In this document: piece after piece, positions 1 to 64,000 of the stretch | How positions within the stretch are numbered: the first letter of the stretch is position 1 | Layout: every line of letters begins with the position of its first letter | Assembly: GCF_000706765.1 (NCBI RefSeq) | Contig: NZ_CP006018.1 | Coordinates: 1,426,001-1,490,000, forward strand | Reading direction: 5' to 3' | Source of the DNA: Bifidobacterium [indicum] DSM 20214 = LMG 11587 | GTDB lineage: Bacteria; Actinomycetota; Actinomycetes; Actinomycetales; Bifidobacteriaceae | DNA length: 64,000 nucleotides | The notes under the pieces: generated by a model | What the model was told of the DNA's origin: nothing | The model's input: only the letters and a program-made list of their open reading frames with translations | Database searches by the model: none | Made by a program: the position numbers and the translations under genes

Positions 1-174
1 GGTGACATACTGGCGCTCGGCCTCCTTGTCCTTGTTGAATTGGATCCTGCCATCCGCGTCATAGAGGTTGAGCATGGCGTTCAGCGCATGATAGTCATGC
101 GCTGGATCATGGTCCTGCTCCTCACGGGTCCCCGTCTTGTCCAAACTGAGCGAAGTATCGTCGTAGGCGCCCAT
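1..174 (-). CDS. nrdE: Ribonucleoside-diphosphate reductase alpha subunit NrdE, N-terminal fragment
   Basis: Only the first 58 codons are present; the gene leaves the window on the left. Translation begins M-G-A-Y-D-D-T and contains [20 protein letters not shown], the typical N-terminal segment of the class I NrdE catalytic subunit. NrdE reduces ribonucleoside diphosphates to deoxyribonucleotides using a radical generated by NrdF. The ATG is preceded by an AGGAAAGG ribosome-binding site six bases upstream. It lies 43 bases after nrdI and is probably co-transcribed with it. The active-site cysteines are outside the window and could not be checked. Confidence 0.9.
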
Positions 175-217
175 CTGCGTCCTTTCCTGGCTTGTCTGTA
201 TCGGTGTCTTGTTGTTT

Positions 218-727
218 TTATTCAGGATGATTGTGGAAGAAGTCGAGCACACCCTTACGGACCTTGTCTTCGTCTTCCTTGGTGCCCATGAGTTCGAAAT
301 AGTAGAGGAAGGGCACCTGGCACTTGCGTGAGATGATGTCACCGGCCATGCAGAAGGCGTCGCCGAAGTTGGTGTTGCCCGAAGCGATGACCCCACGGAT
401 GCAGGCCCGGTTCTGCGGATCGTTGAGGAAGCGCTTTATCTGGGGCATGACCGCCTTCTTGGCCGAACCGCCACCATAGGTCGGCACCACCAGAATGTAA
501 GGTTGGTTCACCTTGAGCTCAGGATCCTTGGGACGGAGGGGGATTCGGAACACATCAATCCCCTCATCCTCCAGATGGCAATTGGCGATGAATCTGGCCG
601 TGTTCTGCGAGGCCGAGGAGAAATAGACCACCGACCCTACACGGTCCCCCTTTGCAGCCAGCTCCGGAGGGCTGACCTCCCCCTGGCCCCCCGACCCGAC
701 TGGACCCGGTTTCGCCATATCCGACAT
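218..727 (-). CDS. nrdI: Flavodoxin-like NrdI
   Basis: The protein has 169 residues. It has the NrdI flavodoxin fold signature: [15 protein letters not shown] near residue 33 (FMN phosphate loop), a [14 protein letters not shown] segment, and [18 protein letters not shown] (flavin-contacting loop). NrdI delivers a flavin-derived oxidant to NrdF to form its radical. In class Ie enzymes it supports hydroxylation of a tyrosine to DOPA, which matters because the NrdF here is of that type. The first 28 residues are a Gly/Pro-rich extension of no clear role. The ATG follows an AGGAGG site at seven bases. It lies between nrdF and nrdE and appears to have its own promoter with paired NrdR-like boxes. 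Confidence 0.93.
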
Positions 728-804
728 ACGATGACCTCCTGAAGCCTCCGGATCTCCCCGGATAAAACCTGCGTGCTCCCTGCCTTCAAATCAGGAAGCC
801 TCAA

Positions 805-851
805 CTACTATATATGGGGACTCGCCGCAAAACGAGCACCACATATTGTGC
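805..851. promoter_or_regulatory. Paired NrdR-box-like sites upstream of nrdI-nrdE
   Basis: Two 16-base sites resemble the NrdR consensus ACACwATATATwGTGT. Box one at 805-820 (ctactatatatgggga) matches about 11 of 16 positions and box two at 836-851 (gcaccacatattgtgc) about 12. Their starts are 31 bases apart, the helical phasing known for tandem NrdR boxes. They lie in the 168-base gap between nrdF and nrdI, implying that nrdI-nrdE can be transcribed and repressed separately from nrdF. Confidence 0.7.
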
Positions 852-895
852 CAACTGTTCTTCATCTCACATAGATGCCCATCCCGGGCAATATT

Positions 896-1945
896 TCAGA
901 AATCCCAGTCGCCGTCATCCGTGGACTCCGAATGTCCCATGACATAGGATGACCCGGACCCGGAGAAGAAATCGTGATTCTCATTGGCCGACGGAGACAG
1001 TGCGGCCAGAATCTCCGAACTGACAGCGGTCTGGTCCGATCCGAACCGTGCCGGATAGCCCAGGTTCATCAGCGCCTTGTTGGCGTTGTACCGAACAAAG
1101 GCGAAGACATCGTCCACAAAGGGGAACCCCTCATAGATCTGGCCCGAGTAGACCATCTCCATGTCATAGAGCCTGTCGAGAAGGTCATTGGTGAACTTCT
1201 CCAGCATGACGCGGTCACCCTCGGTCCTATCCTCCAGGCCCCGCTGGAACTTATAACCGGAGTAGTAGCCATGAATGGCCTTGTCGCGCAGAATCAGGCG
1301 AATCATATCAGCCGTGTTCATCAGCTTGGCGTGACTGGAGAAATACAGCGGCAGATAGAACCCGGCATAGAGCATGAGGGAGGAGAGCATGGTGGAAGCC
1401 ACCTTGCGCTTCAACGGATCATCGCTGACATACTCCTGCAGGACCGCATGGACCCGCTCCTGGAGGACGTCATTGGCCACGGCCCAGCGATAGGCCCTGT
1501 CGATCTCGTCACTGGAGCAGAGGGTGGAGAAGACCGACGAGTAGGACCGGGCATGGACCGACTGCATGAAGGCGATATTGGTATAGATGGCCTGCTCCTG
1601 CTCGGTGCGGGCATGATCTATCTGAACCAGCTCTCCGATGGTGGCCTGGGTGGTATCCAGCATGGTCAGACCGGTGAAGACCCGGACCGTGGTCTGCCGC
1701 TCATGCTCGGTCAGACCATTCCAGGAGGGAATGTCATTGGACAGAGGAACCTTTTCGGGGAGCCAGAAGTTGGAGACCAGGCGATTCCAGACCTCCAGGT
1801 CCTTCTCATCGGTGATGTGGTTCCAATTGACCGGTCGGACCCTGCCCTCGGGATTGACCCGGTACTCGGGCGGGGTAATGGAGGCCTTCATCATCGCATC
1901 ATCCGCATAGGCCCCGGCTGCCTCGGTCTCGATTTTCGCACTCAT
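896..1945 (-). CDS. nrdF: Ribonucleotide reductase beta subunit NrdF, class Ie (QSK type)
   Basis: The protein has 349 residues and is clearly an NrdF, the radical-generating subunit that pairs with NrdE. Aligned by motif with ordinary class Ib NrdF, three metal-binding glutamates are replaced: FMESVH reads FMQSVH (Gln128), LLESFLFY reads MLSSLMLY (Ser188), and RDEAVHGYY reads RDKAIHGYY (Lys222). Asp97, His131, His225 and the radical-site Tyr135 are kept. This Gln/Ser/Lys set is the published signature of class Ie NrdF, which works without metal through a DOPA radical made with NrdI. The gene order nrdF-nrdI-nrdE also matches class Ie operons. The chosen ATG has an AGGTAGGA site; an in-frame ATG six codons upstream (1963) has none. 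Confidence 0.93.
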   Translation of the reverse strand: MSAKIETEAAGAYADDAMMKASITPPEYRVNPEGRVRPVNWNHITDEKDLEVWNRLVSNFWLPEKVPLSNDIPSWNGLTEHERQTTVRVFTGLTMLDTTQATIGELVQIDHARTEQEQAIYTNIAFMQSVHARSYSSVFSTLCSSDEIDRAYRWAVANDVLQERVHAVLQEYVSDDPLKRKVASTMLSSLMLYAGFYLPLYFSSHAKLMNTADMIRLILRDKAIHGYYSGYKFQRGLEDRTEGDRVMLEKFTNDLLDRLYDMEMVYSGQIYEGFPFVDDVFAFVRYNANKALMNLGYPARFGSDQTAVSSEILAALSPSANENHDFFSGSGSSYVMGHSESTDDGDWDF

Positions 1946-2058
1946 GTCCGTCCTACCTTTCATAACGTCTTCTACCCCCGCTCATATGGTTCTCGTCCGC
2001 AGCAGTCCTTGGACGTACCCTGCAACAGACGGATATGGATAGGGCTACTGCCGTACAG

Positions 2059-2106
2059 GCACTAGATATTGTTATCTCCAGTGCAGGCAACCACAATATA
2101 TAGGCT
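2059..2106. promoter_or_regulatory. Paired NrdR-box-like sites upstream of nrdF
   Basis: Two sites match the NrdR consensus: 2059-2074 (gcactagatattgtta, about 12 of 16) and 2091-2106 (ccacaatatataggct, about 13 of 16, with a perfect ten-base core). Their starts are 32 bases apart, within the usual 31-32. They lie about 110 bases upstream of the nrdF start and should allow repression by the ATP/dATP-sensing regulator NrdR, which is not encoded in this window. Confidence 0.75.
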
Positions 2107-2278
2107 CCCAAGAGCGGACACAAGCCTAAAAGCGGGTGTTTATGGCAGCTTGTGAGAAACCTAACAAAAACTTCGACCCCTCAAAGATTGGCTGTTCGGG
2201 ACCTGGCATCCCTGTTCCACAAGCCATAAACAGAGGGGGAAAAGCGAAGGACAGAAAAGGGCCATGCCAGCGCATACA

Positions 2279-2313
2279 GAGCCGGGCGGTCTCCCTTGAC
2301 CGCCCGCGGCTCC
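2279..2313 (-). terminator. Hairpin after hisC
   Basis: GAGCC-GGGCGGT pairs with ACCGCCC-GCGGCTC across an eight-base loop, with one bulged dinucleotide. It lies ten bases past the hisC stop. No long T-run follows, so it is a probable rather than certain intrinsic terminator. Confidence 0.6.
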
Positions 2314-2322
2314 CACAAATCC

Positions 2323-3405
2323 TCAGATCAGCCCCTGCTCCTTAAGATCGGCACAGACCCGGATGACCCGGTCGTTGGCCTCGGCCTCCCCGATGGTTAT
2401 GCGTATGCCTTCGTTCGGGAAGGCCCTGACCGCGAGACCGTTGGCAAGGAAGCTCTCATAGGCCTGGTCCGTGGCCCCACCCAGGGGCAACCAGAAGTAG
2501 TTGGCCCGGGAGCGGGGAATCCACCATCCCTGCCCCTCCAGGGCGGCAACCACCTTGGCTCGTTCCTTCATGATGCCTTCCACGCGATCCCGGAGCTGGT
2601 CGGACACATCGAGACTGACCATGGCGGCCTCCTGGGCCATGTCGCTGACACCGAAGGGCAGGGCCACCTTGCTCAGTCCCTGGACCACCTCGGCCGGTGC
2701 CACAGCGTAGCCGATGCGCAGGCCGGCCAAGCCATAGGCCTTGGAAAAGGTTCTTGCCACAACCACATTGGGATGATTCCGCATGAGTTCCAGCCCCTTG
2801 GCCTGGGCGGGATCGTCATTGAACTGGAAATACGCCTCGTCGAAGAGAACCAGGACATCATCGGGCACCGCCTCAAGCAGGTGCAGCGCCTCCTCCTGCG
2901 AAACCGAAGTACCCGTAGGATTGTTGGGATTATTGACGATGACCAGGCGCGTTCTGTCGGTCAGAGAGGCAATCATGGCCTCGATGTCGTGCCCGCCCCT
3001 GTCGTTCAACGGCACCGGCACGCAGGTGGCTCCGGCACCGGTCACGATGATGGGATAGGCCTCGAAACTCCGCCAGGGATACATCACCTCATCCCCCTCG
3101 CCGGCCACAAGATTGACCAGCTGGGTGATGACCTCCGTCGACCCGCACCCCAGCTGGATGTTCTCCGGGGCAACCTGGTGCAGGCGGGCCAGGCGCTCGA
3201 CGAGCACCGTCCCACGCATATCCGGATAGCGGTTCAGGTGCACCAGGGCCCGGTCCGACACGGCCTCCCTGACAGCGGCCAGAGGAGGATAGGGGTTCTC
3301 ATTGCTGGAGATCTTATAGGGGGTCAGTCCCGGGGTGACCGGAGCCGCCTTGCCCTGCCTGTAGCCGGGCAGGGCGTCAATGGAAGAGCGATGTCTGTAT
3401 GCCAT
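2323..3405 (-). CDS. Histidinol-phosphate / aromatic amino acid aminotransferase, HisC family
   Basis: The 360-residue PLP-dependent class I/II aminotransferase starts MAYRHRSS. It shows the HisC-type N-terminal motif KISSNENPYPP, NNPNNPTGTS (PLP/substrate contacts), LVLFDEAYFQF, and the PLP lysine in RTFSKAYGLAGLRIGYA. It catalyses glutamate-dependent transamination of histidinol phosphate or aromatic 2-oxo acids. Because it is not beside other his genes, it could be the separate aromatic aminotransferase that actinobacteria often carry; sequence alone does not decide. An upstream in-frame start at 3453 adds 16 residues, but neither start has a convincing ribosome-binding site. It is monocistronic by appearance. 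Confidence 0.85.
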   Translation of the reverse strand: MAYRHRSSIDALPGYRQGKAAPVTPGLTPYKISSNENPYPPLAAVREAVSDRALVHLNRYPDMRGTVLVERLARLHQVAPENIQLGCGSTEVITQLVNLVAGEGDEVMYPWRSFEAYPIIVTGAGATCVPVPLNDRGGHDIEAMIASLTDRTRLVIVNNPNNPTGTSVSQEEALHLLEAVPDDVLVLFDEAYFQFNDDPAQAKGLELMRNHPNVVVARTFSKAYGLAGLRIGYAVAPAEVVQGLSKVALPFGVSDMAQEAAMVSLDVSDQLRDRVEGIMKERAKVVAALEGQGWWIPRSRANYFWLPLGGATDQAYESFLANGLAVRAFPNEGIRITIGEAEANDRVIRVCADLKEQGLI

Positions 3406-3556
3406 GGCCACCATGGTAGCGAGCCATGCGCCGGGCACAAGCTTCAGGACCACTTACGACACCACAGGGCTCGCATGGCGGACCCGGACGGCGCCCGGAT
3501 ACGAAAAAGCCGGGGCCCCTCAGGGCACCCGGCCAGAAAAATCGATAAGGTCCAGC

Positions 3557-3850
3557 CTACTTGAGGATGGCCAGCACGTCGCGCGCGGACACGATCAGGT
3601 AGTCCTCACCACCATAGGTGACCTCGGTGCCGCCGTACTTGGAATACAGAACCTTGTCGCCAACCTTGACATCCATGGGGATACGCTCCCCCTTGTCATC
3701 ACGGCGTCCGGGACCGGCAGCCAGGACTTCGCCCTGCTGGGGCTTCTCCTTGGCGGTATCAGGAATCACCAGACCCGAAGCGGTCTTGGTCTCCGCCTCA
3801 GCCTGCTTGATGACGATCTTATCTTCCAACGGTGTGAGTGCAATCGACAC
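3557..3850 (-). CDS. groES: Co-chaperonin GroES
   Basis: The 97-residue protein begins at GTG ([14 protein letters not shown]), preceded by GGGAGG. The GroES fold is clear: [19 protein letters not shown], the mobile-loop region ending in [17 protein letters not shown], and [14 protein letters not shown]. It caps GroEL to form the folding chamber. GroEL is not adjacent, so groES and groEL are at separate loci here. A longer reading from 3934 exists but lacks a ribosome-binding site and would extend into the promoter. Regulation by HrcA is indicated by a perfect CIRCE element about 115 bases upstream. Confidence 0.97.
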
Positions 3851-3966
3851 TGTGGACCTCCCTACATCTGTGAGAACAGCCAATAAACCCACGCCGGAAC
3901 GTCGATGAGAGGCTGACGAACACTCACCACGCATTCCTTTGCGCTACCTGTCATCGTAGCGCGAAA

Positions 3967-3993
3967 TTAGCACTCTGCCAACTTGAGTGCTAA
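3967..3993. promoter_or_regulatory. CIRCE operator (HrcA binding site)
   Basis: TTAGCACTC, nine bases, then GAGTGCTAA: a perfect copy of the CIRCE inverted repeat. It is placed upstream of groES and immediately beyond the 3' end of the neighbouring SepX-like gene. It is the known target of the heat-shock repressor HrcA. Confidence 0.95.
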
Positions 3994-4028
3994 TGCCGAC
4001 AGTGAACAGTCACCGCAGGGTCGGGCAC

Positions 4029-5426
4029 TCAGTCCTGCCTGGACGGCTGCCGACGGGCCAGGATGGCCTCGACTCCGATGGAGAGCGAGTCCGAGCTCTG
4101 CTTGGGAACCTCCACGTCGGCCTCCATCTCACGCTGATGGAAGTCCTTGGGCATATCCACCCGGCCCTTTTCGGAAGAGCCGGTTCCGGTCTTGCCTGCA
4201 CGGTCGGCGTTCTTTCGCTTCCCTGCCTTCTTCCCTCGGGTTTCCGCCTTGGCTGGCTCGGCCTTGGAGACCTGCCTTGTGGACTTGATCTCCAGACTCT
4301 GCGGCCCTTCGGACTCCGGCATCGATCCATTCCGGGGTGAACCCAGGGAGAAGGAAATCAAATCCTGGGATGCGGCCATCTCAAAGGCGTCCAGGGCAGG
4401 AGAGGGCTTGATCCGCTCCAGTTCGTGGGTGGCATCCTGACCCGCGTCGCCCGATACCTGAGCAGCAGCAGCAGCAGTGAAGGACTCCAGGTTGACCTGC
4501 TGTCCTCGAAGAGAGACCGTACCTTTTCCTGCCTTCCGTGCAGCCTTCCCCGTTTTCCCGGCCCCGGCAGGCTGCCCTGCTTTCTCGGCACTTGAAGTGG
4601 AGTTCCTCTCAGCAGCATTCCGTACACCGCCACGGTGCTCGGAGCGATCGGCAATCTTGGCATCCGCCGACGGGGTCTTCCCGCCCTTGGTTGCACCCTT
4701 CTCGCCGGTCCCGGTATTCGTCGCCGCATTTTCGGTCTTGCGCTTACGGGCACTCAGGGCAGCGCGCTTGTCCTCGCGGGCCTTGGCAATGGTCCGGTTG
4801 ATTTCCTGTTGGTCAAGGACATCCGTTGCAATCTCCGAGGGCGACCCCACGGACTCCCCGCCATCAGCCGGAGCCACGGCGGCCCTGCCGGAAGGACGGC
4901 CGCCACCTTTCGTCAGGCTGGCGGCTCGCTGGCGACGCTGGAGGGCCTTGCGCCGGGCCAGGTTGGCCTCCCAGGCACGGGCCTGAGCCGATGCATGGGC
5001 CCCGGCAATCAGAACCATGACCGTCAGAGCCAGGGGAATGAGCATGAACCAGAAGCTGTACTCCATAGGGAAGGAGAACCCGGCAACCAGGGCCGTCACC
5101 ACCAGCAGGGAGACGACCAGAATGCGCCGCCTGCGAATCGCCTCCCGGCGCATCTGCCGAACGCGCCGGATTCGCTGGGCTTCACCCAGCGAGGCTTTGT
5201 CCTGCTGCTTCTGCTGCATGACCAACCCTTTCGCTGTTTGCGGCCCGGCATCACCGAACCGCATGCCGTCCTGCTCCCCAACCATGTGAAGGGAGGTGGA
5301 CAGCTTGTCCTGACGGTGCTCCGAGGCCCGTTTCATACCTCTTACGGTCCGCCCCGGCAACCAAGCCAGTACCAGAATCGCCGCAATCACCACCATAACG
5401 ATGCTGCTGAGCGATTCGTAAACCAT
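4029..5426 (-). CDS. SepX/GlpR-like actinobacterial membrane protein
   Basis: The 465-residue protein has an N-terminal membrane segment (residues about 8-23, IVMVVIAAILVLAWLPG), a basic linker, two further hydrophobic segments (about 102-118 and 123-142) separated by a short loop, then a long hydrophilic tail rich in Lys, Ala, Gly and Ser. This architecture, and the position beside a RimJ-type acetyltransferase, match the SepX (GlpR) divisome protein family of actinobacteria, which acts with the septal ring. The basic repeats RRRRILVV and RRKALQRRQR flank the membrane segments. The long tail is low-complexity and probably disordered. The family call rests on topology and synteny more than on motifs. 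Confidence 0.65.
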   Translation of the reverse strand: MVYESLSSIVMVVIAAILVLAWLPGRTVRGMKRASEHRQDKLSTSLHMVGEQDGMRFGDAGPQTAKGLVMQQKQQDKASLGEAQRIRRVRQMRREAIRRRRILVVSLLVVTALVAGFSFPMEYSFWFMLIPLALTVMVLIAGAHASAQARAWEANLARRKALQRRQRAASLTKGGGRPSGRAAVAPADGGESVGSPSEIATDVLDQQEINRTIAKAREDKRAALSARKRKTENAATNTGTGEKGATKGGKTPSADAKIADRSEHRGGVRNAAERNSTSSAEKAGQPAGAGKTGKAARKAGKGTVSLRGQQVNLESFTAAAAAQVSGDAGQDATHELERIKPSPALDAFEMAASQDLISFSLGSPRNGSMPESEGPQSLEIKSTRQVSKAEPAKAETRGKKAGKRKNADRAGKTGTGSSEKGRVDMPKDFHQREMEADVEVPKQSSDSLSIGVEAILARRQPSRQD

Positions 5427-5530
5427 AAGGCCCTACGTTAGTTGACGGCATACCCCAAATAGACCGGGAAGGCGAGGCGTGTCGGCCTTCTGGACCTTTC
5501 CTGGACGAATGGGACGGATCATGAACGGCC

Positions 5531-6187
5531 CTAAAGCCGGTCCAGAATCCGCGGATCGTAATCCTCCGACAAAAGACTGAAAGTCAGATGATCCCTCCAG
5601 GCCCCATTCACATACATGTATCCCCTTCTCAGCCCCTCAGGCTTCAGACCCACCTTGCGTGCCACGGCAAGGGATCTTTGATTCTCCGGCAGAATGGCCA
5701 CCTCTATGCGGTGCAGATGAGGGCCCGTATCGGCCCGGAAGGCCCAGTCAGCCAGCAGGGCCAGGGAAAGCGGTGCGAAACCATGACCGATCCACTTCTC
5801 GGCGACCCAATAGCCCACCACAGCCGTTCGCATGGCCCCGTAGCAGATTGCCCCAAGTGATACCTGCCCGACCAGCCTGGTCTGAAACTCCATCAGGAAG
5901 AGGGCCGAACTTCCCTCACGCCTGGACCGCTCCAGGGAGCTCATCCATTGGGCGTAACTCATGCCGGGGCCGTGCGTGGGGTCGCCGGATTCCCAAGGCG
6001 CAAGCCAGTCCCGGTTATCCCACCGCACCCGGTTCCACTCCTCCTGGTCATTCTCCCGGATGGGTCTCAGGCAAAAATCACCGTGCCCCGGTGGCGCAGT
6101 GAGCCGATCGGGGAGAATCAGGGCACGGGCCTGATCACGGGACTGACTGCCATGCCAGGCATCACGCAAGGACTGGAGGACGGACAT
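5531..6187 (-). CDS. GNAT acetyltransferase, RimJ/RimL type
   Basis: The 218-residue protein has a GNAT fold: an N-terminal FCLRPIRENDQEEWNRV strand-helix, a central VGYWVAEKWIGHGFAPLSLALLADWAF (acetyl-CoA-binding beta4/alpha3), and HRIEVAILPENQRSLAVARKVGLKPEG, the usual RimJ/RimL C-terminal motif. Members acetylate N-termini of ribosomal proteins such as S5 or other substrates; the target here is unknown. It lies upstream of the SepX-like gene on the same strand, an arrangement conserved in actinobacteria, and diverges from the cyclo-ligase gene. Confidence 0.85.
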   Translation of the reverse strand: MSVLQSLRDAWHGSQSRDQARALILPDRLTAPPGHGDFCLRPIRENDQEEWNRVRWDNRDWLAPWESGDPTHGPGMSYAQWMSSLERSRREGSSALFLMEFQTRLVGQVSLGAICYGAMRTAVVGYWVAEKWIGHGFAPLSLALLADWAFRADTGPHLHRIEVAILPENQRSLAVARKVGLKPEGLRRGYMYVNGAWRDHLTFSLLSEDYDPRILDRL

Positions 6188-6381
6188 ATCTCCATGGTCT
6201 CACCAAACGATCGCCAAATCGCCCCGAACTCACCGGTATCCTCGTCCGGCCACCGCTGGGGGCTACCAATCGTGGGAATCTCCTGATAAAACGGTCCTTA
6301 TGACCCTGACGGCCCGGCACACTGTCATGTTGCCGCTCACGTCTCCGGTCGCGTTTCGTCAACCACCGGATAGGAGAAGCC

Positions 6382-7146
6382 ATGCCAGTGGAGAACGACC
6401 CGAGCACGGGGAGGATGGGCGCGAGCGCCCAAACCCCACACGGTGGGGTCATGGACCAGAATGGGAGTTGCAAGAACGCCCTGCGCAAGAGGCGCTTGTC
6501 GGAGCGGCACCACATCAGCGACGACCGACTCTCTAAGGCTGGTCGGAATCTGGCCGTGCAGTTGCTCGAATCGGTTCTCCCGATGGTTGCATCGAAAGAA
6601 GAAGACCGGATGGATGCGTCAGATCACGGCAGGGAGGAAGCCGTCCTTGGCGACATCCCGAGGGCCGCTGCTTTCTCTTCCATACGGGGTGAGGTTCCTA
6701 CGGACGACCTCCTCAAGACCCTCCTGGATTGCGGCTATCAGGTCCTCATACCCAAATTGGGCACCGGCTTGGAGGTCGGATGGGGCCTCATGAGCGGACC
6801 GACCGACCTGGGCCGGATGGAGACCATCGGCGGCTGGCGGCCCGATGAACCCGAGGGCGTCAGCCTACCTGCCGAAAGCCTGGCCGGAGCCCGCCTGATT
6901 CTGGTACCCGCCCTCTCCATAGACACCTTGGGGACCAGGCTGGGTCGGGGCGGCGGTTGGTACGACCGGGCCCTGGTAAATCGGACGGACGGAGCCCTGG
7001 TTGTGGGCATCTGCTGGGAGGAGGAGCTGGTCACGGATCCTCTCCCCCACCTGCCCCATGACCTGCCTGTCGATGCCGTCCTGACACCGACGGGATTCAC
7101 GCTTACAGCGGCAGGCCGGTCACGTCGAGCGTCTTTCGGGTCATAA
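6382..7146 (+). CDS. 5-formyltetrahydrofolate cyclo-ligase
   Basis: This is a 254-residue protein of the 5-FTHF cyclo-ligase family, which converts 5-formyl-THF to 5,10-methenyl-THF with ATP. Diagnostic features are the N-terminal KNALRKRRLSERH basic segment, the RLGRGGGWYDRAL glycine-rich loop, and the C-terminal DLPVDAVLTPTGF. The start at 6382 has an AGGAG site five bases upstream. An alternative ATG at 6451 (MDQNGSC) would remove 23 residues not typical of the family and also has a G-rich site, so the true N-terminus is uncertain. It begins the plus-strand run cyclo-ligase, FmdB, SAF protein, MscL. Confidence 0.9.
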   Translation: MPVENDPSTGRMGASAQTPHGGVMDQNGSCKNALRKRRLSERHHISDDRLSKAGRNLAVQLLESVLPMVASKEEDRMDASDHGREEAVLGDIPRAAAFSSIRGEVPTDDLLKTLLDCGYQVLIPKLGTGLEVGWGLMSGPTDLGRMETIGGWRPDEPEGVSLPAESLAGARLILVPALSIDTLGTRLGRGGGWYDRALVNRTDGALVVGICWEEELVTDPLPHLPHDLPVDAVLTPTGFTLTAAGRSRRASFGS

Positions 7147-7254
7147 TAAGGGTCGGAAGAGTCAGAACCCACCGCCTATGGTCGCCAGTACCGCTAGGAT
7201 GTGGGTGTTGACCAGACTCGTGTAGAGAACGATTACCAGCGGAGGGAACGAACG

Positions 7255-7458
7255 GTGCCTACCTATCATTACCGTTGCAAGAACTGCGGTTACGACTTCA
7301 CGGAGGAGCAGTCCTTCGACGACGACCCCATCACCATCTGCCCCAAGTGCAATGAGGAACAGGTCCGCAAGGTCTTCTCCGCTGTTCCCATCGAGTTCAA
7401 GGGGCACGGCTTCTATCGCACCGATGGGGCCTCGGGGTCCTCCGACTCCGGCAAGTAG
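7255..7458 (+). CDS. FmdB-family zinc ribbon protein
   Basis: The 67-residue protein starts at GTG with GGAGGG eight bases upstream. It has a zinc ribbon with CKNCG near residues 8-12 and CPKC near 29-32, followed by VRKVFSAVPIEFKGHGFYRTD, the FmdB/CxxC signature, and a short Ser-rich acidic tail. The mycobacterial relative Rv0991c, in the same neighbourhood, has been described as a redox-sensitive chaperone; whether this shorter protein does the same is inference. It lies between the cyclo-ligase and the SAF-domain gene and is followed by a strong hairpin. Confidence 0.88.
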   Translation: MPTYHYRCKNCGYDFTEEQSFDDDPITICPKCNEEQVRKVFSAVPIEFKGHGFYRTDGASGSSDSGK

Positions 7459-7481
7459 CACTTCCAGTCATACTTGACCAC

Positions 7482-7543
7482 ATCAGCCATGGAACCCGGC
7501 AAATCAGGTAATCACCTGACAGCCTGGGTCCATGGCTGATTTT
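7482..7543 (+). terminator. Long three-part hairpin after fmdB, covering the next start codon
   Basis: ATCAGCCATGG (7482-7492) pairs with CCATGGCTGAT (7530-7540). Inside, ACCCGGC pairs with GCC-TGGGT (one bulge) and CAGGT pairs with ACCTG. Four T residues follow. It looks like a terminator for fmdB, yet the ATG of the next gene (7532) is inside the right arm. Confidence 0.75.
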
Positions 7544-8374
7544 CATCTCTCCAGGGCACACGGCCCTTCCGGTCGGACAGACAACCAACTGGCCGTTCGA
7601 CGGCGCCTCCATACGGTACGCCGATTGGGCGCCTCATTTTGCCTGGGTCTGGCGGTCTTTTCACTCCTGCAGATATTGATGGGCCTGATGGGACACCGGG
7701 AGATTCTTGTTGCAGTCTCTGACATAGCCCGCGGCGATATAATCACCACATCCATGGTCTCGACCAGAACCATGACCGGCTCCTACGATCTGCCCGGCTC
7801 TTTTTCCTCACCCGACCAGGTCCTGGGCCAAATCACCCGGGTATCCGTCACCCGAGACCGCCCACTTCTGGATGTTATGGTCGCCGGCCGTTATCCGGAA
7901 CCACCCGGGACGACCTCCGTAAGCCTCCACCTGTCCAGCAGCACCGACTCCCTGGACCCGGGCGACCAGGTCAAGCTGCTGGCTCCCCACGGTTGTCAGC
8001 CTCAGGAAGCAGTCCCTTCGAATCTTGTCGTCCACCCCACTTCGGCAACCGGCGACTCCGGTTCTGACGGGCCATGCGTCCTATCACAGCAGGCACTGAT
8101 TCTCAACCTCCCCCCGAAGCCCAAGACCTCATCAACCACCGGCCCGGACACCTCCACGCCCAAGCAGGAGGCTCGACTTGTCACCATGGCGATGGAGCCC
8201 GATGATGCTGTGAGGGTCCTCTCCATGGACCCGGACACTCCCCTGGTGGCCGTCCGCCTGAAGAACGGGGACGGTATCGAGGGCCCCGGTCCGACACCCT
8301 CCGAAGACAATAAGCACCATCCCGAGGCCATGACACCGATAATGAAAACAGGAATCCAGACACATGTGCCTTGA
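7532..8374 (+). CDS. SAF-domain membrane-anchored protein (CpaB/RcpC-like)
   Basis: The 280-residue protein has a basic N-terminus (RRRLHTVRRLG), one membrane segment (about residues 32-50), then an extracytoplasmic SAF domain: ILVAVSDIARGDIITTSMVSTRTM and LGQITRVSVTRDRPLLDVMV. The rest is Pro/Ser/Thr-rich and probably flexible. SAF domains of this kind occur in CpaB/RcpC pilus-assembly proteins, but actinobacteria keep a stand-alone version beside mscL whose job is unknown. The start ATG is buried in the preceding hairpin; an in-frame TTG 34 codons on (RRLGAS) is a possible alternative but would remove part of the basic anchor. Confidence 0.75.
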   Translation: MADFHLSRAHGPSGRTDNQLAVRRRLHTVRRLGASFCLGLAVFSLLQILMGLMGHREILVAVSDIARGDIITTSMVSTRTMTGSYDLPGSFSSPDQVLGQITRVSVTRDRPLLDVMVAGRYPEPPGTTSVSLHLSSSTDSLDPGDQVKLLAPHGCQPQEAVPSNLVVHPTSATGDSGSDGPCVLSQQALILNLPPKPKTSSTTGPDTSTPKQEARLVTMAMEPDDAVRVLSMDPDTPLVAVRLKNGDGIEGPGPTPSEDNKHHPEAMTPIMKTGIQTHVP

Positions 8375-8401
8375 GCACAGTGAAGGATAGGGAGGAAAGT
8401 C

Positions 8402-8932
8402 ATGGACTCAATCAATCATTTCGCAGTCGAGGAGACCGCACAGGCGGCCAGGAAAATCTCCGAGGTCAGCAACAAGGGCGTGGTGGGAGAGTTCAAGCAG
8501 TTCATCTCCCGGGGGTCGATGATCGACATGGCCGTCGGTGTGGTCATGGGCTCCGCCGTGACCACCATCGTCAACTCCATCGTCAACAACCTGATCAGCC
8601 CCTTGATCGCCATGATCTTCGGCAAGCCGGACCTGTCGGGACTACTGACCATCACCTACCGGAACGCCACCATATCCTTCGGTGCGGTGCTCACGGCCCT
8701 GCTGAACTTCTTCCTCATCGCCCTTGCCGTCTATTTCTGCATCATCCTGCCGATCAACAAGCTGCGGCAGATCAGCAGGGCGGCCTCAGGGGTCAAGGAC
8801 AAGCCCGGAACCCCCTCCACCGAGGACCAGACCCTCCAGCTCCTGCAGCAGATTGCCGCCGACATCCGCGCAACCCGGACGGATGAAAACCAGGGTGAGC
8901 ATGCTGCAGAGCGTCCCGAATCCAGCCTGTGA
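8402..8932 (+). CDS. mscL: Large-conductance mechanosensitive channel MscL
   Basis: The 176-residue protein has an N-terminal amphipathic stretch ending GEFKQFISRGSMIDMAVGVVMGSAVTTIVNSIVNNLISPLI (TM1, the MscL pore helix), then a loop, TM2 (LTALLNFFLIALAVYFCIILPINKL) and a cytoplasmic helical tail. It opens under membrane tension to release solutes in hypo-osmotic shock. The N-terminus carries about 24 extra residues before the usual FKQF start, and the tail is longer than in Escherichia coli (136 residues). The ATG has GGGAGG at six bases. It closes the plus-strand cluster and is followed by a 17-bp terminator stem. Confidence 0.96.
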   Translation: MDSINHFAVEETAQAARKISEVSNKGVVGEFKQFISRGSMIDMAVGVVMGSAVTTIVNSIVNNLISPLIAMIFGKPDLSGLLTITYRNATISFGAVLTALLNFFLIALAVYFCIILPINKLRQISRAASGVKDKPGTPSTEDQTLQLLQQIAADIRATRTDENQGEHAAERPESSL

Positions 8933-9007
8933 ATTTCAAACAGCCTGGAATCATGGCAAGGTGAGCCCCGAGGGGAACGCTCCCGACGGGGGCCGGATTT
9001 CAAAAAG

Positions 9008-9053
9008 AGTCCCTGCCTGCAACCAGAACAACCGGTTGCAGGCAGGGACTTTC
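9008..9053. terminator. Strong terminator between mscL and the helicase-like cluster
   Basis: A 17-bp perfect stem, agtccctgcctgcaacc (9008-9024) with its complement at 9034-9050, has a nine-base loop. It lies between convergent genes and could stop transcription from both; A-rich sequence precedes and a short T-run follows. Confidence 0.85.
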
Positions 9054-9116
9054 AGTACTCAAACGGACTCCCGGTCCGGAGAGCGGCCCGCAGACAAAGA
9101 GTCGGCCATCCGATGC

Positions 9117-9320
9117 TCAGTCCTTGCCCTCAGCCGGGAAGAGACCCCAGTGGGGAGGAAGCTCGTCCAGGATGCGACGGTCATCCTCGCTCCGTCGGTC
9201 CTCTTCGGTCTGCCTATCCGTGGAATCCATGAAGGTGCTGTCGGCATCGAACCGTTCCGTCCCCGTGCGCACCACACGACGGTGTCGGCGGGGACGACCA
9301 GGACTTTCCGCTTCTACCAT
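9117..9320 (-). CDS. Small charged protein coupled to the helicase-like gene
   Basis: This 67-residue product is rich in Arg, Asp and Glu (for example TDRQTEEDRRSEDDRRI) and ends LPPHWGLFPAEGKD. I recognise no family. Its ATG shares a base with the TGA stop of the upstream helicase-like gene (TGATG at 9322-9318), the arrangement of translational coupling, which argues that it is real and made together with that protein. It has no hydrophobic segment or cysteine. Confidence 0.55.
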   Translation of the reverse strand: MVEAESPGRPRRHRRVVRTGTERFDADSTFMDSTDRQTEEDRRSEDDRRILDELPPHWGLFPAEGKD

Positions 9321-12300
9321 CAGTGGGCCTGCTGGTAGATATCCGCCAAGCGGGCGACGATACGGTCGGCTTCCTTATCCGGATTGACGAAGGTCGAGAC
9401 GCTCCAGACGGTCATGACGGACCAACCCAGCCTTTGCAGGTCCTCCGTGTTGAAGCGATGGCGCTCACGGGTGGACTGGGTATGCATGAATTCGACATTA
9501 TCGGTCAGGACGGCCAGGGCGTAGGGCTTGTCCTTGAGACCAACCACCAGCGGAATCCTGGGGGAATCCTCATATCCGTAGTCGACCGCAACATCCAATC
9601 CACGCGAGCGCAGACGCTGGGCCAGGTCACGGAAGAGGACGTTGGTCGATTCGGATGCCGAACCCGGCTGGGGTTCTTCATCACCCAGGCCCTCAACCCA
9701 GGCCAGGAGCTCCTTCAGGAGCTTGGGGCCAGGCTGGTGGAGACGATCGTCCTCCAGGTCCTGGGATTCGAACGCAGTGATGATATCCAGGTCACGGTCA
9801 GCCAAGGCCAGAGCATCCAGGAGCATTCCGCTGCCGCCGTCACCCTCCAGCTCGCCGAATTGCTGCAGGAGACGACCATGGGAGGTCTTGGCAAAGCCCA
9901 GGGTCAGCACCACATCCGTGGCCTTGGCCCCGCATACCTCATCGATACCGATGATGCGTACATGTCGGAGGAACTTGCCGAAAGCCTGATCTTTGGCGGC
10001 CGCGGCCTTCAACTCGGCCCCCAACCTGGAACGGTGGTTGGAGGAGAGGGTCACGACAGTCAGGATGTATGAGGCAGGCACGATGGAGAAGGAGGCCGCC
10101 CGCTGCCGGAGGAGGTCCACAACGGCCATCACCTCCTGCTGGTTGGACTCGACCAGGCCGGTCGCCATGACTGGCACACCGGTACCTTCGACCCTGGTCA
10201 GCCTGACCCTTCCGCAGGATCGTTCACAAGGCAGCGAAGCGGGAAGGGTTCCATACCCATGCCCCTGGAGGAAGCCGGACAGGAGCGGGCTGCGTCTGGA
10301 CGGGCGGGCGGGGGCCTGGACCGGAACCAGCTGGTCGACCAGCTGGAGGAGACCCTCCGAGGTAATGGTCGGACGATGGGCGATGACCGCCACCTGCCCG
10401 GCCCTGGCCAGGACGGTCAGGACCTGGATGGAGGGCATATGGGCCCCGGCATCGATGATGACCGTATCGGCCAGCTGAGTCGGATTGGTCCGGGTGGCCA
10501 GGGTTGCAGGGGTGGCGATGATGATGGGCTTTGTAGCTGCCAGAATGCCGGGATGCGCCTGCTGGAAGGCCGACAGGGATGCGCTGGGGTTCCCGGCCAG
10601 CATGGTATGGAACTGGTTGGCCTCCTGGGTGCGGGAGAAGAGCAGCTCCGAAAGACGCTTCTCGCTCTCCTGGGCCACCATGGGTCCAACACTGTCCACG
10701 TGCTGTGCATCAACCTGGTTGAAACGCTCGGCGGCATTGGACAGGGCCGAGCCATCCTGGTTGGAGATGATCTGGGAGGAGTGCATGATGTCATCGAAGA
10801 CCGTGGTCCACCAGGCCAGCCCCAGCTCTCCTCGGACGGCCTCGCGCTCCACCTGCCGGGTGCGGAGGTCCTGAACAAGATCATCCAGCCCAACAGCCTT
10901 GAACTCCCCTTCCAGGGAGCAACGCTCCGGCAGGGTATCCAGGGACAGGTGGTCATCAAAGAGGGCCTTGAGCCTCTCCTCCACCTTGTTGAATTCCATG
11001 ATTTCCAGGTCGCCGCCGCTGGGCGTGGTGGTCAGGACCGTATCCAGGGCCGTCATGTCCTGGATCAGGGCATCCTGGGTGTCGATTATCGTATCCAGCT
11101 TGGGCGGAAGAACGGGCCAGCCGCCATGGGGAACAAAGGTGCGCCATTGGTCGGCCTGCTTGGCCACCACCTGAAGTGCCGCATGCAGGTCTTCGGCCTG
11201 GGCACCCGGCCTGAGCAGGCTCTTGGCCTCCTTGACCAGTCGACGGCGTTCCCAGAAGCCAAGATTGGTTCCGTTGGCCTTTCGGTCGGCCTTGGACTTG
11301 GTGGCCTCGATCATGGCCGGAATATCACGCTCGAAAATGGCTGGCTGGAACACGTCGAGGACCCGGCGCAGGTTCTTCAGGACAACCACCTGCTTCCCCC
11401 AGTCACGAACAGTGGCAGGCACCGGAAAACCGCAGGTCTCCACGGTGGACTTGACCTGCTCACGGGTGGCGGGCAGAAGCCGCTGAAGGAGGCGGACGAC
11501 CCTGGCATAGGCGTCCACGGCCTCATTCTCGCTGGTCAGGGTGGCCCCGAACCAGGGGGTGTCGTCGGGCCCGATGGTGAATTCACCCAGCTGAGCCGCA
11601 CGCTCCAACTTCTCGGCCCAGACATCCATCTGCGCCTGGAGGGAGTGGGCCGTAGCCGCACTCAGGCGGACCCTGGTCACAGGATGGGAGGGAAGGTTGG
11701 CAATCTGGGCAAGGTTCTGGATGGTCTGGTAGGCCGAGACTCCCCAACCCGTGTCCACACCGTGCAGGTCGCCCAGGTACCGGGTGAGCCGGGTACGCAC
11801 GCCCACCAACTCGTCGGCCACCTGGTCGAAGTGTTCGGTCGCCTTACCGGGCTTGAAGCCCACAGCATCAATCAGACGTCGATCCAGGGCTTGACTGAAC
11901 TGACCGTCGGTCATATCAAGGACCATATCAGCCATGCCGTTGGCCTCAAGCCGGTGCTGGAACCGACGCTTCTGCTCAACCACACAGGGCACGTAGAGAA
12001 CCGTCCGCCCCGCCGCGACACAGCGGGCTGCGATGGCCAGGGCATCTTCCGCGCTCTCCCGACCGGTCTGTTCATCCAGGAGGACGCTGTGGCCCGAGCC
12101 AACCAGTTGGGCGGCATACCTGACCTGGTTATCAACGTCTCCGGCCTCGAATTCACTGTGCGGGTCGGCATCGAAAGGACTGTACTCAGGTACGGACTCG
12201 CCCCTGAGCCTGGCAGAGGCCTCCTGGTCTCCTGCCATGGCATCCAGCAGATCATTGCCGGTCGGCCCGGCCTCCATCCTGTCCAGGATGGTCAGGCTCT

Positions 12301-13027
12301 CCCCCAGCAGCTGGGCGGAGGGCTCGATGTAGCATCCAAGAACGATTTTCCGTTCAATCGTAAAGTCGTTGATCTTGGGGGCAATCAGCTCGGTCATGTC
12401 CTTGAAGAGGGACGAGGTCTCTGGGGTGCCACCTTCGTAGTGCGAGGCGGAGAAGAGCCTGGAGGTGTCCAGATTGACCCCCCTCTCCCGCATGGCGGAG
12501 ATAAAGACCGGATTCAGGTCGACCTTTCCCGTGAAGCGGATGGAGGCCCGGGATGCCCCTTCCCGTCCTTCCTCGATGCAGACCGGGTAAAGGAGGACGG
12601 GCATGGCCTTGCCCTGCCAGGCTGCCACACCCACCACCAGGGAGAGCTGGGCGCAACCGCTTATACGCTCTTTTGCCGCCTGGTCGTCGAGTACCCGCTC
12701 CAGACGTCGATGGGCGGCGCGAAGCATCCCCCTGTCCCTGAAGAGGGCATTCAGGTGCACCTGCCCGCTGGCGAACAGCTGGGCGATTCCCGAGGGATGG
12801 GCATGGGTCAGATCCATTTGCGCAGCCAGTTGCCCAACGTTTTCCAGGGGGGTGACCCCGGCCTGGTTCTGGTAGTCCTGCCTCCACGACCGGATGCGGT
12901 CCAAGGCAGACATGCCGGTCTCTTCCCGCTCAGGTTCGCGGGCGGACCCGTTTCGATCTTCCTGGCTCATTCCTACGCTTCCCTGCTCCTGGGCCATCTC
13001 GTCACTGTTCACTATCTGTTCGCTCAT
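9320..13027 (-). CDS. Large protein resembling a superfamily 1 helicase with a C-terminal nuclease fold, catalytic motifs degenerate
   Basis: The 1235-residue protein follows the order of DUF4011-type helicases: an N-terminal domain (about 40-160, with LVVGVAAWQ and MPVLLYPVCIEE), a split helicase core, and a C-terminal domain like the Vsr/MTES_1575-type endonucleases (about 1133-1235, with ERHRFNTEDLQRLGWSVMTV). The Walker A position reads DEQTGRES instead of GPPGTGKS (about 317-327). The Walker B position reads IIDAGAHM instead of IVDEASQM (about 853-860). In the nuclease part the usual IDLAV and ECDG read IPLVV and LTDN. It therefore looks like a pseudo-enzyme kept for binding. It lies seven bases after the FHA gene. 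A start at 13051, overlapping the FHA stop, is also open. Confidence 0.7.
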   Translation of the reverse strand: MSEQIVNSDEMAQEQGSVGMSQEDRNGSAREPEREETGMSALDRIRSWRQDYQNQAGVTPLENVGQLAAQMDLTHAHPSGIAQLFASGQVHLNALFRDRGMLRAAHRRLERVLDDQAAKERISGCAQLSLVVGVAAWQGKAMPVLLYPVCIEEGREGASRASIRFTGKVDLNPVFISAMRERGVNLDTSRLFSASHYEGGTPETSSLFKDMTELIAPKINDFTIERKIVLGCYIEPSAQLLGESLTILDRMEAGPTGNDLLDAMAGDQEASARLRGESVPEYSPFDADPHSEFEAGDVDNQVRYAAQLVGSGHSVLLDEQTGRESAEDALAIAARCVAAGRTVLYVPCVVEQKRRFQHRLEANGMADMVLDMTDGQFSQALDRRLIDAVGFKPGKATEHFDQVADELVGVRTRLTRYLGDLHGVDTGWGVSAYQTIQNLAQIANLPSHPVTRVRLSAATAHSLQAQMDVWAEKLERAAQLGEFTIGPDDTPWFGATLTSENEAVDAYARVVRLLQRLLPATREQVKSTVETCGFPVPATVRDWGKQVVVLKNLRRVLDVFQPAIFERDIPAMIEATKSKADRKANGTNLGFWERRRLVKEAKSLLRPGAQAEDLHAALQVVAKQADQWRTFVPHGGWPVLPPKLDTIIDTQDALIQDMTALDTVLTTTPSGGDLEIMEFNKVEERLKALFDDHLSLDTLPERCSLEGEFKAVGLDDLVQDLRTRQVEREAVRGELGLAWWTTVFDDIMHSSQIISNQDGSALSNAAERFNQVDAQHVDSVGPMVAQESEKRLSELLFSRTQEANQFHTMLAGNPSASLSAFQQAHPGILAATKPIIIATPATLATRTNPTQLADTVIIDAGAHMPSIQVLTVLARAGQVAVIAHRPTITSEGLLQLVDQLVPVQAPARPSRRSPLLSGFLQGHGYGTLPASLPCERSCGRVRLTRVEGTGVPVMATGLVESNQQEVMAVVDLLRQRAASFSIVPASYILTVVTLSSNHRSRLGAELKAAAAKDQAFGKFLRHVRIIGIDEVCGAKATDVVLTLGFAKTSHGRLLQQFGELEGDGGSGMLLDALALADRDLDIITAFESQDLEDDRLHQPGPKLLKELLAWVEGLGDEEPQPGSASESTNVLFRDLAQRLRSRGLDVAVDYGYEDSPRIPLVVGLKDKPYALAVLTDNVEFMHTQSTRERHRFNTEDLQRLGWSVMTVWSVSTFVNPDKEADRIVARLADIYQQAH

Positions 13028-13034
13028 TCCTGAC

Positions 13035-14579
13035 TCACTTCCCGGTGGCATTCAGATACTCGCGATAGCCCTCATTGGCCTGAAGGGCCTCATCGATATC
13101 CTCGTTGCCCTGGGCGGACAACCAGGCGTAAAGGTCATCATAAAGGGCAGGATTCATGGCCAGGAAGGGCAGCAACTGGGTGTGTTTGGCCATCTCGAAC
13201 TGGAGGGCGAAATCGGAGGTGCGCTTGGCGTCGTCCGAACTCATCCCATCCACTTCGATGACTTCCTCCTGATTGCCATACTCCCCCTTGGCAACCCGAT
13301 CAAAGACGGAACCCGGCTCGAATGCAGGCCGGTAGGTCTGCTCAGCATCTGCCGAACTGACCTCAATCTCCTGGCGCTCCCCGGCCATTTCCTGTTCCTG
13401 CTGGGCCATACGGGCCAGTTCGACTGCGCCGAGTGGCTGGAAGGCCCCCTCCTGTGTGGGCTGCTGGGCTGAGGTTTCGTGCTGGACCTGGGCAGCGTGC
13501 TGCTGCGGCTGGATAGCCGGCTGCATACCGGTCTGGGTCTGGACTGGCAACGGCTGTCGGGCTTGAACCTGCGGCTGAGCCTGAGGCTGGGGCTGGACCT
13601 GAGGCTGTGATTGGGCCTGCGACTGGGGCATAGCACCTGCATACGGCCGAACCTGAGGCTGGGGCTGACCCTGCTCAGCCGGGGCAGGAGTACCCGCCTC
13701 GCCTGCCTGGGCGTTTCTGGCATCGTCGAACAGATTGCGCTGGACCGGAGGCTTCCCCTCCTGTCCTACAGGCTGGGCCAGGACCGGCAGACCATCCACC
13801 TGCTGATTGCCCTGCGCGGATTGGGCGGGCACCTGCTGCTCAGACGTTTCTGGCAGGTTTTGGGCCGGGGGCTGCTGCCGAGTCTGTGCCTGGGGTTCAA
13901 CATCGGGCCGTGGCTGTGATGGGGCTCCTGCAGACTGTACATTTTGTGCTGGCACCTGGTCACCCTGGGAGGGAATCTGCGACTGGGTGGCTGCGGCATC
14001 ACCTGCACCCAAGGCCATGTCATGCAGGGCACTGACCCGGTTCCGGACCCCGTCGGCACGGAAAATACCCGTCGGTTCGCCCGCCCTCATGTCAAGGATG
14101 TCGTCCACCGACATACCGGAGGCATCCGGTTCCACTGGTTCCCTCCGCTCATTCGCGTAGGAGAAGAGATCAGGCACCTGGCGGGCCTGGCTGTCCTCCG
14201 CCCGGACCTGTGCCTCGACCTGAACGAAGTCCACCGGCACATCCCCGAACTGGAAACGCACGGAAGATCCCGGCAGAAGGAAGTCGGCCTGGCTGGGCAG
14301 ACGGACCAGGGAACCATCGCCCTGAACCAGATAGGAGCCATTGGTGGATCCCATGTCACGCAGGACAGCGGAACCATCCTCGCCATAGGTGAAAACGGCA
14401 TGGCGTTTGGACATGGACTTGGTCCCATCGGGAACCTCAAGGCGTCGTCTGCCATCATCGCCGAGAGGCCTCAGGGGCTTACGCCCAATCTCCAAGCTCT
14501 GACCGGGTTCCAGTCTGGTCTCTTCGACCCCATTGACCTTAATCATCCACTCCAGCTTTGGTCTCTGACCGTCACTCAC
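13035..14579 (-). CDS. FHA-domain protein with Gln/Pro-rich linker
   Basis: The 514-residue protein starts at GTG with GGGAGG eight bases upstream. An FHA domain fills about residues 10-110, with the phosphothreonine-binding motifs SLEIGRKPL, SMSKRHAVF and DMGSTNGSYL. A Gln/Pro-rich, repeat-like linker covers about 205-380 (many PQPQ and QSQ units). The C-terminal 60 residues (LLPFLAMNPALYDDLYAWL and following) resemble the variant leucine-rich repeat found in actinobacterial proteins. FHA domains recruit partners phosphorylated by Ser/Thr kinases. It is the first gene of an apparent operon with the helicase-like protein and the 67-residue protein; no kinase gene is nearby. Confidence 0.85.
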   Translation of the reverse strand: MSDGQRPKLEWMIKVNGVEETRLEPGQSLEIGRKPLRPLGDDGRRRLEVPDGTKSMSKRHAVFTYGEDGSAVLRDMGSTNGSYLVQGDGSLVRLPSQADFLLPGSSVRFQFGDVPVDFVQVEAQVRAEDSQARQVPDLFSYANERREPVEPDASGMSVDDILDMRAGEPTGIFRADGVRNRVSALHDMALGAGDAAATQSQIPSQGDQVPAQNVQSAGAPSQPRPDVEPQAQTRQQPPAQNLPETSEQQVPAQSAQGNQQVDGLPVLAQPVGQEGKPPVQRNLFDDARNAQAGEAGTPAPAEQGQPQPQVRPYAGAMPQSQAQSQPQVQPQPQAQPQVQARQPLPVQTQTGMQPAIQPQQHAAQVQHETSAQQPTQEGAFQPLGAVELARMAQQEQEMAGERQEIEVSSADAEQTYRPAFEPGSVFDRVAKGEYGNQEEVIEVDGMSSDDAKRTSDFALQFEMAKHTQLLPFLAMNPALYDDLYAWLSAQGNEDIDEALQANEGYREYLNATGK

Positions 14580-14799
14580 GCTATGGACCTCCCAATCTGC
14601 AGCCGCCTTCACACAGTAATAAGGCTATTGTGTCATGAAATCCTGAAATAGGTCCGCCCGCGATATGAATCGACCGATAACCGGCACATCATCCACATCA
14701 TCGACAGGTCGGGCACCCATCCCAGAGCCCCATTACACGAAATCAGGACTTATCCGCAAACGCCGGGGACGCCCGGCGGCAAGGACGATCAAAAGTACA

Positions 14800-14843
14800 A
14801 TCGGTTCCGGCCGACACCCCGAAAGGCGTCGGCCGGAACCGAT
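14800..14843 (-). terminator. Terminator after the GH30 pair
   Basis: A 16-bp perfect stem, atcggttccggccgac (14800-14815) with its complement at 14828-14843, has a 12-base loop and is followed on the minus strand by TTGTACTTTTG. It ends the GH30 transcript. The rest of 14580-14799 holds the upstream region of the FHA gene and no gene that I can support. Confidence 0.85.
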
Positions 14844-14888
14844 ACGACCGTGCAGCAGATCACTGCCGGTCAAGAGTGCCGAGTGCCG

Positions 14889-16415
14889 TCAGACATCGGT
14901 CTCATCCCTGTCATCCTCGGGGTGGGGAGTCATGTAGACCTCGAACTCCTCATCATCGGGAACAGTGGAGTCATTGATCCGTTCGCCGGGAACCCGATGG
15001 TAGGAAACCGTGCCGTAGGCCGGAACCTCAACCAGTCGCCACCTGGCCCCCTCACCATTGATGCCGACCGCCGCCTGAACGGGGGTTCCGGTCGGGTTAT
15101 AGAGGATGAGACTGATTTCTCCACACCCTCGGACGAAGGCCACCGAGCCAAGGCCACCCCTGCGGCCATCAGGGGTATAGGAGGTGGAGGCAACCCTGCG
15201 CGCCCCCACCGGCACGTCCTGGCCATAGTTGCGCAGCATGAAGTACTCCATGTTCCGCTTCACCTTGCCGGTCCCTGAGTCAATCGTGATGACGCCACGG
15301 CGGCCCACGGTCTTGGCCCAACTGGGTAGACCACGCTCGTCCAAGGCCAGGTTCCACAGATCGATCATGCCCACGCCCTGGCGGACCAGGCCCGTGCCGA
15401 TTTCGCCGAACATGACATGGCTGGCCTCTTCAACGGTCTCATCCAGCATGCAACGACGCTCGCTCATGATGCCCCTCCACTGGGGGAACTGACGGCTTGC
15501 GTTGAAGACCCACTTCGGCAGACCGGAATAGGTATGGAGGGCGAAGCCGGCAAAGCTGAGGGACTCGGTCGGGGTCATGTACTCACTGACAGGCCGGGTG
15601 AAGAACCGAAGTCCATCATCCCCGAAGAATATCTCGACCTCGGGGAAACTGTGGTCCAGGGCCGGGCGCAGATAGTCAACGCCCCAACGTGTCAGCTCCT
15701 CCGGGGTCCAGACGGTCATGGGCCAGGAGGGATTGTTGGAGGGTTCGTTCTGCATGGTCACGGCTGCAATCGGGATGCCCAAGTCGCGGTAGGCCTGGAT
15801 GAACCTGACGAAGTACTGGGCGTAGACGTAATCGATTTTGTCCTTGTTCCGGTACCCGTTGCCACAGTACTCACCCAGCCGCAACCGGCCCGACCCTTCA
15901 AGTCGGTTGCTGGTCTTCATCCACGCCGGAGCCGTCCAGGGAGAGGCCAGGATACGGATGCCGGGGTTGATGGCCATGATCTCCTGAAGGACCGGTACCA
16001 CATACTTCATGTCCCTGGTGGCATCGGGAGAGCCGGGCTCCCCCTCGCCGATGGAGAAGTGATCCAGGGCCGCATCCGTCACCACGCCATCGGGCAGGTC
16101 GTCATACGAGTAGTAACGCTGGCTCGAAAAGTCACAGGACCCGATGCAGATGCGGAGGGTAGAGAATCCACCCTGGGCCGGATCGAACATCTCGGTCAGT
16201 ATCCTGCTGCGCTGACCCGCGTCCATACTGGTCATGAACAGGTAGGCACTGGAATCGGTCAGGGCCGCTCCGGCACCCTCCCAAAGCTGATACTGCCGGG
16301 TCGGATCAACCTGAATCGGGACGGCCTGACCCGGATCTGACACCGTGGCCGGAGAGTCCATTGGCCGACGCCTTTGGAAGAGGTCACCCGATGTGATTGT
16401 CCATAGTTCTTTCAT
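14889..16415 (-). CDS. GH30 family glycoside hydrolase (second of a tandem pair)
   Basis: The 508-residue protein has no signal peptide, so it is probably cytoplasmic. GH30 features are a (beta/alpha)8 barrel with the acid/base glutamate in AVTMQNEPSNNP (about residue 221), the probable nucleophile glutamate in GIMSERRCML (about 325), the family segment DLWNLALDERGLPSW, and a C-terminal beta domain. GH30 enzymes retain stereochemistry and act on beta-linked glucose, xylose or related sugars; the substrate is not readable from sequence. It is 75 bases downstream of a close paralogue and probably in the same transcript. The ATG has an AGG-rich site (CGAGGCAAGC). Confidence 0.88.
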   Translation of the reverse strand: MKELWTITSGDLFQRRRPMDSPATVSDPGQAVPIQVDPTRQYQLWEGAGAALTDSSAYLFMTSMDAGQRSRILTEMFDPAQGGFSTLRICIGSCDFSSQRYYSYDDLPDGVVTDAALDHFSIGEGEPGSPDATRDMKYVVPVLQEIMAINPGIRILASPWTAPAWMKTSNRLEGSGRLRLGEYCGNGYRNKDKIDYVYAQYFVRFIQAYRDLGIPIAAVTMQNEPSNNPSWPMTVWTPEELTRWGVDYLRPALDHSFPEVEIFFGDDGLRFFTRPVSEYMTPTESLSFAGFALHTYSGLPKWVFNASRQFPQWRGIMSERRCMLDETVEEASHVMFGEIGTGLVRQGVGMIDLWNLALDERGLPSWAKTVGRRGVITIDSGTGKVKRNMEYFMLRNYGQDVPVGARRVASTSYTPDGRRGGLGSVAFVRGCGEISLILYNPTGTPVQAAVGINGEGARWRLVEVPAYGTVSYHRVPGERINDSTVPDDEEFEVYMTPHPEDDRDETDV

Positions 16416-16491
16416 GCTTGCCTCGTTTCACGAATTTCCACGACTACCGCCATTGGGGTTTGCCCGGGCCCACCCTGCCGCTCTGTCACGT

Positions 16492-18036
16492 TCAGGACTT
16501 GCCCGGGGCCTTGTCATCCATAAGACCCGAAGCGGGAATATCCAGGACGAACTCCCCATCATCCGGAACCGACGACCTGTTGATCCTTGAATCATCCGAC
16601 TGGTGCATGGTCACCGTTCCCCAGGCGGGCACCGACACCAGCTGCCAGCGATTCCCCCACCCGTTCACAGTGACGGCCGCCCTTATCGGGGTACCTGTCG
16701 GGTTGTAGATGTGGGCGCTGATGGACCCGTCCGGGGCCATGAAAGCCACCGACCCCAGGCCTCCGCTCCATCCGTTGGGGGTGTAGTTACTGGACTCGAT
16801 GACCCTGGACCCCGGTTCCACATCCTGACCGAAGGCCCTGAGCATGAAGTACTCGAGGTTGCGGCGAACCCGCCCGGTGGCACGGTCGATGGTGACGACG
16901 CCACGGCGGCCATCCGCTCCGATCTGGTTGGGCAGGCCCCGTTCGTCCAGTGCCATGTTCCAGAGGGTGATGAAGGATTCCCCGTTCCGGACAAGCCAGT
17001 TTCCAATCACGCCCGACATGATGTGGGCCGCGTCCTCGACCGTCTCGTTGAGCATGCACCTGCGCTCGGTCATCCCATAGATCCACTGGGGGTAGACCCT
17101 GGTGGCGTTGGGCAGCTTGGCGTAGTCGTCGTCATACACATGGAGCGTCAGGCCGTCAATCGATCCAGCCTGGGCCGGGCTGACGTCCCGGTCGACCGGA
17201 CCGGTCAGGCTGTGCGCGGAATCATCGTTGATGAAGATTTTGACCTGAGGGTGGCTCCTATCGAGAGCCGGGCGCAGGAATCTGTGGGCGAAGTCCGCCT
17301 GCTGGGCCAGGGTCCATGTCATGGCGGGCCAGGGAGCCGCGTTGGAAGGTTCGTTCTGGACCGTGACCGCCCAGATGGGGATGCCCAGGGCCTCCATCTC
17401 GTCCACGTACCTGGCGAAGTAGCGTGCATAGACCCCCTCAAACGAATCCTCCAGTGGGTCATACCCATTGCCTGTCCACTCATTGAACCGGAGGTGACCA
17501 CCCTGGCAGAGATGCCCCGTGTTCTTCATCCAGGCCGGGGCGCTCCAGGGGGAGGCGATGATTCGCACGGCCGGATTGATGGAGAGGATTTCCCTGACGA
17601 CCGGGATGATGTACTTGAAGTCCTTGGTGGCATCGGGCGCGCCCGGTTCCCCTTCACCCAGGGAGAAGTGTTTCAGGTCCTTGTCATGGTCCCCGTAGGG
17701 AATGTCGTCATAGGTGTAATACGGCTGGGAGGACGGTTCGCAGGACCCCAGGGGAATGCGGATGCAGGAGAACCCGGCCTTGTCGGGATTGAACATGTCG
17801 TCCAACATGGCATGGCGTTGTTCCTTGGACTGGCATCCCCAGATCAGCGAGGCTGCGGCATCGGTGATGGCGGCTCCGGCACCCAACCAGGGCTGATGCT
17901 GTTGACTCGGGTCGATGACTATCGGCGTGGCACCATCAGGGGTATCGGCGAACCCCGGCGAATCCAGGGGGCGCCGCCGGTCCGACAGGTCTCCCGATGT
18001 CACGGTCCAATACTGGTTGCTGAACATGTGCGTCAT
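16492..18036 (-). CDS. GH30 family glycoside hydrolase (first of a tandem pair)
   Basis: The 514-residue protein is alignable end to end with the neighbouring GH30 by eye. The acid/base glutamate is in AVTVQNEPSNAAPW, the probable nucleophile in GMTERRCMLNETVEDAAH, and TLWNMALDERGLPNQ follows. It has no signal peptide. Both copies keep the catalytic residues, so the duplication may have split substrate ranges. The start MTHMFSN has GAGG at six bases. An upstream promoter with a nearby palindrome suggests regulated expression. The sugar importer about 5 kb away is the obvious supplier of its substrate, which is inference. Confidence 0.88.
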   Translation of the reverse strand: MTHMFSNQYWTVTSGDLSDRRRPLDSPGFADTPDGATPIVIDPSQQHQPWLGAGAAITDAAASLIWGCQSKEQRHAMLDDMFNPDKAGFSCIRIPLGSCEPSSQPYYTYDDIPYGDHDKDLKHFSLGEGEPGAPDATKDFKYIIPVVREILSINPAVRIIASPWSAPAWMKNTGHLCQGGHLRFNEWTGNGYDPLEDSFEGVYARYFARYVDEMEALGIPIWAVTVQNEPSNAAPWPAMTWTLAQQADFAHRFLRPALDRSHPQVKIFINDDSAHSLTGPVDRDVSPAQAGSIDGLTLHVYDDDYAKLPNATRVYPQWIYGMTERRCMLNETVEDAAHIMSGVIGNWLVRNGESFITLWNMALDERGLPNQIGADGRRGVVTIDRATGRVRRNLEYFMLRAFGQDVEPGSRVIESSNYTPNGWSGGLGSVAFMAPDGSISAHIYNPTGTPIRAAVTVNGWGNRWQLVSVPAWGTVTMHQSDDSRINRSSVPDDGEFVLDIPASGLMDDKAPGKS

Positions 18037-18100
18037 TGCATTCCTCTTAACGTCGACCTCGAACGGGAAGAATCAGGGCAGTAAACCAAGATACAGAGGC

Positions 18101-18136
18101 ATAGTAACATATTTAATCACTATTGCTCAACTTGAG
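18101..18136 (-). promoter_or_regulatory. Promoter and possible operator before the GH30 pair
   Basis: On the minus strand, TTGAGC (18130-18125) and TACTAT (18106-18101) form -35 and -10 elements with an 18-base spacer. The palindrome CTCAA-C-TTGAG (18126-18136) overlaps the -35 and could bind a repressor. Confidence 0.6.
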
Positions 18137-18260
18137 TCAGAAACAATCAACTGCTGATATAGATCATCACGACGGTCGCGAACGCCCCATCTACATCGAT
18201 GAAGGTTCCCCCTCGTCGGCTCCGCTCCGACCCGGCCAAACCTCATTGCGATATGAAAAA

Positions 18261-18290
18261 CCCCGCTCCATGGAGAACCATGGTGCGGGG
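18261..18290 (-). terminator. Intrinsic terminator of rplJ-rplL
   Basis: CCCCGC-t-CCATGG pairs with CCATGG-t-GCGGGG across a four-base loop, and the minus strand continues with five T. This is a clear rho-independent terminator 35 bases past rplL. Confidence 0.93.
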
Positions 18291-18325
18291 CTTGCAGTTC
18301 AAGCAGCTCCTTCAGGAGCCTGCAA

Positions 18326-18706
18326 TCACTTGAGCTCGACGGTGGCGCCGGCTTCTTCCAGCTGGGACTTCGCCTTGTCGGCGTCTTCCTTCTTGGCACC
18401 TTCCAGAACGGGCTTGGGGGTGTCGTCGACCAGAGCCTTGGCGTCGGCCAGGCCCAGGTTGGTGATGGCGCGAACGGCCTTGATGACCTGGATCTTCTTG
18501 TCGCCAACGCTGGAGAGGATGACGTCGAACTCGGACTTCTCCTCCTCGGCCGGTGCGGCTGCACCGGGGGCGGCGGCAACGGCTGCCACGGGAGCGGCGG
18601 CCTCAACGTCGAACTCATCCTCGAACTTCTTGACGAAGTCGGACAGCTCGACCAGGGTCATTTCCTTGAACGCGTCGATGAGCTCATCAGCAGAGAGCTT
18701 AGCCAT
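18326..18706 (-). CDS. rplL: 50S ribosomal protein L7/L12
   Basis: The 126-residue protein has the typical layout: an N-terminal dimerisation helix ([32 protein letters not shown]), an Ala/Gly/Pro-rich hinge (about 35-56), and the C-terminal factor-binding domain ([42 protein letters not shown]). It forms the ribosomal stalk that recruits translation GTPases. It lies about 100 bases after rplJ in the usual order. Confidence 0.98.
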
Positions 18707-18807
18707 GATGGCTTCCTTTCATTTGTGGCAACCGGTGTATTTGGTTGACCGGCCACCGAACATTCTTTTGTTTACAGCAGCTTGAATCAGGGCCGAGGGC
18801 CTTGAAC

Positions 18808-19329
18808 TCAAGCGGCCTTTTCCTGCTTCTCGCGCAGCGCATCGAAGGTGCGCACGGCCTTGGTAGGCACAGCGACGAAGAGGTTGGCGGCCTTGGACAT
18901 GGTGCCCTTGAGCGCGCCCGCCATCTTGGAAAGCAGGACCTCGCGAGACTCCAGATCCGCGATCTTCTTCACGGCATCGGCATCGACGACGGTTCCATCA
19001 ATGAAACCACCCTTGACGACCAGTGCCTTGTTCTCCTTGGCGAAATCACGCAGCGTCTTGGCAGCCTCGACGTAATCACCCTTGACGAAGGTGATGGCGC
19101 AGGGACCGGCGAGCATCTCATCGAGACCCTCAATGCCAGCCTCCCCGGCTGCAATACGGGCGAGCGTGTTCTTCGCCACTGAGTAGGAAGTATCGCGGCC
19201 TAGCTTGCTTCGCAGGTCGGCGACCTGCGGAACACTGAGCCCGCGGTACTCGGTGAGGATCACCGCGTCGGCGTCACGGAACTTGTCCGTCAGCCTGGCG
19301 ACGACCTCTTCCTTTTCGGGCCTTTTCAT
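18808..19329 (-). CDS. rplJ: 50S ribosomal protein L10
   Basis: The 173-residue protein starts MKRPEKEEVVARLTDKF, typical of L10, with AGGAAGGAAC upstream. It anchors L7/L12 dimers to the large subunit. LTEYRGLSVPQVADLRSKL and the AGPCAITFV segment are characteristic. A longer reading exists but its extra residues are the translated leader. Unlike in many bacteria, rplK and rplA are not next to it; they are about 30 kb away. Confidence 0.98.
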   Translation of the reverse strand: MKRPEKEEVVARLTDKFRDADAVILTEYRGLSVPQVADLRSKLGRDTSYSVAKNTLARIAAGEAGIEGLDEMLAGPCAITFVKGDYVEAAKTLRDFAKENKALVVKGGFIDGTVVDADAVKKIADLESREVLLSKMAGALKGTMSKAANLFVAVPTKAVRTFDALREKQEKAA

Positions 19330-19553
19330 GGCGTTCCTTCCTGAGTAGACCATGGCATAGCCCAGCACAAGGAACCAGCAGAAGAAAGGGGAATACCCCA
19401 CTCACAGGCGGAGCATAAACGAATCGGATAGAACAACCCGATAAACTCAACCTGTGCTGGCTCGGCGCACCGAACTTCGGGGACCTTACGGCCCCGACCA
19501 ACAGTCTTTGGTGTACGGAGTGAAACTGTACACACCCGGGTGGACCAGGTCAA
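19330..19553 (-). promoter_or_regulatory. rplJ promoter and L10 leader
   Basis: On the minus strand, TTGACC (19553-19548), a 17-base spacer and TACAGT (19530-19525) make a near-consensus promoter whose -35 overlaps the final codons of the GH78 fragment. The roughly 190-base untranslated leader has hairpins such as GGGGCC-GTAA-GGTCCCC and is where L10(L7/L12) autoregulation is expected. I did not fold it fully. Confidence 0.7.
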
Positions 19554-19957
19554 GTCAAGGGCGAGCAGGCACTGACCGTATGGGCTCCCGCCCCCAGCGG
19601 CTCCAGGGGAAGGGAACCCCTCGGGCATACGGTGCGGCCAAGCACCATTCCATCCCCCTCGGCCTTGACCACCGTATCGACCCCATCAACGGTGACGGCG
19701 ACCTCCTGCCCCGCGCCGACCCCAATCATCGGGGGAAGAACCAGATGGGCACGGCACCCCTGCGGCAGATCGAGTTCCATTCGGATGCCGGAGAGGCTGG
19801 TCCGACCACCAGCGGTCCGTACCGGTCCTGAAGTCCGGTAACCCACCGACAGGTCACCCCTGGGCAGGGGCAGGACCACAGCCGCCTGTTCAAGATCACC
19901 GGGTTGCGGGATGCAGGCGAGGGAGCGGCACCCAGGCTCCAAGGGACGAATTCCCAA
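19550..19957 (-). pseudogene. C-terminal part of the GH78 rhamnosidase, in the next frame
   Basis: This frame reads GIRPLEPGCRSLACIPQPGD and on to HTVSACSPLT, the C-terminal beta domain found at the end of GH78 enzymes. It overlaps the last 19 codons of the main reading frame. Removing one G from the GGG at 19953-19955 joins the two as GLIGIRPLEPG, the expected family sequence. It has no proper start (only a TTG) and no ribosome-binding site, so it is not a separate gene. Confidence 0.8.
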
Positions 19958-22346
19958 TCAGGCCAGAGGGCAGGAGGTAGACAGGCGATGCGGCCCAGGG
20001 GTGGGAGTAGGTGGTATTGGGCTTAAGACAGGGATCCCAGGCCTCCATGGTTCCACCACTGCCCTGATCGAGCATGTGATTCCATGTCCGTAAGCCTGTG
20101 GTTGCACTGATCAGAGCAGTGGCATCCGCCCCCAGGCCCGACCGGTAAAGGCCATCCAGATAGACGGCCGCCACGTAAACGCTGCACGCCATACCCCGAC
20201 CGCGCAGGAAGTCCCCCACCCGTTCGATTCTCCCCCTGGGTGGTTCCGCAAAGGCCAGGGCGAAGGCCGAGGCGTGGAGGGAGTGGTGGGCCAGGGGACG
20301 TCCGGAGGGTCCGTGATCCAGTCCATCCCAGTAGGCACCGGCAGAGGGGTCATAGAGACGATCGTTGATGGCGGCACGCATCCTGGAGGCCACGCGGGCA
20401 AAGAGGACGGCATCACCATGGCGGCCCAGGGCCTTGGCCATATCGGCCATATCGGCGAAGGCACGGGAGGATAGGGCATTGACCACCGTATTGACCCTGC
20501 CGAAGAGATACCCGTCACGCTCGCTCTCAGGCCAGTCGACCAGATCCCCGTCCATTTGGCTTGACCGGCCCGGTTCCTTGACCACCAGGCCGCTCTCCCG
20601 GTCGAGGTACCTGAAGGGCAGGAGACTACAGAGCCGCCGGTATCGACTGCGCATCTGACCGAGGTCGCCGGTCGACATCCAGGCATCGTGCACGGCCAGG
20701 ATGGAATACAGGGGCCACTCGGTGGGCCAGGTTCGATTTCCCACCAGATAATCCACCGTGTAGCGGCCGATGGACGGGGCGTCATCCAGGGCCTGATGAG
20801 CCCGCTGCTGAATCCAAGCATCTGCCTCATAGGGAGCCCGCTCCCTGGTCCAAGAGTCCACATATATGTTGGCATTGAGTCTCGTGACGGTGTCCCGCCC
20901 CAATTTCCAGACCCTGTCAAGGACAGGCCGGGAGGATCGGAAGTCGGCATGGGTGTCAATCGCCGGTGTCAGAAGAGCGGCGGCCTCCACCTGCCCGGCG
21001 GCGACGGCCGAGACCAGCTCTTCCCAAGCCTGCCCCGACTCCTCACAGACCAGCTCCGCATACCGGAAGACGCGAATCCCCCAGGTCTCGGCCGCATTCT
21101 CCCCCGCCTCCATCCGCCAGCGATCCTCATACACATTGCCTGCGGAGAGCTGGTATCTGACCCGGTCATCGTCCTGAACAACCTCCCCATACCGGATCAG
21201 AAGATCCATACCACCCGAAAGGGTCGCCCGCAACCGTATACCCCCCATCACCACGGAGCCGAAATCCAGAAGCACGCTTTTCGGCGTGGTGCGGCGGATA
21301 TTCTTCGGATGCAGGTAGGAGGTCTGCAAAGAATCAACAGGTGAAGCCAGGCAGTGGTCGAATGGCTCCTTCACCCTGGCGGGCGGCCAGTCCCTGTCGT
21401 CGAAGCCGGCCGCCGAAAGACCCCCGGGATAGAACGACAGGTCGATATCCTCGGCAGGAGCCCGGTAGTACCTGGTACCGATGGAGGCGCTGTCCGGGAA
21501 GGCGGCACCACCCGGCAGGGCCTTCCAGGAGGCGTCCGTGCCGTAGTGCTCCACCTGTCCGTCTTCGAAACAGACATCGAGCTGGGCGGCGAACCTCTGA
21601 TCCGACGTTGCATAGGCGATGACGCCGATGAAGTTGTCTCCGCCCGGCTGCAGGATCCCGCCTACGTCATACCCGTCGTAGCGGGCCTCGTCGCCCAGGG
21701 GGAAGACCGGTCCACACCCCTGGAAGGCACCGTTCATCCAGAGTCGGTAGACGAATTGCCTGGCCGGCCTGGTCGACGAGGCCGTGGCGTTCAGGGTCGC
21801 CCACCGTACCGGTTTGGCAGGCAATGCGACCACGCCACGCAGAAAGGCCCAACCCCAAGCGTTTCCACCTTCGTTCTGGGTCCGGTTCTGGGCCTGGGGG
21901 GATTCGTCTCTCTCGGTCCAGATGGCCTGGGCCGACCATCTGGAACCGGGGCCGGTTCCGAGGGTGGCGGCCCTGGACCGAAACACCACCTGCTCCTGGG
22001 CATCCAGCAGTTCCACCCTCAGCCAGTACCGCTCCGAGGGTCCCATGGGAACCTCAGGCAGTGCAGCCCCGTTGAGTTCGTCAATCGGACGGATGCCGCT
22101 CTCCCAGGTAAAAACGGAATCTCGGGAAAAGCCGTTCCCCATGTCGGGATTCGGCCTGTCGGCCACGATGACCCGTGCCGAGCAAGCGGAATCATCCGCA
22201 GCCAACATGGGGTCAAGGCGCCATCTGACCCGGGGAACCTCATAGGGTTCCAAGGCAACCGGGCTCACCCGGTCATTGACAAGAATCCGAATTCGACCGT
22301 CAGGTACCGGGGCGGCCCCGCCTCCATGATTCGAATCTGACAGCAT
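19896..22346 (-). CDS. Alpha-L-rhamnosidase, GH78 family, apparently frameshifted near the 3' end
   Basis: This is an 816-residue reading frame. It has N-terminal beta domains, a NLD-like segment (VVALPAKPVRWATLNATASSTR), and the (alpha/alpha)6 catalytic domain with DSWTRERAPYEADAWIQQRAH, which aligns with the acidic catalytic motif of GH78. It ends with SHPWAASPVYLLP, then runs out of frame for 19 residues. The missing C-terminal domain is intact in the next frame, so the native length would be about 935. GH78 removes terminal alpha-L-rhamnose from plant glycosides or pectin. It has no signal peptide. Its ATG follows AGAGGGG, nine bases after the YesL-like gene. The shift could be a real mutation or an assembly error. 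Confidence 0.8.
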   Translation of the reverse strand: MLSDSNHGGGAAPVPDGRIRILVNDRVSPVALEPYEVPRVRWRLDPMLAADDSACSARVIVADRPNPDMGNGFSRDSVFTWESGIRPIDELNGAALPEVPMGPSERYWLRVELLDAQEQVVFRSRAATLGTGPGSRWSAQAIWTERDESPQAQNRTQNEGGNAWGWAFLRGVVALPAKPVRWATLNATASSTRPARQFVYRLWMNGAFQGCGPVFPLGDEARYDGYDVGGILQPGGDNFIGVIAYATSDQRFAAQLDVCFEDGQVEHYGTDASWKALPGGAAFPDSASIGTRYYRAPAEDIDLSFYPGGLSAAGFDDRDWPPARVKEPFDHCLASPVDSLQTSYLHPKNIRRTTPKSVLLDFGSVVMGGIRLRATLSGGMDLLIRYGEVVQDDDRVRYQLSAGNVYEDRWRMEAGENAAETWGIRVFRYAELVCEESGQAWEELVSAVAAGQVEAAALLTPAIDTHADFRSSRPVLDRVWKLGRDTVTRLNANIYVDSWTRERAPYEADAWIQQRAHQALDDAPSIGRYTVDYLVGNRTWPTEWPLYSILAVHDAWMSTGDLGQMRSRYRRLCSLLPFRYLDRESGLVVKEPGRSSQMDGDLVDWPESERDGYLFGRVNTVVNALSSRAFADMADMAKALGRHGDAVLFARVASRMRAAINDRLYDPSAGAYWDGLDHGPSGRPLAHHSLHASAFALAFAEPPRGRIERVGDFLRGRGMACSVYVAAVYLDGLYRSGLGADATALISATTGLRTWNHMLDQGSGGTMEAWDPCLKPNTTYSHPWAASPVYLLPSGLIGNSSLGAWVPLPRLHPATR

Positions 22347-22355
22347 GATGCCCCT

Positions 22356-23192
22356 CTACTGCCGGTAGTCGGACAAGGGAGAGAAGGACGGGGACCCGGA
22401 ACCCTGCCGGTACATGGACTCGATTACGGGGTCTCGGCTTTCCTTGGCCATCTGCAGGAAGAAGGGCTGCGCCTGCCAACGGGCGGCCGCCCAAATCAGA
22501 TACCAGATCAGCCCGGTACCCAGGAGGGCAACCAGAATCGGCGACCTGAGCAATCCCCAGACATATCCGGCGAGAGCCAGGATGGAGACCAGCAACATGT
22601 AGAAACGCCTGACCGAAAGGAGTAGGGCGTTGACCAGGAGGCGCCGAATTACGGCCTTGGGATACTCCACGACCAGAACCAGGGAGACGAAGGCCGTCTG
22701 CACCAGAAGGACCAGGCAGACCACAATCAAAGGCCAGAGCAGCCCTCCCCATGAGACCACCGCGGCAATCTGCAGATCATATACCAGGGCGAAGGCGATG
22801 ATGCCAAGAGGAAGCCACGCCATCCAGGAACGGACGGCCAGTCGGGCGTACGCCTTGAAGTAATAGGTGAAGAACCCTGATGTAACCGACTGGTCCACGT
22901 ATGGCCGGGCAATCCAATCGGGCAACTTCCGCCCCTCCTCTTCCATGGTCTCCAGAACATGAAACCGGATGGCCGTGGAGGACGAGGCCAGACCGGGATG
23001 ATCCCGGAAAACCGCAAAGAGTGCCGCCAGCCCAGGCGCACTCAGGACACAGGCCAGAATGCAGGCAGGGTAATACTCCGGACTCTGCATGAACACCAGG
23101 ACCAGAACCAGGGGGAGCATGCCGATGAGGGTGCAGAACCCCGAACCCAGTACAACCGCAACGGAATTGGTCACCCCCAGGAGGGCACGCAT
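22356..23192 (-). CDS. YesL-family (DUF624) membrane protein
   Basis: The 278-residue protein has about six membrane segments. The N-terminal MRALLGVTNSVAVVLGSGFCTLIGMLPLVLV, a GLAALFAVFRD loop and a TSGFFTYYFKAYARLAVRSW segment match the YesL family, which is regularly encoded with carbohydrate ABC importers. Its biochemical role is unknown. The chosen ATG has AAGGGG at seven bases; a TTG-started longer form (23258) is less likely. It sits between the permeases and the rhamnosidase and is probably part of the same operon. Confidence 0.8.
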   Translation of the reverse strand: MRALLGVTNSVAVVLGSGFCTLIGMLPLVLVLVFMQSPEYYPACILACVLSAPGLAALFAVFRDHPGLASSSTAIRFHVLETMEEEGRKLPDWIARPYVDQSVTSGFFTYYFKAYARLAVRSWMAWLPLGIIAFALVYDLQIAAVVSWGGLLWPLIVVCLVLLVQTAFVSLVLVVEYPKAVIRRLLVNALLLSVRRFYMLLVSILALAGYVWGLLRSPILVALLGTGLIWYLIWAAARWQAQPFFLQMAKESRDPVIESMYRQGSGSPSFSPLSDYRQ

Positions 23193-23303
23193 GGCATGCC
23201 CCTTCGAACCTGCGGTCTCACTGTCACGGTTATCACGAACGCTCACGCCATGCCCCAATCTCTGGTCCGCCCTTGCTTGATTCGCTGTCTCCGCGTATGA
23301 AGC

Positions 23304-24203
23304 TCAGCCCTTCATGCCGGAAGTGGCGATACCGGCTATGAACTGTTTCTGTCCAAGGAGGAAGACAATCAGGATGGGCAGGACCGAAATGACCGAACCC
23401 GTCATGATCATTGCGAAATCAGCGTTGTACTGGGAAATGAAGAGCTTCAGACCCAGCTGGATCGTATAGAGCTTCTGGGAGCGCAGGTAGATCAGCGGAC
23501 CCATGTAGTCGTTCCAGGTGTTGGTGAAGGTGATGATGGCCAGGGCCGCCAGGGATGGGCCGGACAGGGGCAGGACGACCCTCCAGTAGATGCCGAACTC
23601 ACTCAGACCATCCAGTCTGGCCGCTTCGGACAAGTCCTCGGGTATGGTGTCGTAGAACTGTTTCATCATGAAGACACCGAAGGCTCCGAAGGCCTGCAGA
23701 AGGATGATGGACCACCTGGTATCGGAGAGGCCGACGGCTGAGACCAGCTTGAACTGCGGAATCATGTAGGCCTGCCAGGGCACCGCCATGGTGGCGATGT
23801 AAATCAAGAAAAGAGTGGTGCGCCCTCTGAAGGGAATCTTCGAAAAACCATAGGCCGCGAAGGACCCGGTAAAGACCTGCAGGAGGGTCACAATCACAGC
23901 GAAGAAAACGGTGTTGAGCAACCAGGTCGTCATATCCGACTTGGTCCAGATGGTTGCGTAGTTCTCCCAATGCCAGACCGATGGGAACCATTTGATGGGA
24001 ATGGCATACACCTCGTTGTTGGGCTTCAGTGAGGAAAGCACCATCCAGAAGAAGGGCAGAAGGACGAAGGCCGAGACGACGACCATGGACAGATACCCGA
24101 TGATGGTCCCGGCGATCTTGGCCGGAGAGGCCTTCTTCCTGTTCCAGGGAATCTCCTCGACGGCAGGCGAGGCAAGGGCCGAAGACACTGTGTTGGTGGA
24201 CAT
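23304..24203 (-). CDS. Carbohydrate ABC transporter permease, MalG type
   Basis: The 299-residue inner-membrane permease has six predicted membrane segments. The EAA loop that docks the ATPase reads EAARLDGLSEFGIYWRVVLPLSGPSLAAL (about residues 191-219). PFFWMVLSSLKPNNEVY and NTWNDYMGPLIYL are typical of the MalG/CUT1 group. It starts four bases after the partner permease, with AAGGAGG inside the preceding gene, so the two are translated together. No ATPase is encoded nearby; a shared MsiK-like ATPase elsewhere is likely, as is common in actinobacteria. Confidence 0.93.
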   Translation of the reverse strand: MSTNTVSSALASPAVEEIPWNRKKASPAKIAGTIIGYLSMVVVSAFVLLPFFWMVLSSLKPNNEVYAIPIKWFPSVWHWENYATIWTKSDMTTWLLNTVFFAVIVTLLQVFTGSFAAYGFSKIPFRGRTTLFLIYIATMAVPWQAYMIPQFKLVSAVGLSDTRWSIILLQAFGAFGVFMMKQFYDTIPEDLSEAARLDGLSEFGIYWRVVLPLSGPSLAALAIITFTNTWNDYMGPLIYLRSQKLYTIQLGLKLFISQYNADFAMIMTGSVISVLPILIVFLLGQKQFIAGIATSGMKG

Positions 24204-24207
24204 GGTC

Positions 24208-25197
24208 TCAGTCCTCCTTCAGGTTGTTGTACCAGAACTGAATCAGTGTGACCACCATGCAGATGGCCAAAAGAACCAGGGAGACGGCCGAGGCGTAACC
24301 GAAGTCGCCACGCTCGAAGGCCACACGGTAGATGTACTGGGCCAGCACCAGGGTGCTGGTGCCGGGACCGCCATCGGTCATGACCAGTGTCAGATCGAGA
24401 ATCTTGAAGGATCCGATGGTCAGGGTGATCATGACGAAGAAGAGCGTGGGGCGCATCATGGGGACGGTCACGTGCCAGAAGCGTTGCCATCCGCTGGTAC
24501 CGTCAAGCTCGGCCGCCTCATAAAGCTCGGAGGGAATGGTCTGCAACCCAGCCAGAAGCAGGATCATATAATAGCCGACCTCACGCCAGGTGCCCACAAT
24601 GATGACGGCGGGCATGGCCCAGGCCGTCGAACCCAACCACCCGGGAGGGTTGCTGATGAACAGCCTGAGGAAGGAATTTATGGGGCCGGACTTGGGGTCG
24701 AAGAGCATGCCCCATACCTGCGCAGCAGCCACCAGGGAGGTGATGTAAGGGAAGAATGCCACCGTCCTGAAGAAGGCTCGACCACGCAGCTTGGAATTGA
24801 GCAGGACAGCCAGGGCGAAGGCCAGAATCAGGGTCAGGGGGATGTGGACTATCGAGTAGTAGAAGGTGTTCCATACCGAGGTCATGAAAATCTTGTCATG
24901 GGAGAGCCTGACCCAATTCTTTACCCCGTTGAAGACGGGTTTGCCGAAGGCCGACCACTTGGTGAAGGCTATATAGAAAAGGGTCAATGTGGGCAGGAGG
25001 GTCAGGCAGATGAAGCCGATGAAGTTCGGTGAAATGAAAATCAGTCCATTGCGCAGATTCCTTCGTGAAATCGCCTTGGCGTTGAACCTGCCCTGTCTGG
25101 ATTTTGGGGCTCGCCGCCCATCGCCGGGTCCCTGGGACCCGGTTTTGCGATCCGCAACCGCCTGTCGGCTGCCGATTACTCCGGTTTCTTCCGTCAT
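24208..25197 (-). CDS. Carbohydrate ABC transporter permease, MalF type
   Basis: The 329-residue protein has a basic N-terminal tail (about 50 residues) and six membrane segments. The EAA loop is EAAELDGTSGWQRFWHVTVPMMRPTLFFV. NGLIFISPNFIGFICLTLLPTLTLFYIAF is the typical first segment of MalF-type CUT1 permeases. It pairs with the downstream MalG-type permease. The ATG has AAGGAG at nine bases. Confidence 0.93.
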   Translation of the reverse strand: MTEETGVIGSRQAVADRKTGSQGPGDGRRAPKSRQGRFNAKAISRRNLRNGLIFISPNFIGFICLTLLPTLTLFYIAFTKWSAFGKPVFNGVKNWVRLSHDKIFMTSVWNTFYYSIVHIPLTLILAFALAVLLNSKLRGRAFFRTVAFFPYITSLVAAAQVWGMLFDPKSGPINSFLRLFISNPPGWLGSTAWAMPAVIIVGTWREVGYYMILLLAGLQTIPSELYEAAELDGTSGWQRFWHVTVPMMRPTLFFVMITLTIGSFKILDLTLVMTDGGPGTSTLVLAQYIYRVAFERGDFGYASAVSLVLLAICMVVTLIQFWYNNLKED

Positions 25198-25301
25198 CTG
25201 TCCCTGCTCCTTACTGCCGTCACCGTGTCATGGGTTTGAAAATCACCTGCCACGCTCATTCCATCCGTGCCCTCACCAGGCCAAACCACAAGGCCGATGG
25301 C

Positions 25302-25341
25302 GGGGAGACTCCAGGGCCTGTTGCTTCCCCGGAGCCTCCCC
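25302..25341 (-). terminator. Hairpin between the binding-protein gene and the permeases
   Basis: GGGGAG-a-CTCC (25302-25312) pairs with GGAG-c-CTCCCC (25331-25341). There is no T-run. Such hairpins often stabilise or partly terminate transcripts so that the binding protein is made in excess; that role is inference. The 157-base gap has nothing else that I can identify. Confidence 0.45.
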
Positions 25342-25354
25342 ACCACCGCGGGCG

Positions 25355-26707
25355 CTACTCGTCCAATACGCCCTGATCCTTGACGTTCTGCCTTGCTTCC
25401 TTAAGCCCATCGGACGGGGATTTTGCCCCGGTCATAATCGATGAGTGGGTGTCCTTGAGGATGGAGTTGATGGTGTCGGATGCGGCACTTACCGGGACTT
25501 CCATCTTCCTGTCGTGCTTGCTCCAGGCATCCTTGGAGGCCTGGTCAGAGGCCATGCCCTCAGGAGAGAAGAAGGTCTCGGTCACCTTGTCGTCGATGTA
25601 GGCCGGAGTGGTGGAGATCTTGGCCAACTCGACGGCTCCGCCCTGGCCGACGGCCCACTTGACGAACTCCTTGGCTGCGGCCAGTTTCTGCCCGGAAATC
25701 TTGGAGGAGATTGCCAGACTGGTGGGGCTGCCATAGGTAATCGGGGTCGAAGGCAGCTTCTTGTCAGGGTTCTGCGGAGCAGGGGCCATGCCCCAGCTGA
25801 ACTTATCGGCCTCGCCTGTCTGCTGCTGATTCACCAGGACGGCGGCATACCAGGTGCCCATAGGCATCATGGCAGCCTTCTGAGTACCGAACTGCGGCTG
25901 ATACTGGACCTTGTTGGTAAAGGAGGTGTTCCAGTCGATCGTGTACTTCTCGTCCTGCCACTCCAAGGCCCTCTTGTAGTAGGGCTCCATGTAGGAGAAA
26001 TCGCCTTTGAGGAAGGTGTCGTCCGCCGACTTGCCGGACTGGGCCAGAGCGAAGGACTGCACGACGGACTGCCAGTTGTGCATGTACATGGGGTAGACGC
26101 TGTTGCCGTCATAGCCCGCCTCCGGGAGCTTCTCCTTGAGTTCCTTGGCGGCCTTGGTGTAATCGTCCCAGGTCCACTTGGCGCTGGGCTCCTCCACCCC
26201 GGCCTTGTGGAACATGTCCTTGTTGTAGAAGAGCACCCAGGTATCGCTGCGATACGGCAGGGCAAAGTACTTGCCATCGTGGTCGTACCCGTTCAGGTCG
26301 ATGTGCTTGTCGCCCTGGAAACCCTTGGCGATGTCGGAGATGTCCGCCAGACCCTGGGAGTCCGCATAGGTGACATACTTGACCATGGTCTTGACGGGGA
26401 ATACATCGGGCTGGGCGCCCGACGAAATGTCAGCGGTCAGCTGCTTGTCGTAATCGTCTGCGGAATACTGCTTGATGTTGATTGTCACATTGGGATGGGC
26501 CTTGTGGAACCCATCGGCCAGTGTCTTGAATTCGGGGGTCATGTCGAGTGACCAACCCGCAAGGGAGATGGTGGTTTTGGCGTTCTCGTCGAAGCCAGCG
26601 CCGCTCTTGTCGGAGGCATCCGTGCCGGATCCCCCACCACAACCGGCCAAGAGCATGGCGGCCGCTGATGCTACAGCCAAGGCCTTGCATGCTGAATTGA
26701 ACTTCAT
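25355..26707 (-). CDS. Carbohydrate-binding lipoprotein of an ABC importer
   Basis: This is a 450-residue extracellular solute-binding protein. The signal peptide ends in the lipobox MLLAGCGGG, placing the acylated cysteine near residue 22. The mature part is a type 1 binding fold: TISLAGWSLDMTPEFKTLADGFHKAHPNVTINIK, then KYFALPYRSDTWVLFYNKDMFHKAGV, typical of CUT1 sugar-binding proteins. Oligosaccharide or glycoside ligands are likely from the neighbouring glycosidases. The true start (26707) follows AAGGAAAGG; an upstream open stretch to 26836 is spurious. It is divergent from the regulator gene. Confidence 0.94.
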   Translation of the reverse strand: MKFNSACKALAVASAAAMLLAGCGGGSGTDASDKSGAGFDENAKTTISLAGWSLDMTPEFKTLADGFHKAHPNVTINIKQYSADDYDKQLTADISSGAQPDVFPVKTMVKYVTYADSQGLADISDIAKGFQGDKHIDLNGYDHDGKYFALPYRSDTWVLFYNKDMFHKAGVEEPSAKWTWDDYTKAAKELKEKLPEAGYDGNSVYPMYMHNWQSVVQSFALAQSGKSADDTFLKGDFSYMEPYYKRALEWQDEKYTIDWNTSFTNKVQYQPQFGTQKAAMMPMGTWYAAVLVNQQQTGEADKFSWGMAPAPQNPDKKLPSTPITYGSPTSLAISSKISGQKLAAAKEFVKWAVGQGGAVELAKISTTPAYIDDKVTETFFSPEGMASDQASKDAWSKHDRKMEVPVSAASDTINSILKDTHSSIMTGAKSPSDGLKEARQNVKDQGVLDE

Positions 26708-26879
26708 TGTTTTTCCTTTCCTTCGGCTACACCGCCGAGGAATCAGGCGAGCACTGCCCACCGGTTCCTTACTGCTATCAAATGACCGTAAATATAACGG
26801 AAAGAACACTCCCCATTGATTTAGCATCACTTCCAACAGTTGTTTTTAAGTATATGGGCGACAAAAGTGCCTCTATTGG

Positions 26880-26909
26880 TTTGTTGCAGTTTGTTTCAGT
26901 TAGTTACCG
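26880..26909. promoter_or_regulatory. Three phased 10-base repeats in the divergent control region
   Basis: TTTGTTGCAG, TTTGTTTCAG and TTAGTTACCG follow one another without gaps. DeoR-type repressors often bind directly repeated sites spaced one helical turn apart. They lie between the binding-protein gene and the regulator gene (26708-26986), so one regulator could control both. No firm -35/-10 pair was identified. Confidence 0.5.
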
Positions 26910-26986
26910 GGTGTACTCTCACATGTAGGAGAACTCTCCCAGAAGAGGACGGCGTATTGCCGATTCCATAGGGTGGGTATACAGAC

Positions 26987-28267
26987 ATGACCAAACACAG
27001 CGACGTGCAACAAGACAACCCGGGGAATCAACCAGGCCTGCCTACGCCGCCACCCCAGGGTTGGCTGCCGGCCCAGCGCCGGGACATGATTCTGAACCTC
27101 CTCCTCCGCGATGACGTGGTCAGGGTGCCCGACCTTGCCCGGATGATGTCGACTACGGAAATCACCATCCGGCGGGACCTGGATGCACTCAGCAAGGCCG
27201 GTCTCATCAGGCGGGTCCGCGGAGGTGCGCTCTCACTCAATTCCACCGAAGCCGCACCAGAGGCCGAGGAAAAACCGATACGGGAAGGACCCGGCGCCTC
27301 GGTGGGAGGAGCATCGACCCACTCCATGCTGGAGAGCAATCCTGATAACGATCTGTATAGCGTTGGATCGCTCATGTCGGTCTCTTCCGGAGCCCCCGCC
27401 ATCGGCTCCGGCCAGACCAGCCGGGGAACCATCGGTGTGGTGCTCCCCGAGCCCAGCTTCTTCTGGCCTGCGGTGACCGAGCACATCAGGCAGATTGCGC
27501 GTGACCTGTACAACATGGATATTGTGGCCAGGGAGACCTCCTACGAGGACTACCCGGAAACCGGCATTCTGGACGAACTGTCCAAGACGGATCATCTGCG
27601 CGGCATCATCGTGGCGCCCAGCATCAACCCGGCAATCGCCGAGGCCACCTGGCGGTGGCTGGCCGACTCCCCACTCCCCGTCACCGTACTGGAGCGCGAA
27701 CCCCCACTCTGGAGCGACCACTTCATCGATTCCGTCCATACCAACCATCCCGTAGGTGTGCGCAAGGCGCTGCTCCACTTCAGGGACCACGGTCATACCC
27801 GTATAGGGCTGGCTCTGGGGTACACCCCCACCTCCGGTGATATAGAACTGGGCTGGCGCCTGATGATGCAGGACCGGGAAGACACGATGGAAGAGGCCTT
27901 CCTCCTGACCGGACGAGAGGCCTATGAAGCGGACGACGTCAATGACATTGCCGACGCCATCATCCGCACAGGGGCCACAGCGGTCCTGGTCCATCCCGAT
28001 TACCTATCGATTGCCGTGGCCCAGGCGCTGCAACAGCGCGGCAAACATGTGCCCCAGGATGTCTCCCTGATCTCCATCGACGGGTATACCACACCCAGCA
28101 CCAGGCCCCTGACCGTATTGAGATCATCCGAGTTCGATCTGGCCCAGTCCGCCCTGCGTCTCCTGACCAAGCGGATGGGCGACAGGGCGCGGCAGACCGA
28201 GCACGTATACATCGACCCCCGGCTGATAGACCGGGGGTCGGTGACCCGTCCGCATCGGGAATCCTGA
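26987..28267 (+). CDS. Transcription regulator: DeoR-type HTH fused to a LacI/periplasmic-binding-type sensor
   Basis: This is a 426-residue protein. After a 27-residue Pro-rich lead, residues about 28-85 form a DeoR-type winged helix (AQRRDMILNLLLRDDVVRVPDLARMMSTTEITIRRDLDALSKAGLIRRVRGGA). Residues about 148-415 are a LacI-type ligand-binding domain (GTIGVVLPEPSFFWPAVTEHI, DHGHTRIGLALGY, VPQDVSLISIDGY). It probably senses a sugar and controls the divergent importer and perhaps the glycosidases. The stop lies one base from the mtnN stop on the other strand. Confidence 0.9.
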   Translation: MTKHSDVQQDNPGNQPGLPTPPPQGWLPAQRRDMILNLLLRDDVVRVPDLARMMSTTEITIRRDLDALSKAGLIRRVRGGALSLNSTEAAPEAEEKPIREGPGASVGGASTHSMLESNPDNDLYSVGSLMSVSSGAPAIGSGQTSRGTIGVVLPEPSFFWPAVTEHIRQIARDLYNMDIVARETSYEDYPETGILDELSKTDHLRGIIVAPSINPAIAEATWRWLADSPLPVTVLEREPPLWSDHFIDSVHTNHPVGVRKALLHFRDHGHTRIGLALGYTPTSGDIELGWRLMMQDREDTMEEAFLLTGREAYEADDVNDIADAIIRTGATAVLVHPDYLSIAVAQALQQRGKHVPQDVSLISIDGYTTPSTRPLTVLRSSEFDLAQSALRLLTKRMGDRARQTEHVYIDPRLIDRGSVTRPHRES

Positions 28268-28268
28268 C

Positions 28269-28997
28269 TCAAAGGCCCTTGGCTATGTTCAGGACCAGCT
28301 TGGCAGCGGTGTCCGCATACTCCGAGATATCGAAATCCCTGAAGACCTCATAGTCGGTATCGGCATTATCGCTCAGTGCACGAATCACCAGTGCCGGCAC
28401 ATGGTTACGGGCAGCCACATGGCAGACAGCGGCCCCCTCCATCTCCACGGCATCGGCTCCGGTCGCCTCCTTGACCTGGGCGATCTTTTCAGCCGAATCA
28501 ACGAAGTAGTTCCCGGTGGCGATGGTGCCGACCAGGTGCTTGATTCCCATCGTATCGAGTGTCCGCTGTGCCAGATCCAGGAGGTGGGGATCGGAATGGA
28601 ATTCATCCGTCCCGGGAGCGAACTGGGCCACCATCCGCATATCGGTGTCCAGGTACCGCAGGGTTCCCCCCAGGACCACGTCATTGATGTGCAGGTCCTT
28701 GTTGAGGTTGCCGGCAATGCCGGAGAAGATGACGGCATCCGGACGATAGGTGTCCATCAGGTACTGGGTGGTGGCCGCGATGTTGACCGTGCCCATTCCG
28801 CCGACGGTCGCCACGACCTGGATGGGGCCCGAGGCACCCTGCAGACTCCCCCTGACCACGTCCAGGCTGGCCTGGGCCGACCGTTCATCATGGATCGGAT
28901 CCTCCAACCCCTTGGCAATCAGGGCCACCTCTTCATCCATGGCACCAATGATTGCGACCACCTGGTCGCGACCCTGCCGCTGGTTCTCTTCGCTCAT
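28269..28997 (-). CDS. mtnN: 5'-methylthioadenosine/S-adenosylhomocysteine nucleosidase
   Basis: The 242-residue protein hydrolyses MTA and SAH to adenine plus the ribosyl product, recycling methylation and quorum-signal by-products. Motifs are VVAIIGAMDEEVALI at the start, FSGIAGNLN, the purine/ribose site VEMEGAAVCHVA, and the catalytic aspartate in RALSDNADTDYEVF. The start at 28997 has GAGGAG at eight bases; the open frame continues to 29186 but its extra sequence is not of the family. It converges with the sugar regulator. Confidence 0.95.
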   Translation of the reverse strand: MSEENQRQGRDQVVAIIGAMDEEVALIAKGLEDPIHDERSAQASLDVVRGSLQGASGPIQVVATVGGMGTVNIAATTQYLMDTYRPDAVIFSGIAGNLNKDLHINDVVLGGTLRYLDTDMRMVAQFAPGTDEFHSDPHLLDLAQRTLDTMGIKHLVGTIATGNYFVDSAEKIAQVKEATGADAVEMEGAAVCHVAARNHVPALVIRALSDNADTDYEVFRDFDISEYADTAAKLVLNIAKGL

Positions 28998-29088
28998 CCT
29001 GGGTCTCCTCACTGCTACACGACTGTCTCTGCCCGTCCAGCCTACAGCAAGACGGTCCGCAGGGGCCGCCTTGTATGACTTCTCAGCC

Positions 29089-30339
29089 CTATCGGCTGCG
29101 TCGTTCATCCACCGCCCGGGCCAGTCGCCTGAGCAGGGTCTCGGTATCAGGCCAGGAGATGCACCGGTCCGTAACGGACTGCCCATACACCAGCTGGTCC
29201 AGTGGAGCCGCAGGCTGGTTGCCTCCCTTGATGAAACTCTCGGCCATCAGCCCGGTGATGCCCTCTTCCCCGGCGGCAATGCGGTCGGTCAGCTCTTCAA
29301 TCACACCAATCTGACGATGTTCGTCCTTGCCTGAGTTGCCATGCGATGCATCGATAATCAGACCGTGGGTGGCCGCACTGTCGGCAGGCATCTTCCGACG
29401 GCTCGCTTCCAGGGCCAGCCGCACCGATTCCTTGTCATAGTTCGGTCCGTGCTTGGACCCTCGCAGGACCAGGTGGCAGTCGGGGTTGCCCAGGGTCTCC
29501 ACGGCCGCGGCCTGCCCCTCGTGGTCGATGCCGAAGAAGGTGTGCCGCTGGGCCGCTGCATAGCAGGAATCAACGGCAACATCCACGCTGCCGTCGGTGG
29601 CGTTCTTGAAACCGATGGGCATGGACATGCCTGAAGCCAGTTGACGGTGCACCTGGCTCTCGGTGTTCCTGGCCCCTATGGCTCCCCAACTCACCGCATC
29701 TGCGATGTACTGGGGCGACGTGGGTTCCAGGAACTCCGTAGCTGCGGGCAGACCGGCCCCGAGGACACCCAAGAGCGTCTTCCTGGCCAGGAGTAGTCCC
29801 TTCTGAATGTGATGGGACCCGTCCAGATCGGGGTCGTTGATCAGCCCCTTCCAGCCGATGGTGGTCCTGGGCTTCTCGAAGTAGACGCGCATGACGATCA
29901 GAAGACGGTCGGAGAGCTCGTTCTTCATGGCCGCCAAGCGCCTGGCATAGTCCAGGGCGGCCTTGGGGTCGTGAATGGAGCAGGGACCGATGATGACCAG
30001 GAAACGGTCGTCCTCGCCCTGAAGGCAGGCTCTGATCTCCTGTCTGGAACGGATGACCAGGTTCCTGGCGTCCCGATCCAGGGGGTACCTGGTCAGGACC
30101 TCGGCCGGTGAGGGCAATCTGTCCAGCTCAAAGACGCGACGATTGACGATGCGCCCGATGCCGACCTCATCCTCCCACCGGGGCACGGCCCCGGACTTGA
30201 GGGGATCCACCCCCTCAGCAATGGCCTTGTGGAGGAGCTCCACCTCGTATGCCTTGCGCGGTTTACGCAGAGGTGGATCCTGCAACCCGTTGAGTGAATC
30301 CGCGGGAATTTCCCTTGTTTCCCTGTCCTTACCGCTCAC
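29089..30339 (-). CDS. DAHP synthase (3-deoxy-7-phosphoheptulonate synthase), second copy
   Basis: This is a 416-residue class I enzyme of the AroF/G/H type, joining phosphoenolpyruvate and erythrose 4-phosphate in the first step of the shikimate pathway. IIGPCSIHDPKAALDYARRL, RVYFEKPRTTIGWKGLINDPDLDGS, SWGAIGARNTESQVHRQLASG and DASHGNSGKD are all present. It starts at GTG, 11 bases inside the end of the upstream DAHP synthase, so the two are translationally coupled. The N-terminal 60 residues are longer and different from the paralogue, which may bring a different feedback sensitivity (inference). Confidence 0.93.
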   Translation of the reverse strand: MSGKDRETREIPADSLNGLQDPPLRKPRKAYEVELLHKAIAEGVDPLKSGAVPRWEDEVGIGRIVNRRVFELDRLPSPAEVLTRYPLDRDARNLVIRSRQEIRACLQGEDDRFLVIIGPCSIHDPKAALDYARRLAAMKNELSDRLLIVMRVYFEKPRTTIGWKGLINDPDLDGSHHIQKGLLLARKTLLGVLGAGLPAATEFLEPTSPQYIADAVSWGAIGARNTESQVHRQLASGMSMPIGFKNATDGSVDVAVDSCYAAAQRHTFFGIDHEGQAAAVETLGNPDCHLVLRGSKHGPNYDKESVRLALEASRRKMPADSAATHGLIIDASHGNSGKDEHRQIGVIEELTDRIAAGEEGITGLMAESFIKGGNQPAAPLDQLVYGQSVTDRCISWPDTETLLRRLARAVDERRSR

Positions 30340-31492
30340 GATGCACGCCACCTTCCCGGGACGAACGGCGGCGGTCGATGGCATCAGCCAGGGTATGCAG
30401 AAGCTCCTCGGTCCTGTCCCAGGCGATGCAGGCATCGGTCACGGACTTGCCGAAGACCAGCTGGTTCAATGGGGCGGGATCCTGCCGACCGCCTTCGATG
30501 AAACTCTCCATCATGATGCCCAGGATGCCGCGTTCTCCCCCGCCGATGCGGGCAGCCAGATCCTCGACCACTCCGACCTCCCGATCCGGGTCCTTGCCGC
30601 AGTTGCCGTGGGCGGCGTCAACCATAAGTCCGGGGCAGGCATCGGGACCTGCCTTGGACTTGGCCAGCTCTTCCAGGGCCTGGCGAATCGAATCCCGATC
30701 ATAGTTGGGGCCCTTGGAGGACCCCCGCATAATCAGATGGCAGTCCGGGTTCCCCTTGGTCTCAGCCGAAATGACATGCCCGTCCAGGTTGATGGAGAGG
30801 AAATGGTGGTCAAAAGCGGCGGCATAGCAAGAGTCCGCGGCCACATCCACATTCCCGTCCGTGGAGTTCTTGAAGCCGATTGGCATGGACATGCCCGAGG
30901 CGAGCTCGCGATGGACCTGGCTTTCCGTGTTCCTGGCCCCTATGGCCCCCCAGCTCACCGCATCACAGAGATACTGCGGGGTGATGGGGTCCAGCCACTC
31001 GGTGGCCGCGGGAACACCGGCGGACAGTACGTCGGTCAAGACCTTCCGCGCCTGCCAGATACCTTTTCGTATATCGAAGGAGCCATCCAGGTCGGGGTCG
31101 TTGATGAGACCCTTCCATCCCACTGTGGTACGCGGCTTCTCGAAGTAGACCCGCATGACGATGACCAGACGGTCATTGAGCTCCCGATTCACTGCCGCCA
31201 GACGTCGGGCATACTCCTGGGCCGCCTTGGGGTCATGAATGGAGCAGGGCCCCACAATCACCAGGAGCCGGTCGTCACGGCCATGGAGAACATCCTTGAT
31301 GGCCTGGCGCGACTCAAGTACCAACCTCGTCTGTTCGGCATTCAGGGGCAGGGATTTGATGAAGTGACGCGGAGCCGGGATGGGATCAAGTTGGCTGATG
31401 TTGACATCGACGGTCTCTGGATAGACGGCCTCATCCCCCAGCCTGTGCCTCTCCTTGTCCTGACCGCTACCAGGCCCCTTGATCACTGCCAT
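30329..31492 (-). CDS. DAHP synthase (3-deoxy-7-phosphoheptulonate synthase), first copy
   Basis: This is a 387-residue class I DAHP synthase, with IVGPCSIHDPKAAQEYARRL, RVYFEKPRTTVGWKGLINDPDLDGSF and SWGAIGARNTESQVHRELASG. The start MAVIKGPGSGQ has GGGAGGAG at seven bases; a longer form at 31513 lacks one. The gene overlaps the second copy by 11 bases. In enteric bacteria, paralogues of this type respond to different aromatic amino acids; whether that holds here is unknown. Confidence 0.93.
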   Translation of the reverse strand: MAVIKGPGSGQDKERHRLGDEAVYPETVDVNISQLDPIPAPRHFIKSLPLNAEQTRLVLESRQAIKDVLHGRDDRLLVIVGPCSIHDPKAAQEYARRLAAVNRELNDRLVIVMRVYFEKPRTTVGWKGLINDPDLDGSFDIRKGIWQARKVLTDVLSAGVPAATEWLDPITPQYLCDAVSWGAIGARNTESQVHRELASGMSMPIGFKNSTDGNVDVAADSCYAAAFDHHFLSINLDGHVISAETKGNPDCHLIMRGSSKGPNYDRDSIRQALEELAKSKAGPDACPGLMVDAAHGNCGKDPDREVGVVEDLAARIGGGERGILGIMMESFIEGGRQDPAPLNQLVFGKSVTDACIAWDRTEELLHTLADAIDRRRSSREGGVHRER

Positions 31493-31560
31493 CGCGTTCT
31501 CCTCCCCGACCACATATCGGGCTTCTCTCTATTGGTCACACTGTACCCGGGCAGGTACGA

Positions 31561-31604
31561 ATCCGCCGCCCCCATGTCCCTATGTGGGCAGGAAGGCGGC
31601 GGAT
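31561..31604 (-). terminator. Hairpin after pepC
   Basis: ATCCGCCGCC (31561-31570) pairs with GGCGGCGGAT (31595-31604), and the interior can fold again as CCCAT/ATG-GGG. It lies 16 bases past the pepC stop. The T-run is weak. Confidence 0.6.
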
Positions 31605-31620
31605 GCCGTTCTCTATCGGC

Positions 31621-32985
31621 TCAGGCCAGGGCGCCCATCGGATCCCAGGCCGGCAGCATGAGGGCCGGCTGGTCGAAGGCCTTGCGGTACTCCTCAGGCA
31701 GCATGGACTTGGGTACGGCCACCTCGTACACGTACTCGGTGAACCAGTCATCACTCATCGTGAAGTAGCCCTTGTTGGCGATATCGCCACCCCAGGAGTT
31801 CTCGACCCTCCACCGGTTGGTGGTGGTGCCGTCGTCGGCCACATCGACACCCACGAAGGCCATGGCGTGGTTCTGGGCGGAATCGCCGAAGCGCACGCGC
31901 TCCTCCTTGTCCATGTCGAAGTCCACATCGTAGACCCTGCCGTACTCGAAGAGGTCGGTGGCCCACTGTCCGGCCTTGCGGTCCATCATCGGATGGCAGT
32001 CGGCGCCGAACCAGACCGGCAGACCCTGCTCGGCCATGAGCCTGCGAGCGCAGTCCTTCATGAAGTCCATGGGCACGTTCAGGTACTCGGTGGGGTCGCC
32101 ACCGGCCACGTTGCCCAGATGCTCGATACCGATCTTGGTCCCCTTGGGGTGTTCGCGGCGGGGATCGTCGACCAGGCAGACGTAGTCCTCGAGCCCGGCA
32201 TCGACGTACTTCTTCCAGAACTCCTGGGGGGTGATCCGTCCATCGCGGTGGAAGACACCGTCCTTGTCGGTCCACTCCCAGTCGAAGCTGGTGGGCGGGG
32301 TGCCCAGGTGGATGGTCAGGATGCGGTGCCCGGCCTGGGTGGTCTCGGCGATGATCTGATCAATCTTGGAGGGGTCAGCCACCATATGGGCCACAGCCTG
32401 ATGGAGAAGACGACGCAGCTGGTGATCCATCTCTCCCGTGTTCTGGGAGGAGGCGGTCTCCGGGTAGAACTGCTTGGGGACGGCACCGTACTTCTTGTAG
32501 ATGTTCATGGCCATGATCCACTGGCCGCCATCTCCCATGACATCACCCAGGAGGAACTGCATGAGCTGGGAATCGGTCGGCTCCCCGGCACGGACCAGGG
32601 CGGCCATGTCGCGGAGGAAGTAGTTGACCCGCTCAAGCTTGTCGTAGTACATGGCGTAGTTCTGCGAGAACTCGAAGTCGCCCATGGGGTTGGCCGGGCT
32701 GGAGGCATCGATGTTCAGGGCCTTGCGTGCCACGAACCGGGCCACATTCAGGGAGCTGAAGAGCCAGCAGCGACCGGAGTGGGCCTGGGAGGTCACCTTG
32801 CCGTTGTCGACACTGACGGAGAAGCGGTGCTGGACCAGACGGGACCGGTCATAGTTGTGGGCCACCTGGTCGATGCCGGCCTGGGTGACGGCGTTCATGG
32901 CGATACGGTTGGCCTCGCGCTGGTCGAAGGCGGTGCCCAGGTCGTTCAACTGCGACTGATCAAGGGGTGTCAATGCTGATGTCAT
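31621..32985 (-). CDS. pepC: Aminopeptidase C (bleomycin hydrolase family, C1B)
   Basis: This 454-residue cytoplasmic cysteine peptidase matches the usual PepC length. The triad is visible: Cys in QAHSGRCWLFSSLN (about residue 68), His in NHAMAFVGVD (about 371), Asn in VENSWGGD (about 394). It also has the C-terminal region in which the last residues trim access to the active site (LMLPAWDPMGALA). It releases N-terminal amino acids from peptides and completes peptide use in the cell. Confidence 0.96.
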   Translation of the reverse strand: MTSALTPLDQSQLNDLGTAFDQREANRIAMNAVTQAGIDQVAHNYDRSRLVQHRFSVSVDNGKVTSQAHSGRCWLFSSLNVARFVARKALNIDASSPANPMGDFEFSQNYAMYYDKLERVNYFLRDMAALVRAGEPTDSQLMQFLLGDVMGDGGQWIMAMNIYKKYGAVPKQFYPETASSQNTGEMDHQLRRLLHQAVAHMVADPSKIDQIIAETTQAGHRILTIHLGTPPTSFDWEWTDKDGVFHRDGRITPQEFWKKYVDAGLEDYVCLVDDPRREHPKGTKIGIEHLGNVAGGDPTEYLNVPMDFMKDCARRLMAEQGLPVWFGADCHPMMDRKAGQWATDLFEYGRVYDVDFDMDKEERVRFGDSAQNHAMAFVGVDVADDGTTTNRWRVENSWGGDIANKGYFTMSDDWFTEYVYEVAVPKSMLPEEYRKAFDQPALMLPAWDPMGALA

Positions 32986-33132
32986 ACGGGGTATCCCTGA
33001 TTCCTTTCATCGATATGTACGTTCACCATTTTCCAGCATAGTGGGAAGCCTGCATGACAGGACCGGTCAGCCCAGGCCGAAATCCGGTCCACCTCCTGAT
33101 TCGGCCCGGACTCAGGCAGGAACGACCGGGGA

Positions 33133-34227
33133 TCATGCCATAGAGAAGCGTTGTGCCGCACTGACCAGGGCCAGGAGAACGAGGAGAATCAGTCCAAGGG
33201 CCAGCCAGCCCTTATAGGATCCCTTCGCTGCGCGGTGGGTCCTGACATATTCGACCAGGGGGCGCCTCCAGATGAGGAGGACGACCAGACCGGCAACCAG
33301 ACCGAATATTGCGATAATCCGGTTGACCATATCCCCCGTTGGTGTCGAGAGAGCCTGGGTCAGCCACATCACTCCGTCCGCCAGAATCAGGTTATTGGCA
33401 ACGTGGAGAATGATGGACCAGGTCAGGGAGTACTCCATGGCCACATAGCCCAGGAGGAGTCCCAGGAGGAAGGTGAAGACACCCTGGGTCAGGTCGCCAT
33501 GCATACAGGCGAAGATGAAAGCTGAGGTGATGATGGCAAAGGTTCGCCCATAGGGCTTAAGCCTGGCCATGACCACGCCGCGAAGGAGAAGCTCTTCGAC
33601 GATCGGAACCAGTATGGCCGTGTCGAGCGGGGCCCAGATGCCGAACTGGGTGGCCTCTATCTGGGCTGTGGTGGATCTGTAGACCAACCCCAGTGCATGC
33701 GAACCCCGGTCGACCAGACCGGTCAGTCCGGTCTCCAGGCTCCCGAAGAAGATCATCAGGATGAAGGCACCCACCAGGAAGAGGACCCCCGGCGCCTTGG
33801 ATGAATGGTAGCCAACGCCATCCTCCCGCCTGCCGGTCACCTCGTCGAACCTGGTGGCAAGGAGGAAGAGGAACAGAAGCACTTCACTGATTGCATCATT
33901 GAGCCCGGGAACACCGGCAGTCCCCAGGAATCGCGAAACCTGCGGAAGGTTCAGAACGAAGATGATCAGGTTGGCCAGAATCAGATAGACCAGGGCATAG
34001 AACCCCTGCTCGTTGACGGCTCTCCTGACCCGGGTGGCCCAGGAACCGGAACCGACCTGACCTCCTGACCGGTCCGACGTTTCCGGCCGGGACTCCGCTC
34101 CCGACCGATACCGTCTCCTCGAATGCAGATACGCACCCGATTGAGACCCGCCACCCGACTCGGACCATCCATCAGAATGGACCGACTCCTTCCCGGATGA
34201 ATCGTCCTGCACTGATTCCCTGCTCAT
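33133..34227 (-). CDS. CPBP-family intramembrane metalloprotease
   Basis: The 364-residue protein has a Ser/Arg/Gly-rich cytoplasmic N-terminus (about 1-68) and about eight membrane segments. CPBP (Abi) motifs are EELLLRGVVMARL (the EExxxR metal-site motif, about residue 211) and two further motifs with metal-binding histidines, FIFACMHGDL and WSIILHVANN. Family members process prenylated or other membrane proteins or have a protective role in bacteriocin producers. The substrate is unknown. GAGGTGGGG precedes the ATG. Confidence 0.85.
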   Translation of the reverse strand: MSRESVQDDSSGKESVHSDGWSESGGGSQSGAYLHSRRRYRSGAESRPETSDRSGGQVGSGSWATRVRRAVNEQGFYALVYLILANLIIFVLNLPQVSRFLGTAGVPGLNDAISEVLLFLFLLATRFDEVTGRREDGVGYHSSKAPGVLFLVGAFILMIFFGSLETGLTGLVDRGSHALGLVYRSTTAQIEATQFGIWAPLDTAILVPIVEELLLRGVVMARLKPYGRTFAIITSAFIFACMHGDLTQGVFTFLLGLLLGYVAMEYSLTWSIILHVANNLILADGVMWLTQALSTPTGDMVNRIIAIFGLVAGLVVLLIWRRPLVEYVRTHRAAKGSYKGWLALGLILLVLLALVSAAQRFSMA

Positions 34228-34318
34228 TTCGCCCCACCTCTCTTGCCTGTAGTACCACTGACTCTATGCCTGGAACAGGGTGAGGGACCGCAGCGAAACC
34301 CGGACCCGGCAAAAGAAA

Positions 34319-34353
34319 ACCGGCCCGGCAGGAATCCCTCCTGCCGGGCCGGT
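34319..34353 (-). terminator. Terminator of the DivIVA-like gene
   Basis: A 15-bp perfect stem, accggcccggcagga / tcctgccgggccggt, has a five-base loop, followed on the minus strand by GTTTTCTTTTG. A clear intrinsic terminator. Confidence 0.93.
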
Positions 34354-34376
34354 CGAAAAGCCGTATCCCCAGTTCC

Positions 34377-36047
34377 TTACCGGTCAACCCCGGAAGATGG
34401 ACCTGCTTGCGAAATCGGGGGAATCACGGTTGTTTCCTGGTCATCGATACTCGGGGACGAGGCCGTTACAGACGGCAAGCCATCAGTCACCCCGTCGCCT
34501 TCAAGGACGGCGTCGGAGTCGCCCTCGTGTCCGCTTTCGACAGTCGTTGCCCCATCCGTCACCTGGGACGGAATTGGCTCTTCGGCTGAATCGTCGACGG
34601 ACTGGACCTCCGGCTTCGTCTCGGGGGTGACGGTAGCCGACTCATTGCCTCCCATCAGTTCCGTTACAGACTGGGCGACAGGGGTGACCGGATCCATCAC
34701 CGGCGGTTCAACCGTCTCCACCGGCACCGCGTTGACCACGGGCACACTTGGAGCCGGGGTGTCATCCCGGTCCCGGATGGCATCTTCATCGTGGAATCCG
34801 TCGAACTGGCCGAAGGACTTGGCAAAGATGGACCGTAGCTCATCGACACGGGCCGTAATGGCGGCTTCACGATGCTGGAGCTTGGTTATCTGCTCCTTAA
34901 GGCCGTCCAGCTCGGACTGCGCCGCCTCACGGCGCTTCTCCACCTCGGCCCGGGCCCGCTCCTTGCCTTCTTCCAAAATCTCGGCGGCCTTCCGCTCGGA
35001 CTCCTCCCGCTTGAAGGAGGCGAAGGAGTCGGCATCCTTCCGGGCGGCCTTGGCCTGTTCTATCAGTTCCTGGGATTCCCTCTCGGTCTGCTCGCGCCGG
35101 TCTTCCAGGCTCTTCAACAAGGCACTCACCTTGGCTGTGGCCTCATCCTGCTGGTTGGAGATATCGGCACGAATCTGCTCGGCCTCTGACTGGACCTTCG
35201 CCATGGTCTGAGCGCTGGTCACGTTGGCCTCATCGACGATTCGCTGGGCTTCCGCCTTGGCCTTGTCGGTAATCTCCCCGGCCTGGCGACGGGCACCATT
35301 CAGGGTCTGGGAGACCTGCTCACGCACATCGGCCAATTTCTTGTTGGCCTCGGCCAGGGCCTGTTGAATCTGGTCGTTGGCTTCGGCCTTGAGCTTGGCC
35401 ATCTCCTGGTCGTTCTTCCGGCGCTTGTCGGCAATCTCCTCGGTTGCCGCAGCCTTCGCATCGGCCAGCTCACGCTCATGGGCGGCCTTCTCCGTCGCAA
35501 GGCGCTTCTCATGCTCCTCGCGCGAGTTCTGCAGCTCCAGGTCCAGAGCCTGCCTGCGCTCCGCGATCACCCTGGCAGAGGAGGACTTGTCCTGCTCCGT
35601 CTGCTGCTTGGCCGTGGTAGCCACGGTCCGTGCCTCGTCATTGGCGGCTTCGATGATGGCCTTGGCCTTGGCTTCGGCATCATCCACAATGTGCTGGGCG
35701 TCGATTTTGGCCTCATTGACCAGTGTCGTGGCCTTCTCCTGGGCAGAGGTCCTGGTGGAAGCAGCATCCTGCTTGGCCCGGTTCAGCAGCTCGGTGCTGG
35801 TCTGTTCGGCCGAGGCCAGGAGCTGCTGGGCATTGGCTCCCAGGGAGGCGAAGGAGTTTCCCGCAGGGACTGCGGCCTTGCGGGCCTTGACCTCCTGAAG
35901 CTCGGCCTCAAGCTTCAGTATGCGGTCATCATCAGCTTTGATTTGCTGACGGAGGCGGCCAAGGTTCTCTCGCGAGACCGCCAGGGCCTGGTCGACCCGT
36001 TCCTTGTCATACCCGCGCAGAACCACCGGAAACTGATCTTCGGCCAT
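34377..36047 (-). CDS. Long coiled-coil protein with DivIVA-like N-terminus
   Basis: This is a 556-residue protein. The first residues MAEDQFPVVLRGYDKERVDQAL resemble the membrane-binding head of DivIVA/Wag31. Residues about 25-395 are an almost unbroken coiled coil rich in Ala, Glu, Lys, Arg and Gln. The last 150 residues are acidic, Val/Thr/Pro-rich and probably flexible. It may belong to the Scy/FilP type of cytoskeletal scaffolds that organise polar growth and division in actinobacteria; this is by architecture only. The chosen ATG has GAGGAG at seven bases; the open frame extends to 36164 but without a site. Confidence 0.7.
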   Translation of the reverse strand: MAEDQFPVVLRGYDKERVDQALAVSRENLGRLRQQIKADDDRILKLEAELQEVKARKAAVPAGNSFASLGANAQQLLASAEQTSTELLNRAKQDAASTRTSAQEKATTLVNEAKIDAQHIVDDAEAKAKAIIEAANDEARTVATTAKQQTEQDKSSSARVIAERRQALDLELQNSREEHEKRLATEKAAHERELADAKAAATEEIADKRRKNDQEMAKLKAEANDQIQQALAEANKKLADVREQVSQTLNGARRQAGEITDKAKAEAQRIVDEANVTSAQTMAKVQSEAEQIRADISNQQDEATAKVSALLKSLEDRREQTERESQELIEQAKAARKDADSFASFKREESERKAAEILEEGKERARAEVEKRREAAQSELDGLKEQITKLQHREAAITARVDELRSIFAKSFGQFDGFHDEDAIRDRDDTPAPSVPVVNAVPVETVEPPVMDPVTPVAQSVTELMGGNESATVTPETKPEVQSVDDSAEEPIPSQVTDGATTVESGHEGDSDAVLEGDGVTDGLPSVTASSPSIDDQETTVIPPISQAGPSSGVDR

Positions 36048-36208
36048 GGATTCACTCCTCTTTGCCACCAAAACGTACCTGCACCCGCCCAGGCTGAAGC
36101 CAAGGGCGGACCCTTTTGACTTTACTCTGTTCCGGCCGCATTCCGTGCATGGTCGGCGCCGCATTCACTGCAGGCTTGGCTCTTTCGCCAAGGACATCGA
36201 TCCTGTGG

Positions 36209-36916
36209 TCAGGCGATAAGGATGGGACTGGACGAGGGCTGGCGATAGTACCGCACGGTCTCCCTCACCACCTCCTGGACGGCCCGGATCTGCTGTTCGA
36301 TGGGCAGACCCAGCCCCTGGCGGTCGTTTTCATTGGCCAGGGGCAGGCTGACGAACCCGGCCAGCACTTCCGGATGCTTGGTGGCCCACCCCAGCAGGTT
36401 GTAGAAAAGGGCGTTGCAGACGTAGGTGCCGGCGTCCGAGCTCAGCGTGGCGGGAATCCCGCAGTGGCCGAATTCCTGAAGGATGGCACGGAGGGGAAGC
36501 CGGGTCCAATAGGCGGCAGGCCCATCCGGATCGACGGGCTCGGTAAGCCCATGTCCGCTTCCCTCCTGGCGGGCACGGTCATCGCCAACCGCCTTGACGT
36601 TGACCGCACACCTCTCCATGGATATGCCACGGGCGTGACGTTTCAGTCCGGTGGAGATGACCAGGTCGGGCTCCACCCGCTCAATGGCCTGGTGGAGTAT
36701 GGGCCATGCCTTGGCAAAGCTGACGGGCAGGGTGACGGCTGTGATGTCCAGATCCACTCCCAGAAGGGGATCCTCCAGCCGGGTGCCGCCTCGGTTCAGC
36801 CCACCCACGCCACGGTCCGCCAGGGCCTGGGGAACCAGATAGGAGGGGTTGACGTCAACCCCCTGATAACGGTCGTATCCGGTGACGATGACCTTGATCT
36901 GCTCCATGCCATCCAT
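36209..36916 (-). CDS. Pyroglutamyl-peptidase I family protein lacking the catalytic histidine
   Basis: The 235-residue C15-family protein is related to enzymes that remove N-terminal pyroglutamate. Of the triad known from Bacillus Pcp (Glu81, Cys144, His168), the glutamate is present in ISMERCAVNV and the cysteine in DAGTYVCNALFY. The segment FIHIP that supplies His168 reads FVSLP here, so the position holds serine. GPAAYWTRLPLRAIL is also conserved. Activity may be lost or changed. It starts 31 bases after ispD. An ATG at 36907 is nearly as good; neither has a clear ribosome-binding site. Confidence 0.8.
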   Translation of the reverse strand: MDGMEQIKVIVTGYDRYQGVDVNPSYLVPQALADRGVGGLNRGGTRLEDPLLGVDLDITAVTLPVSFAKAWPILHQAIERVEPDLVISTGLKRHARGISMERCAVNVKAVGDDRARQEGSGHGLTEPVDPDGPAAYWTRLPLRAILQEFGHCGIPATLSSDAGTYVCNALFYNLLGWATKHPEVLAGFVSLPLANENDRQGLGLPIEQQIRAVQEVVRETVRYYRQPSSSPILIA

Positions 36917-36947
36917 GGTACACAGGTCAGGTAGGGTTGGTCTCCCC

Positions 36948-37727
36948 TCACTTCCCTTGGAAGGAGCGTGCCATCCACTCGGCGATGGGGATATCCGAGG
37001 CAAGGGTGATCTTGAGGTTGGTCTCACTGCCGGCCACGATGGCCACCGGCACGTCAGGCAGGTAGTCCACCACCACGCGGGTGTCATCGGTCGGATGGAA
37101 CTCAGGATCGCTGGCAGCCTTGGCATAGGCGAGGCGGAGGGTATCGAAACGGAAGGCCTGTGGGGTCTGTGCGCGGAACATATCAGCCCGGTCCGGCACG
37201 TCACGGACCACCTTGCGGTCACCCAGGTCGTGAGCATAGAGGATCGTATCGGTCGAGGGGACTGCAACCGTCACGGCCTTGAAACCGTCCAGGGCCTCGA
37301 TGCACCCCGTAATGGACTCCTGGCTGACGAAGGGACGGACCGCATCGTGAATCAGCACCTTGGCATCGCTCGGTATACCGGCCTCGGCCAGGGTTTGCAG
37401 GGCGGCCTCTGTGCTGTCAGCGCGCTCCGCACCCCCCGTGATGACCATCCGGACCTTGGGGTAGGCATTTTCGGCCACAATCGCTTCAATCGGCGAGCGC
37501 ACCTTGTCATTGACAACCAGCAGGATATCGGTGACGCCCGGATTGGCCTCAAAGGCCTCGATGGACCAGGCCACTATCGGCTTGCCGCCCACCTTGAACA
37601 GCTGCTTGGGATTGTCCGTATCGAATCGGACGCCCAGACCCGCGGCCAAAATCACTGCCACGACCGGTGCGGAGGACCGGGGGGCATCCGCACGCACTCC
37701 ATCCTCAGGTTCTCTTATCTCGCTCAT
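36948..37727 (-). CDS. ispD: 2-C-methyl-D-erythritol 4-phosphate cytidylyltransferase
   Basis: The 259-residue protein is a MEP-pathway enzyme transferring CMP to methylerythritol phosphate. The N-terminal nucleotide-binding motif is VVAVILAAGLGVRFDTDNPKQLFKVGGKPI, with VLIHDAVRPFVS and ETNLKITLASDI following, all typical of IspD. About 20 residues precede the catalytic domain. GTG at 37733 is an alternative start two codons upstream. It probably forms a unit with the downstream pcp-like gene. Its presence shows that isoprenoids are made by the MEP route at least in part. Confidence 0.95.
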   Translation of the reverse strand: MSEIREPEDGVRADAPRSSAPVVAVILAAGLGVRFDTDNPKQLFKVGGKPIVAWSIEAFEANPGVTDILLVVNDKVRSPIEAIVAENAYPKVRMVITGGAERADSTEAALQTLAEAGIPSDAKVLIHDAVRPFVSQESITGCIEALDGFKAVTVAVPSTDTILYAHDLGDRKVVRDVPDRADMFRAQTPQAFRFDTLRLAYAKAASDPEFHPTDDTRVVVDYLPDVPVAIVAGSETNLKITLASDIPIAEWMARSFQGK

Positions 37728-37797
37728 AGTCACACGCTATCGGCCCTTGTGGATGAAATCAGCGGGGATAGAATTTCTGCACTGAACTTATGCACGC

Positions 37798-38781
37798 TCA
37801 GCCTTCGCGCATGATCAAGGCCAGCATTCGGCCCTCGTCCCCGGTACCTGCCAGGACGGATCGGCGGTGCGAGAACCAGAGTGGATTCTCGACGGTGCAG
37901 AGCCAATGCCCCGCCTGGTCGACACGGATGTCGCGGGCCTGTTTGGCCCCATCGTCCATCTTGTGGATGGCTTCCAATTCCTGGTCGTCCTTCAGATAGT
38001 GTGTGGCGGCGGCCACACGCGGACCGGAATCGACCACCACGGAAACACCGGCCTCCTGAAGATCCATCCGGGCCGCCATGGCGATATCGATGGATGCCCC
38101 TCCGAACCGGCTCACCCCTGCCGTACCCGGGAAGCGCTGATCGAAGGAGTGGGCAAGTTCCTCGTCGACCTGATAGCAATCCGGGCAGATGCAGGGACCC
38201 AGGGTGGCCACGATCCTGTTCCGGACCGCCCCCTTGGACACCATGCCATCCACCACCGAGGCGATGACCCCGGCCATCAGCCCCTTCCTTCCACAATGGG
38301 CTGCGCCGATGACGCCTGCCTCCGGGTCGGCGAGAAGGACGGGCAGGCAGTCGGCTGCGAACACACCCAGTGCCTGGTCGGTACGGGTTGTCACCTGGGC
38401 ATCGCCAGGAGAGGCTTCCATGCCGGCATCGAGGGGGTTCGGTCCATCCGCATCCACGACCTGGGCCGAATGGACCTGGGAGACCAGGCGAAGCGGCTTC
38501 CCCAGCTCCCGGACCAGGCCACGGCGGTTCGCTTCCACCGCAGCGGGATCGTCATTGCCCTTGGACCCCAGGTTGAGCGATGCATAGCCGCCTCGCGAGA
38601 CTCCACCCAGACGGGTGGTGTACACCACCTTGACACCCGGTGCCAGGTTGACGGGGATGGTGACGGGGATGGGTGCCCCGTCCACATCATGGGTGGCAAT
38701 GGCTGAGCTGTCCACCACCTCGTGGGTATCGGACCACTGATCGGCCGTTTCGAACCCGGGTTCCACCGCCCCTTTGGTCAT
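37798..38781 (-). CDS. YfiH/laccase-domain family protein (polyphenol oxidase or purine nucleoside phosphorylase type)
   Basis: The 327-residue protein shows the family metal-site motifs LVSQVHSAQVV, FAADCLPVLLADPE and GAAHCGRKGLMAG, with their Cys and His residues conserved, then PCICPDCYQVDEELA. Family members have been described as multicopper polyphenol oxidases and, more recently, as zinc-dependent purine nucleoside phosphorylases; sequence alone does not decide. The N-terminal 40 residues are variable. AAGGAG lies ten bases before the ATG; a start at 38838 is possible but weaker. Confidence 0.85.
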   Translation of the reverse strand: MTKGAVEPGFETADQWSDTHEVVDSSAIATHDVDGAPIPVTIPVNLAPGVKVVYTTRLGGVSRGGYASLNLGSKGNDDPAAVEANRRGLVRELGKPLRLVSQVHSAQVVDADGPNPLDAGMEASPGDAQVTTRTDQALGVFAADCLPVLLADPEAGVIGAAHCGRKGLMAGVIASVVDGMVSKGAVRNRIVATLGPCICPDCYQVDEELAHSFDQRFPGTAGVSRFGGASIDIAMAARMDLQEAGVSVVVDSGPRVAAATHYLKDDQELEAIHKMDDGAKQARDIRVDQAGHWLCTVENPLWFSHRRSVLAGTGDEGRMLALIMREG

Positions 38782-38855
38782 ACTGGATTCACTCCTTTTA
38801 TCGTCATCCAAACCGTTTGGAGGTTTGGAAACCAACACCGGATTTGAAGACCGGA

Positions 38856-39722
38856 CTACCCCAGAACCGCCAGCTCCTCTGGGCTCAGCTCAAGCCGGGC
38901 CGCCGTCAGGGAATCCACGATGGTGGACGCCCTATGGGCCCCCGGAATGACGAACACATGCTCGCTCTTCGCCAGTTCCCAGGCGAGGACCACTGACTGG
39001 TAGGACACACCCCGGTCCTCGGCCACCTTGCGGAAGAGATCGTATTTTGTTTCATCCTTGGCCTTGCGGAAGCCACCCAGGGGGCTCCAGCAGACGAAGG
39101 CCAGCCCCAGGTCAGAGACGTACTCCAGCTCATCCCTGCTGGAGGTGAACGTGGGAGAGAACTGGTTCTGGACGGCAACCAGATCTCCACCCATCACTTC
39201 CCTGGCCATATCAATCTGCTCACGGTTGGCGTTGGAGACGCCCAGTGTCCGGGCCACACCCTCCTGAACCAGGGATTCCATGGCCTCCAGGGATTCGCGG
39301 TAGGGCACCTGGGGATCGGGACGGTGGAAGTAAAGAAGGTCGATGGTGTCGACACCCAGCGCCTGGGCCGATTCCTTGGCATGCCTGATCAGGCTCTCGG
39401 GGCGGCCATCGACGGCCCAAGTGGGCTTACCATCGGTGAAGTTACGGTAGTGCCCCACCTTGGTTGCCACCAGGACCTCCTCACGGGGTCCCTTCCAGGA
39501 TTCCAGAGCTGCACGGACAAGCCGCTCGTTGGTTTGCTCCGGGCCGCCCGACTCATAGTAGGCCCAGGCCGTATCCAGCTGTCGGCACCCTGCGTCAAGA
39601 GCGGTATGGATGGTCTCGATTCCGGTCTGCTCATCGGGCTTCCCCTCTATGGAAAGACCCATGCAGCCCAGACCGACCGACGTGGTCGTAAAAGGCCCCA
39701 GTACTCTCATCGATGATGCCAT
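38856..39722 (-). CDS. Aldo/keto reductase
   Basis: The 288-residue protein is an NADPH-dependent (beta/alpha)8 reductase. SVGLGCMGLSIEG lies near the start, LDTAWAYYESGGPEQT carries the catalytic Asp/Tyr, LVATKVGHYRN the lysine, and IDLLYFHRPDPQ the histidine. The C-terminal cofactor region reads FVIPGAHRASTI. The substrate is unknown. The chosen ATG has GAGGAG at six bases; the ATG immediately upstream (39725) would be only three bases from it. It is followed by the YfiH-type gene. Confidence 0.9.
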   Translation of the reverse strand: MASSMRVLGPFTTTSVGLGCMGLSIEGKPDEQTGIETIHTALDAGCRQLDTAWAYYESGGPEQTNERLVRAALESWKGPREEVLVATKVGHYRNFTDGKPTWAVDGRPESLIRHAKESAQALGVDTIDLLYFHRPDPQVPYRESLEAMESLVQEGVARTLGVSNANREQIDMAREVMGGDLVAVQNQFSPTFTSSRDELEYVSDLGLAFVCWSPLGGFRKAKDETKYDLFRKVAEDRGVSYQSVVLAWELAKSEHVFVIPGAHRASTIVDSLTAARLELSPEELAVLG

Positions 39723-39798
39723 CATCCACTCCTCGGTATTGCTTGAATATGATGTTCCGTTTTCCTGTCCAGACGATTCTAACGCCCCGACCATGGAA

Positions 39799-39824
39799 AA
39801 GGGCCCCGCCCGGAGGCGGGACCC
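39799..39824 (-). terminator. Terminator of pnp
   Basis: GGGTCCCGCC-tccg-GGCGGGGCCC on the minus strand, followed by TTTT. It lies about 50 bases past the pnp stop. Confidence 0.88.
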
Positions 39825-39872
39825 TAAGGCGATTAGCCCTCGGAAGGGCTCAGCGACCTGTAGTCGCCTGTA

Positions 39873-42695
39873 TCAGTCCTCGCTGTCGAAGGGATCGAAG
39901 TCCCTGCGAACCCGACGGCGGGGACGCTCGGAGCGCTCTTCGCGGTCGGCACGGTACTCGTCGTAATGCTCATCGGCGGCATAGCGGGGGTTCTCCCTGC
40001 GGCCACGGTATCCACCACGACCCGAGGAACGGTGCTCACGACGACCGGAGCGCTCACCGCCACGGTCTCCGCGATCTCCACGGTCGGAACGCTCACGGCG
40101 ATCGGAGTGGCGGCGTCCGGAACGCTCACCACGCTCCTCCTCGTCATCACGCCCGGTGCGGCGGCGACGGTCATAACGGGAGGCACCATCCTCGTCCTCC
40201 GACCAGTCGTCACCCTCGAATCCACTGTCACGGCGGGGACGGCGGCGACGGGGGGCTTCCCCGCGGTCGTCCTCGTCGAAGTAACGGTCCTCACGCTCGG
40301 GCCTGGAGGCCCTGCGCGACGGGTACCGGTCGTCATCTTCGCGCTCGGGGCGCTCGACGTGGTCATGATGATCGCGACGTTCGCGACGCTCACCGCGGTC
40401 GGAACGCTCACGGCGCTCTCCCCTGTCGGAGCGGCCTCCACGATCGCGACGGTCTCCACGGCCACCGCGGTCCCGACCCGCACCGGACTCCTGGTCCTCA
40501 AATCCTGGAACGGCCAAAGAGATCTTGCCGCGGTCGTCCACTCCCTGGACGATGACCTCGACGGTATCGCCCTCCTTGAGCACGTCCTCTACGGCATCGA
40601 TGCGCTCACCATTGGCCAGGTTGCGAATCTGCGAGATATGCAGAAGGCCGTCCGTGCCCGGGGTCAGATTGACAAAGGCGCCAAAGCTGGTCGTCTTCAC
40701 GACCTTGCCGTTGAAGGTCTCGCCCGCCTCGGGAACGTGCGGGTTGGCGATCTGGTCGATGACCTCCTTGGCCTTGGCCGCTGCCTCGCCACCCTCGGAG
40801 GCGATGTAGACCGTACCGTCGTCCTCGATGGAGACATCGGCACCGGTATCCTCCTGGATCTGGTTGATCATCTTGCCCTTGGGCCCGATGACCTCACCGA
40901 TCTTGTCAACAGGAACCTTGGTGGTGATGATCCGCGGTGCGTAGGGGCTCATCTCAGCCGGACCGTCGATGCACTCGTCAATCACGTCCAGGATGGTGGC
41001 GCGGGCCTCCTTGGCCTGCTGCAGGGCGGCGGCCAGGATATCGGCAGGAATACCGTCCAGCTTGGTGTCGAGCTGGAGGGAGGTGATGAACTCGGAGGTG
41101 CCAGCAACCTTGAAGTCCATGTCGCCGAAGGCATCCTCGGCGCCCAGGATATCGGTCAGGGTCTTGTAGGTGGGCCTGCCGTCCACCTCACCGGTGACCA
41201 GACCCATGGCGATGCCTGCGACCGGGGCCTTCAGGGGCACGCCGGCGGCCAGCATGGACATGGTGGAGGCGCAGACCGAACCCATGGATGTCGATCCGTT
41301 GGAACCGAGGGCCTCGGAGACCTGACGGATGGCATAGGGGAAGTCATCACGGCTGGGCAGGACCGGGATCAAGGCACGCTCGGCCAGGTTGCCGTGGCCC
41401 ACCTCGCGACGCTTGGGGGAACCCACACGGCCGGTCTCACCGGTCGAATAGGGCGGCATCTCGTAATTGTGCATGTAGCGCTTGGTGGAGGGACCCGACA
41501 GGGCGTCGATGGTCTGCTCCATCTTGAGCATGTTCAGGGTGGTGACACCCAGGATCTGGGTTTCACCGCGCTGGAACAGGGCCGAACCGTGCACCCGGGG
41601 CACCACGTCCACCTCGGCGGACAGGGTACGGATATCGCGCAGGCCGCGGCCGTCGATGCGGTAATCCTGGGTCAGGATACGACGACGGACGATCTGGCGC
41701 TGGAGCTCCTTGAAGGCGTTGCCCAGCTCCTTCTCCTTCTCGGCCTCATCCATCTCGACGAACTCATTGGCCAGGACCTCGCGGACCTTCTCCTTGATTT
41801 CATGGATGCGGTCCTGACGGGGCAGCTTCTCCGCGATGGAGAGGGCCTCATCCAGGTCAGCGTGGGCAATCTGATCGATACGGGTGTAGAGCTCTTCGGT
41901 GTACTCGGGGAAGAGCTGGAACTCCTTGGTGGGCTTGGCCGCCTTGGCCTTGAGCTCACCCTGCGCCTCGCACAGGACCTTGATGAAGGGCTTGGCGGCT
42001 TCCAGTCCCTGGGCCACGACCTCCTCATCAGGCTTGATCTGACCCTCGTCATAGATAAGGGTCCAGGCGTTCTTGCCGGCACCAGCCTCGATCATGGCGA
42101 TGGCGACATCGCCGTCCTCAACCACACGACCGGCCACAACCAGCTCGAAGACCGCGCGCTCACGCTCGCTCCAGCGGGGGAAGGCCACCCACTGGCCGTC
42201 GATGAGGGCCAGACGCAGACCCGAGACCGGCCCCTCGAAGGGCAGTCCGGAAATCAGGGTCGAGGCGGATGCGGCGTTCAAAGCCAGCACATCGTATGAA
42301 TCCTCGGGGTTGAGGGCCAGGATGGTCTCAACAACCTGGACCTCGTTACGCAGAGTATGCGGGAAGAGGGGGCGCAGGGGACGGTCGATCAACCGGCAGG
42401 CCAGGATGGCCTCAGTCGAGGGACGACCTTCACGACGGAAGAAGGAGCCGGGAATCTTGCCCGCGGCGTACATCTTCTCTTCCACATCGACGGTGAGCGG
42501 GAAGAAGTCGTAGTTCTCCTTGGGGCTGGATCCGGCGGTGGTGGTCGACAGGACCATCGAATCGTCATCGAGGTAGGCGGCAACTGCCCCATCCGCCTGC
42601 TGGGCGAGACGACCCGTCTCGAAGCGCACCGTGCGCCTGCCATATGAACCATTGTCAATCGTGGCTTCTACAGCCGTGATTTCGGGACCCTCCAT
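39873..42695 (-). CDS. pnp: Polyribonucleotide nucleotidyltransferase (PNPase) with long charged tail
   Basis: This is a 940-residue 3'-5' phosphorolytic exoribonuclease. Two RNase PH domains are recognisable: one around [20 protein letters not shown] and one after [23 protein letters not shown] domain carries [18 protein letters not shown] and an S1 domain starts [18 protein letters not shown]. The normal protein ends near residue 732. The last 208 residues are an Arg/Asp/Glu/Gly-rich tail with repeats such as [21 protein letters not shown] lies six bases before the ATG. It is downstream of rpsO, as in many bacteria, though a terminator intervenes. Confidence 0.95.
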
Positions 42696-42935
42696 AGGGT
42701 TCCTCCTTTGTTTACTTCCTATTACCTGATTATCAACTGACTTCATCATTCTCGTGCATGCCGTACGCGATATACCTGATCGCGCTGACCGGGACTCCCC
42801 TGCCGGACCCTGTCCAGCACTGTTTCATCCTGTGGGGCTCCCGATTGGACTCAGCCCGTTACCCGGGTCACGATCCCATCCTGGGACCGTTTCATCCACA
42901 TCTCGGTTTTCAATCCTCATTTCCAACATGCAAAA

Positions 42936-42960
42936 GCGCCCGAGCACCAAGGCCCGGGCG
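42936..42960 (-). terminator. Terminator of rpsO
   Basis: On the minus strand, CGCCCG-g-GC pairs with GC-t-CGGGCG across a six-base loop, followed by CTTTT. It lies about ten bases past the rpsO stop. The 42696-42935 stretch is the upstream region of pnp; I see no gene in it. Confidence 0.85.
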
Positions 42961-42970
42961 GAAGTGTATT

Positions 42971-43240
42971 TCAGTGGCGCAGTCCAAGACGCTCCACCAG
43001 GGAGCGATAGCGGTTGATATCAACCTTCTTGAGGTAGTCCAGCAACCGGCGACGCTGACCAACCATGAGCAGGAGGCCACGACGCGAATGGTGGTCGTGC
43101 TTGTGCTCCTTGAGATGCTCGGTCAGGTCGGCAATGCGCTTGCTCAGCAAGGCCACCTGAACCTCGGGAGAACCCGTGTCGCCCTCGTGCGTCGCATATT
43201 CCTTGACGATTGCCTGCTTCTGCTCAGTCGTAAGAGCCAC
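42971..43240 (-). CDS. rpsO: 30S ribosomal protein S15
   Basis: The 89-residue protein has the exact usual length of S15. It starts at GTG (V-A-L-T-T-E-Q-K-Q) with GAGGAGGAG upstream. [42 protein letters not shown] and [13 protein letters not shown] are the family signature. It binds 16S rRNA in the small-subunit platform. The longer open frame to 43336 is upstream sequence. Confidence 0.98.
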
Positions 43241-43401
43241 GGCTCCTCCTCTGTTTCTTCCGTTACGCGGTGCACCGGCCCTATGCCGAAGCGCTCTGAA
43301 TCCGCGGGCGAAACACGCCAAAGAGCAATTATACACACTTCGCCGACCTCATGAGGAGCAGCACTCGGCACCGATGTACGGCAGACGCAACCGAAGCAGC
43401 C

Positions 43402-44157
43402 TCAGACCGCGGTGATGATACCCCCGAAGAGAACGACGGCTATGGCGACCAGTTCAATGATGAAGAACATGGACAGGGCCGACCAGCTATGGGTCAGGGC
43501 GTTCCAAGGAGAGTCCTTCTTGACACAGACCAGGATGGCGACGAAGAGGATGGCGAAGACGGCCACACCAAGACCGGCCGCGATGATGCCGAGATTGGCC
43601 GCGTTGGCCAGGACGGCCTGGTGCTGGTAGATGACGAAGGTACCGTACCAGAAGTTCATCTTCAGGAGGCAGAGTCCGGCGATGAGCTGTTCGGCGGCCA
43701 GCCCCAGCACAAAGACCACCCGCCAGAACCAGGATTGCGATTCGATGATCGACATGCCGATCCCCATGAAGGCCAGGACCGTGACCATCCAGGCAATCAG
43801 GGCTATGCCGCGCGGATCCATGACCGAGGCATAGTGCAGGACCCCCTGCGTGTGGTTGATTGCCAGCGAGCGCCCGTATCCATAGGGCAGGATGATTGCC
43901 AGGAGTATGGCCAGCGCGAAAATGACCCAGCGTATGGGCCGCGCCTTTTTCCGCTCGATGTCCGCCAGGGAGTACTCCGACTCGGCGATGGTGGCCTCGG
44001 GGTGGGCCGAAGCCGGATTACTGGACTCGGGACCATCCAGGTGAGCCAAGCGACGCTGTTCGGCGGTCGGAATGGTGGTCGAAGACGCGGAAGAAACCGA
44101 AGATCGGTCCGCCTTCCCCGAGGTTGTCTCAACATCTCGCCGATTGTGCTCCGTCAT
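43402..44157 (-). CDS. Hypothetical membrane protein
   Basis: The 251-residue protein is not recognised. The first 75 residues are hydrophilic (Ser/Thr/Glu-rich), followed by five predicted membrane segments, starting with RPIRWVIFALAILLAIILPYGYG, then ALIAWMVTVLAFMGIGMSI, WRVVFVLGLAAEQLIAGLCLL, a NLGIIAAGLGVAVFAILFVAILV stretch, and a final SMFFIIELVAIAVVLFGGIITAV. No catalytic motif is seen. A GTG two codons upstream (44163) is an alternative start. It stands alone between rpsO and tRNA-Gly. Confidence 0.65.
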   Translation of the reverse strand: MTEHNRRDVETTSGKADRSSVSSASSTTIPTAEQRRLAHLDGPESSNPASAHPEATIAESEYSLADIERKKARPIRWVIFALAILLAIILPYGYGRSLAINHTQGVLHYASVMDPRGIALIAWMVTVLAFMGIGMSIIESQSWFWRVVFVLGLAAEQLIAGLCLLKMNFWYGTFVIYQHQAVLANAANLGIIAAGLGVAVFAILFVAILVCVKKDSPWNALTHSWSALSMFFIIELVAIAVVLFGGIITAV

Positions 44158-44390
44158 GTCCACCCGTATCCCAAAGCCCGCTCATTTACAGATTCACTGT
44201 CACACAGCTTATACCGACCTGCGCAATCGAGTACAGCGGGTGGCGCCGGACCCAGCCGCGACCGGGGATACGGGCCGAACCAGAAGCAGGATCAAGACAC
44301 TCTCACCCGCCGCAGCTTCGCCCCGCTGAACACGGCAAGGTCCTCCCCTGTCCGGCCATGTGGTATGCTCTGTAACGAGCCGACGGCTTT

Positions 44391-44461
44391 GCGGGCGTAG
44401 CTCAATGGTAGAGCCTCAGTCTTCCAAACTGATTACGCGGGTTCGATTCCCGTCGCCCGCT
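44391..44461 (+). tRNA. tRNA-Gly (anticodon TCC)
   Basis: The cloverleaf is complete: acceptor stem GCGGGCG/CGCCCGC, D arm with AGCTCAATGGTAGAGC, anticodon arm CAGTCTTCCAAACTG with anticodon TCC, and T arm with GGTTCGATTCC. The 3' CCA is encoded next (44462-44464). A -10-like TATGCT lies at 44364-44369. Confidence 0.97.
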
Positions 44462-44464
44462 CCA

Positions 44465-44896
44465 CTTGGACCCACCTTTTGATTCAACCTGTGGGTATTG
44501 GGAATTGTCTCTCGTGATTCTGCAACCTGCATACCCCTGGGTTCCCTATATCAGGTAAGCCTGAAGCAACATGACTCCTTTGCACCAATGGCATCGGCGG
44601 CTACTCACTGAGGGATATCGCTGACATCTATCGAGAGAAACCATATTCCGGCCAAACTACGCACCTGAATGCAACCGCTGCCTGCAAAAAGTCGTATCCG
44701 TGGAAGTGGGCGCGGCTCACTGCCCGTAGCAGGGCCTAGACTGCGTATCCGCATCAGTGAAGCCTATGCGCCGGCTTTTTGGTGAACGCGCCCAGTATCC
44801 AGGTATACGGTTTCGTCGGGGTGTTCGGTGACCGAGCACTCGGCGATGCAGATGACGACCGCCGACCCAGAACCGAAACACCCCGAATCAGGTCCT
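44465..44896. other. Gene-free stretch after tRNA-Gly
   Basis: This is 430 bases with no convincing gene. One short plus-strand frame reads GIGGYSLRDIADIYREK, faintly like a helix-turn-helix of a transposase or regulator, then stops. A short minus-strand frame ends VTEHPDETVYLDTGRVHQKAGA. Both could be relics of a mobile element, but I cannot place them. No repeat of the tRNA 3' end was found in the window. Confidence 0.4.
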
Positions 44897-45262
44897 TCAG
44901 AACTTGATGCTGGGAACCACGAAGGGCTGGTTGATGCCGCCATGCATGAAGAAGGCGACGACAATGGCCAGAAGGCTCAGGACCAGGCCAACGATAACCA
45001 GGGACTTACCCCGGTGCCGCCCTGTACTCCGGGCCGTGAAGAAACCTATCAGGGAACAGAGCACACCCAGGGCACCAAGACACAGGGCCACCAGGTCAAG
45101 CTCCTTGAAGACCGATGCCAGGAGACTGATCACGCCCAGCACCAGACTGATGATGGCCATGGAACTGACGGGGTGCTTCTCGGTTTCCTCCTTGACGACC
45201 ACGGTCTCCTTCTGCACCGTTTCCGGGTTCCTGACCTGGTCTTTTTCATCTTGTTCACTCAT
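44897..45262 (-). CDS. DUF4190-like small membrane protein
   Basis: The 121-residue protein has a charged N-terminus (MSEQDEKDQVRNPETVQKE), then three hydrophobic segments: SSMAIISLVLGVISLLASV, LVALCLGALGVLCSLIGFF and GKSLVIVGLVLSLLAIVVAFF. The repeated S-L-V-L-G-x-I/L-S-L-L pattern is that of DUF4190 proteins, whose role is unknown. The ATG follows GAGAGGGG. Confidence 0.7.
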   Translation of the reverse strand: MSEQDEKDQVRNPETVQKETVVVKEETEKHPVSSMAIISLVLGVISLLASVFKELDLVALCLGALGVLCSLIGFFTARSTGRHRGKSLVIVGLVLSLLAIVVAFFMHGGINQPFVVPSIKF

Positions 45263-45383
45263 GTTCTACCCCTCTCTCCTAGAGCCGCCGAACGTCTGAG
45301 CGGCCCATCTAGGCACCATGATATGACCAGGAAAGGCGGCGATGGTGCTACCACACCCGAGCGGGGGCAGAATCAGGTTTCAC

Positions 45384-46571
45384 TCATTCCAAAGCGCCCC
45401 GGTGGATGCTCAACAGATACTGTTTGCACCTACGTGCGGCATGACTTGACTGGATCCGATCGGCAAGGAGCTCGAACCAGCGTCCCTTATGACGATCGAT
45501 GGTGAGGGCGAATAGGCGGTCGCGGATAAGATCGATGGCCAGGCAGACCATGAAAATCAAAAGAACCAAAGCCAGGGAGTAAACCACGGCAGCGTCTTGC
45601 CCCCATACCTTCCGAATATCGAAGCGCCCCCAGAGCAGAGCCCTGACCGGCGGGTAGTCATGCATGAGGTAAACCCCGAAGGTGCCCTTGGCGAGATAGT
45701 TAATCAACCGACTCCTGATGTGGATGCGATCCGCAACCAGAAGCGCCCCAAAAGCGATAAGCAGGAGGGGCAGCTTGCTCTCCCGATTGATGTAATCGAA
45801 AATCATCGGAGGAAACCCGCCATGGGTGAACGTCCGCATCCAATCACCAAACAAAATCAGGCCAAGGACCGCCGCGGACCCAAGGCCGACCATTGACCAG
45901 CCCAGTGTTTTCGATGCCTTTTTCAAATACCACCGATAGTACGAGATAAGCAGGTATTGGTAGATGAAACTCACAAATGTAGAAGCCAGGAAACCAACGT
46001 AATCATTGGGTGTCAGTCCATAGATAAGACCCCAGACCACCAGCAGAATCACCGCCAGGTAGCCGTGCATACGTTGCCCCATCTTGCGCAGCCCCACAGT
46101 CACAAACGGATAGAAGAGGAGGAAGAGAGCGTAATTGGTCGGATACCACCACAGATTCGAAATCAGGGGGAAGACGGAGTAGACAATCTGCGACCGGGAG
46201 ATGTCCTTGCGGTCGAACAGGACGAGCCCAAGCATCAGCAGAAGACTGTAGAAGAGCATCTGCCGCTCCAGCACCCAAATGCGCTTTAGGGATTTCCTGG
46301 GGCTCAAATCACGGTTTTGACAGAGAAACCAGGCTGATATGCCGAAGAAGATGTCCACACCGACCTTGCCCAAGGGCAAGAAGCAGGTATATATGAACTG
46401 GCTGACCGAAGCGGGCTCGTCATATACGGGAAAGGGGTTGTGAACCACATAATGGTGCAGGATTATCATGTACATGGCAAGGAGGCGCAACAGCTCGAAG
46501 CTGGAGTTCCGGACTTCGCCCGATGAACCTCGAACCCGGCCAGAGGATGATTCCTCGGATTCTGTCACCAT
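45384..46571 (-). CDS. Acyltransferase family 3 membrane protein (OafA/YrhL-like)
   Basis: The 395-residue integral membrane O-acyltransferase has ten or so membrane segments. The N-terminal SFELLRLLAMYMIILHHYVVHN carries the arginine and histidine characteristic of the family, and VDIFFGISAWFLCQN the second motif. Members acetylate surface polysaccharides, teichoic acids or lipids; the acceptor is unknown. The chosen ATG has AAGGGAAG at six bases. It sits in a region richer in A/T than its surroundings, with other surface-type genes. Confidence 0.88.
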   Translation of the reverse strand: MVTESEESSSGRVRGSSGEVRNSSFELLRLLAMYMIILHHYVVHNPFPVYDEPASVSQFIYTCFLPLGKVGVDIFFGISAWFLCQNRDLSPRKSLKRIWVLERQMLFYSLLLMLGLVLFDRKDISRSQIVYSVFPLISNLWWYPTNYALFLLFYPFVTVGLRKMGQRMHGYLAVILLVVWGLIYGLTPNDYVGFLASTFVSFIYQYLLISYYRWYLKKASKTLGWSMVGLGSAAVLGLILFGDWMRTFTHGGFPPMIFDYINRESKLPLLLIAFGALLVADRIHIRSRLINYLAKGTFGVYLMHDYPPVRALLWGRFDIRKVWGQDAAVVYSLALVLLIFMVCLAIDLIRDRLFALTIDRHKGRWFELLADRIQSSHAARRCKQYLLSIHRGALE

Positions 46572-47379
46572 ATGCACTTCCCTTCTCACCGTCGGATATT
46601 GTATCAACCTCCCTGGGTATGCAATTGGGAGTATCTCTCCTTTAACCAGATGAGGTACCTGCTCCTACAAGTTTTTCTTCCCTACCTCCTGAACCGTTCA
46701 GACCTTGTCGAAATGGACATAGACGCATGGTCTGGCATCCAGGTTAGAAGTATTGGAGGGACAGGGAGAGTCACGGATTACGGGGAAAAGGATAACCAGC
46801 CCGATTGCCCCTGTCACGGTCGAGACGACCGCGGCACCGAACCTGTACATCAACAACCACACTACGTGGCGGATTACAAGGCCCGGTGCCGGGCCATCGC
46901 CGAGTACCTCTACTTGCGGCTCTTCCCTCATATCTCTCAGCCGTAGCAATGCCCTCGCGGGCATCGTTTCGAGGCATATCTTCGGCTTTCCCTCGTGTGC
47001 CAGGAACTACAAACCCCTTCGCCGTCCCCGCGTCTGTTGTGGACGTGTCGTCCCCAAACGGCTTCTCCACCCGTTGGCGCGCGTCTGAATACAGACAGGT
47101 TCCCAGAGCATGGGCCAGAGGGGTATTGGTCGAATCAACGGTATCGAGCACCGCGATAAAAGACACAACACCACTGCGCAGCGATGCCGATGGTTGCCAC
47201 TCGGTATTCTGATGAGGCGCATCCCTAACTATAAGTCATGCACGGTCACCGGAAACCGGGAATCAACAAAACCGGTCATTCAATTTGATACTTTTTTCAC
47301 AAATCATGTGTCCTTTTGAGCAAATCGTACCGACGGGAGACACCACCATCTCAGGATTGTGGTCCAAAGGTAGAATTGC
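46572..47379. other. Intergenic stretch of about 0.8 kb with possible decayed gene
   Basis: No intact gene is supported. On the minus strand two overlapping frames look more protein-like than chance. One (about 47240 to 46920) reads SGVVSFIAVLDTVDSTNTPLAHALG and continues hydrophilic. The other (46964 to 46698) includes VVWLLMYRFGAAVVSTVTGAIGLVILFPVI, a plausible membrane segment. They might be pieces of one broken membrane protein. I recognise no family. Confidence 0.35.
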
Positions 47380-49395
47380 ATGGTTCAAACCACACGCTCC
47401 ATCCACAAGGGGGACCACTTGGCAGCAGACACAGGCACCAGCGCCAACTCTCTGCGTGACCATCGGAATTCTCCCGGCACCATTCTGGGCCGGGTGCTGG
47501 CCTTTCTCATCTGTCTCTGGATAGCCTGGTGCACCTCGGTGGGTCCTATCTACCGCCGCAGCGGATCCATGGCCGAGTTCGGCTGGCAGAATGCCCTGAT
47601 TCTCCTGTGCGCTTTGGCCGTTTGCCTGGGCCTCGTCGCCTTGGTCAGACACCTTCTCTACGGCGGTGAGTCTCCCCTGTCCATGTTGAGGAGATCGGAT
47701 GGAGCCGTTGGAAAGGCCATCAGAACAGTCCGAGACTCCCTCTCGGGACGGAAGCGACTTCGGTCCGCAGGCAGGGCCTACCGGTCTTTTATCATGCGGC
47801 AGACCCGGGGATGGAAACCCATCATGTGCCTCCTGGTCATCGGATGGTCCTGGGCCCTGGTGACCCTGCTGGCAGCCTACGGAGCCGACCTCTATGCCCA
47901 GATTGCCGAATGCTCCAACTGGATTCTGCAGTTGCGCGGTGACGTGCCCCAATATGGTGGCAACGCCTTCACCCAGATGGACGTCTACCCCATCGGCCAC
48001 TACCTTTGGCCGTCCGAGCCGACCTTCCTGACCGACCAGCACAACCTGGTCCTGACCTTCTTTTACGGGATGACGGCCCTGGCCTCCCAGCGACTCACTG
48101 GTTCATATGATGCGGGAATCGTTCTCCTGGCAGGCCTGCAACTCGTTTTCGGGGCCTTCTGCTGTTCCGTCACAGCCGACCGGTTCTTCACAGGAGGGCA
48201 CCCGGACGACAGCAGCTGCCATATGACCTCGGCAGTGACGGAACCCGGTGCCTACCGGGCGGGACCCCTGGCCCGGACCCTGGTCATCCTCTTCTTCCTT
48301 GTTTGCCCCTTCAACGTCTTCAGCTCAATCAGCCTGACGAAGTCCCCCCTCTTCGCATTCTCCTTCGTCTGGTGGTTCGGCATCTGGTACCAGACCATCA
48401 GACAGGACGGGGCCGGCAACCACCCCTTCGCCAGCCCCAGAACACTTGTCGGTCTGGCTGTCAGTACCCTGATTATGCTGATCAGCGCCAAGTACGGCAT
48501 CTACATTGTCATCGCCCAGATTGCGCTGGCCTTGATTATGCTCCGCCGGTACTGGAAGACCTATCTGATCTGCCTCCTCCTGCCCGCCATGGCCTTCACG
48601 GCCCTGGTCAGTGGCCTGGAAGGGGCCGGGCACGTCATCAAGGGCGACCCGATAGAGAGTAAGAGCATCCAGCTCCAGCAGGTGGCCAGAGTAGCCAGAG
48701 TGGACCCGTCTGGCATCGACAGTCAGACCAGACAGGACCTGGACCCCATCCTTGACCTGGATTCGGCCGCTTCCAACTACACACCCTGGGAGGCCGACCG
48801 GGTCAAGTCATCCGGGAACCAGCCCAAACTGATTGTCTACAAGTGGCGCACGGTCACGGACGACCAGATGAAGAAGTTCAACAAGGCCTGGCTCAACCTG
48901 GCCAAGGGGCACGCCGTTCCCTACCTGGATGCCCTCATGGCCGAGTGCTACGGCTACTTCGACGTCAACGATTCGGCCTATGTGGCCATGTCGTATTACC
49001 TGAACAACTCCTACGTCCAGGAGTCCAGCACCTGGATTCAGTACTGGTGCCGCGATTGGAGGAACGGTGTCACTGGTGCAGCCAGAACCTGGGCCAGCAT
49101 ACCCGTACTGGGCTGGATAGCCCAGGGGAATTTCTGGGTGACTCTGGCTCTGATTCTGATTGCCGCCTGGCTGAGCGCCGGGCGATGGCGCCACCTCCTC
49201 GAGTTCCTTCCCCTCCTGCTAATCATGGGGGTCATGGTCACGGCACCGGCCAACAATTTCGAACGCCACATGCTTCCTGTGGCCATGGTCGTACCATTCC
49301 TGATACTGGCCATGTCCTGCGAACGCCGACACGTCCTTACCGGAGCCAATCAGGACGATTGCTCTCCGGACCGGGAAGGAACTCGGAGGAACTAA
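47380..49395 (+). CDS. DUF6020-like polytopic membrane protein
   Basis: The 671-residue protein has at least 11 membrane segments and large outside loops. It carries CSNWILQLRGDVPQYGGNAFTQMDVYPIGHYLWP, GIWYQTIRQDG and LISAKYGIYIVIAQIALALIML. The layout resembles the DUF6020 family and the wider GT-C glycosyltransferase-like proteins common in bifidobacteria, which are thought to act on cell-surface glycans. This is inference. There is no strong ribosome-binding site (AAAGGT at ten bases). It is the only plus-strand gene of the region. Confidence 0.7.
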   Translation: MVQTTRSIHKGDHLAADTGTSANSLRDHRNSPGTILGRVLAFLICLWIAWCTSVGPIYRRSGSMAEFGWQNALILLCALAVCLGLVALVRHLLYGGESPLSMLRRSDGAVGKAIRTVRDSLSGRKRLRSAGRAYRSFIMRQTRGWKPIMCLLVIGWSWALVTLLAAYGADLYAQIAECSNWILQLRGDVPQYGGNAFTQMDVYPIGHYLWPSEPTFLTDQHNLVLTFFYGMTALASQRLTGSYDAGIVLLAGLQLVFGAFCCSVTADRFFTGGHPDDSSCHMTSAVTEPGAYRAGPLARTLVILFFLVCPFNVFSSISLTKSPLFAFSFVWWFGIWYQTIRQDGAGNHPFASPRTLVGLAVSTLIMLISAKYGIYIVIAQIALALIMLRRYWKTYLICLLLPAMAFTALVSGLEGAGHVIKGDPIESKSIQLQQVARVARVDPSGIDSQTRQDLDPILDLDSAASNYTPWEADRVKSSGNQPKLIVYKWRTVTDDQMKKFNKAWLNLAKGHAVPYLDALMAECYGYFDVNDSAYVAMSYYLNNSYVQESSTWIQYWCRDWRNGVTGAARTWASIPVLGWIAQGNFWVTLALILIAAWLSAGRWRHLLEFLPLLLIMGVMVTAPANNFERHMLPVAMVVPFLILAMSCERRHVLTGANQDDCSPDREGTRRN

Positions 49396-49525
49396 CCGCC
49401 TTGGCACCAGGACCGTGGTGAACCTTCTGAAGTCCTCGGCAAAACAGCAGGTGTCAGCACCCGAGCACGGTCGGCAACCGGAAGCAGATGAGGTCGGAGC
49501 CGGAAAACACACGGCGGGCAACAAA

Positions 49526-49557
49526 AAGGACGGAAGGCCGTACAGCCTTCCGTCCTT
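49526..49557 (-). terminator. Terminator of rplK-rplA
   Basis: AAGGACGGAAGGC (49526-49538) pairs perfectly with GCCTTCCGTCCTT (49545-49557), with a six-base loop and TTTTTGT following on the minus strand. Confidence 0.95.
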
Positions 49558-49595
49558 ACGATATCTATGCCGGGAACACGCCCCGAGCACCCGAC

Positions 49596-50285
49596 TCAGA
49601 GCAGGGCGATGTCCAGGGGAACACCGGGGCCCATGGTCGTGGTCAGGGTGGCCTTGGTGATGTAGCGGCCCTTGACGGTGGCCGGCTTCATGCGCTTGAC
49701 TTCCTCATCAACGGCGTGGAAGTTCTCGGCCAGGGCCTTCTCGTCGAAGGAGACCTTGCCCACGGGGAAGCTCAGGTTGCCGTTCTTGTCGACGCGGAAC
49801 TCGATACGTCCGGCCTTGATCTCGGAGACGGCCTTGGCCACATCCATGGTGACGGTGCCGGTCTTGGGGTTGGGCATAAGGCCACGGGGACCGAGGACGC
49901 GGCCCAGGCGGCCGACCTTGCCCATCATGTCGGGGGTGGCCACCACGGCATCAAAGTCGAGGAAGCCGCCGGCGACCTTGGTCACCAACTCGTCATCGCC
50001 GACCACGTCGGCACCGGCCTCGGTGGCAGCAGTTGCCTGGGGGCCACGGGCGAAGACCAGAACACGAACGGTCTTGCCGGTGCCGTTGGGCAGGCTCACG
50101 GTGCCACGGACCAGCTGATCGGCCTTACGGGGATCGACGTTCAGCCGGTAGACGGCCTCGACGGTCTCGTCAAACCCACGCTTGGGCATGCCCTTGAGCA
50201 GGGCCAGACCCTCTTCGGGGCTGTACAGGTTGGTACGATCGACCTTCTCGGCCGCTTCGCGATACTTCTTGGAACGCTTGGTCAT
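49596..50285 (-). CDS. rplA: 50S ribosomal protein L1
   Basis: The 229-residue protein has the usual L1 length. It carries [29 protein letters not shown], the [14 protein letters not shown]-binding segment and [17 protein letters not shown], the family signature. It binds 23S rRNA in the L1 stalk and typically represses its own operon. It follows rplK by 61 bases. Confidence 0.98.
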
Positions 50286-50346
50286 CTGCTTCTCCTATCA
50301 GCAGTCGCGGTGCGGGCAAGCGTATGCCCTACCGCTCACAACAATT

Positions 50347-50778
50347 TCAGTCGGTGACGGTGATGCCCATGGAACGGGCGGTGCCTTCGATGATCTTCAT
50401 ACCGGCCTCGATATCGCGAGCCGAGAGATCCTCCATCTTGGTCTCGGCAATCTCGCGGACCTGGGCCTTGGTGACGGATCCCACCTTGGTGGTCAGCGGG
50501 TTGCCGGCACCCTTGGCCACGCCAGCGGCCTTGCGGAGCAGGTCCGCAGCCGGCGGGGTCTTGGTGATGAAGGTGAAGGAACGATCCTCATAGACGCTGA
50601 TGATGCAGGGGATGACCTGACCCATCTTGTCCTTGGTGGCATCGTTGTACTGCTTGCAGAAGTCCATGATATTAACGCCATGGGAACCCAGTGCAGGACC
50701 CAGCGGCGGAGCAGGATTGGCCTTGCCGGCCTCAATCTGCACCTTGATCAGCGCGGTGACTTTCTTCTTTGCAGCCAT
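50347..50778 (-). CDS. rplK: 50S ribosomal protein L11
   Basis: The 143-residue protein shows [41 protein letters not shown], then [19 protein letters not shown], and the C-terminal [17 protein letters not shown]. It contacts the GTPase centre of the large subunit and translation factors. The ATG is preceded by AGAAAGAAGAACC. It is transcribed ahead of rplA. Confidence 0.98.
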
Positions 50779-50879
50779 TGCTGGTTCTTCTTTCTATGGA
50801 GCGGTGATGTCGGAGGCCTGAGCCTCCTCCCGCAACTTGTTCTTTCCACATGCACCCCCTACGGGGCACACAAGCTTGT

Positions 50880-50907
50880 TGATTATGACACGTACCGACG
50901 ACCGCAA
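50880..50907 (-). promoter_or_regulatory. Probable promoter of rplK-rplA
   Basis: On the minus strand, TTGCGG (50907-50902), 16 bases, and TAATCA (50885-50880). A roughly 100-base leader with palindromes (CCCC-GTA-GGGG and GGAGGC-TCAG-GCCTCC) follows before rplK, possibly for L1 or L11 feedback. Confidence 0.5.
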
Positions 50908-50929
50908 CCGGTCAGGGCCGACATTGCGG

Positions 50930-51772
50930 TCAGGAGATCTTCTCGACCTGATCGAAGCCCAACTCAACCGGGGTGTCACGACCGAAGATCGAGACCAGCA
51001 CGGTCAGCTTCTGTGTGGTCGGCTCCACATCGGAGACCACTGCGGCCATGGTGGCGAAGGGTCCGTCGGTGACGGTGACCTGGTCGCCCACGGCGTAGGA
51101 GACCTCCACGGTACGCTTCTTGGCGGCCTCGGGCTTGTCGCCTGCAGCCTTCAGGGCCTCGGAGGCAATCATCGGGGCCATCATACGCACGACTTCCTTG
51201 CGGGACAGAGGCGCAGGCTCCTTGCTGGGGCCGACGAATCCGGTGACACCTTCGGTATCACGAATGATGCGGCGGGCGTTCTCGTCAGGCCACATACGGA
51301 TGAGCACGTACCCGGGAACCCTGACGCGGGTGACGACCTTCTTGCCCTTGTCGGTGTGCTTCTCGACCTCTTCCATGGGAATCTCAACCTGGAAGATCTG
51401 GTCTTCAAGACCGAAGGACACGATACGGGACTCGACGTTGGCCTTTACCCGCTTCTCATACCCGGAATAGGTGTGGAGAACGTACCACTTGCCTTCGAGC
51501 GTGCGCAGCTTCTTGGAGAACTCATCAACGGCCTTCTGCCCGGCATCCTCCTGATCGGCGGTATCCGCGTCCGCGGACTCCGGCGCCGATTCATCGGCCT
51601 GGCCACCCTGGGCCTGGTCGGTGGCGGGGGCGGCATCATCCTGAGCCGACTGGTCGACAGGCTGATCCTGAATCGGGGCAGCACTCTCCCCCTCGGCAAC
51701 GGCCGGGACCGTATCCTGCGGTTCCTGGGCCAAATCGTCGCCCAGACCCTCAGTCGTCAGATCATCACTCAT
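50930..51772 (-). CDS. nusG: Transcription elongation/antitermination factor NusG
   Basis: This is a 280-residue protein. Residues about 1-85 are an acidic Ala/Asp/Glu/Gln-rich extension common in actinobacterial NusG. The NGN domain follows ([22 protein letters not shown], with [14 protein letters not shown]), then a KOW domain ([24 protein letters not shown]). It binds RNA polymerase and couples it with Rho and ribosomes. It lies downstream of secE and before the rplK promoter. Confidence 0.97.
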
Positions 51773-51802
51773 GGATTACTCCACCTTCTACCTTGTTTCG
51801 CT

Positions 51803-52015
51803 TCAGCCGAATATGAGGAAGACCAGTTTACCCAGTCCGAAGTCCAGAGCAGTCACGAAGAGCATGAGCAGGAGGACGAAGATGAAGACCGCCACGGACC
51901 AGCCCAGGAGCTCTTTCCCGGTAGGCGCGACCACCTTGCGAATCTCATCGATGACCTGTTTGATGAACAGACCGATACGCATGAAGAAGTTTGGCTTGTC
52001 TTCTTTCTTTGCCAT
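51803..52015 (-). CDS. secE: Preprotein translocase subunit SecE
   Basis: The 70-residue protein has an amphipathic helix (RIGLFIKQVIDEIRKVVAPTGKELLGWS) followed by a single membrane segment (VAVFIFVLLLMLFVTALDFGLGKLVFLI). It is the single-span form of SecE that stabilises SecY. It lies 30 bases before nusG and about 45 bases after tRNA-Trp, the usual arrangement. Confidence 0.96.
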   Translation of the reverse strand: MAKKEDKPNFFMRIGLFIKQVIDEIRKVVAPTGKELLGWSVAVFIFVLLLMLFVTALDFGLGKLVFLIFG

Positions 52016-52061
52016 GGTCTACTGTCCTTCACTGTCGTGCACTGCCGGCTGCAACACTTAG

Positions 52062-52134
52062 CAGGGAAGGCGGGACTCGAACCCACAACCTACGGTTTTG
52101 GAGACCGTTGCGCTACCAATTGCGCCACTTCCCT
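52062..52134 (-). tRNA. tRNA-Trp (anticodon CCA)
   Basis: On the minus strand: acceptor AGGGAAG/CTTCCCT, D arm GGCGCAATTGGTAGCGC, anticodon arm ACGGTCTCCAAAACCGT with anticodon CCA, T arm GGGTTCGAGTCCC, and discriminator G73, a tryptophan identity element. CCA is not encoded. Confidence 0.97.
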
Positions 52135-52273
52135 ATCGGAACTTCTCTCAACAGTACTCGAAGGAGACGAAACCGCCTCCTCTATTGGGAGAAAAACCGC
52201 CAAATCGCTAGTTTAGCCCAAAGGGTGGCCTGAGTCCAACCGCGTGCCGTCATCGTACCGGCAAGACCCCGAA

Positions 52274-53497
52274 TCAAGCTCCGATCCACGCCTGGAACCG
52301 TCGCATCCCCTCGGCCAGATCCTGGTCGGACAGGGCATAGGAGAAACGCAGATGGCCCGGGGCCCCGAAAGCCTCTCCAGGCACTGCGGCCACATGGGTC
52401 TCCTCCAGGATTGCGGCGGCCAGGTCGGACGAGGTCCGGCTGATGGTCCCATGAGGCCCAAGCGGGCGGTTCAGGAGACCTGTTACATCAGGGAAGGCAT
52501 AGAAGGCGCCCTTGGGCTCAGGGCACTCGACCCCCGGCACCTGATTCAGGGCGACCATGATGGACTTCCGGCGGTGGGCAAAGGCCCTGCCCATGGTCTC
52601 CACCGCGTCCATGGGACCCTGAATGGCTGCCAGGGCGGCTCGCTGGGAGACATTGGCCACGTTGGAGGTCATGTGCCCCTGGAGCTTGCCTGCCGCCTTG
52701 GATACCGCGGTCGGGGCCACCATCCACCCGACACGCCATCCGGTCATGGCGTAGGTCTTTGCCACCCCGTTCAGGACAATCAACTGGTCACGCAGCTCCG
52801 GCACCAAGGCACCCGGATAAGGAGTGTGAGCGCCATCGTAGGTCAGGTGCTCGTAGATTTCATCACTGACGACCCATATGTGATGTTCCAGGGCCCACTG
52901 GCCTATGGCCCTGACCAGATCATCATCCCAAACGACCCCCGTGGGGTTGGAAGGGGTATTGACGATGATGGCCTTGGTTCGCTCGGTCCTCGCCGCCTCC
53001 AGTGCATCCAGGGAGGGAAGGTAGCCCTGATCGGCTCCGCTCAGGACCGGTACCGGCTCCCCACCGGCCAGGGTGACCATTTCGGGGTAGCTGGTCCAAT
53101 AGGGGGCGGGGATGATGACCTGGTCTCCCGGATTGAGCAGTATCTGGAAGGTCTCGTAGACGGCCTGCTTGCCGCCGTTGGTGACCACCACCTGGTCGGG
53201 CGTCACGGCATAACCCGAGTCGCGTTCAGTCTTGTCGGCTATGGCCTGACGAAGTTCAGGCAGGCCTGCCGTGGGTGTGTACCGGTGATTGCGCGGGTCC
53301 AGGCAGGCCTGCGAGGCGGCACGGGCAATGAAGTCCGGAGTGGGGAAGTCGGGCTCGCCCGCCCCGAAGCTGATTACATCGATTCCCTGGGCCTTCATGG
53401 CCTTGGCCTTGGAGTCCACGGCCAGGGTGGCACTGGGCGCCACGGAATCGATACGGTTGCTTAGGGTCTGCCATTCAGCCATGCTCATGGTTCCCAT
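52274..53497 (-). CDS. Aspartate aminotransferase family protein (AspC type)
   Basis: The 407-residue PLP-dependent class I aminotransferase has SATLAVDSKAKAMKAQGIDVISFGAGEPDFPTPDFI near the start. IIVNTPSNPTGVVWDDDL, WVVSDEIYEHLTYDG and the PLP lysine in VLNGVAKTYAMTGWRVGWM follow, and LRFSYALSD lies near the end. It is likely an aspartate or prephenate-type enzyme linking oxaloacetate and glutamate. Starts at 53482 (MAEWQTL) or 53488 are alternatives; the true one is not marked by a strong ribosome-binding site. Confidence 0.92.
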   Translation of the reverse strand: MGTMSMAEWQTLSNRIDSVAPSATLAVDSKAKAMKAQGIDVISFGAGEPDFPTPDFIARAASQACLDPRNHRYTPTAGLPELRQAIADKTERDSGYAVTPDQVVVTNGGKQAVYETFQILLNPGDQVIIPAPYWTSYPEMVTLAGGEPVPVLSGADQGYLPSLDALEAARTERTKAIIVNTPSNPTGVVWDDDLVRAIGQWALEHHIWVVSDEIYEHLTYDGAHTPYPGALVPELRDQLIVLNGVAKTYAMTGWRVGWMVAPTAVSKAAGKLQGHMTSNVANVSQRAALAAIQGPMDAVETMGRAFAHRRKSIMVALNQVPGVECPEPKGAFYAFPDVTGLLNRPLGPHGTISRTSSDLAAAILEETHVAAVPGEAFGAPGHLRFSYALSDQDLAEGMRRFQAWIGA

Positions 53498-53521
53498 GGT
53501 ACCGCCGGAGCCGCGGTTTCC

Positions 53522-54655
53522 TCAGATAAGGACCAGGGAATCCCGGTGGACCAAGGGGTGGGCGAAATGCGCCCCCTGCCTTCTTCGAAGGTCCGCTGTG
53601 GTCATGCCCAGCATCTCCTCCGCCTCCTCGGAGTCGTATCCTGAGAGCCCCTTTGCCAGCCGGGTACCGGACCGGTCCCATATCCAGACCGGGTCGCCGG
53701 CCGAAAAACCGCCTCTGATACTGACCGTTCCCGCTGCCAGGAGACTGGCACGACCACCACGAATTGCCTCGGCCGCGCCCGCATCCACCACATACCCCCC
53801 CTGAGGGAGGGATGCGTACTTAATCCAGAGTCTGTTCGAAGACCCCCGTCGATGTATCGGAGCGAAGAGGGTGCCTACACGATCCCCGGCCAGGGCCGGC
53901 CCGGCCTGGTCGGCCCTGGCCAGGACCACGGGGATTCCCGAGGAAGCGGCCATTCTGGCGGCATCCAGTTTGGTGGTCATCCCTCCTGTGCCCAGGCCCG
54001 AGGAGGACCCAGCCGCATCAACCTGATTCATGGCCTCGTCCACATCGGGGACGAATTCGATCCGTCTGGCCTCCGGATGACTCGGAGGAGCGGTATACAG
54101 CGCATCCACATCGGTCAGCAGAACCAGGGCGTCGGCACTGACGATGTTGGCGATCAACGCCGAAAGGCGGTCATTGTCACCGAATCGGATCTCGTTGCTG
54201 GCAAGAGCATCGTTTTCGTTGATTACGGGGATGACCCCCAAATCAAGCAGGCGGCAGAGGGTCCGCCGGGCGTTGCGGTATTGAACGGCCAGGGTGGTAT
54301 CGCGGGCCGTAATCAGAATCTGACCGACCTTCAGTCCCCGTCTGGCAAAGGCGGCCTCGTACCGGGCCATGAGGAGTCCCTGGCCCACCGAGGCTGTGGC
54401 CTGCTGGGTGGCCACATCATCGGGCCGCGAGCGGAAACCCAGGGGCCCGAACCCGGCTGCGATGGCTCCAGAGGTCACCAGGACCAGCCTGGCCCCATCA
54501 TTGGCGGCCGATGCCAGGGCCCCGACCAGCGCATCCAGGCGGGTGGGGTCCAGGTGCCCATCGGGGGTGGTCAAGGAGCTGGAACCCACCTTGACCACTA
54601 TCGTGCAGGCCTGGGCCACCCTGGCCCGGATTTCATCCTGACTGGGCGCGGCCAT
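53522..54655 (-). CDS. proB: Glutamate 5-kinase
   Basis: The 377-residue protein performs the first step of proline synthesis. The kinase domain carries IVVKVGSSSLTTPDGHLD, VTSGAIAAGFGPLGF, NENDALASNEIRFGDNDRLSALIA and GGMTTKLDAARMA. A PUA domain follows at the C-terminus (about 285-370). The gene is six bases after obg and probably co-transcribed with it. proA is not adjacent. Confidence 0.96.
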   Translation of the reverse strand: MAAPSQDEIRARVAQACTIVVKVGSSSLTTPDGHLDPTRLDALVGALASAANDGARLVLVTSGAIAAGFGPLGFRSRPDDVATQQATASVGQGLLMARYEAAFARRGLKVGQILITARDTTLAVQYRNARRTLCRLLDLGVIPVINENDALASNEIRFGDNDRLSALIANIVSADALVLLTDVDALYTAPPSHPEARRIEFVPDVDEAMNQVDAAGSSSGLGTGGMTTKLDAARMAASSGIPVVLARADQAGPALAGDRVGTLFAPIHRRGSSNRLWIKYASLPQGGYVVDAGAAEAIRGGRASLLAAGTVSIRGGFSAGDPVWIWDRSGTRLAKGLSGYDSEEAEEMLGMTTADLRRRQGAHFAHPLVHRDSLVLI

Positions 54656-54661
54656 GGCTGC

Positions 54662-56344
54662 TCAGTCCTCTTCCTCGGCCTGGTCCGCCCGATCGTCGGC
54701 TCCAGGCCGACCCAGGAGCCCTTCCAGATCGTGGGGATCGTCGGCCACGGAGGGGTCAGCCCAGTGACCGGCCTTGCGCTCCTGATCCATCACTTCACGC
54801 ACGGCCTGGCGGGCATCCATCATCCGGTGGTACTCTTCGCGTCGCTGGCTGTTGGTCCGGCGTCGGGTGCGCCCCTCGGTCTCCTCCAGGCGAATATCCT
54901 TGCCTCGGGCGATCTGGGGAGTACCGTCCAACATCTCGGCACCGGCTGCGATGGTCGGGTCCCAATCGAAGGCCATGGCGTCATCCCCGGGTCCAATCCT
55001 GACCTCATCACCGGGCCGGGCGCCTTCACGCCGCAGTGCGTCCTCGACTCCCAGACCGGCCAGGCGGTCGGCCAGGAAGCCCACAGCCTCCTCGTTGTCG
55101 AAGTTGGTCTGACGGACCCAGCGTTCCGGCTTCTCACCACGAACCTGGAACCAGTGCTCCCCGTTGCGGTTCTGCTTCCGCTCCACGGTGAATGCACCGT
55201 TGGCGTCACCCCTGCGGCCCTTATGGGTTTCCAGGGGGCGAATGACCACCCTGGCCTCCTCCTCAGCGGCCTGGGCCTTGAGCTTGCCACGCAGGTGGGC
55301 CACCAGGGCGGCCAGGTAGTAGCCCAGTTCGTTGAGCCCTTGGTGGGAGGCGGTGGAGACCACGAAGACCTTCAACCCCATGCGCTCGAATTCAGGGCGG
55401 ACAAACTCCGCCAACTCCCGGGCCTCGGGCAGGTCGGCCTTGTTGAGAATGACCACCCGGGGGCGCTTCTCGATAGGGATAACCCCCAAGGGCAGCTCCA
55501 GCTGATCAGCGTACTTGGCAAGCTCGTCCTCCAGAGCGCGGTAGTCGCTGATCGGGTCCCTGTCCGACTCCAGGGTGGCGCAGTCAATCACATGGGCGAT
55601 GATCTCGGTTCGCTCAATGTGGCGAAGGAACTCCAGGCCCAGACCCTTGCCCTGCGAGGCACCGGGTATCAGCCCGGGAACATCGGCCATGGTGAAACGC
55701 TCATCCCCGGCCTGGACCACACCCAGATTGGGAACCAGGGTGGTGAAGGGGTAATCGGCGATTTTGGGCTTTGCCGAGCTCATGGCTGCCACCAGGCTGG
55801 ACTTGCCGGCACTGGGGAAGCCCACCAGGGCCACATCCGCTATCGACTTGAGTTCCAGGACCAGGTCCCTGTCCTGACCAGGTTCACCCAGGAGGGCGAA
55901 TCCGGGTGCGCGCCGGGCCTTATTGGCGAGTGACCGATTACCCAGGCCGCCGATGCCGCCCTGGGCGGCAACGAACCGGTCTCCCGGATGATTCAGGTCG
56001 GCCAGTCGTTTGCCGGGAAGTTTGGTTTCACCCTCGCGTCCTTCGGCGGTGAACACCACCGTGCCCACCGGAACCGGCAGAATCAGGTCCTGGCCACGGC
56101 TGCCGTCCTTGTCGCCGCCGAGACCCATGGTGCCCGAGTCGGCCTTGCGGTGGGGAAGGAAGCGGTAGTCCAAAAGGCTGGTGGCATTGGTATCGGCCTC
56201 CAGAATGACCGATCCACCATGCCCGCCGTCGCCACCGTCAGGTCCCGCCAGTGGCTTGTACTTCTCACGACGTATGGAGGACGCCCCATTCCCGCCGTCG
56301 CCACCCTTGACATGGACGGTGACACGATCCACGAATGCACTCAT
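54662..56344 (-). CDS. obg: GTPase Obg (CgtA)
   Basis: This is a 560-residue protein. The N-terminal Obg domain is glycine-rich ([41 protein letters not shown]). The GTPase domain has G1 [11 protein letters not shown]3 [10 protein letters not shown] and G4 [10 protein letters not shown]-terminal OCT domain ([29 protein letters not shown]) is followed by an about 100-residue basic-acidic tail. It acts in ribosome assembly and stress control. It follows rpmA and rplU, the conserved order. Confidence 0.97.
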
Positions 56345-56394
56345 TCCAACCAACCTCTATGCTCTCCGACCAAGCGGTCGCCGTCCGAATAATG

Positions 56395-56424
56395 AAAAAA
56401 GCCGCGTCCTTACCGGGCGCGGCT
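56395..56424 (-). terminator. Terminator of rplU-rpmA
   Basis: On the minus strand, AGCCGCG pairs with CGCGGCT and is followed by six T. It lies between rpmA and obg, so obg may have its own promoter or be expressed by read-through. Confidence 0.93.
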
Positions 56425-56441
56425 GAAGTCTTGAAGCCAGC

Positions 56442-56693
56442 TCAGGCCGTGACGACGTCAACGACCTTGCGGTCACGACGCTCGGCAAACCTGACCTCGC
56501 CATCCACCAGTGCGAAGAGGGTGTGGTCCTTGCCCAGACCCACATTCTGACCGGGGTGGAACTTGGTGCCACGCTGACGGACGATGATGTTGCCCGCCAC
56601 GACGGCCTCGCCGCCGAACTTCTTGACACCCAGGTACTGAGGATTCGAATCGCGCCCGTTCCGAGAGCTGGACGCGCCCTTCTTATGTGCCAT
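56442..56693 (-). CDS. rpmA: 50S ribosomal protein L27
   Basis: The 83-residue protein reads [28 protein letters not shown], the L27 signature, then [35 protein letters not shown]. It contacts tRNA in the peptidyl-transferase centre. The N-terminus has no Firmicute-type cleavable extension. It follows rplU by about 35 bases. Confidence 0.98.
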
Positions 56694-56727
56694 GTCTGGA
56701 TTCCTTTCCTAAGCTCTTCGACCCTAA

Positions 56728-57036
56728 TCAGGCAATGGCCGTGATCTTGACCACGGACAGCTTCTGACGGTGACCCTTGCGGCGTGCAACACCGGTCTTG
56801 TTCTTGAACTTCTGAATGTTGATCTTGGGGCCCTTGGCCTCATCGTCCACAATCTCGCCCTTGACGGAGATCTTGGCCAGATCCTTGGCGGCCATGGTCA
56901 CCTTGGCTCCATCGACGACCAGCGCGACCGGGAACTCGACCGACTCGCCCTTCTTGGCGCCCAGACGGTTGACCTCGATCAGGTCACCGACCTGGACCTT
57001 CTCCTGATGGCCTCCGGCCTTCACAATCGCGTACAT
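56728..57036 (-). CDS. rplU: 50S ribosomal protein L21
   Basis: The 102-residue protein reads [25 protein letters not shown], the L21 start, and the C-terminal [10 protein letters not shown]-like [26 protein letters not shown]. It is in the usual place before rpmA and downstream of the RNase E/G gene, as in many bacteria. Confidence 0.98.
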
Positions 57037-57166
57037 AACCCTACCTTGCCTGTTTGTCTAAAGCTGAGCGTGCCCGCAACCTCAGTCCGAACACCAGCTA
57101 ACTACTATATAATCAAACACTCTGCATCGTCAAATGCGTTCACCCGATCGCAAAACGGGTTTCAGC

Positions 57167-59989
57167 TTACGACTCCTTGTCGACATCCAGCGGATTCGTG
57201 GCCTCCATCTCGTCATCGTCCTGCACGTCCTCGTCTGCAGCGGCCTGGGCGGCTGCCGCGATCCTGGCCAGCTTGGCCTTGACAGCGGGGGTGGAACCGG
57301 TGGTCGTGCTCTCCTTGGCCGGCGCATTGTGGCTGTGCTTATTGGTCTTGACGAAGGGATCCCCGCCCTTGACGGCATAGGGGTCGTCGTAGGAGGCGGA
57401 GATGGTCGGTTCATCATGGAGGATGAACCCGCGCCCATGGCAGGTGGGGCACTCCTCGGAGAAGGCTTCGACCAGGCCCTGGCCCACCCGCTTGCGGGTC
57501 ATCTGGACCAGACCCAGAGAGGTGACCTCGGCCACCTGGTGCTTGGTGCGATCCCGGGCCAGGCACTCCACCAGACGGCGAAGCACCAGGTCGCGGTTGG
57601 CCGGCATGACCATATCCACGTAGTCGATCATGATCATGCCGCCGATGTCGCGCAGACGCAGCTGGCGGGCAATCTCCTCGGAGGCCTCCAGGTTGCACCT
57701 GGTCACGGTCTCTTCCAAGGACTTGCCCCTGCCGATGAATCGTCCTGTGTTGACATCGATGGTGGTCATGGCCTCGGTACGGTCGATGACCAGGGAACCG
57801 CCGGAGGGCAGGTAGACCTGACGCTCCATTCCCTTGCGCAGCTGGCTGTCGATGCCCCACTTGTCGAACACGTCCTTGCCTTCATGCTCGGACGGGTCCC
57901 ACCCCACCAGTTTGTCCCTGAGATCGGGGGCCATGGTGTCCAGGTAGTTCTCGACCCGGTCATAGACCCGATCGCCCTGGACGACAAGACTGGCGAAATC
58001 ATCGTTGAAGATATCCCGCACCACACGGATGGCAACATCGGGTTCGCCCTGAAGGAGCTTGGGCCGCTTGCCGTGCAGGAACTCCTTGCGCTTGGACTCG
58101 ATCTCCTCCCACTGGCGTTGGAGGTTCTCCAGGTCCTTGGTCAGGGCCTCCTCGCTGGCACCATCGGCCGCGGTGCGGATGATGACCCCCATGTCCTTGG
58201 GGGCGATACGTGAGATGATTCCCTTCAGACGGGAGCGCTCATGGTCGGCCAGCTTACGGCTGACGCCGGTCATGCCCCCGGAGGGCACCAGGACCAGGAA
58301 ACGTCCGGCCAGGGTCACCTGGGAGGTCAGACGGGCACCCTTATGCCCGATCGGATCCTTGGTGACCTGGACCAGGACCGGATCACCGGACTTGAAGGCC
58401 AGCTCGATACGTCGAGGCTGCCCCTCCAGACGGGTGGTGTCCCAGTTGACCTCACCCGCGTAGAGAACGCCGTTGCGGGCCTGTCCGATATCGACAAAGG
58501 CCGCCTCCATGCTGGGCAGGACGTTCTGAACCCGCCCCAGGTAGACGTTGCCGACCGTGGAGACCTCCTGTATGTCGGAGACATAGTGCTCCACCAGGAT
58601 GTCGTCCTCGATGACCGAGATCTGTGTGTGCTGTTCCTTTTCACGCACCACCATGAGCCGGTTTACGCTCTCACGGCGGGCCAGGAAGTCCTGCTCCACC
58701 AGCTGGGACTGGCGCGAACGCTCACGACGGTTGTCGCGGCGGCGCTGCTTCTTGGCCTCCAGGCGGGTGGACCCCTCGATATCCGTGATTTCGTCGATGT
58801 ACTGCTGCTTGCGGGAGCGCCGCGTACCGCCGGTCTCCTCGCTTTCGGAATCGGAAGACTTGGAGCCGCGCCTCCGCCTGCGTCGACGGGTCAGCCCCCC
58901 TTCTTCCTCCTCTTCACTCTCATGGTCGCGCGAGCGGCGATTGCGACGAGAACCGGACTTCTCGGTTTCGTCCTCATGGGTGCGCTCACCCTTGCTGCGA
59001 CGACGTCGCCTGGAAGAGCGGGAGGTGACCTCCTCCTCACTCTCGTCCTCATCGTTGATGAAGGTGATGCCCTCATGGTCGAGGTCCTCCTCGATCTGCT
59101 CCACCTCATCGGCGGCACGACGCTCCTCGGCGTTAAGCCTTCGCGACCGACGGGATCCCGATTCGGAACGCTCCTCGTCCTCTGCCAGAGACTCACGGTC
59201 GATGGCATTGCGGGAGCGGCGGCTCCTGGATCTGCGGGATGACCTGGTGGGCGCCGGTTCTTCGTCATCCTCCATGACGGGCTCGTCATCGTCATCCTGC
59301 ACCACCGGAATCACCGGCTCCTGGAAGAGGAGGGAGGTCATGGGCCGGGCCGGTGCCGACTGGGACGAACCGGAACGAGACGAACGGGACCGGGACCTGG
59401 TCGACCTGGACTTGCGGTCCTGATCATCATCCCCCGGATCGGTACCGGTCAGGGATTCCACGGCCTCCAGAGCACGTTCCTGGCGGTCATCCCGCTCGTC
59501 TTCGACATCACGGCCAGCGCCGGAACGGCTGCGGGAACCGGATTCAGTCGATTCCGAGGCCTTGGCGCGGTTTGACCTGCGGGACCTGGTCTGCACCTTA
59601 CGGCGCCGGGAGGTAGGTGCCTCCGCGTCCTCTTCGGTCACATCCCTGTCCAAAGCCTGCGATTCACTCAGGCCCGGTTCCTGTTCCGGATCATTCCTGT
59701 GTGACCGGCGACGGGAAACGGACTCCGAACGGGTATCCCCACCATCGTCCTGGACCTTGACACGGCGACGACGCCCCTTGTCGGAGGCCGCCTCCTCATG
59801 CTCATCGGCCTCGACCTGGACGGGCACATGGGCACCGGCCGCACCGGCCACGCGCACCACGCGCCTGCCACTGCGGCGGCGCCGAGTTGTTCCCTTTTCG
59901 GCTTGAGGCTGGTCGGACGCCTGCTGACTGGTCTGCATTGAGTTTGCTGAGGAGTCTTCCTGACTGTCCTCGTTCTTGTTCCTGGGCAC
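57167..59989 (-). CDS. Ribonuclease E/G with long charged N-terminal region
   Basis: This is a 940-residue endoribonuclease. The first 430 residues are low-complexity, rich in Arg, Ser, Glu and Asp (runs such as RRRRR and EEEEE). The catalytic core follows: an S1 domain (about 465-525, VGNVYLGRVQNVLPSMEAAFVDIG), and the two catalytic aspartates in TTIDVNTGRFIG (about 750) and MIMIDYVDMVMP (about 785). The zinc-link cysteines are in EECPTCHGRGFI (about 850). It starts processing and decay of rRNA and mRNA. GTG with AAGGAG at five bases marks the start; 59938 is an alternative ATG. Confidence 0.92.
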   Translation of the reverse strand: MPRNKNEDSQEDSSANSMQTSQQASDQPQAEKGTTRRRRSGRRVVRVAGAAGAHVPVQVEADEHEEAASDKGRRRRVKVQDDGGDTRSESVSRRRSHRNDPEQEPGLSESQALDRDVTEEDAEAPTSRRRKVQTRSRRSNRAKASESTESGSRSRSGAGRDVEDERDDRQERALEAVESLTGTDPGDDDQDRKSRSTRSRSRSSRSGSSQSAPARPMTSLLFQEPVIPVVQDDDDEPVMEDDEEPAPTRSSRRSRSRRSRNAIDRESLAEDEERSESGSRRSRRLNAEERRAADEVEQIEEDLDHEGITFINDEDESEEEVTSRSSRRRRRSKGERTHEDETEKSGSRRNRRSRDHESEEEEEGGLTRRRRRRRGSKSSDSESEETGGTRRSRKQQYIDEITDIEGSTRLEAKKQRRRDNRRERSRQSQLVEQDFLARRESVNRLMVVREKEQHTQISVIEDDILVEHYVSDIQEVSTVGNVYLGRVQNVLPSMEAAFVDIGQARNGVLYAGEVNWDTTRLEGQPRRIELAFKSGDPVLVQVTKDPIGHKGARLTSQVTLAGRFLVLVPSGGMTGVSRKLADHERSRLKGIISRIAPKDMGVIIRTAADGASEEALTKDLENLQRQWEEIESKRKEFLHGKRPKLLQGEPDVAIRVVRDIFNDDFASLVVQGDRVYDRVENYLDTMAPDLRDKLVGWDPSEHEGKDVFDKWGIDSQLRKGMERQVYLPSGGSLVIDRTEAMTTIDVNTGRFIGRGKSLEETVTRCNLEASEEIARQLRLRDIGGMIMIDYVDMVMPANRDLVLRRLVECLARDRTKHQVAEVTSLGLVQMTRKRVGQGLVEAFSEECPTCHGRGFILHDEPTISASYDDPYAVKGGDPFVKTNKHSHNAPAKESTTTGSTPAVKAKLARIAAAAQAAADEDVQDDDEMEATNPLDVDKES

Positions 59990-60233
59990 TATGCTCCTTG
60001 CGGCACGCTGACTCGAACCGCGCTCACGGCTCCGACACCCTGTCACGCCACACTCTCACTGTGGCCGCCCACCCCGGGGGTGCGCAGGTCGGTACGCCTT
60101 CGAAAAAAGTCTTCCTGGCGTGGGCGGACACCATCGCCTGCATGGATTCGGAAGGATCCAAGCAGGGGGATCAACGCCTACGCTTCAAGTGGTCAGGCAG
60201 AACCACCGCTATCTAGTATGACACAAAACTAAA

Positions 60234-61484
60234 CTAATCGCGTTCTTTGAGCCAGGAGACCAGGATTGACTCCAGTGAAACCAAATCATCGAGGGGAACC
60301 TGCTCATCGGCCTTATGGGCAAGAAGGGGGTCCCCGGCACCCAGGTTGACGGCGGGAATACCCAGGGCGGAGAACCTGGCCACATCGGTCCACCCCAGCT
60401 TGGGCCGGGGAGTTGATCCATTGGCCCCGGCAATCAGGTCCGTCAGGGAGCGGGCCCAAGGAGAAGCAAGCCCGGGACGGGCGGCCGGGGATTCGTCGCG
60501 CATCTCGATATCGAACCCCTCAAAGACCCCTCCGGTTGCCCGGTGCTCACCGTTGCCCAGTTCGGCCCCCGCAGCGGCACCCATCATCATGGCCTTGGCC
60601 TCGGCCAGACTCTTATCGGGCGCGAACCTGTAATTGACGTGAACCCGGCATGAGTCAGGTATGACGTTGGTTCCGGTCCCCCCGCTGATCATTGTGGCGT
60701 TGAGGCCTTCCCGGTAGTCCAGTCCATCCACGGTGACGGTCCGGGGCCGGTAGGACTCAAGCCTCGCCAGGATGGGGGCCGCGGCATGGATGGCATTGCT
60801 GCCCATCCACGCCCTGGCTGAGTGGGCGGCCACCCCGTGGGTTACCACGTCGAAGCGCATGGTCCCGTTGCATCCCGCTTCGATTCCGCAATTGGTCGGC
60901 TCACCGATGATGGCGAAGTCTCCTCGAACCCAGTCGGGGTGGGCGGACACCACCCTGCCCAGGCCATTCTTCTCGGCCGCCACCTCTTCATGGTCATAGA
61001 AGACCAGGGTCAGGTCGTAGTCCGGATTGTCGATTGTGGCGGCCAGGTGGAGCATGACCGCATCCGAGGCCTTCATATCTGCGGTGCCCCTCCCCCAGAG
61101 CACCCGGGAATCCGGGTGGGCTTCGGCCACGTCGGGTCTGATTTCAGAATCCCCGGGCTCCAGCCACCGCGGAGGCATATTCGCATTGATGGGGACCGTG
61201 TCCAGATGCCCGGCCATGACGATCCTGTGGTCCCTACCCAGGTCGGTCCTCGCCACTACCGTGTCTCCCAGCCTGTCGACCCGCCAACCAGGGCAGGTCG
61301 CGAGCGCGGACTGGACCGCGTCCGCCAGAGTGCCCTCCTCATCGCTGACCGAGGCCGTGGCCACCATCCGCTCCAGTATCAGGGCCAGGGCCTCTTGCCG
61401 AGGCAGGTTTGCGGTGCCGTCCAGGAGCCCCTCCACCTGTGAACCGAACTGGTGGGGTGTCTTATCCTGCGGGATCGTATTCAT
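60234..61484 (-). CDS. dapE: Succinyl-diaminopimelate desuccinylase
   Basis: The 416-residue zinc peptidase of the M20 family hydrolyses N-succinyl-diaminopimelate in lysine synthesis. Metal ligands are seen in MAGHLDTVP, LWGRGTADMKASDAVML, FYDHEEVAAEKNGLG and the C-terminal PLDDL-like QVPLDDLVSLE segment. GGTGTNVIPDSCRVHVNYRFAPDKSLAEA is the dimerisation domain. The family also includes other M20 amidohydrolases, but the actinobacterial DapE pattern is clear. No strong ribosome-binding site was seen. Confidence 0.9.
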   Translation of the reverse strand: MNTIPQDKTPHQFGSQVEGLLDGTANLPRQEALALILERMVATASVSDEEGTLADAVQSALATCPGWRVDRLGDTVVARTDLGRDHRIVMAGHLDTVPINANMPPRWLEPGDSEIRPDVAEAHPDSRVLWGRGTADMKASDAVMLHLAATIDNPDYDLTLVFYDHEEVAAEKNGLGRVVSAHPDWVRGDFAIIGEPTNCGIEAGCNGTMRFDVVTHGVAAHSARAWMGSNAIHAAAPILARLESYRPRTVTVDGLDYREGLNATMISGGTGTNVIPDSCRVHVNYRFAPDKSLAEAKAMMMGAAAGAELGNGEHRATGGVFEGFDIEMRDESPAARPGLASPWARSLTDLIAGANGSTPRPKLGWTDVARFSALGIPAVNLGAGDPLLAHKADEQVPLDDLVSLESILVSWLKERD

Positions 61485-61670
61485 ACGACCATGCTATAGG
61501 CAGATGGCTCCGAGGGCGGAATGAACTTCCAAGCCTTGGATGGCCTTTGGTCCGTGGAACATCCTGAACGAACAGGGCGCCCAGGTGGCAGAATAGGTGT
61601 GCCCGGTGGCGCAGCCTCTGCCTGCCATCGTCCGCACGACCACGATTTTGGGAGTTGGTGAAAGATAAAG

Positions 61671-62615
61671 ATGCCCGGTCTGCTCAGCGCCATGGAAGGC
61701 TTCTTCATCATCGGTGTCGTCATCGCCGTAGGCTACGTGGCGGCTCGTTTCCATATCGGAGGCCCCTCGGCTCAGATGGTGCTGAACAAGTTCTCCTTCT
61801 TCGTCTCCACCCCCTGCCTGATGTTCGCCATCCTCTCCAAACAGCGGATCAGCGTCATCTTCCATCCCAGCATCATTGTGGCCTTCTTCTCGGCGGCGGC
61901 CGTGGGACTCGTCTTCGTCATCATCAATGCCGTCTCCCTTCATATGGATGCGGCGAACACCACAATCGGAGTCCTGAATTCGCTGTACCTGAACTCCAAC
62001 AACATCGGCCTGCCGGTTGCCACCTACATCCTGGGCAATCCCACCCTGGTCGCCCCCATCCTGGTCATGCAGCAGGCCATCTTCACCCCCATCAGCCTGA
62101 CCGTGCTGGACGCGTCGACCACCGGGAGGCTCTCCCTGAAGACCATCGCCAAGCAGCCGTTGAAACAACCAATCCTGATCGGTTCTTTGGGAGGCATCCT
62201 GGTCTCGGCCATCAGTGCCGGTGTCGGGCACTACGTCATCCCCGACTTCGTTTTCAAGCCCATCGACATGATCGGCGCCTCGGCCGTCCCCATGATCCTG
62301 ATGGCCTTCGGTATGTCCCTGCGCGGCTCCAGACCATTCGGCAAGGAAACCAACCGTCGGGCCACTCTGACCGTGGTCATCCTCAAGAACCTGGTCATGC
62401 CCCTCATCGCCTTTTTCCTGGCCTGGTTCGTCATGGGCTTCCGCGGTGCCGAGCTCTACGGGTGCGTGGTTCTTGCCGCGTTGCCCACCGGTCAGAACGT
62501 CTACAACTACGCGGCCAGGTATAACGTGGGCACCACCTTTGCCCGGGACGGAATCCTGGTCAGCACGGTAACCTCGCCGGTTGTCATCGCCCTGATCGCC
62601 ATCGTTCTCGGCTAA
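61671..62615 (+). CDS. AEC-family transporter (auxin efflux carrier type)
   Basis: The 314-residue protein has about ten membrane segments in two repeated halves. FIIGVVIAVGYVAARFHIG, LNSLYLNSNNIGLPVATYILGNP (the NxxNxGxP-like segment) and ALPTGQNVYNYAARYNVG are typical of the family, which exports organic acids or other small metabolites. The substrate is unknown. It is transcribed away from dapE. Confidence 0.9.
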   Translation: MPGLLSAMEGFFIIGVVIAVGYVAARFHIGGPSAQMVLNKFSFFVSTPCLMFAILSKQRISVIFHPSIIVAFFSAAAVGLVFVIINAVSLHMDAANTTIGVLNSLYLNSNNIGLPVATYILGNPTLVAPILVMQQAIFTPISLTVLDASTTGRLSLKTIAKQPLKQPILIGSLGGILVSAISAGVGHYVIPDFVFKPIDMIGASAVPMILMAFGMSLRGSRPFGKETNRRATLTVVILKNLVMPLIAFFLAWFVMGFRGAELYGCVVLAALPTGQNVYNYAARYNVGTTFARDGILVSTVTSPVVIALIAIVLG

Positions 62616-62651
62616 GACCGACCGGGAGTCCGTAGAGGGTCCTGGACCGGT

Positions 62652-64000
62652 TCAGTTCCGGGCAGCCAGCCCTTCGAGTCGGCGACGGAAGTTGGGCCAG
62701 TCCCGGCCAAAGGCACCCAGGAGGGGACGCGAATCGACCTGGTCGACCGGAACCCAGGCCAATTCAATGCTCTCGTCATCGTTCATATGCGGACTCACCC
62801 AATGTCCGGGCCGTTCGAAGGCCAGGATGGTTGTGTACCCCCACGGACCGTGATCCTCACAATGGGAACCGACCACCTGGATATCCTCCGGATGGATATC
62901 GGCCTCCTCATAGCTCTCACGCAGGCCACCCTCCAGGGGGTTCTCCCCATCGGATATGGCACCGCCCGGCACACCCCAGGTGCCACCCTCGGCGCTCCAC
63001 TTGGCTCGGTGCTGAAGGAGGACATCGGTCACCGTACCGGTTTGCTTGTCACGCCTGGCCAGGAGAACACCGGCCGCCCCATTCAGCCCCCAATGCTGCT
63101 TTCCGCAGGCACACTTCACCCACCCGTCTCCCGGTTGGTGGACATTCCCCTCGGGTGGGACTACACCGGCCGGATCGGCACAGGTTTCCACCGGCTCCTC
63201 GGCCCCGACCAGGACGGGATCCCAGAGGTCGGCCCAGTGCAATCCCAATTCCTCGACCATGGAACGCAGGGTGGGCATGCTCAGCCCCATGACCCCGCTG
63301 GGGTCACCCTCGATTCCGGTGATGAAAGCACCCCCAAGGCCCTCCAAGGTAAAGGAACCAGCCACCTCCAAGGGCTCTCTACTGGCGATATAGGCCTCCA
63401 TGTCGGCCTGGTCATAGTGCCCGAATGAGACCTTGGCCCGGCTGACACCCTGAACCCGACGCCCTGTAGCCACATCAATCAGACAGTGTCCGGTGACCAA
63501 TGTGCCGGTGCGGCCCCGCATGGCCATGAGCCGCTCCATGGCAATCTCCGGCCTGTGGGGCTTTCCAAGAATTCGCCCGTCCAGGGTGAAAAGCGAGTCG
63601 CATCCCAACAGCAGGGGGCCAACCTTGGCCTGTGCCATACCCGACCAGGACCTGACGGCCTGCTGCATGGGTCGAACCTGCGCAGGGCAAGCGGCCTGCC
63701 CATCAAGGGGCCGAACCACAACCAGGTCTCCCTGGACCCGATGCTCGGTTTCGACAACCGACTGCAGGGTATGCAGAATCAGATCCGCCTTGCCTGCTGC
63801 CAGAACAGAGACCCGGTCCTCTATGGACAGGTCCGTCGCCTTCAATCCCCGCGACCGGGCAGCGTCCTCCAAGGCCCTGGGCTCGTCAAGGTGGGACTTG
63901 CGAATCACCGGGCTGATTCCCGCCTTGACCAGGAGCGCCTGGCGGGAAGGGGACTGGGAGGCCAGAATGAAGGGGACGTGTTCCCCGTTGCCTCCGGTTC
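62652..64000 (-). CDS. Maf-type nucleotide pyrophosphatase fused to a NUDIX hydrolase (5' end beyond the window)
   Basis: The frame stays open to the right edge, so the start is missing; about 449 residues are visible. The Maf part begins PFILASQSPSRQALLVKAGI and includes AAGKADLIL, LLLGCDSLFTLDGRILGKP, MRGRTGTLVTGHCLI and SGVMGLSMPTL. It hydrolyses modified or canonical NTPs. The C-terminal part after about residue 300 carries a NUDIX box, GGAISDGENPLEGGLRESYEEADI, in which the late glycine is aspartate. Both halves probably clean nucleotide pools. The joining region has Cys-rich KCACGKQHWG, perhaps a metal site. Confidence 0.9.
   Translation of the reverse strand, partial: TGGNGEHVPFILASQSPSRQALLVKAGISPVIRKSHLDEPRALEDAARSRGLKATDLSIEDRVSVLAAGKADLILHTLQSVVETEHRVQGDLVVVRPLDGQAACPAQVRPMQQAVRSWSGMAQAKVGPLLLGCDSLFTLDGRILGKPHRPEIAMERLMAMRGRTGTLVTGHCLIDVATGRRVQGVSRAKVSFGHYDQADMEAYIASREPLEVAGSFTLEGLGGAFITGIEGDPSGVMGLSMPTLRSMVEELGLHWADLWDPVLVGAEEPVETCADPAGVVPPEGNVHQPGDGWVKCACGKQHWGLNGAAGVLLARRDKQTGTVTDVLLQHRAKWSAEGGTWGVPGGAISDGENPLEGGLRESYEEADIHPEDIQVVGSHCEDHGPWGYTTILAFERPGHWVSPHMNDDESIELAWVPVDQVDSRPLLGAFGRDWPNFRRRLEGLAARN

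Follow-up and report, generated by a model that had tools for sequence, protein, structure and literature searches.

The window, by which we mean the whole stretch of 64,000 nucleotides of Bifidobacterium indicum DNA analysed here, carries an nrdF gene whose product is by sequence a typical class Ie R2 of the QSK type. This gene, nrdF(QSK), abuts an ordinary class Ib operon, nrdI-nrdE-nrdF, in a genome that yields a single match each for NrdI and for the reductase large subunit (R1, NrdE). We consider it probable that the protein is a class Ie R2 and that this one R1 and one NrdI serve both it and the class Ib R2. The enzyme type itself is already known, in the same family and with structures, and the shared-partner arrangement is the interesting part.

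Translation of nrdF(QSK) gives an intact protein of 349 aa in which, counting from the ATG at position 1945, the residues of interest are D97, Q128, H131, Y135, S188, K222 and H225. An in-frame ATG at 1963 is a second possible start upstream of this one, and the start in a relative (locus L004), compared by eye, agrees with the ATG at 1945. Both Pfam and NCBIfam identify a ribonucleotide reductase small chain, and NCBIfam specifies the class Ib type, a label that is uninformative on the metal ligands. In HMMER alignments, the columns of Q128, S188 and K222 hold Glu in 3n37 and in 8j4x (named NrdF2), which we take to come from M. tuberculosis. The same columns hold Gln, Ser and Lys in 8RAG and 8RAH, whose alignment spans the last 337 residues of the window NrdF. 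The first-pass annotation had assigned Gln128, Ser188 and Lys222 to metal-ligand positions, and the translation together with these alignments to solved NrdFs places them there to the residue. It had also described Asp97, both histidines (His131 and His225) and Tyr135 as kept, and all four are present in the translated protein.

The window NrdF resembles class Ib NrdF, which uses a Mn2-Tyr radical (for example 8j4x), in its fold family, its NrdI and NrdE partners and its C-terminal tail, but it lacks the class Ib set of six ligands, D/E/H/E/E/H, because three of the six are replaced. It likewise differs from the R2 proteins of the VPK type (6gp2 and 8bt3 from Mesoplasma florum; 6ebo and 7mmp, presumably from Aerococcus urinae). 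Lys occupies the same position in these proteins and a DOPA mechanism would be expected for both types, but the window NrdF has Q and S where the Val, Pro, Lys triple has V and P. A class Ie QSK R2 also requires NrdI, which the genome encodes.

When alignment rows are sorted by the triple letters themselves, all 58 QSK rows have Q, S and K and all 64 class Ib rows have E, E and E at the three columns. Altogether 22 columns separate the two sets at a level of at least 90% on each side. The triple accounts for three of these, and the existence of the 19 others argues that the triple is not a chance occurrence. The window NrdF, which is itself among the 58 QSK rows, carries the QSK consensus in 21 of the 22 columns. 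Its sole departure is Met268 (in a 355-aa count) in place of Leu, and Met is found there in five of the 58 rows. None of the 122 NrdF rows varies at the Asp, the two His or the radical Tyr.

A quick tree of 108 NrdF rows places the 58 QSK rows in one group against 50 class Ib rows (support 100), and the window NrdF clusters with the 57 other QSK NrdFs (support 100). The 26 QSK rows from Bifidobacteriaceae form one clade (support 100), and the window species stands beside a B. asteroides-type group whose named members are B. choladohabitans, B. mellis and B. apousia. Three duplicates of named loci (L122, L123 and L130) were left out of this tree, of the NrdI tree and of the column alignment, and 14 further class Ib loci were left out of the NrdF tree. 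Matches to NrdF shorter than 800 bases were dropped, so that a decayed QSK remnant in genome G017 is absent from this tree.

The solved structures nearest to the window NrdF are 8RAG and 8RAH, the R2e-QSK of Gardnerella vaginalis, or Bifidobacterium vaginale (John et al. 2025, PMC11846895). According to the accessible text of that paper, this protein acquires DOPA at the conserved tyrosine upon co-expression with NrdI, and its DOPA form together with reduced NrdI yields dCDP (PMC11846895). The window NrdF is like it in the three substitutions, in the retained Asp, His, His and Tyr, in an extended N-terminus and in family, and the Gardnerella copy in our set (L011) has 78% identity. The gene context differs, in that B. 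vaginale has the order nrdHIEF with the QSK protein as its only class I R2 (PMC11846895, accessible text), whereas the window genome has a class Ib R2 in the QSK cluster and its NrdH gene elsewhere. Taken at the level of sequence, the residues, the closest structures and the tree all bear out the class Ie (QSK) assignment proposed in the first-pass annotation.

On the minus strand, the cluster runs nrdF(QSK), nrdI, nrdE and a six-ligand nrdF (Table 1). NrdF is matched twice in the genome, a single contig of 1,734,546 bases; NrdI, R1, class III NrdD and NrdR are matched once each, as is NrdH, which lies away from the cluster. The suggestion that the organism would make dNTPs without iron or manganese in this enzyme can hold for the QSK subunit. 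It does not extend to the whole cell, which is not metal-independent because a class Ib R2 and a class III enzyme are also encoded.

Table 1. Features of the nrd cluster in and beside the window, and divergent NrdF frames at loci of other Bifidobacteriaceae
Feature	Position	Strand	Basis or remark
nrdF(QSK), predicted class Ie R2 (R2e)	896..1945	-	translation, ligand alignment, tree
NrdR-type box pair upstream of nrdF(QSK)	2060..2103	-	CTATATATTGTG at 2103-2092, CAATATCTAGTG at 2071-2060; 32 bp start to start
Second NrdR-type pair, between nrdF(QSK) and nrdI	806..848	-	CAATATGTGGTG at 848-837, CCATATATAGTA at 817-806; 31 bp
nrdI	218..727	-	genome's only NrdI match; groups with NrdIs of Bifidobacteriaceae nrdI-nrdE operons
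nrdE (R1), start	1..174	-	genome's only R1 match; runs past the window, C1:1423979-1426174
nrdF (class Ib)	C1:1422754-1423749, just outside the window	-	six-ligand NrdF, last gene of the cluster
Aminotransferase gene (class I/II), upstream	2323..3453	-	flank of the cluster, not a member
Divergent NrdF frame	L169 1406-2782	-	near nrdE
Divergent NrdF frame	L170 9164-10501	+	near nrdE
Divergent NrdF frame	L172 1937-3259	-	near nrdE
Divergent NrdF frame	L174 8819-9991	+	near nrdE
Divergent NrdF frame	L181 1409-2719	-	near nrdE
Divergent NrdF frame	L182 9784-11241	+	near nrdE
Divergent NrdF frame	L178 1-759	-	near nrdE; cut at the locus edge

Each of the 27 genomes of the genus encodes a class Ib NrdF with all ligands and one full-length R1, and 18 of them carry an intact QSK nrdF, with none intact in the other nine. 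In 13 of the 18, nrdI_e, nrdF(QSK), nrdI, nrdE and nrdF(class Ib) follow one another in this order, and NrdI is accordingly matched twice in each of these genomes. The gene nrdI_e is thus present in all 13 relatives with the cluster and in neither of the two genomes of the window species. Three genomes (G015, G023 and G024) have the QSK nrdF apart from the nrd operon and one NrdI match each. Genome G017, the closest other genome by NrdE, carries a decayed, syntenic remnant of QSK nrdF (L135 8505-8935) that adjoins an intact nrdI-nrdE-nrdF(class Ib). This remnant has a large internal loss and a stop codon, its promoter region is gone, and nrdI_e is absent.

Across the family, 141 of 189 genomes gave an NrdF match at E 1e-100 or better. 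Among the matches listed, 55 genomes had one at E 1e-150 or better and 21 had two, in each case one QSK and one class Ib gene; the two were observed in one cluster in 15 of these 21. The triple was examined in every one of the 18 QSK genomes of the genus and in 19 of the 37 others, and it was QSK every time. We also looked at 19 QSK genomes outside the genus, chosen because the QSK gene seemed to stand apart. In 16 of these, no NrdF match other than the QSK protein reaches E 1e-100, and NrdI lies more than 10 kb from the QSK gene or on another contig. In the loci fetched from sole-QSK genomes, this NrdI adjoins nrdE.

Several irregularities were encountered among the relatives. The second genome of the window species (G014) has an nrdE matched in two frames, with an apparent frameshift near the start, either real or a sequencing error (L118 5119-7318). 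At another locus (L176 2986-5851), nrdE and nrdI are matched in several frames and the QSK nrdF of the same genome is in two pieces (L163), which suggests decay or assembly errors. The bee bifidobacterium G007 has two extra partial R1 matches beside its full-length R1. Near each end of its contig, partial class I R1 matches are accompanied by divergent R2 matches, and these two additional sets (C1:11933-14966 and C1:2179293-2182326), which score equally, perhaps represent a mobile element or an end overlap. An Rfam scan of two loci from relatives (L166 and L168) gave no match.

A quick NrdI tree grouped nrdI_e with QSK-linked NrdIs of other Actinomycetota (support 88, with open forks). A constrained tree in which nrdI_e was held with the Bifidobacteriaceae NrdIs (p-AU 0.682) had a score better by 7.96 log units, which means that the quick search had not reached the best tree. 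We then built a careful tree of 95 rows, for which ten rows were added and eight of the 13 nrdI_e rows were omitted, together with seven loci whose NrdI rows were long or odd. One branch of this tree (support 100/99) splits 51 NrdIs of Bifidobacteriaceae operons, those of the window and of Gardnerella among them, from nrdI_e, and the quick tree agrees on the split (support 100). We do not claim a horizontal origin of nrdI_e, since holding it with the Bifidobacteriaceae NrdIs was not rejected and the careful tree leaves its source unsettled. Loss of nrdI_e in the window species seems likelier than its gain in the relatives, because nrdIF(QSK) is a common order in print, with 104 cases in the accessible text of John et al. 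(PMC11846895).

With nrdI_e absent, the QSK R2 of the window species would rely on the class Ib NrdI. The NrdI of B. vaginale makes DOPA in a QSK R2, so an NrdI of the operon lineage can serve such a protein, and the window R2e need not be inactive for want of nrdI_e. In the text accessible to us, John et al. already conclude that a single R1 can serve QSK R2s along with ordinary ones (PMC11846895). The additional point, that one NrdI is common to the class Ib and QSK R2s, we infer here.

Possible control elements were sought with a consensus that we take to be that of the NrdR box. Both boxes of the pair upstream of nrdF(QSK) match it exactly. The window contains three box matches with at most one mismatch, compared with a mean of 0.52 in shuffled sequences, of which one in 100 reached three. 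The box-pair pattern has a single match in the genome, the one upstream of nrdF(QSK), and none in the reversed control. The second pair is weaker, as CAATATGTGGTG has one mismatch and CCATATATAGTA was found by eye. A similar sequence precedes nrdI in three relatives whose nrdI follows no QSK gene, and the second pair suggests that nrdI-nrdE-nrdF(class Ib) is a separate unit. With two pairs present, the arrangement is more suggestive of two units under NrdR control than of a single nrdFIE operon. On the coding strand, neither a promoter nor a terminator emerged from a consensus scan, whose counts were below the shuffle means. NrdR sites and oxygen induction have been reported for nrdHIEF of B. 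longum in the accessible part of one article (PMC6244367).

These data bear on how the gene order is to be understood. The three genes nrdF(QSK), nrdI and nrdE do stand in the order of VPK nrdFIE operons, and the first-pass annotation had read this order as matching class Ie operons. The order is real, but it arises because a QSK nrdF without an nrdI of its own abuts a class Ib operon, which ends in a second nrdF just outside the window. The likeness to VPK operons is on the surface and the make-up differs. Although nrdFIE is the class Ie order of the VPK type, it was not found with QSK according to the accessible text of John et al. 2025 (PMC11846895). In all 13 relatives with the cluster, one nrdI comes before nrdF(QSK) and a second, in nrdI-nrdE-nrdF(class Ib), comes after it. 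NrdR-type boxes separate nrdF(QSK) from the following genes, and the window NrdI groups with those of Bifidobacteriaceae nrdI-nrdE operons, in trees built without VPK operons. A true class Ie operon homologous to VPK nrdFIE is therefore very improbable, and on the strength of the relatives' clusters, the NrdI trees and the published orders we rejected the gene order as evidence for class Ie. It is just as hard to credit that the QSK R2 is a metalloprotein with the altered ligand set D97, H131, H225 and Q128. Three classical ligands are still present, but the Gardnerella structures 8RAG and 8RAH show no metal and have Lys in the Mn1 position, and X-ray fluorescence found only trace Mn and Fe, as stated in the accessible text (PMC11846895).

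A more serious alternative is that, its partner NrdI_e having been lost, the QSK gene is turning into a pseudogene while the class Ib R2 does the work in this species. The absence of nrdI_e from both genomes of the species speaks for it, as do the nine genus genomes without an intact QSK gene and the closest other genome, G017, where the promoter region and much of the interior are lost, a stop is carried and the decayed gene must be dispensable. Such decay may follow loss of nrdI_e. Against this, the QSK frame is intact in both genomes of the species, its NrdR-type boxes are kept, and, N-terminal extension aside, the protein departs only at Met268 where 90% of the QSK rows, including its own, agree. 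Measured against B. choladohabitans by the Nei-Gojobori method, dN/dS is 0.074 for nrdF(QSK), compared with 0.128 for nrdI, 0.100 for nrdE and 0.045 for nrdF(class Ib), and much of the underlying divergence may predate the loss of nrdI_e. In most of the distant pairs, dS was saturated. For four of five outgroups, the window QSK branch shows no significant excess of change; with B. bohemicum as outgroup it is faster (10 versus 2 unique residues, p=0.039). Differences between the two genomes of the species are too few to weigh: nrdF(QSK) differs at a single codon, synonymously, nrdF(class Ib) at four synonymous codons and nrdI at two codons, both nonsynonymous. We read these sequence comparisons as indicating that the function of nrdF(QSK) is maintained, with a minority chance of recent decay in view of G017, and we regard the pseudogene explanation as unlikely.

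A separate observation concerns QSK-bearing Bifidobacteriaceae outside the genus. Seven of 17 NrdI loci fetched from these organisms contain a very divergent NrdF frame near nrdE (Table 1) and nine contain none, while the NrdF at the remaining locus, L177, is an ordinary one resembling class Ib. In the six complete divergent frames, a Glu ligand is changed to Ile or Leu, a His ligand to Ser and the Asp to Glu, and the radical-transfer Tyr of the tail is changed to Thr or Asn, in a loose tail alignment. All six keep the last residues DDDWDF, which we take to be the expected R1-binding tail, and pN/pS is 0.25-0.46 in six pairs. No NrdF match other than the QSK R2 reaches E 1e-100 in the seven genomes with such a frame. 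Judged by their sequences, these frames resemble a class Ib R2 that has become a subunit without catalytic activity, perhaps still able to bind R1. Yeast Rnr4 is comparable in kind, and the candidate pseudo-R2 may regulate or scaffold R1 or the QSK R2.

In the mechanism that we propose for the window species, with one R1 and one NrdI serving two R2 proteins, reduced NrdI and oxygen would furnish an oxidant that enters R2e. By analogy with the Gardnerella protein, Tyr135 would become DOPA through hydroxylation by this oxidant, which would also produce the DOPA radical. Lys222 would take the place of the Mn1 cation, and the single NrdE would receive the radical. The class Ib R2 encoded in the cluster would use the same NrdI and NrdE with a dimanganese centre, and the class Ib NrdI would also mature R2e. 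Two adjacent units, each with NrdR-type boxes, might supply the two radical subunits, with the class Ie subunit carrying aerobic dNTP synthesis when manganese is scarce. We lean slightly towards the fuller version of this proposal, in which one NrdI and R1 serve both a dimanganese-type and a metal-free DOPA R2 and the class Ib NrdI alone has matured the latter since nrdI_e was lost. Catalase and superoxide dismutase genes are apparently absent from B. indicum and some relatives while other respiratory genes are present, a reported gene set that fits oxygen exposure; the accessible text of that article does not mention 'nrd' or 'ribonucleotide' (PMC3447821).

Among the literature matches listed, no title concerns class Ie enzymes of bee bifidobacteria, a dead bacterial R2 or a shared NrdI. 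A cluster of class Ie and class Ib genes with a single R1 and NrdI was likewise not among them, and the supplement of PMC11846895 may list one.

In B. indicum, a bifidobacterium of the bee-gut type, a metal-free-type R2 is kept beside a metal-using R2, with a single R1 and NrdI. Class Ie enzymes have been discussed as a route to life without metals, and here one harmless kind of organism makes two questions testable, namely under which conditions the metal-free R2 comes into use and whether a special NrdI is required to form DOPA. A ready control is provided by the 13 relatives with nrdI_e. If the proposed sharing is true, the cluster would act as a natural switch between metal and no metal that supplies a single reductase. 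It would also represent a natural partner-swap, and the specificity of NrdI would not be what separates class Ib from class Ie.
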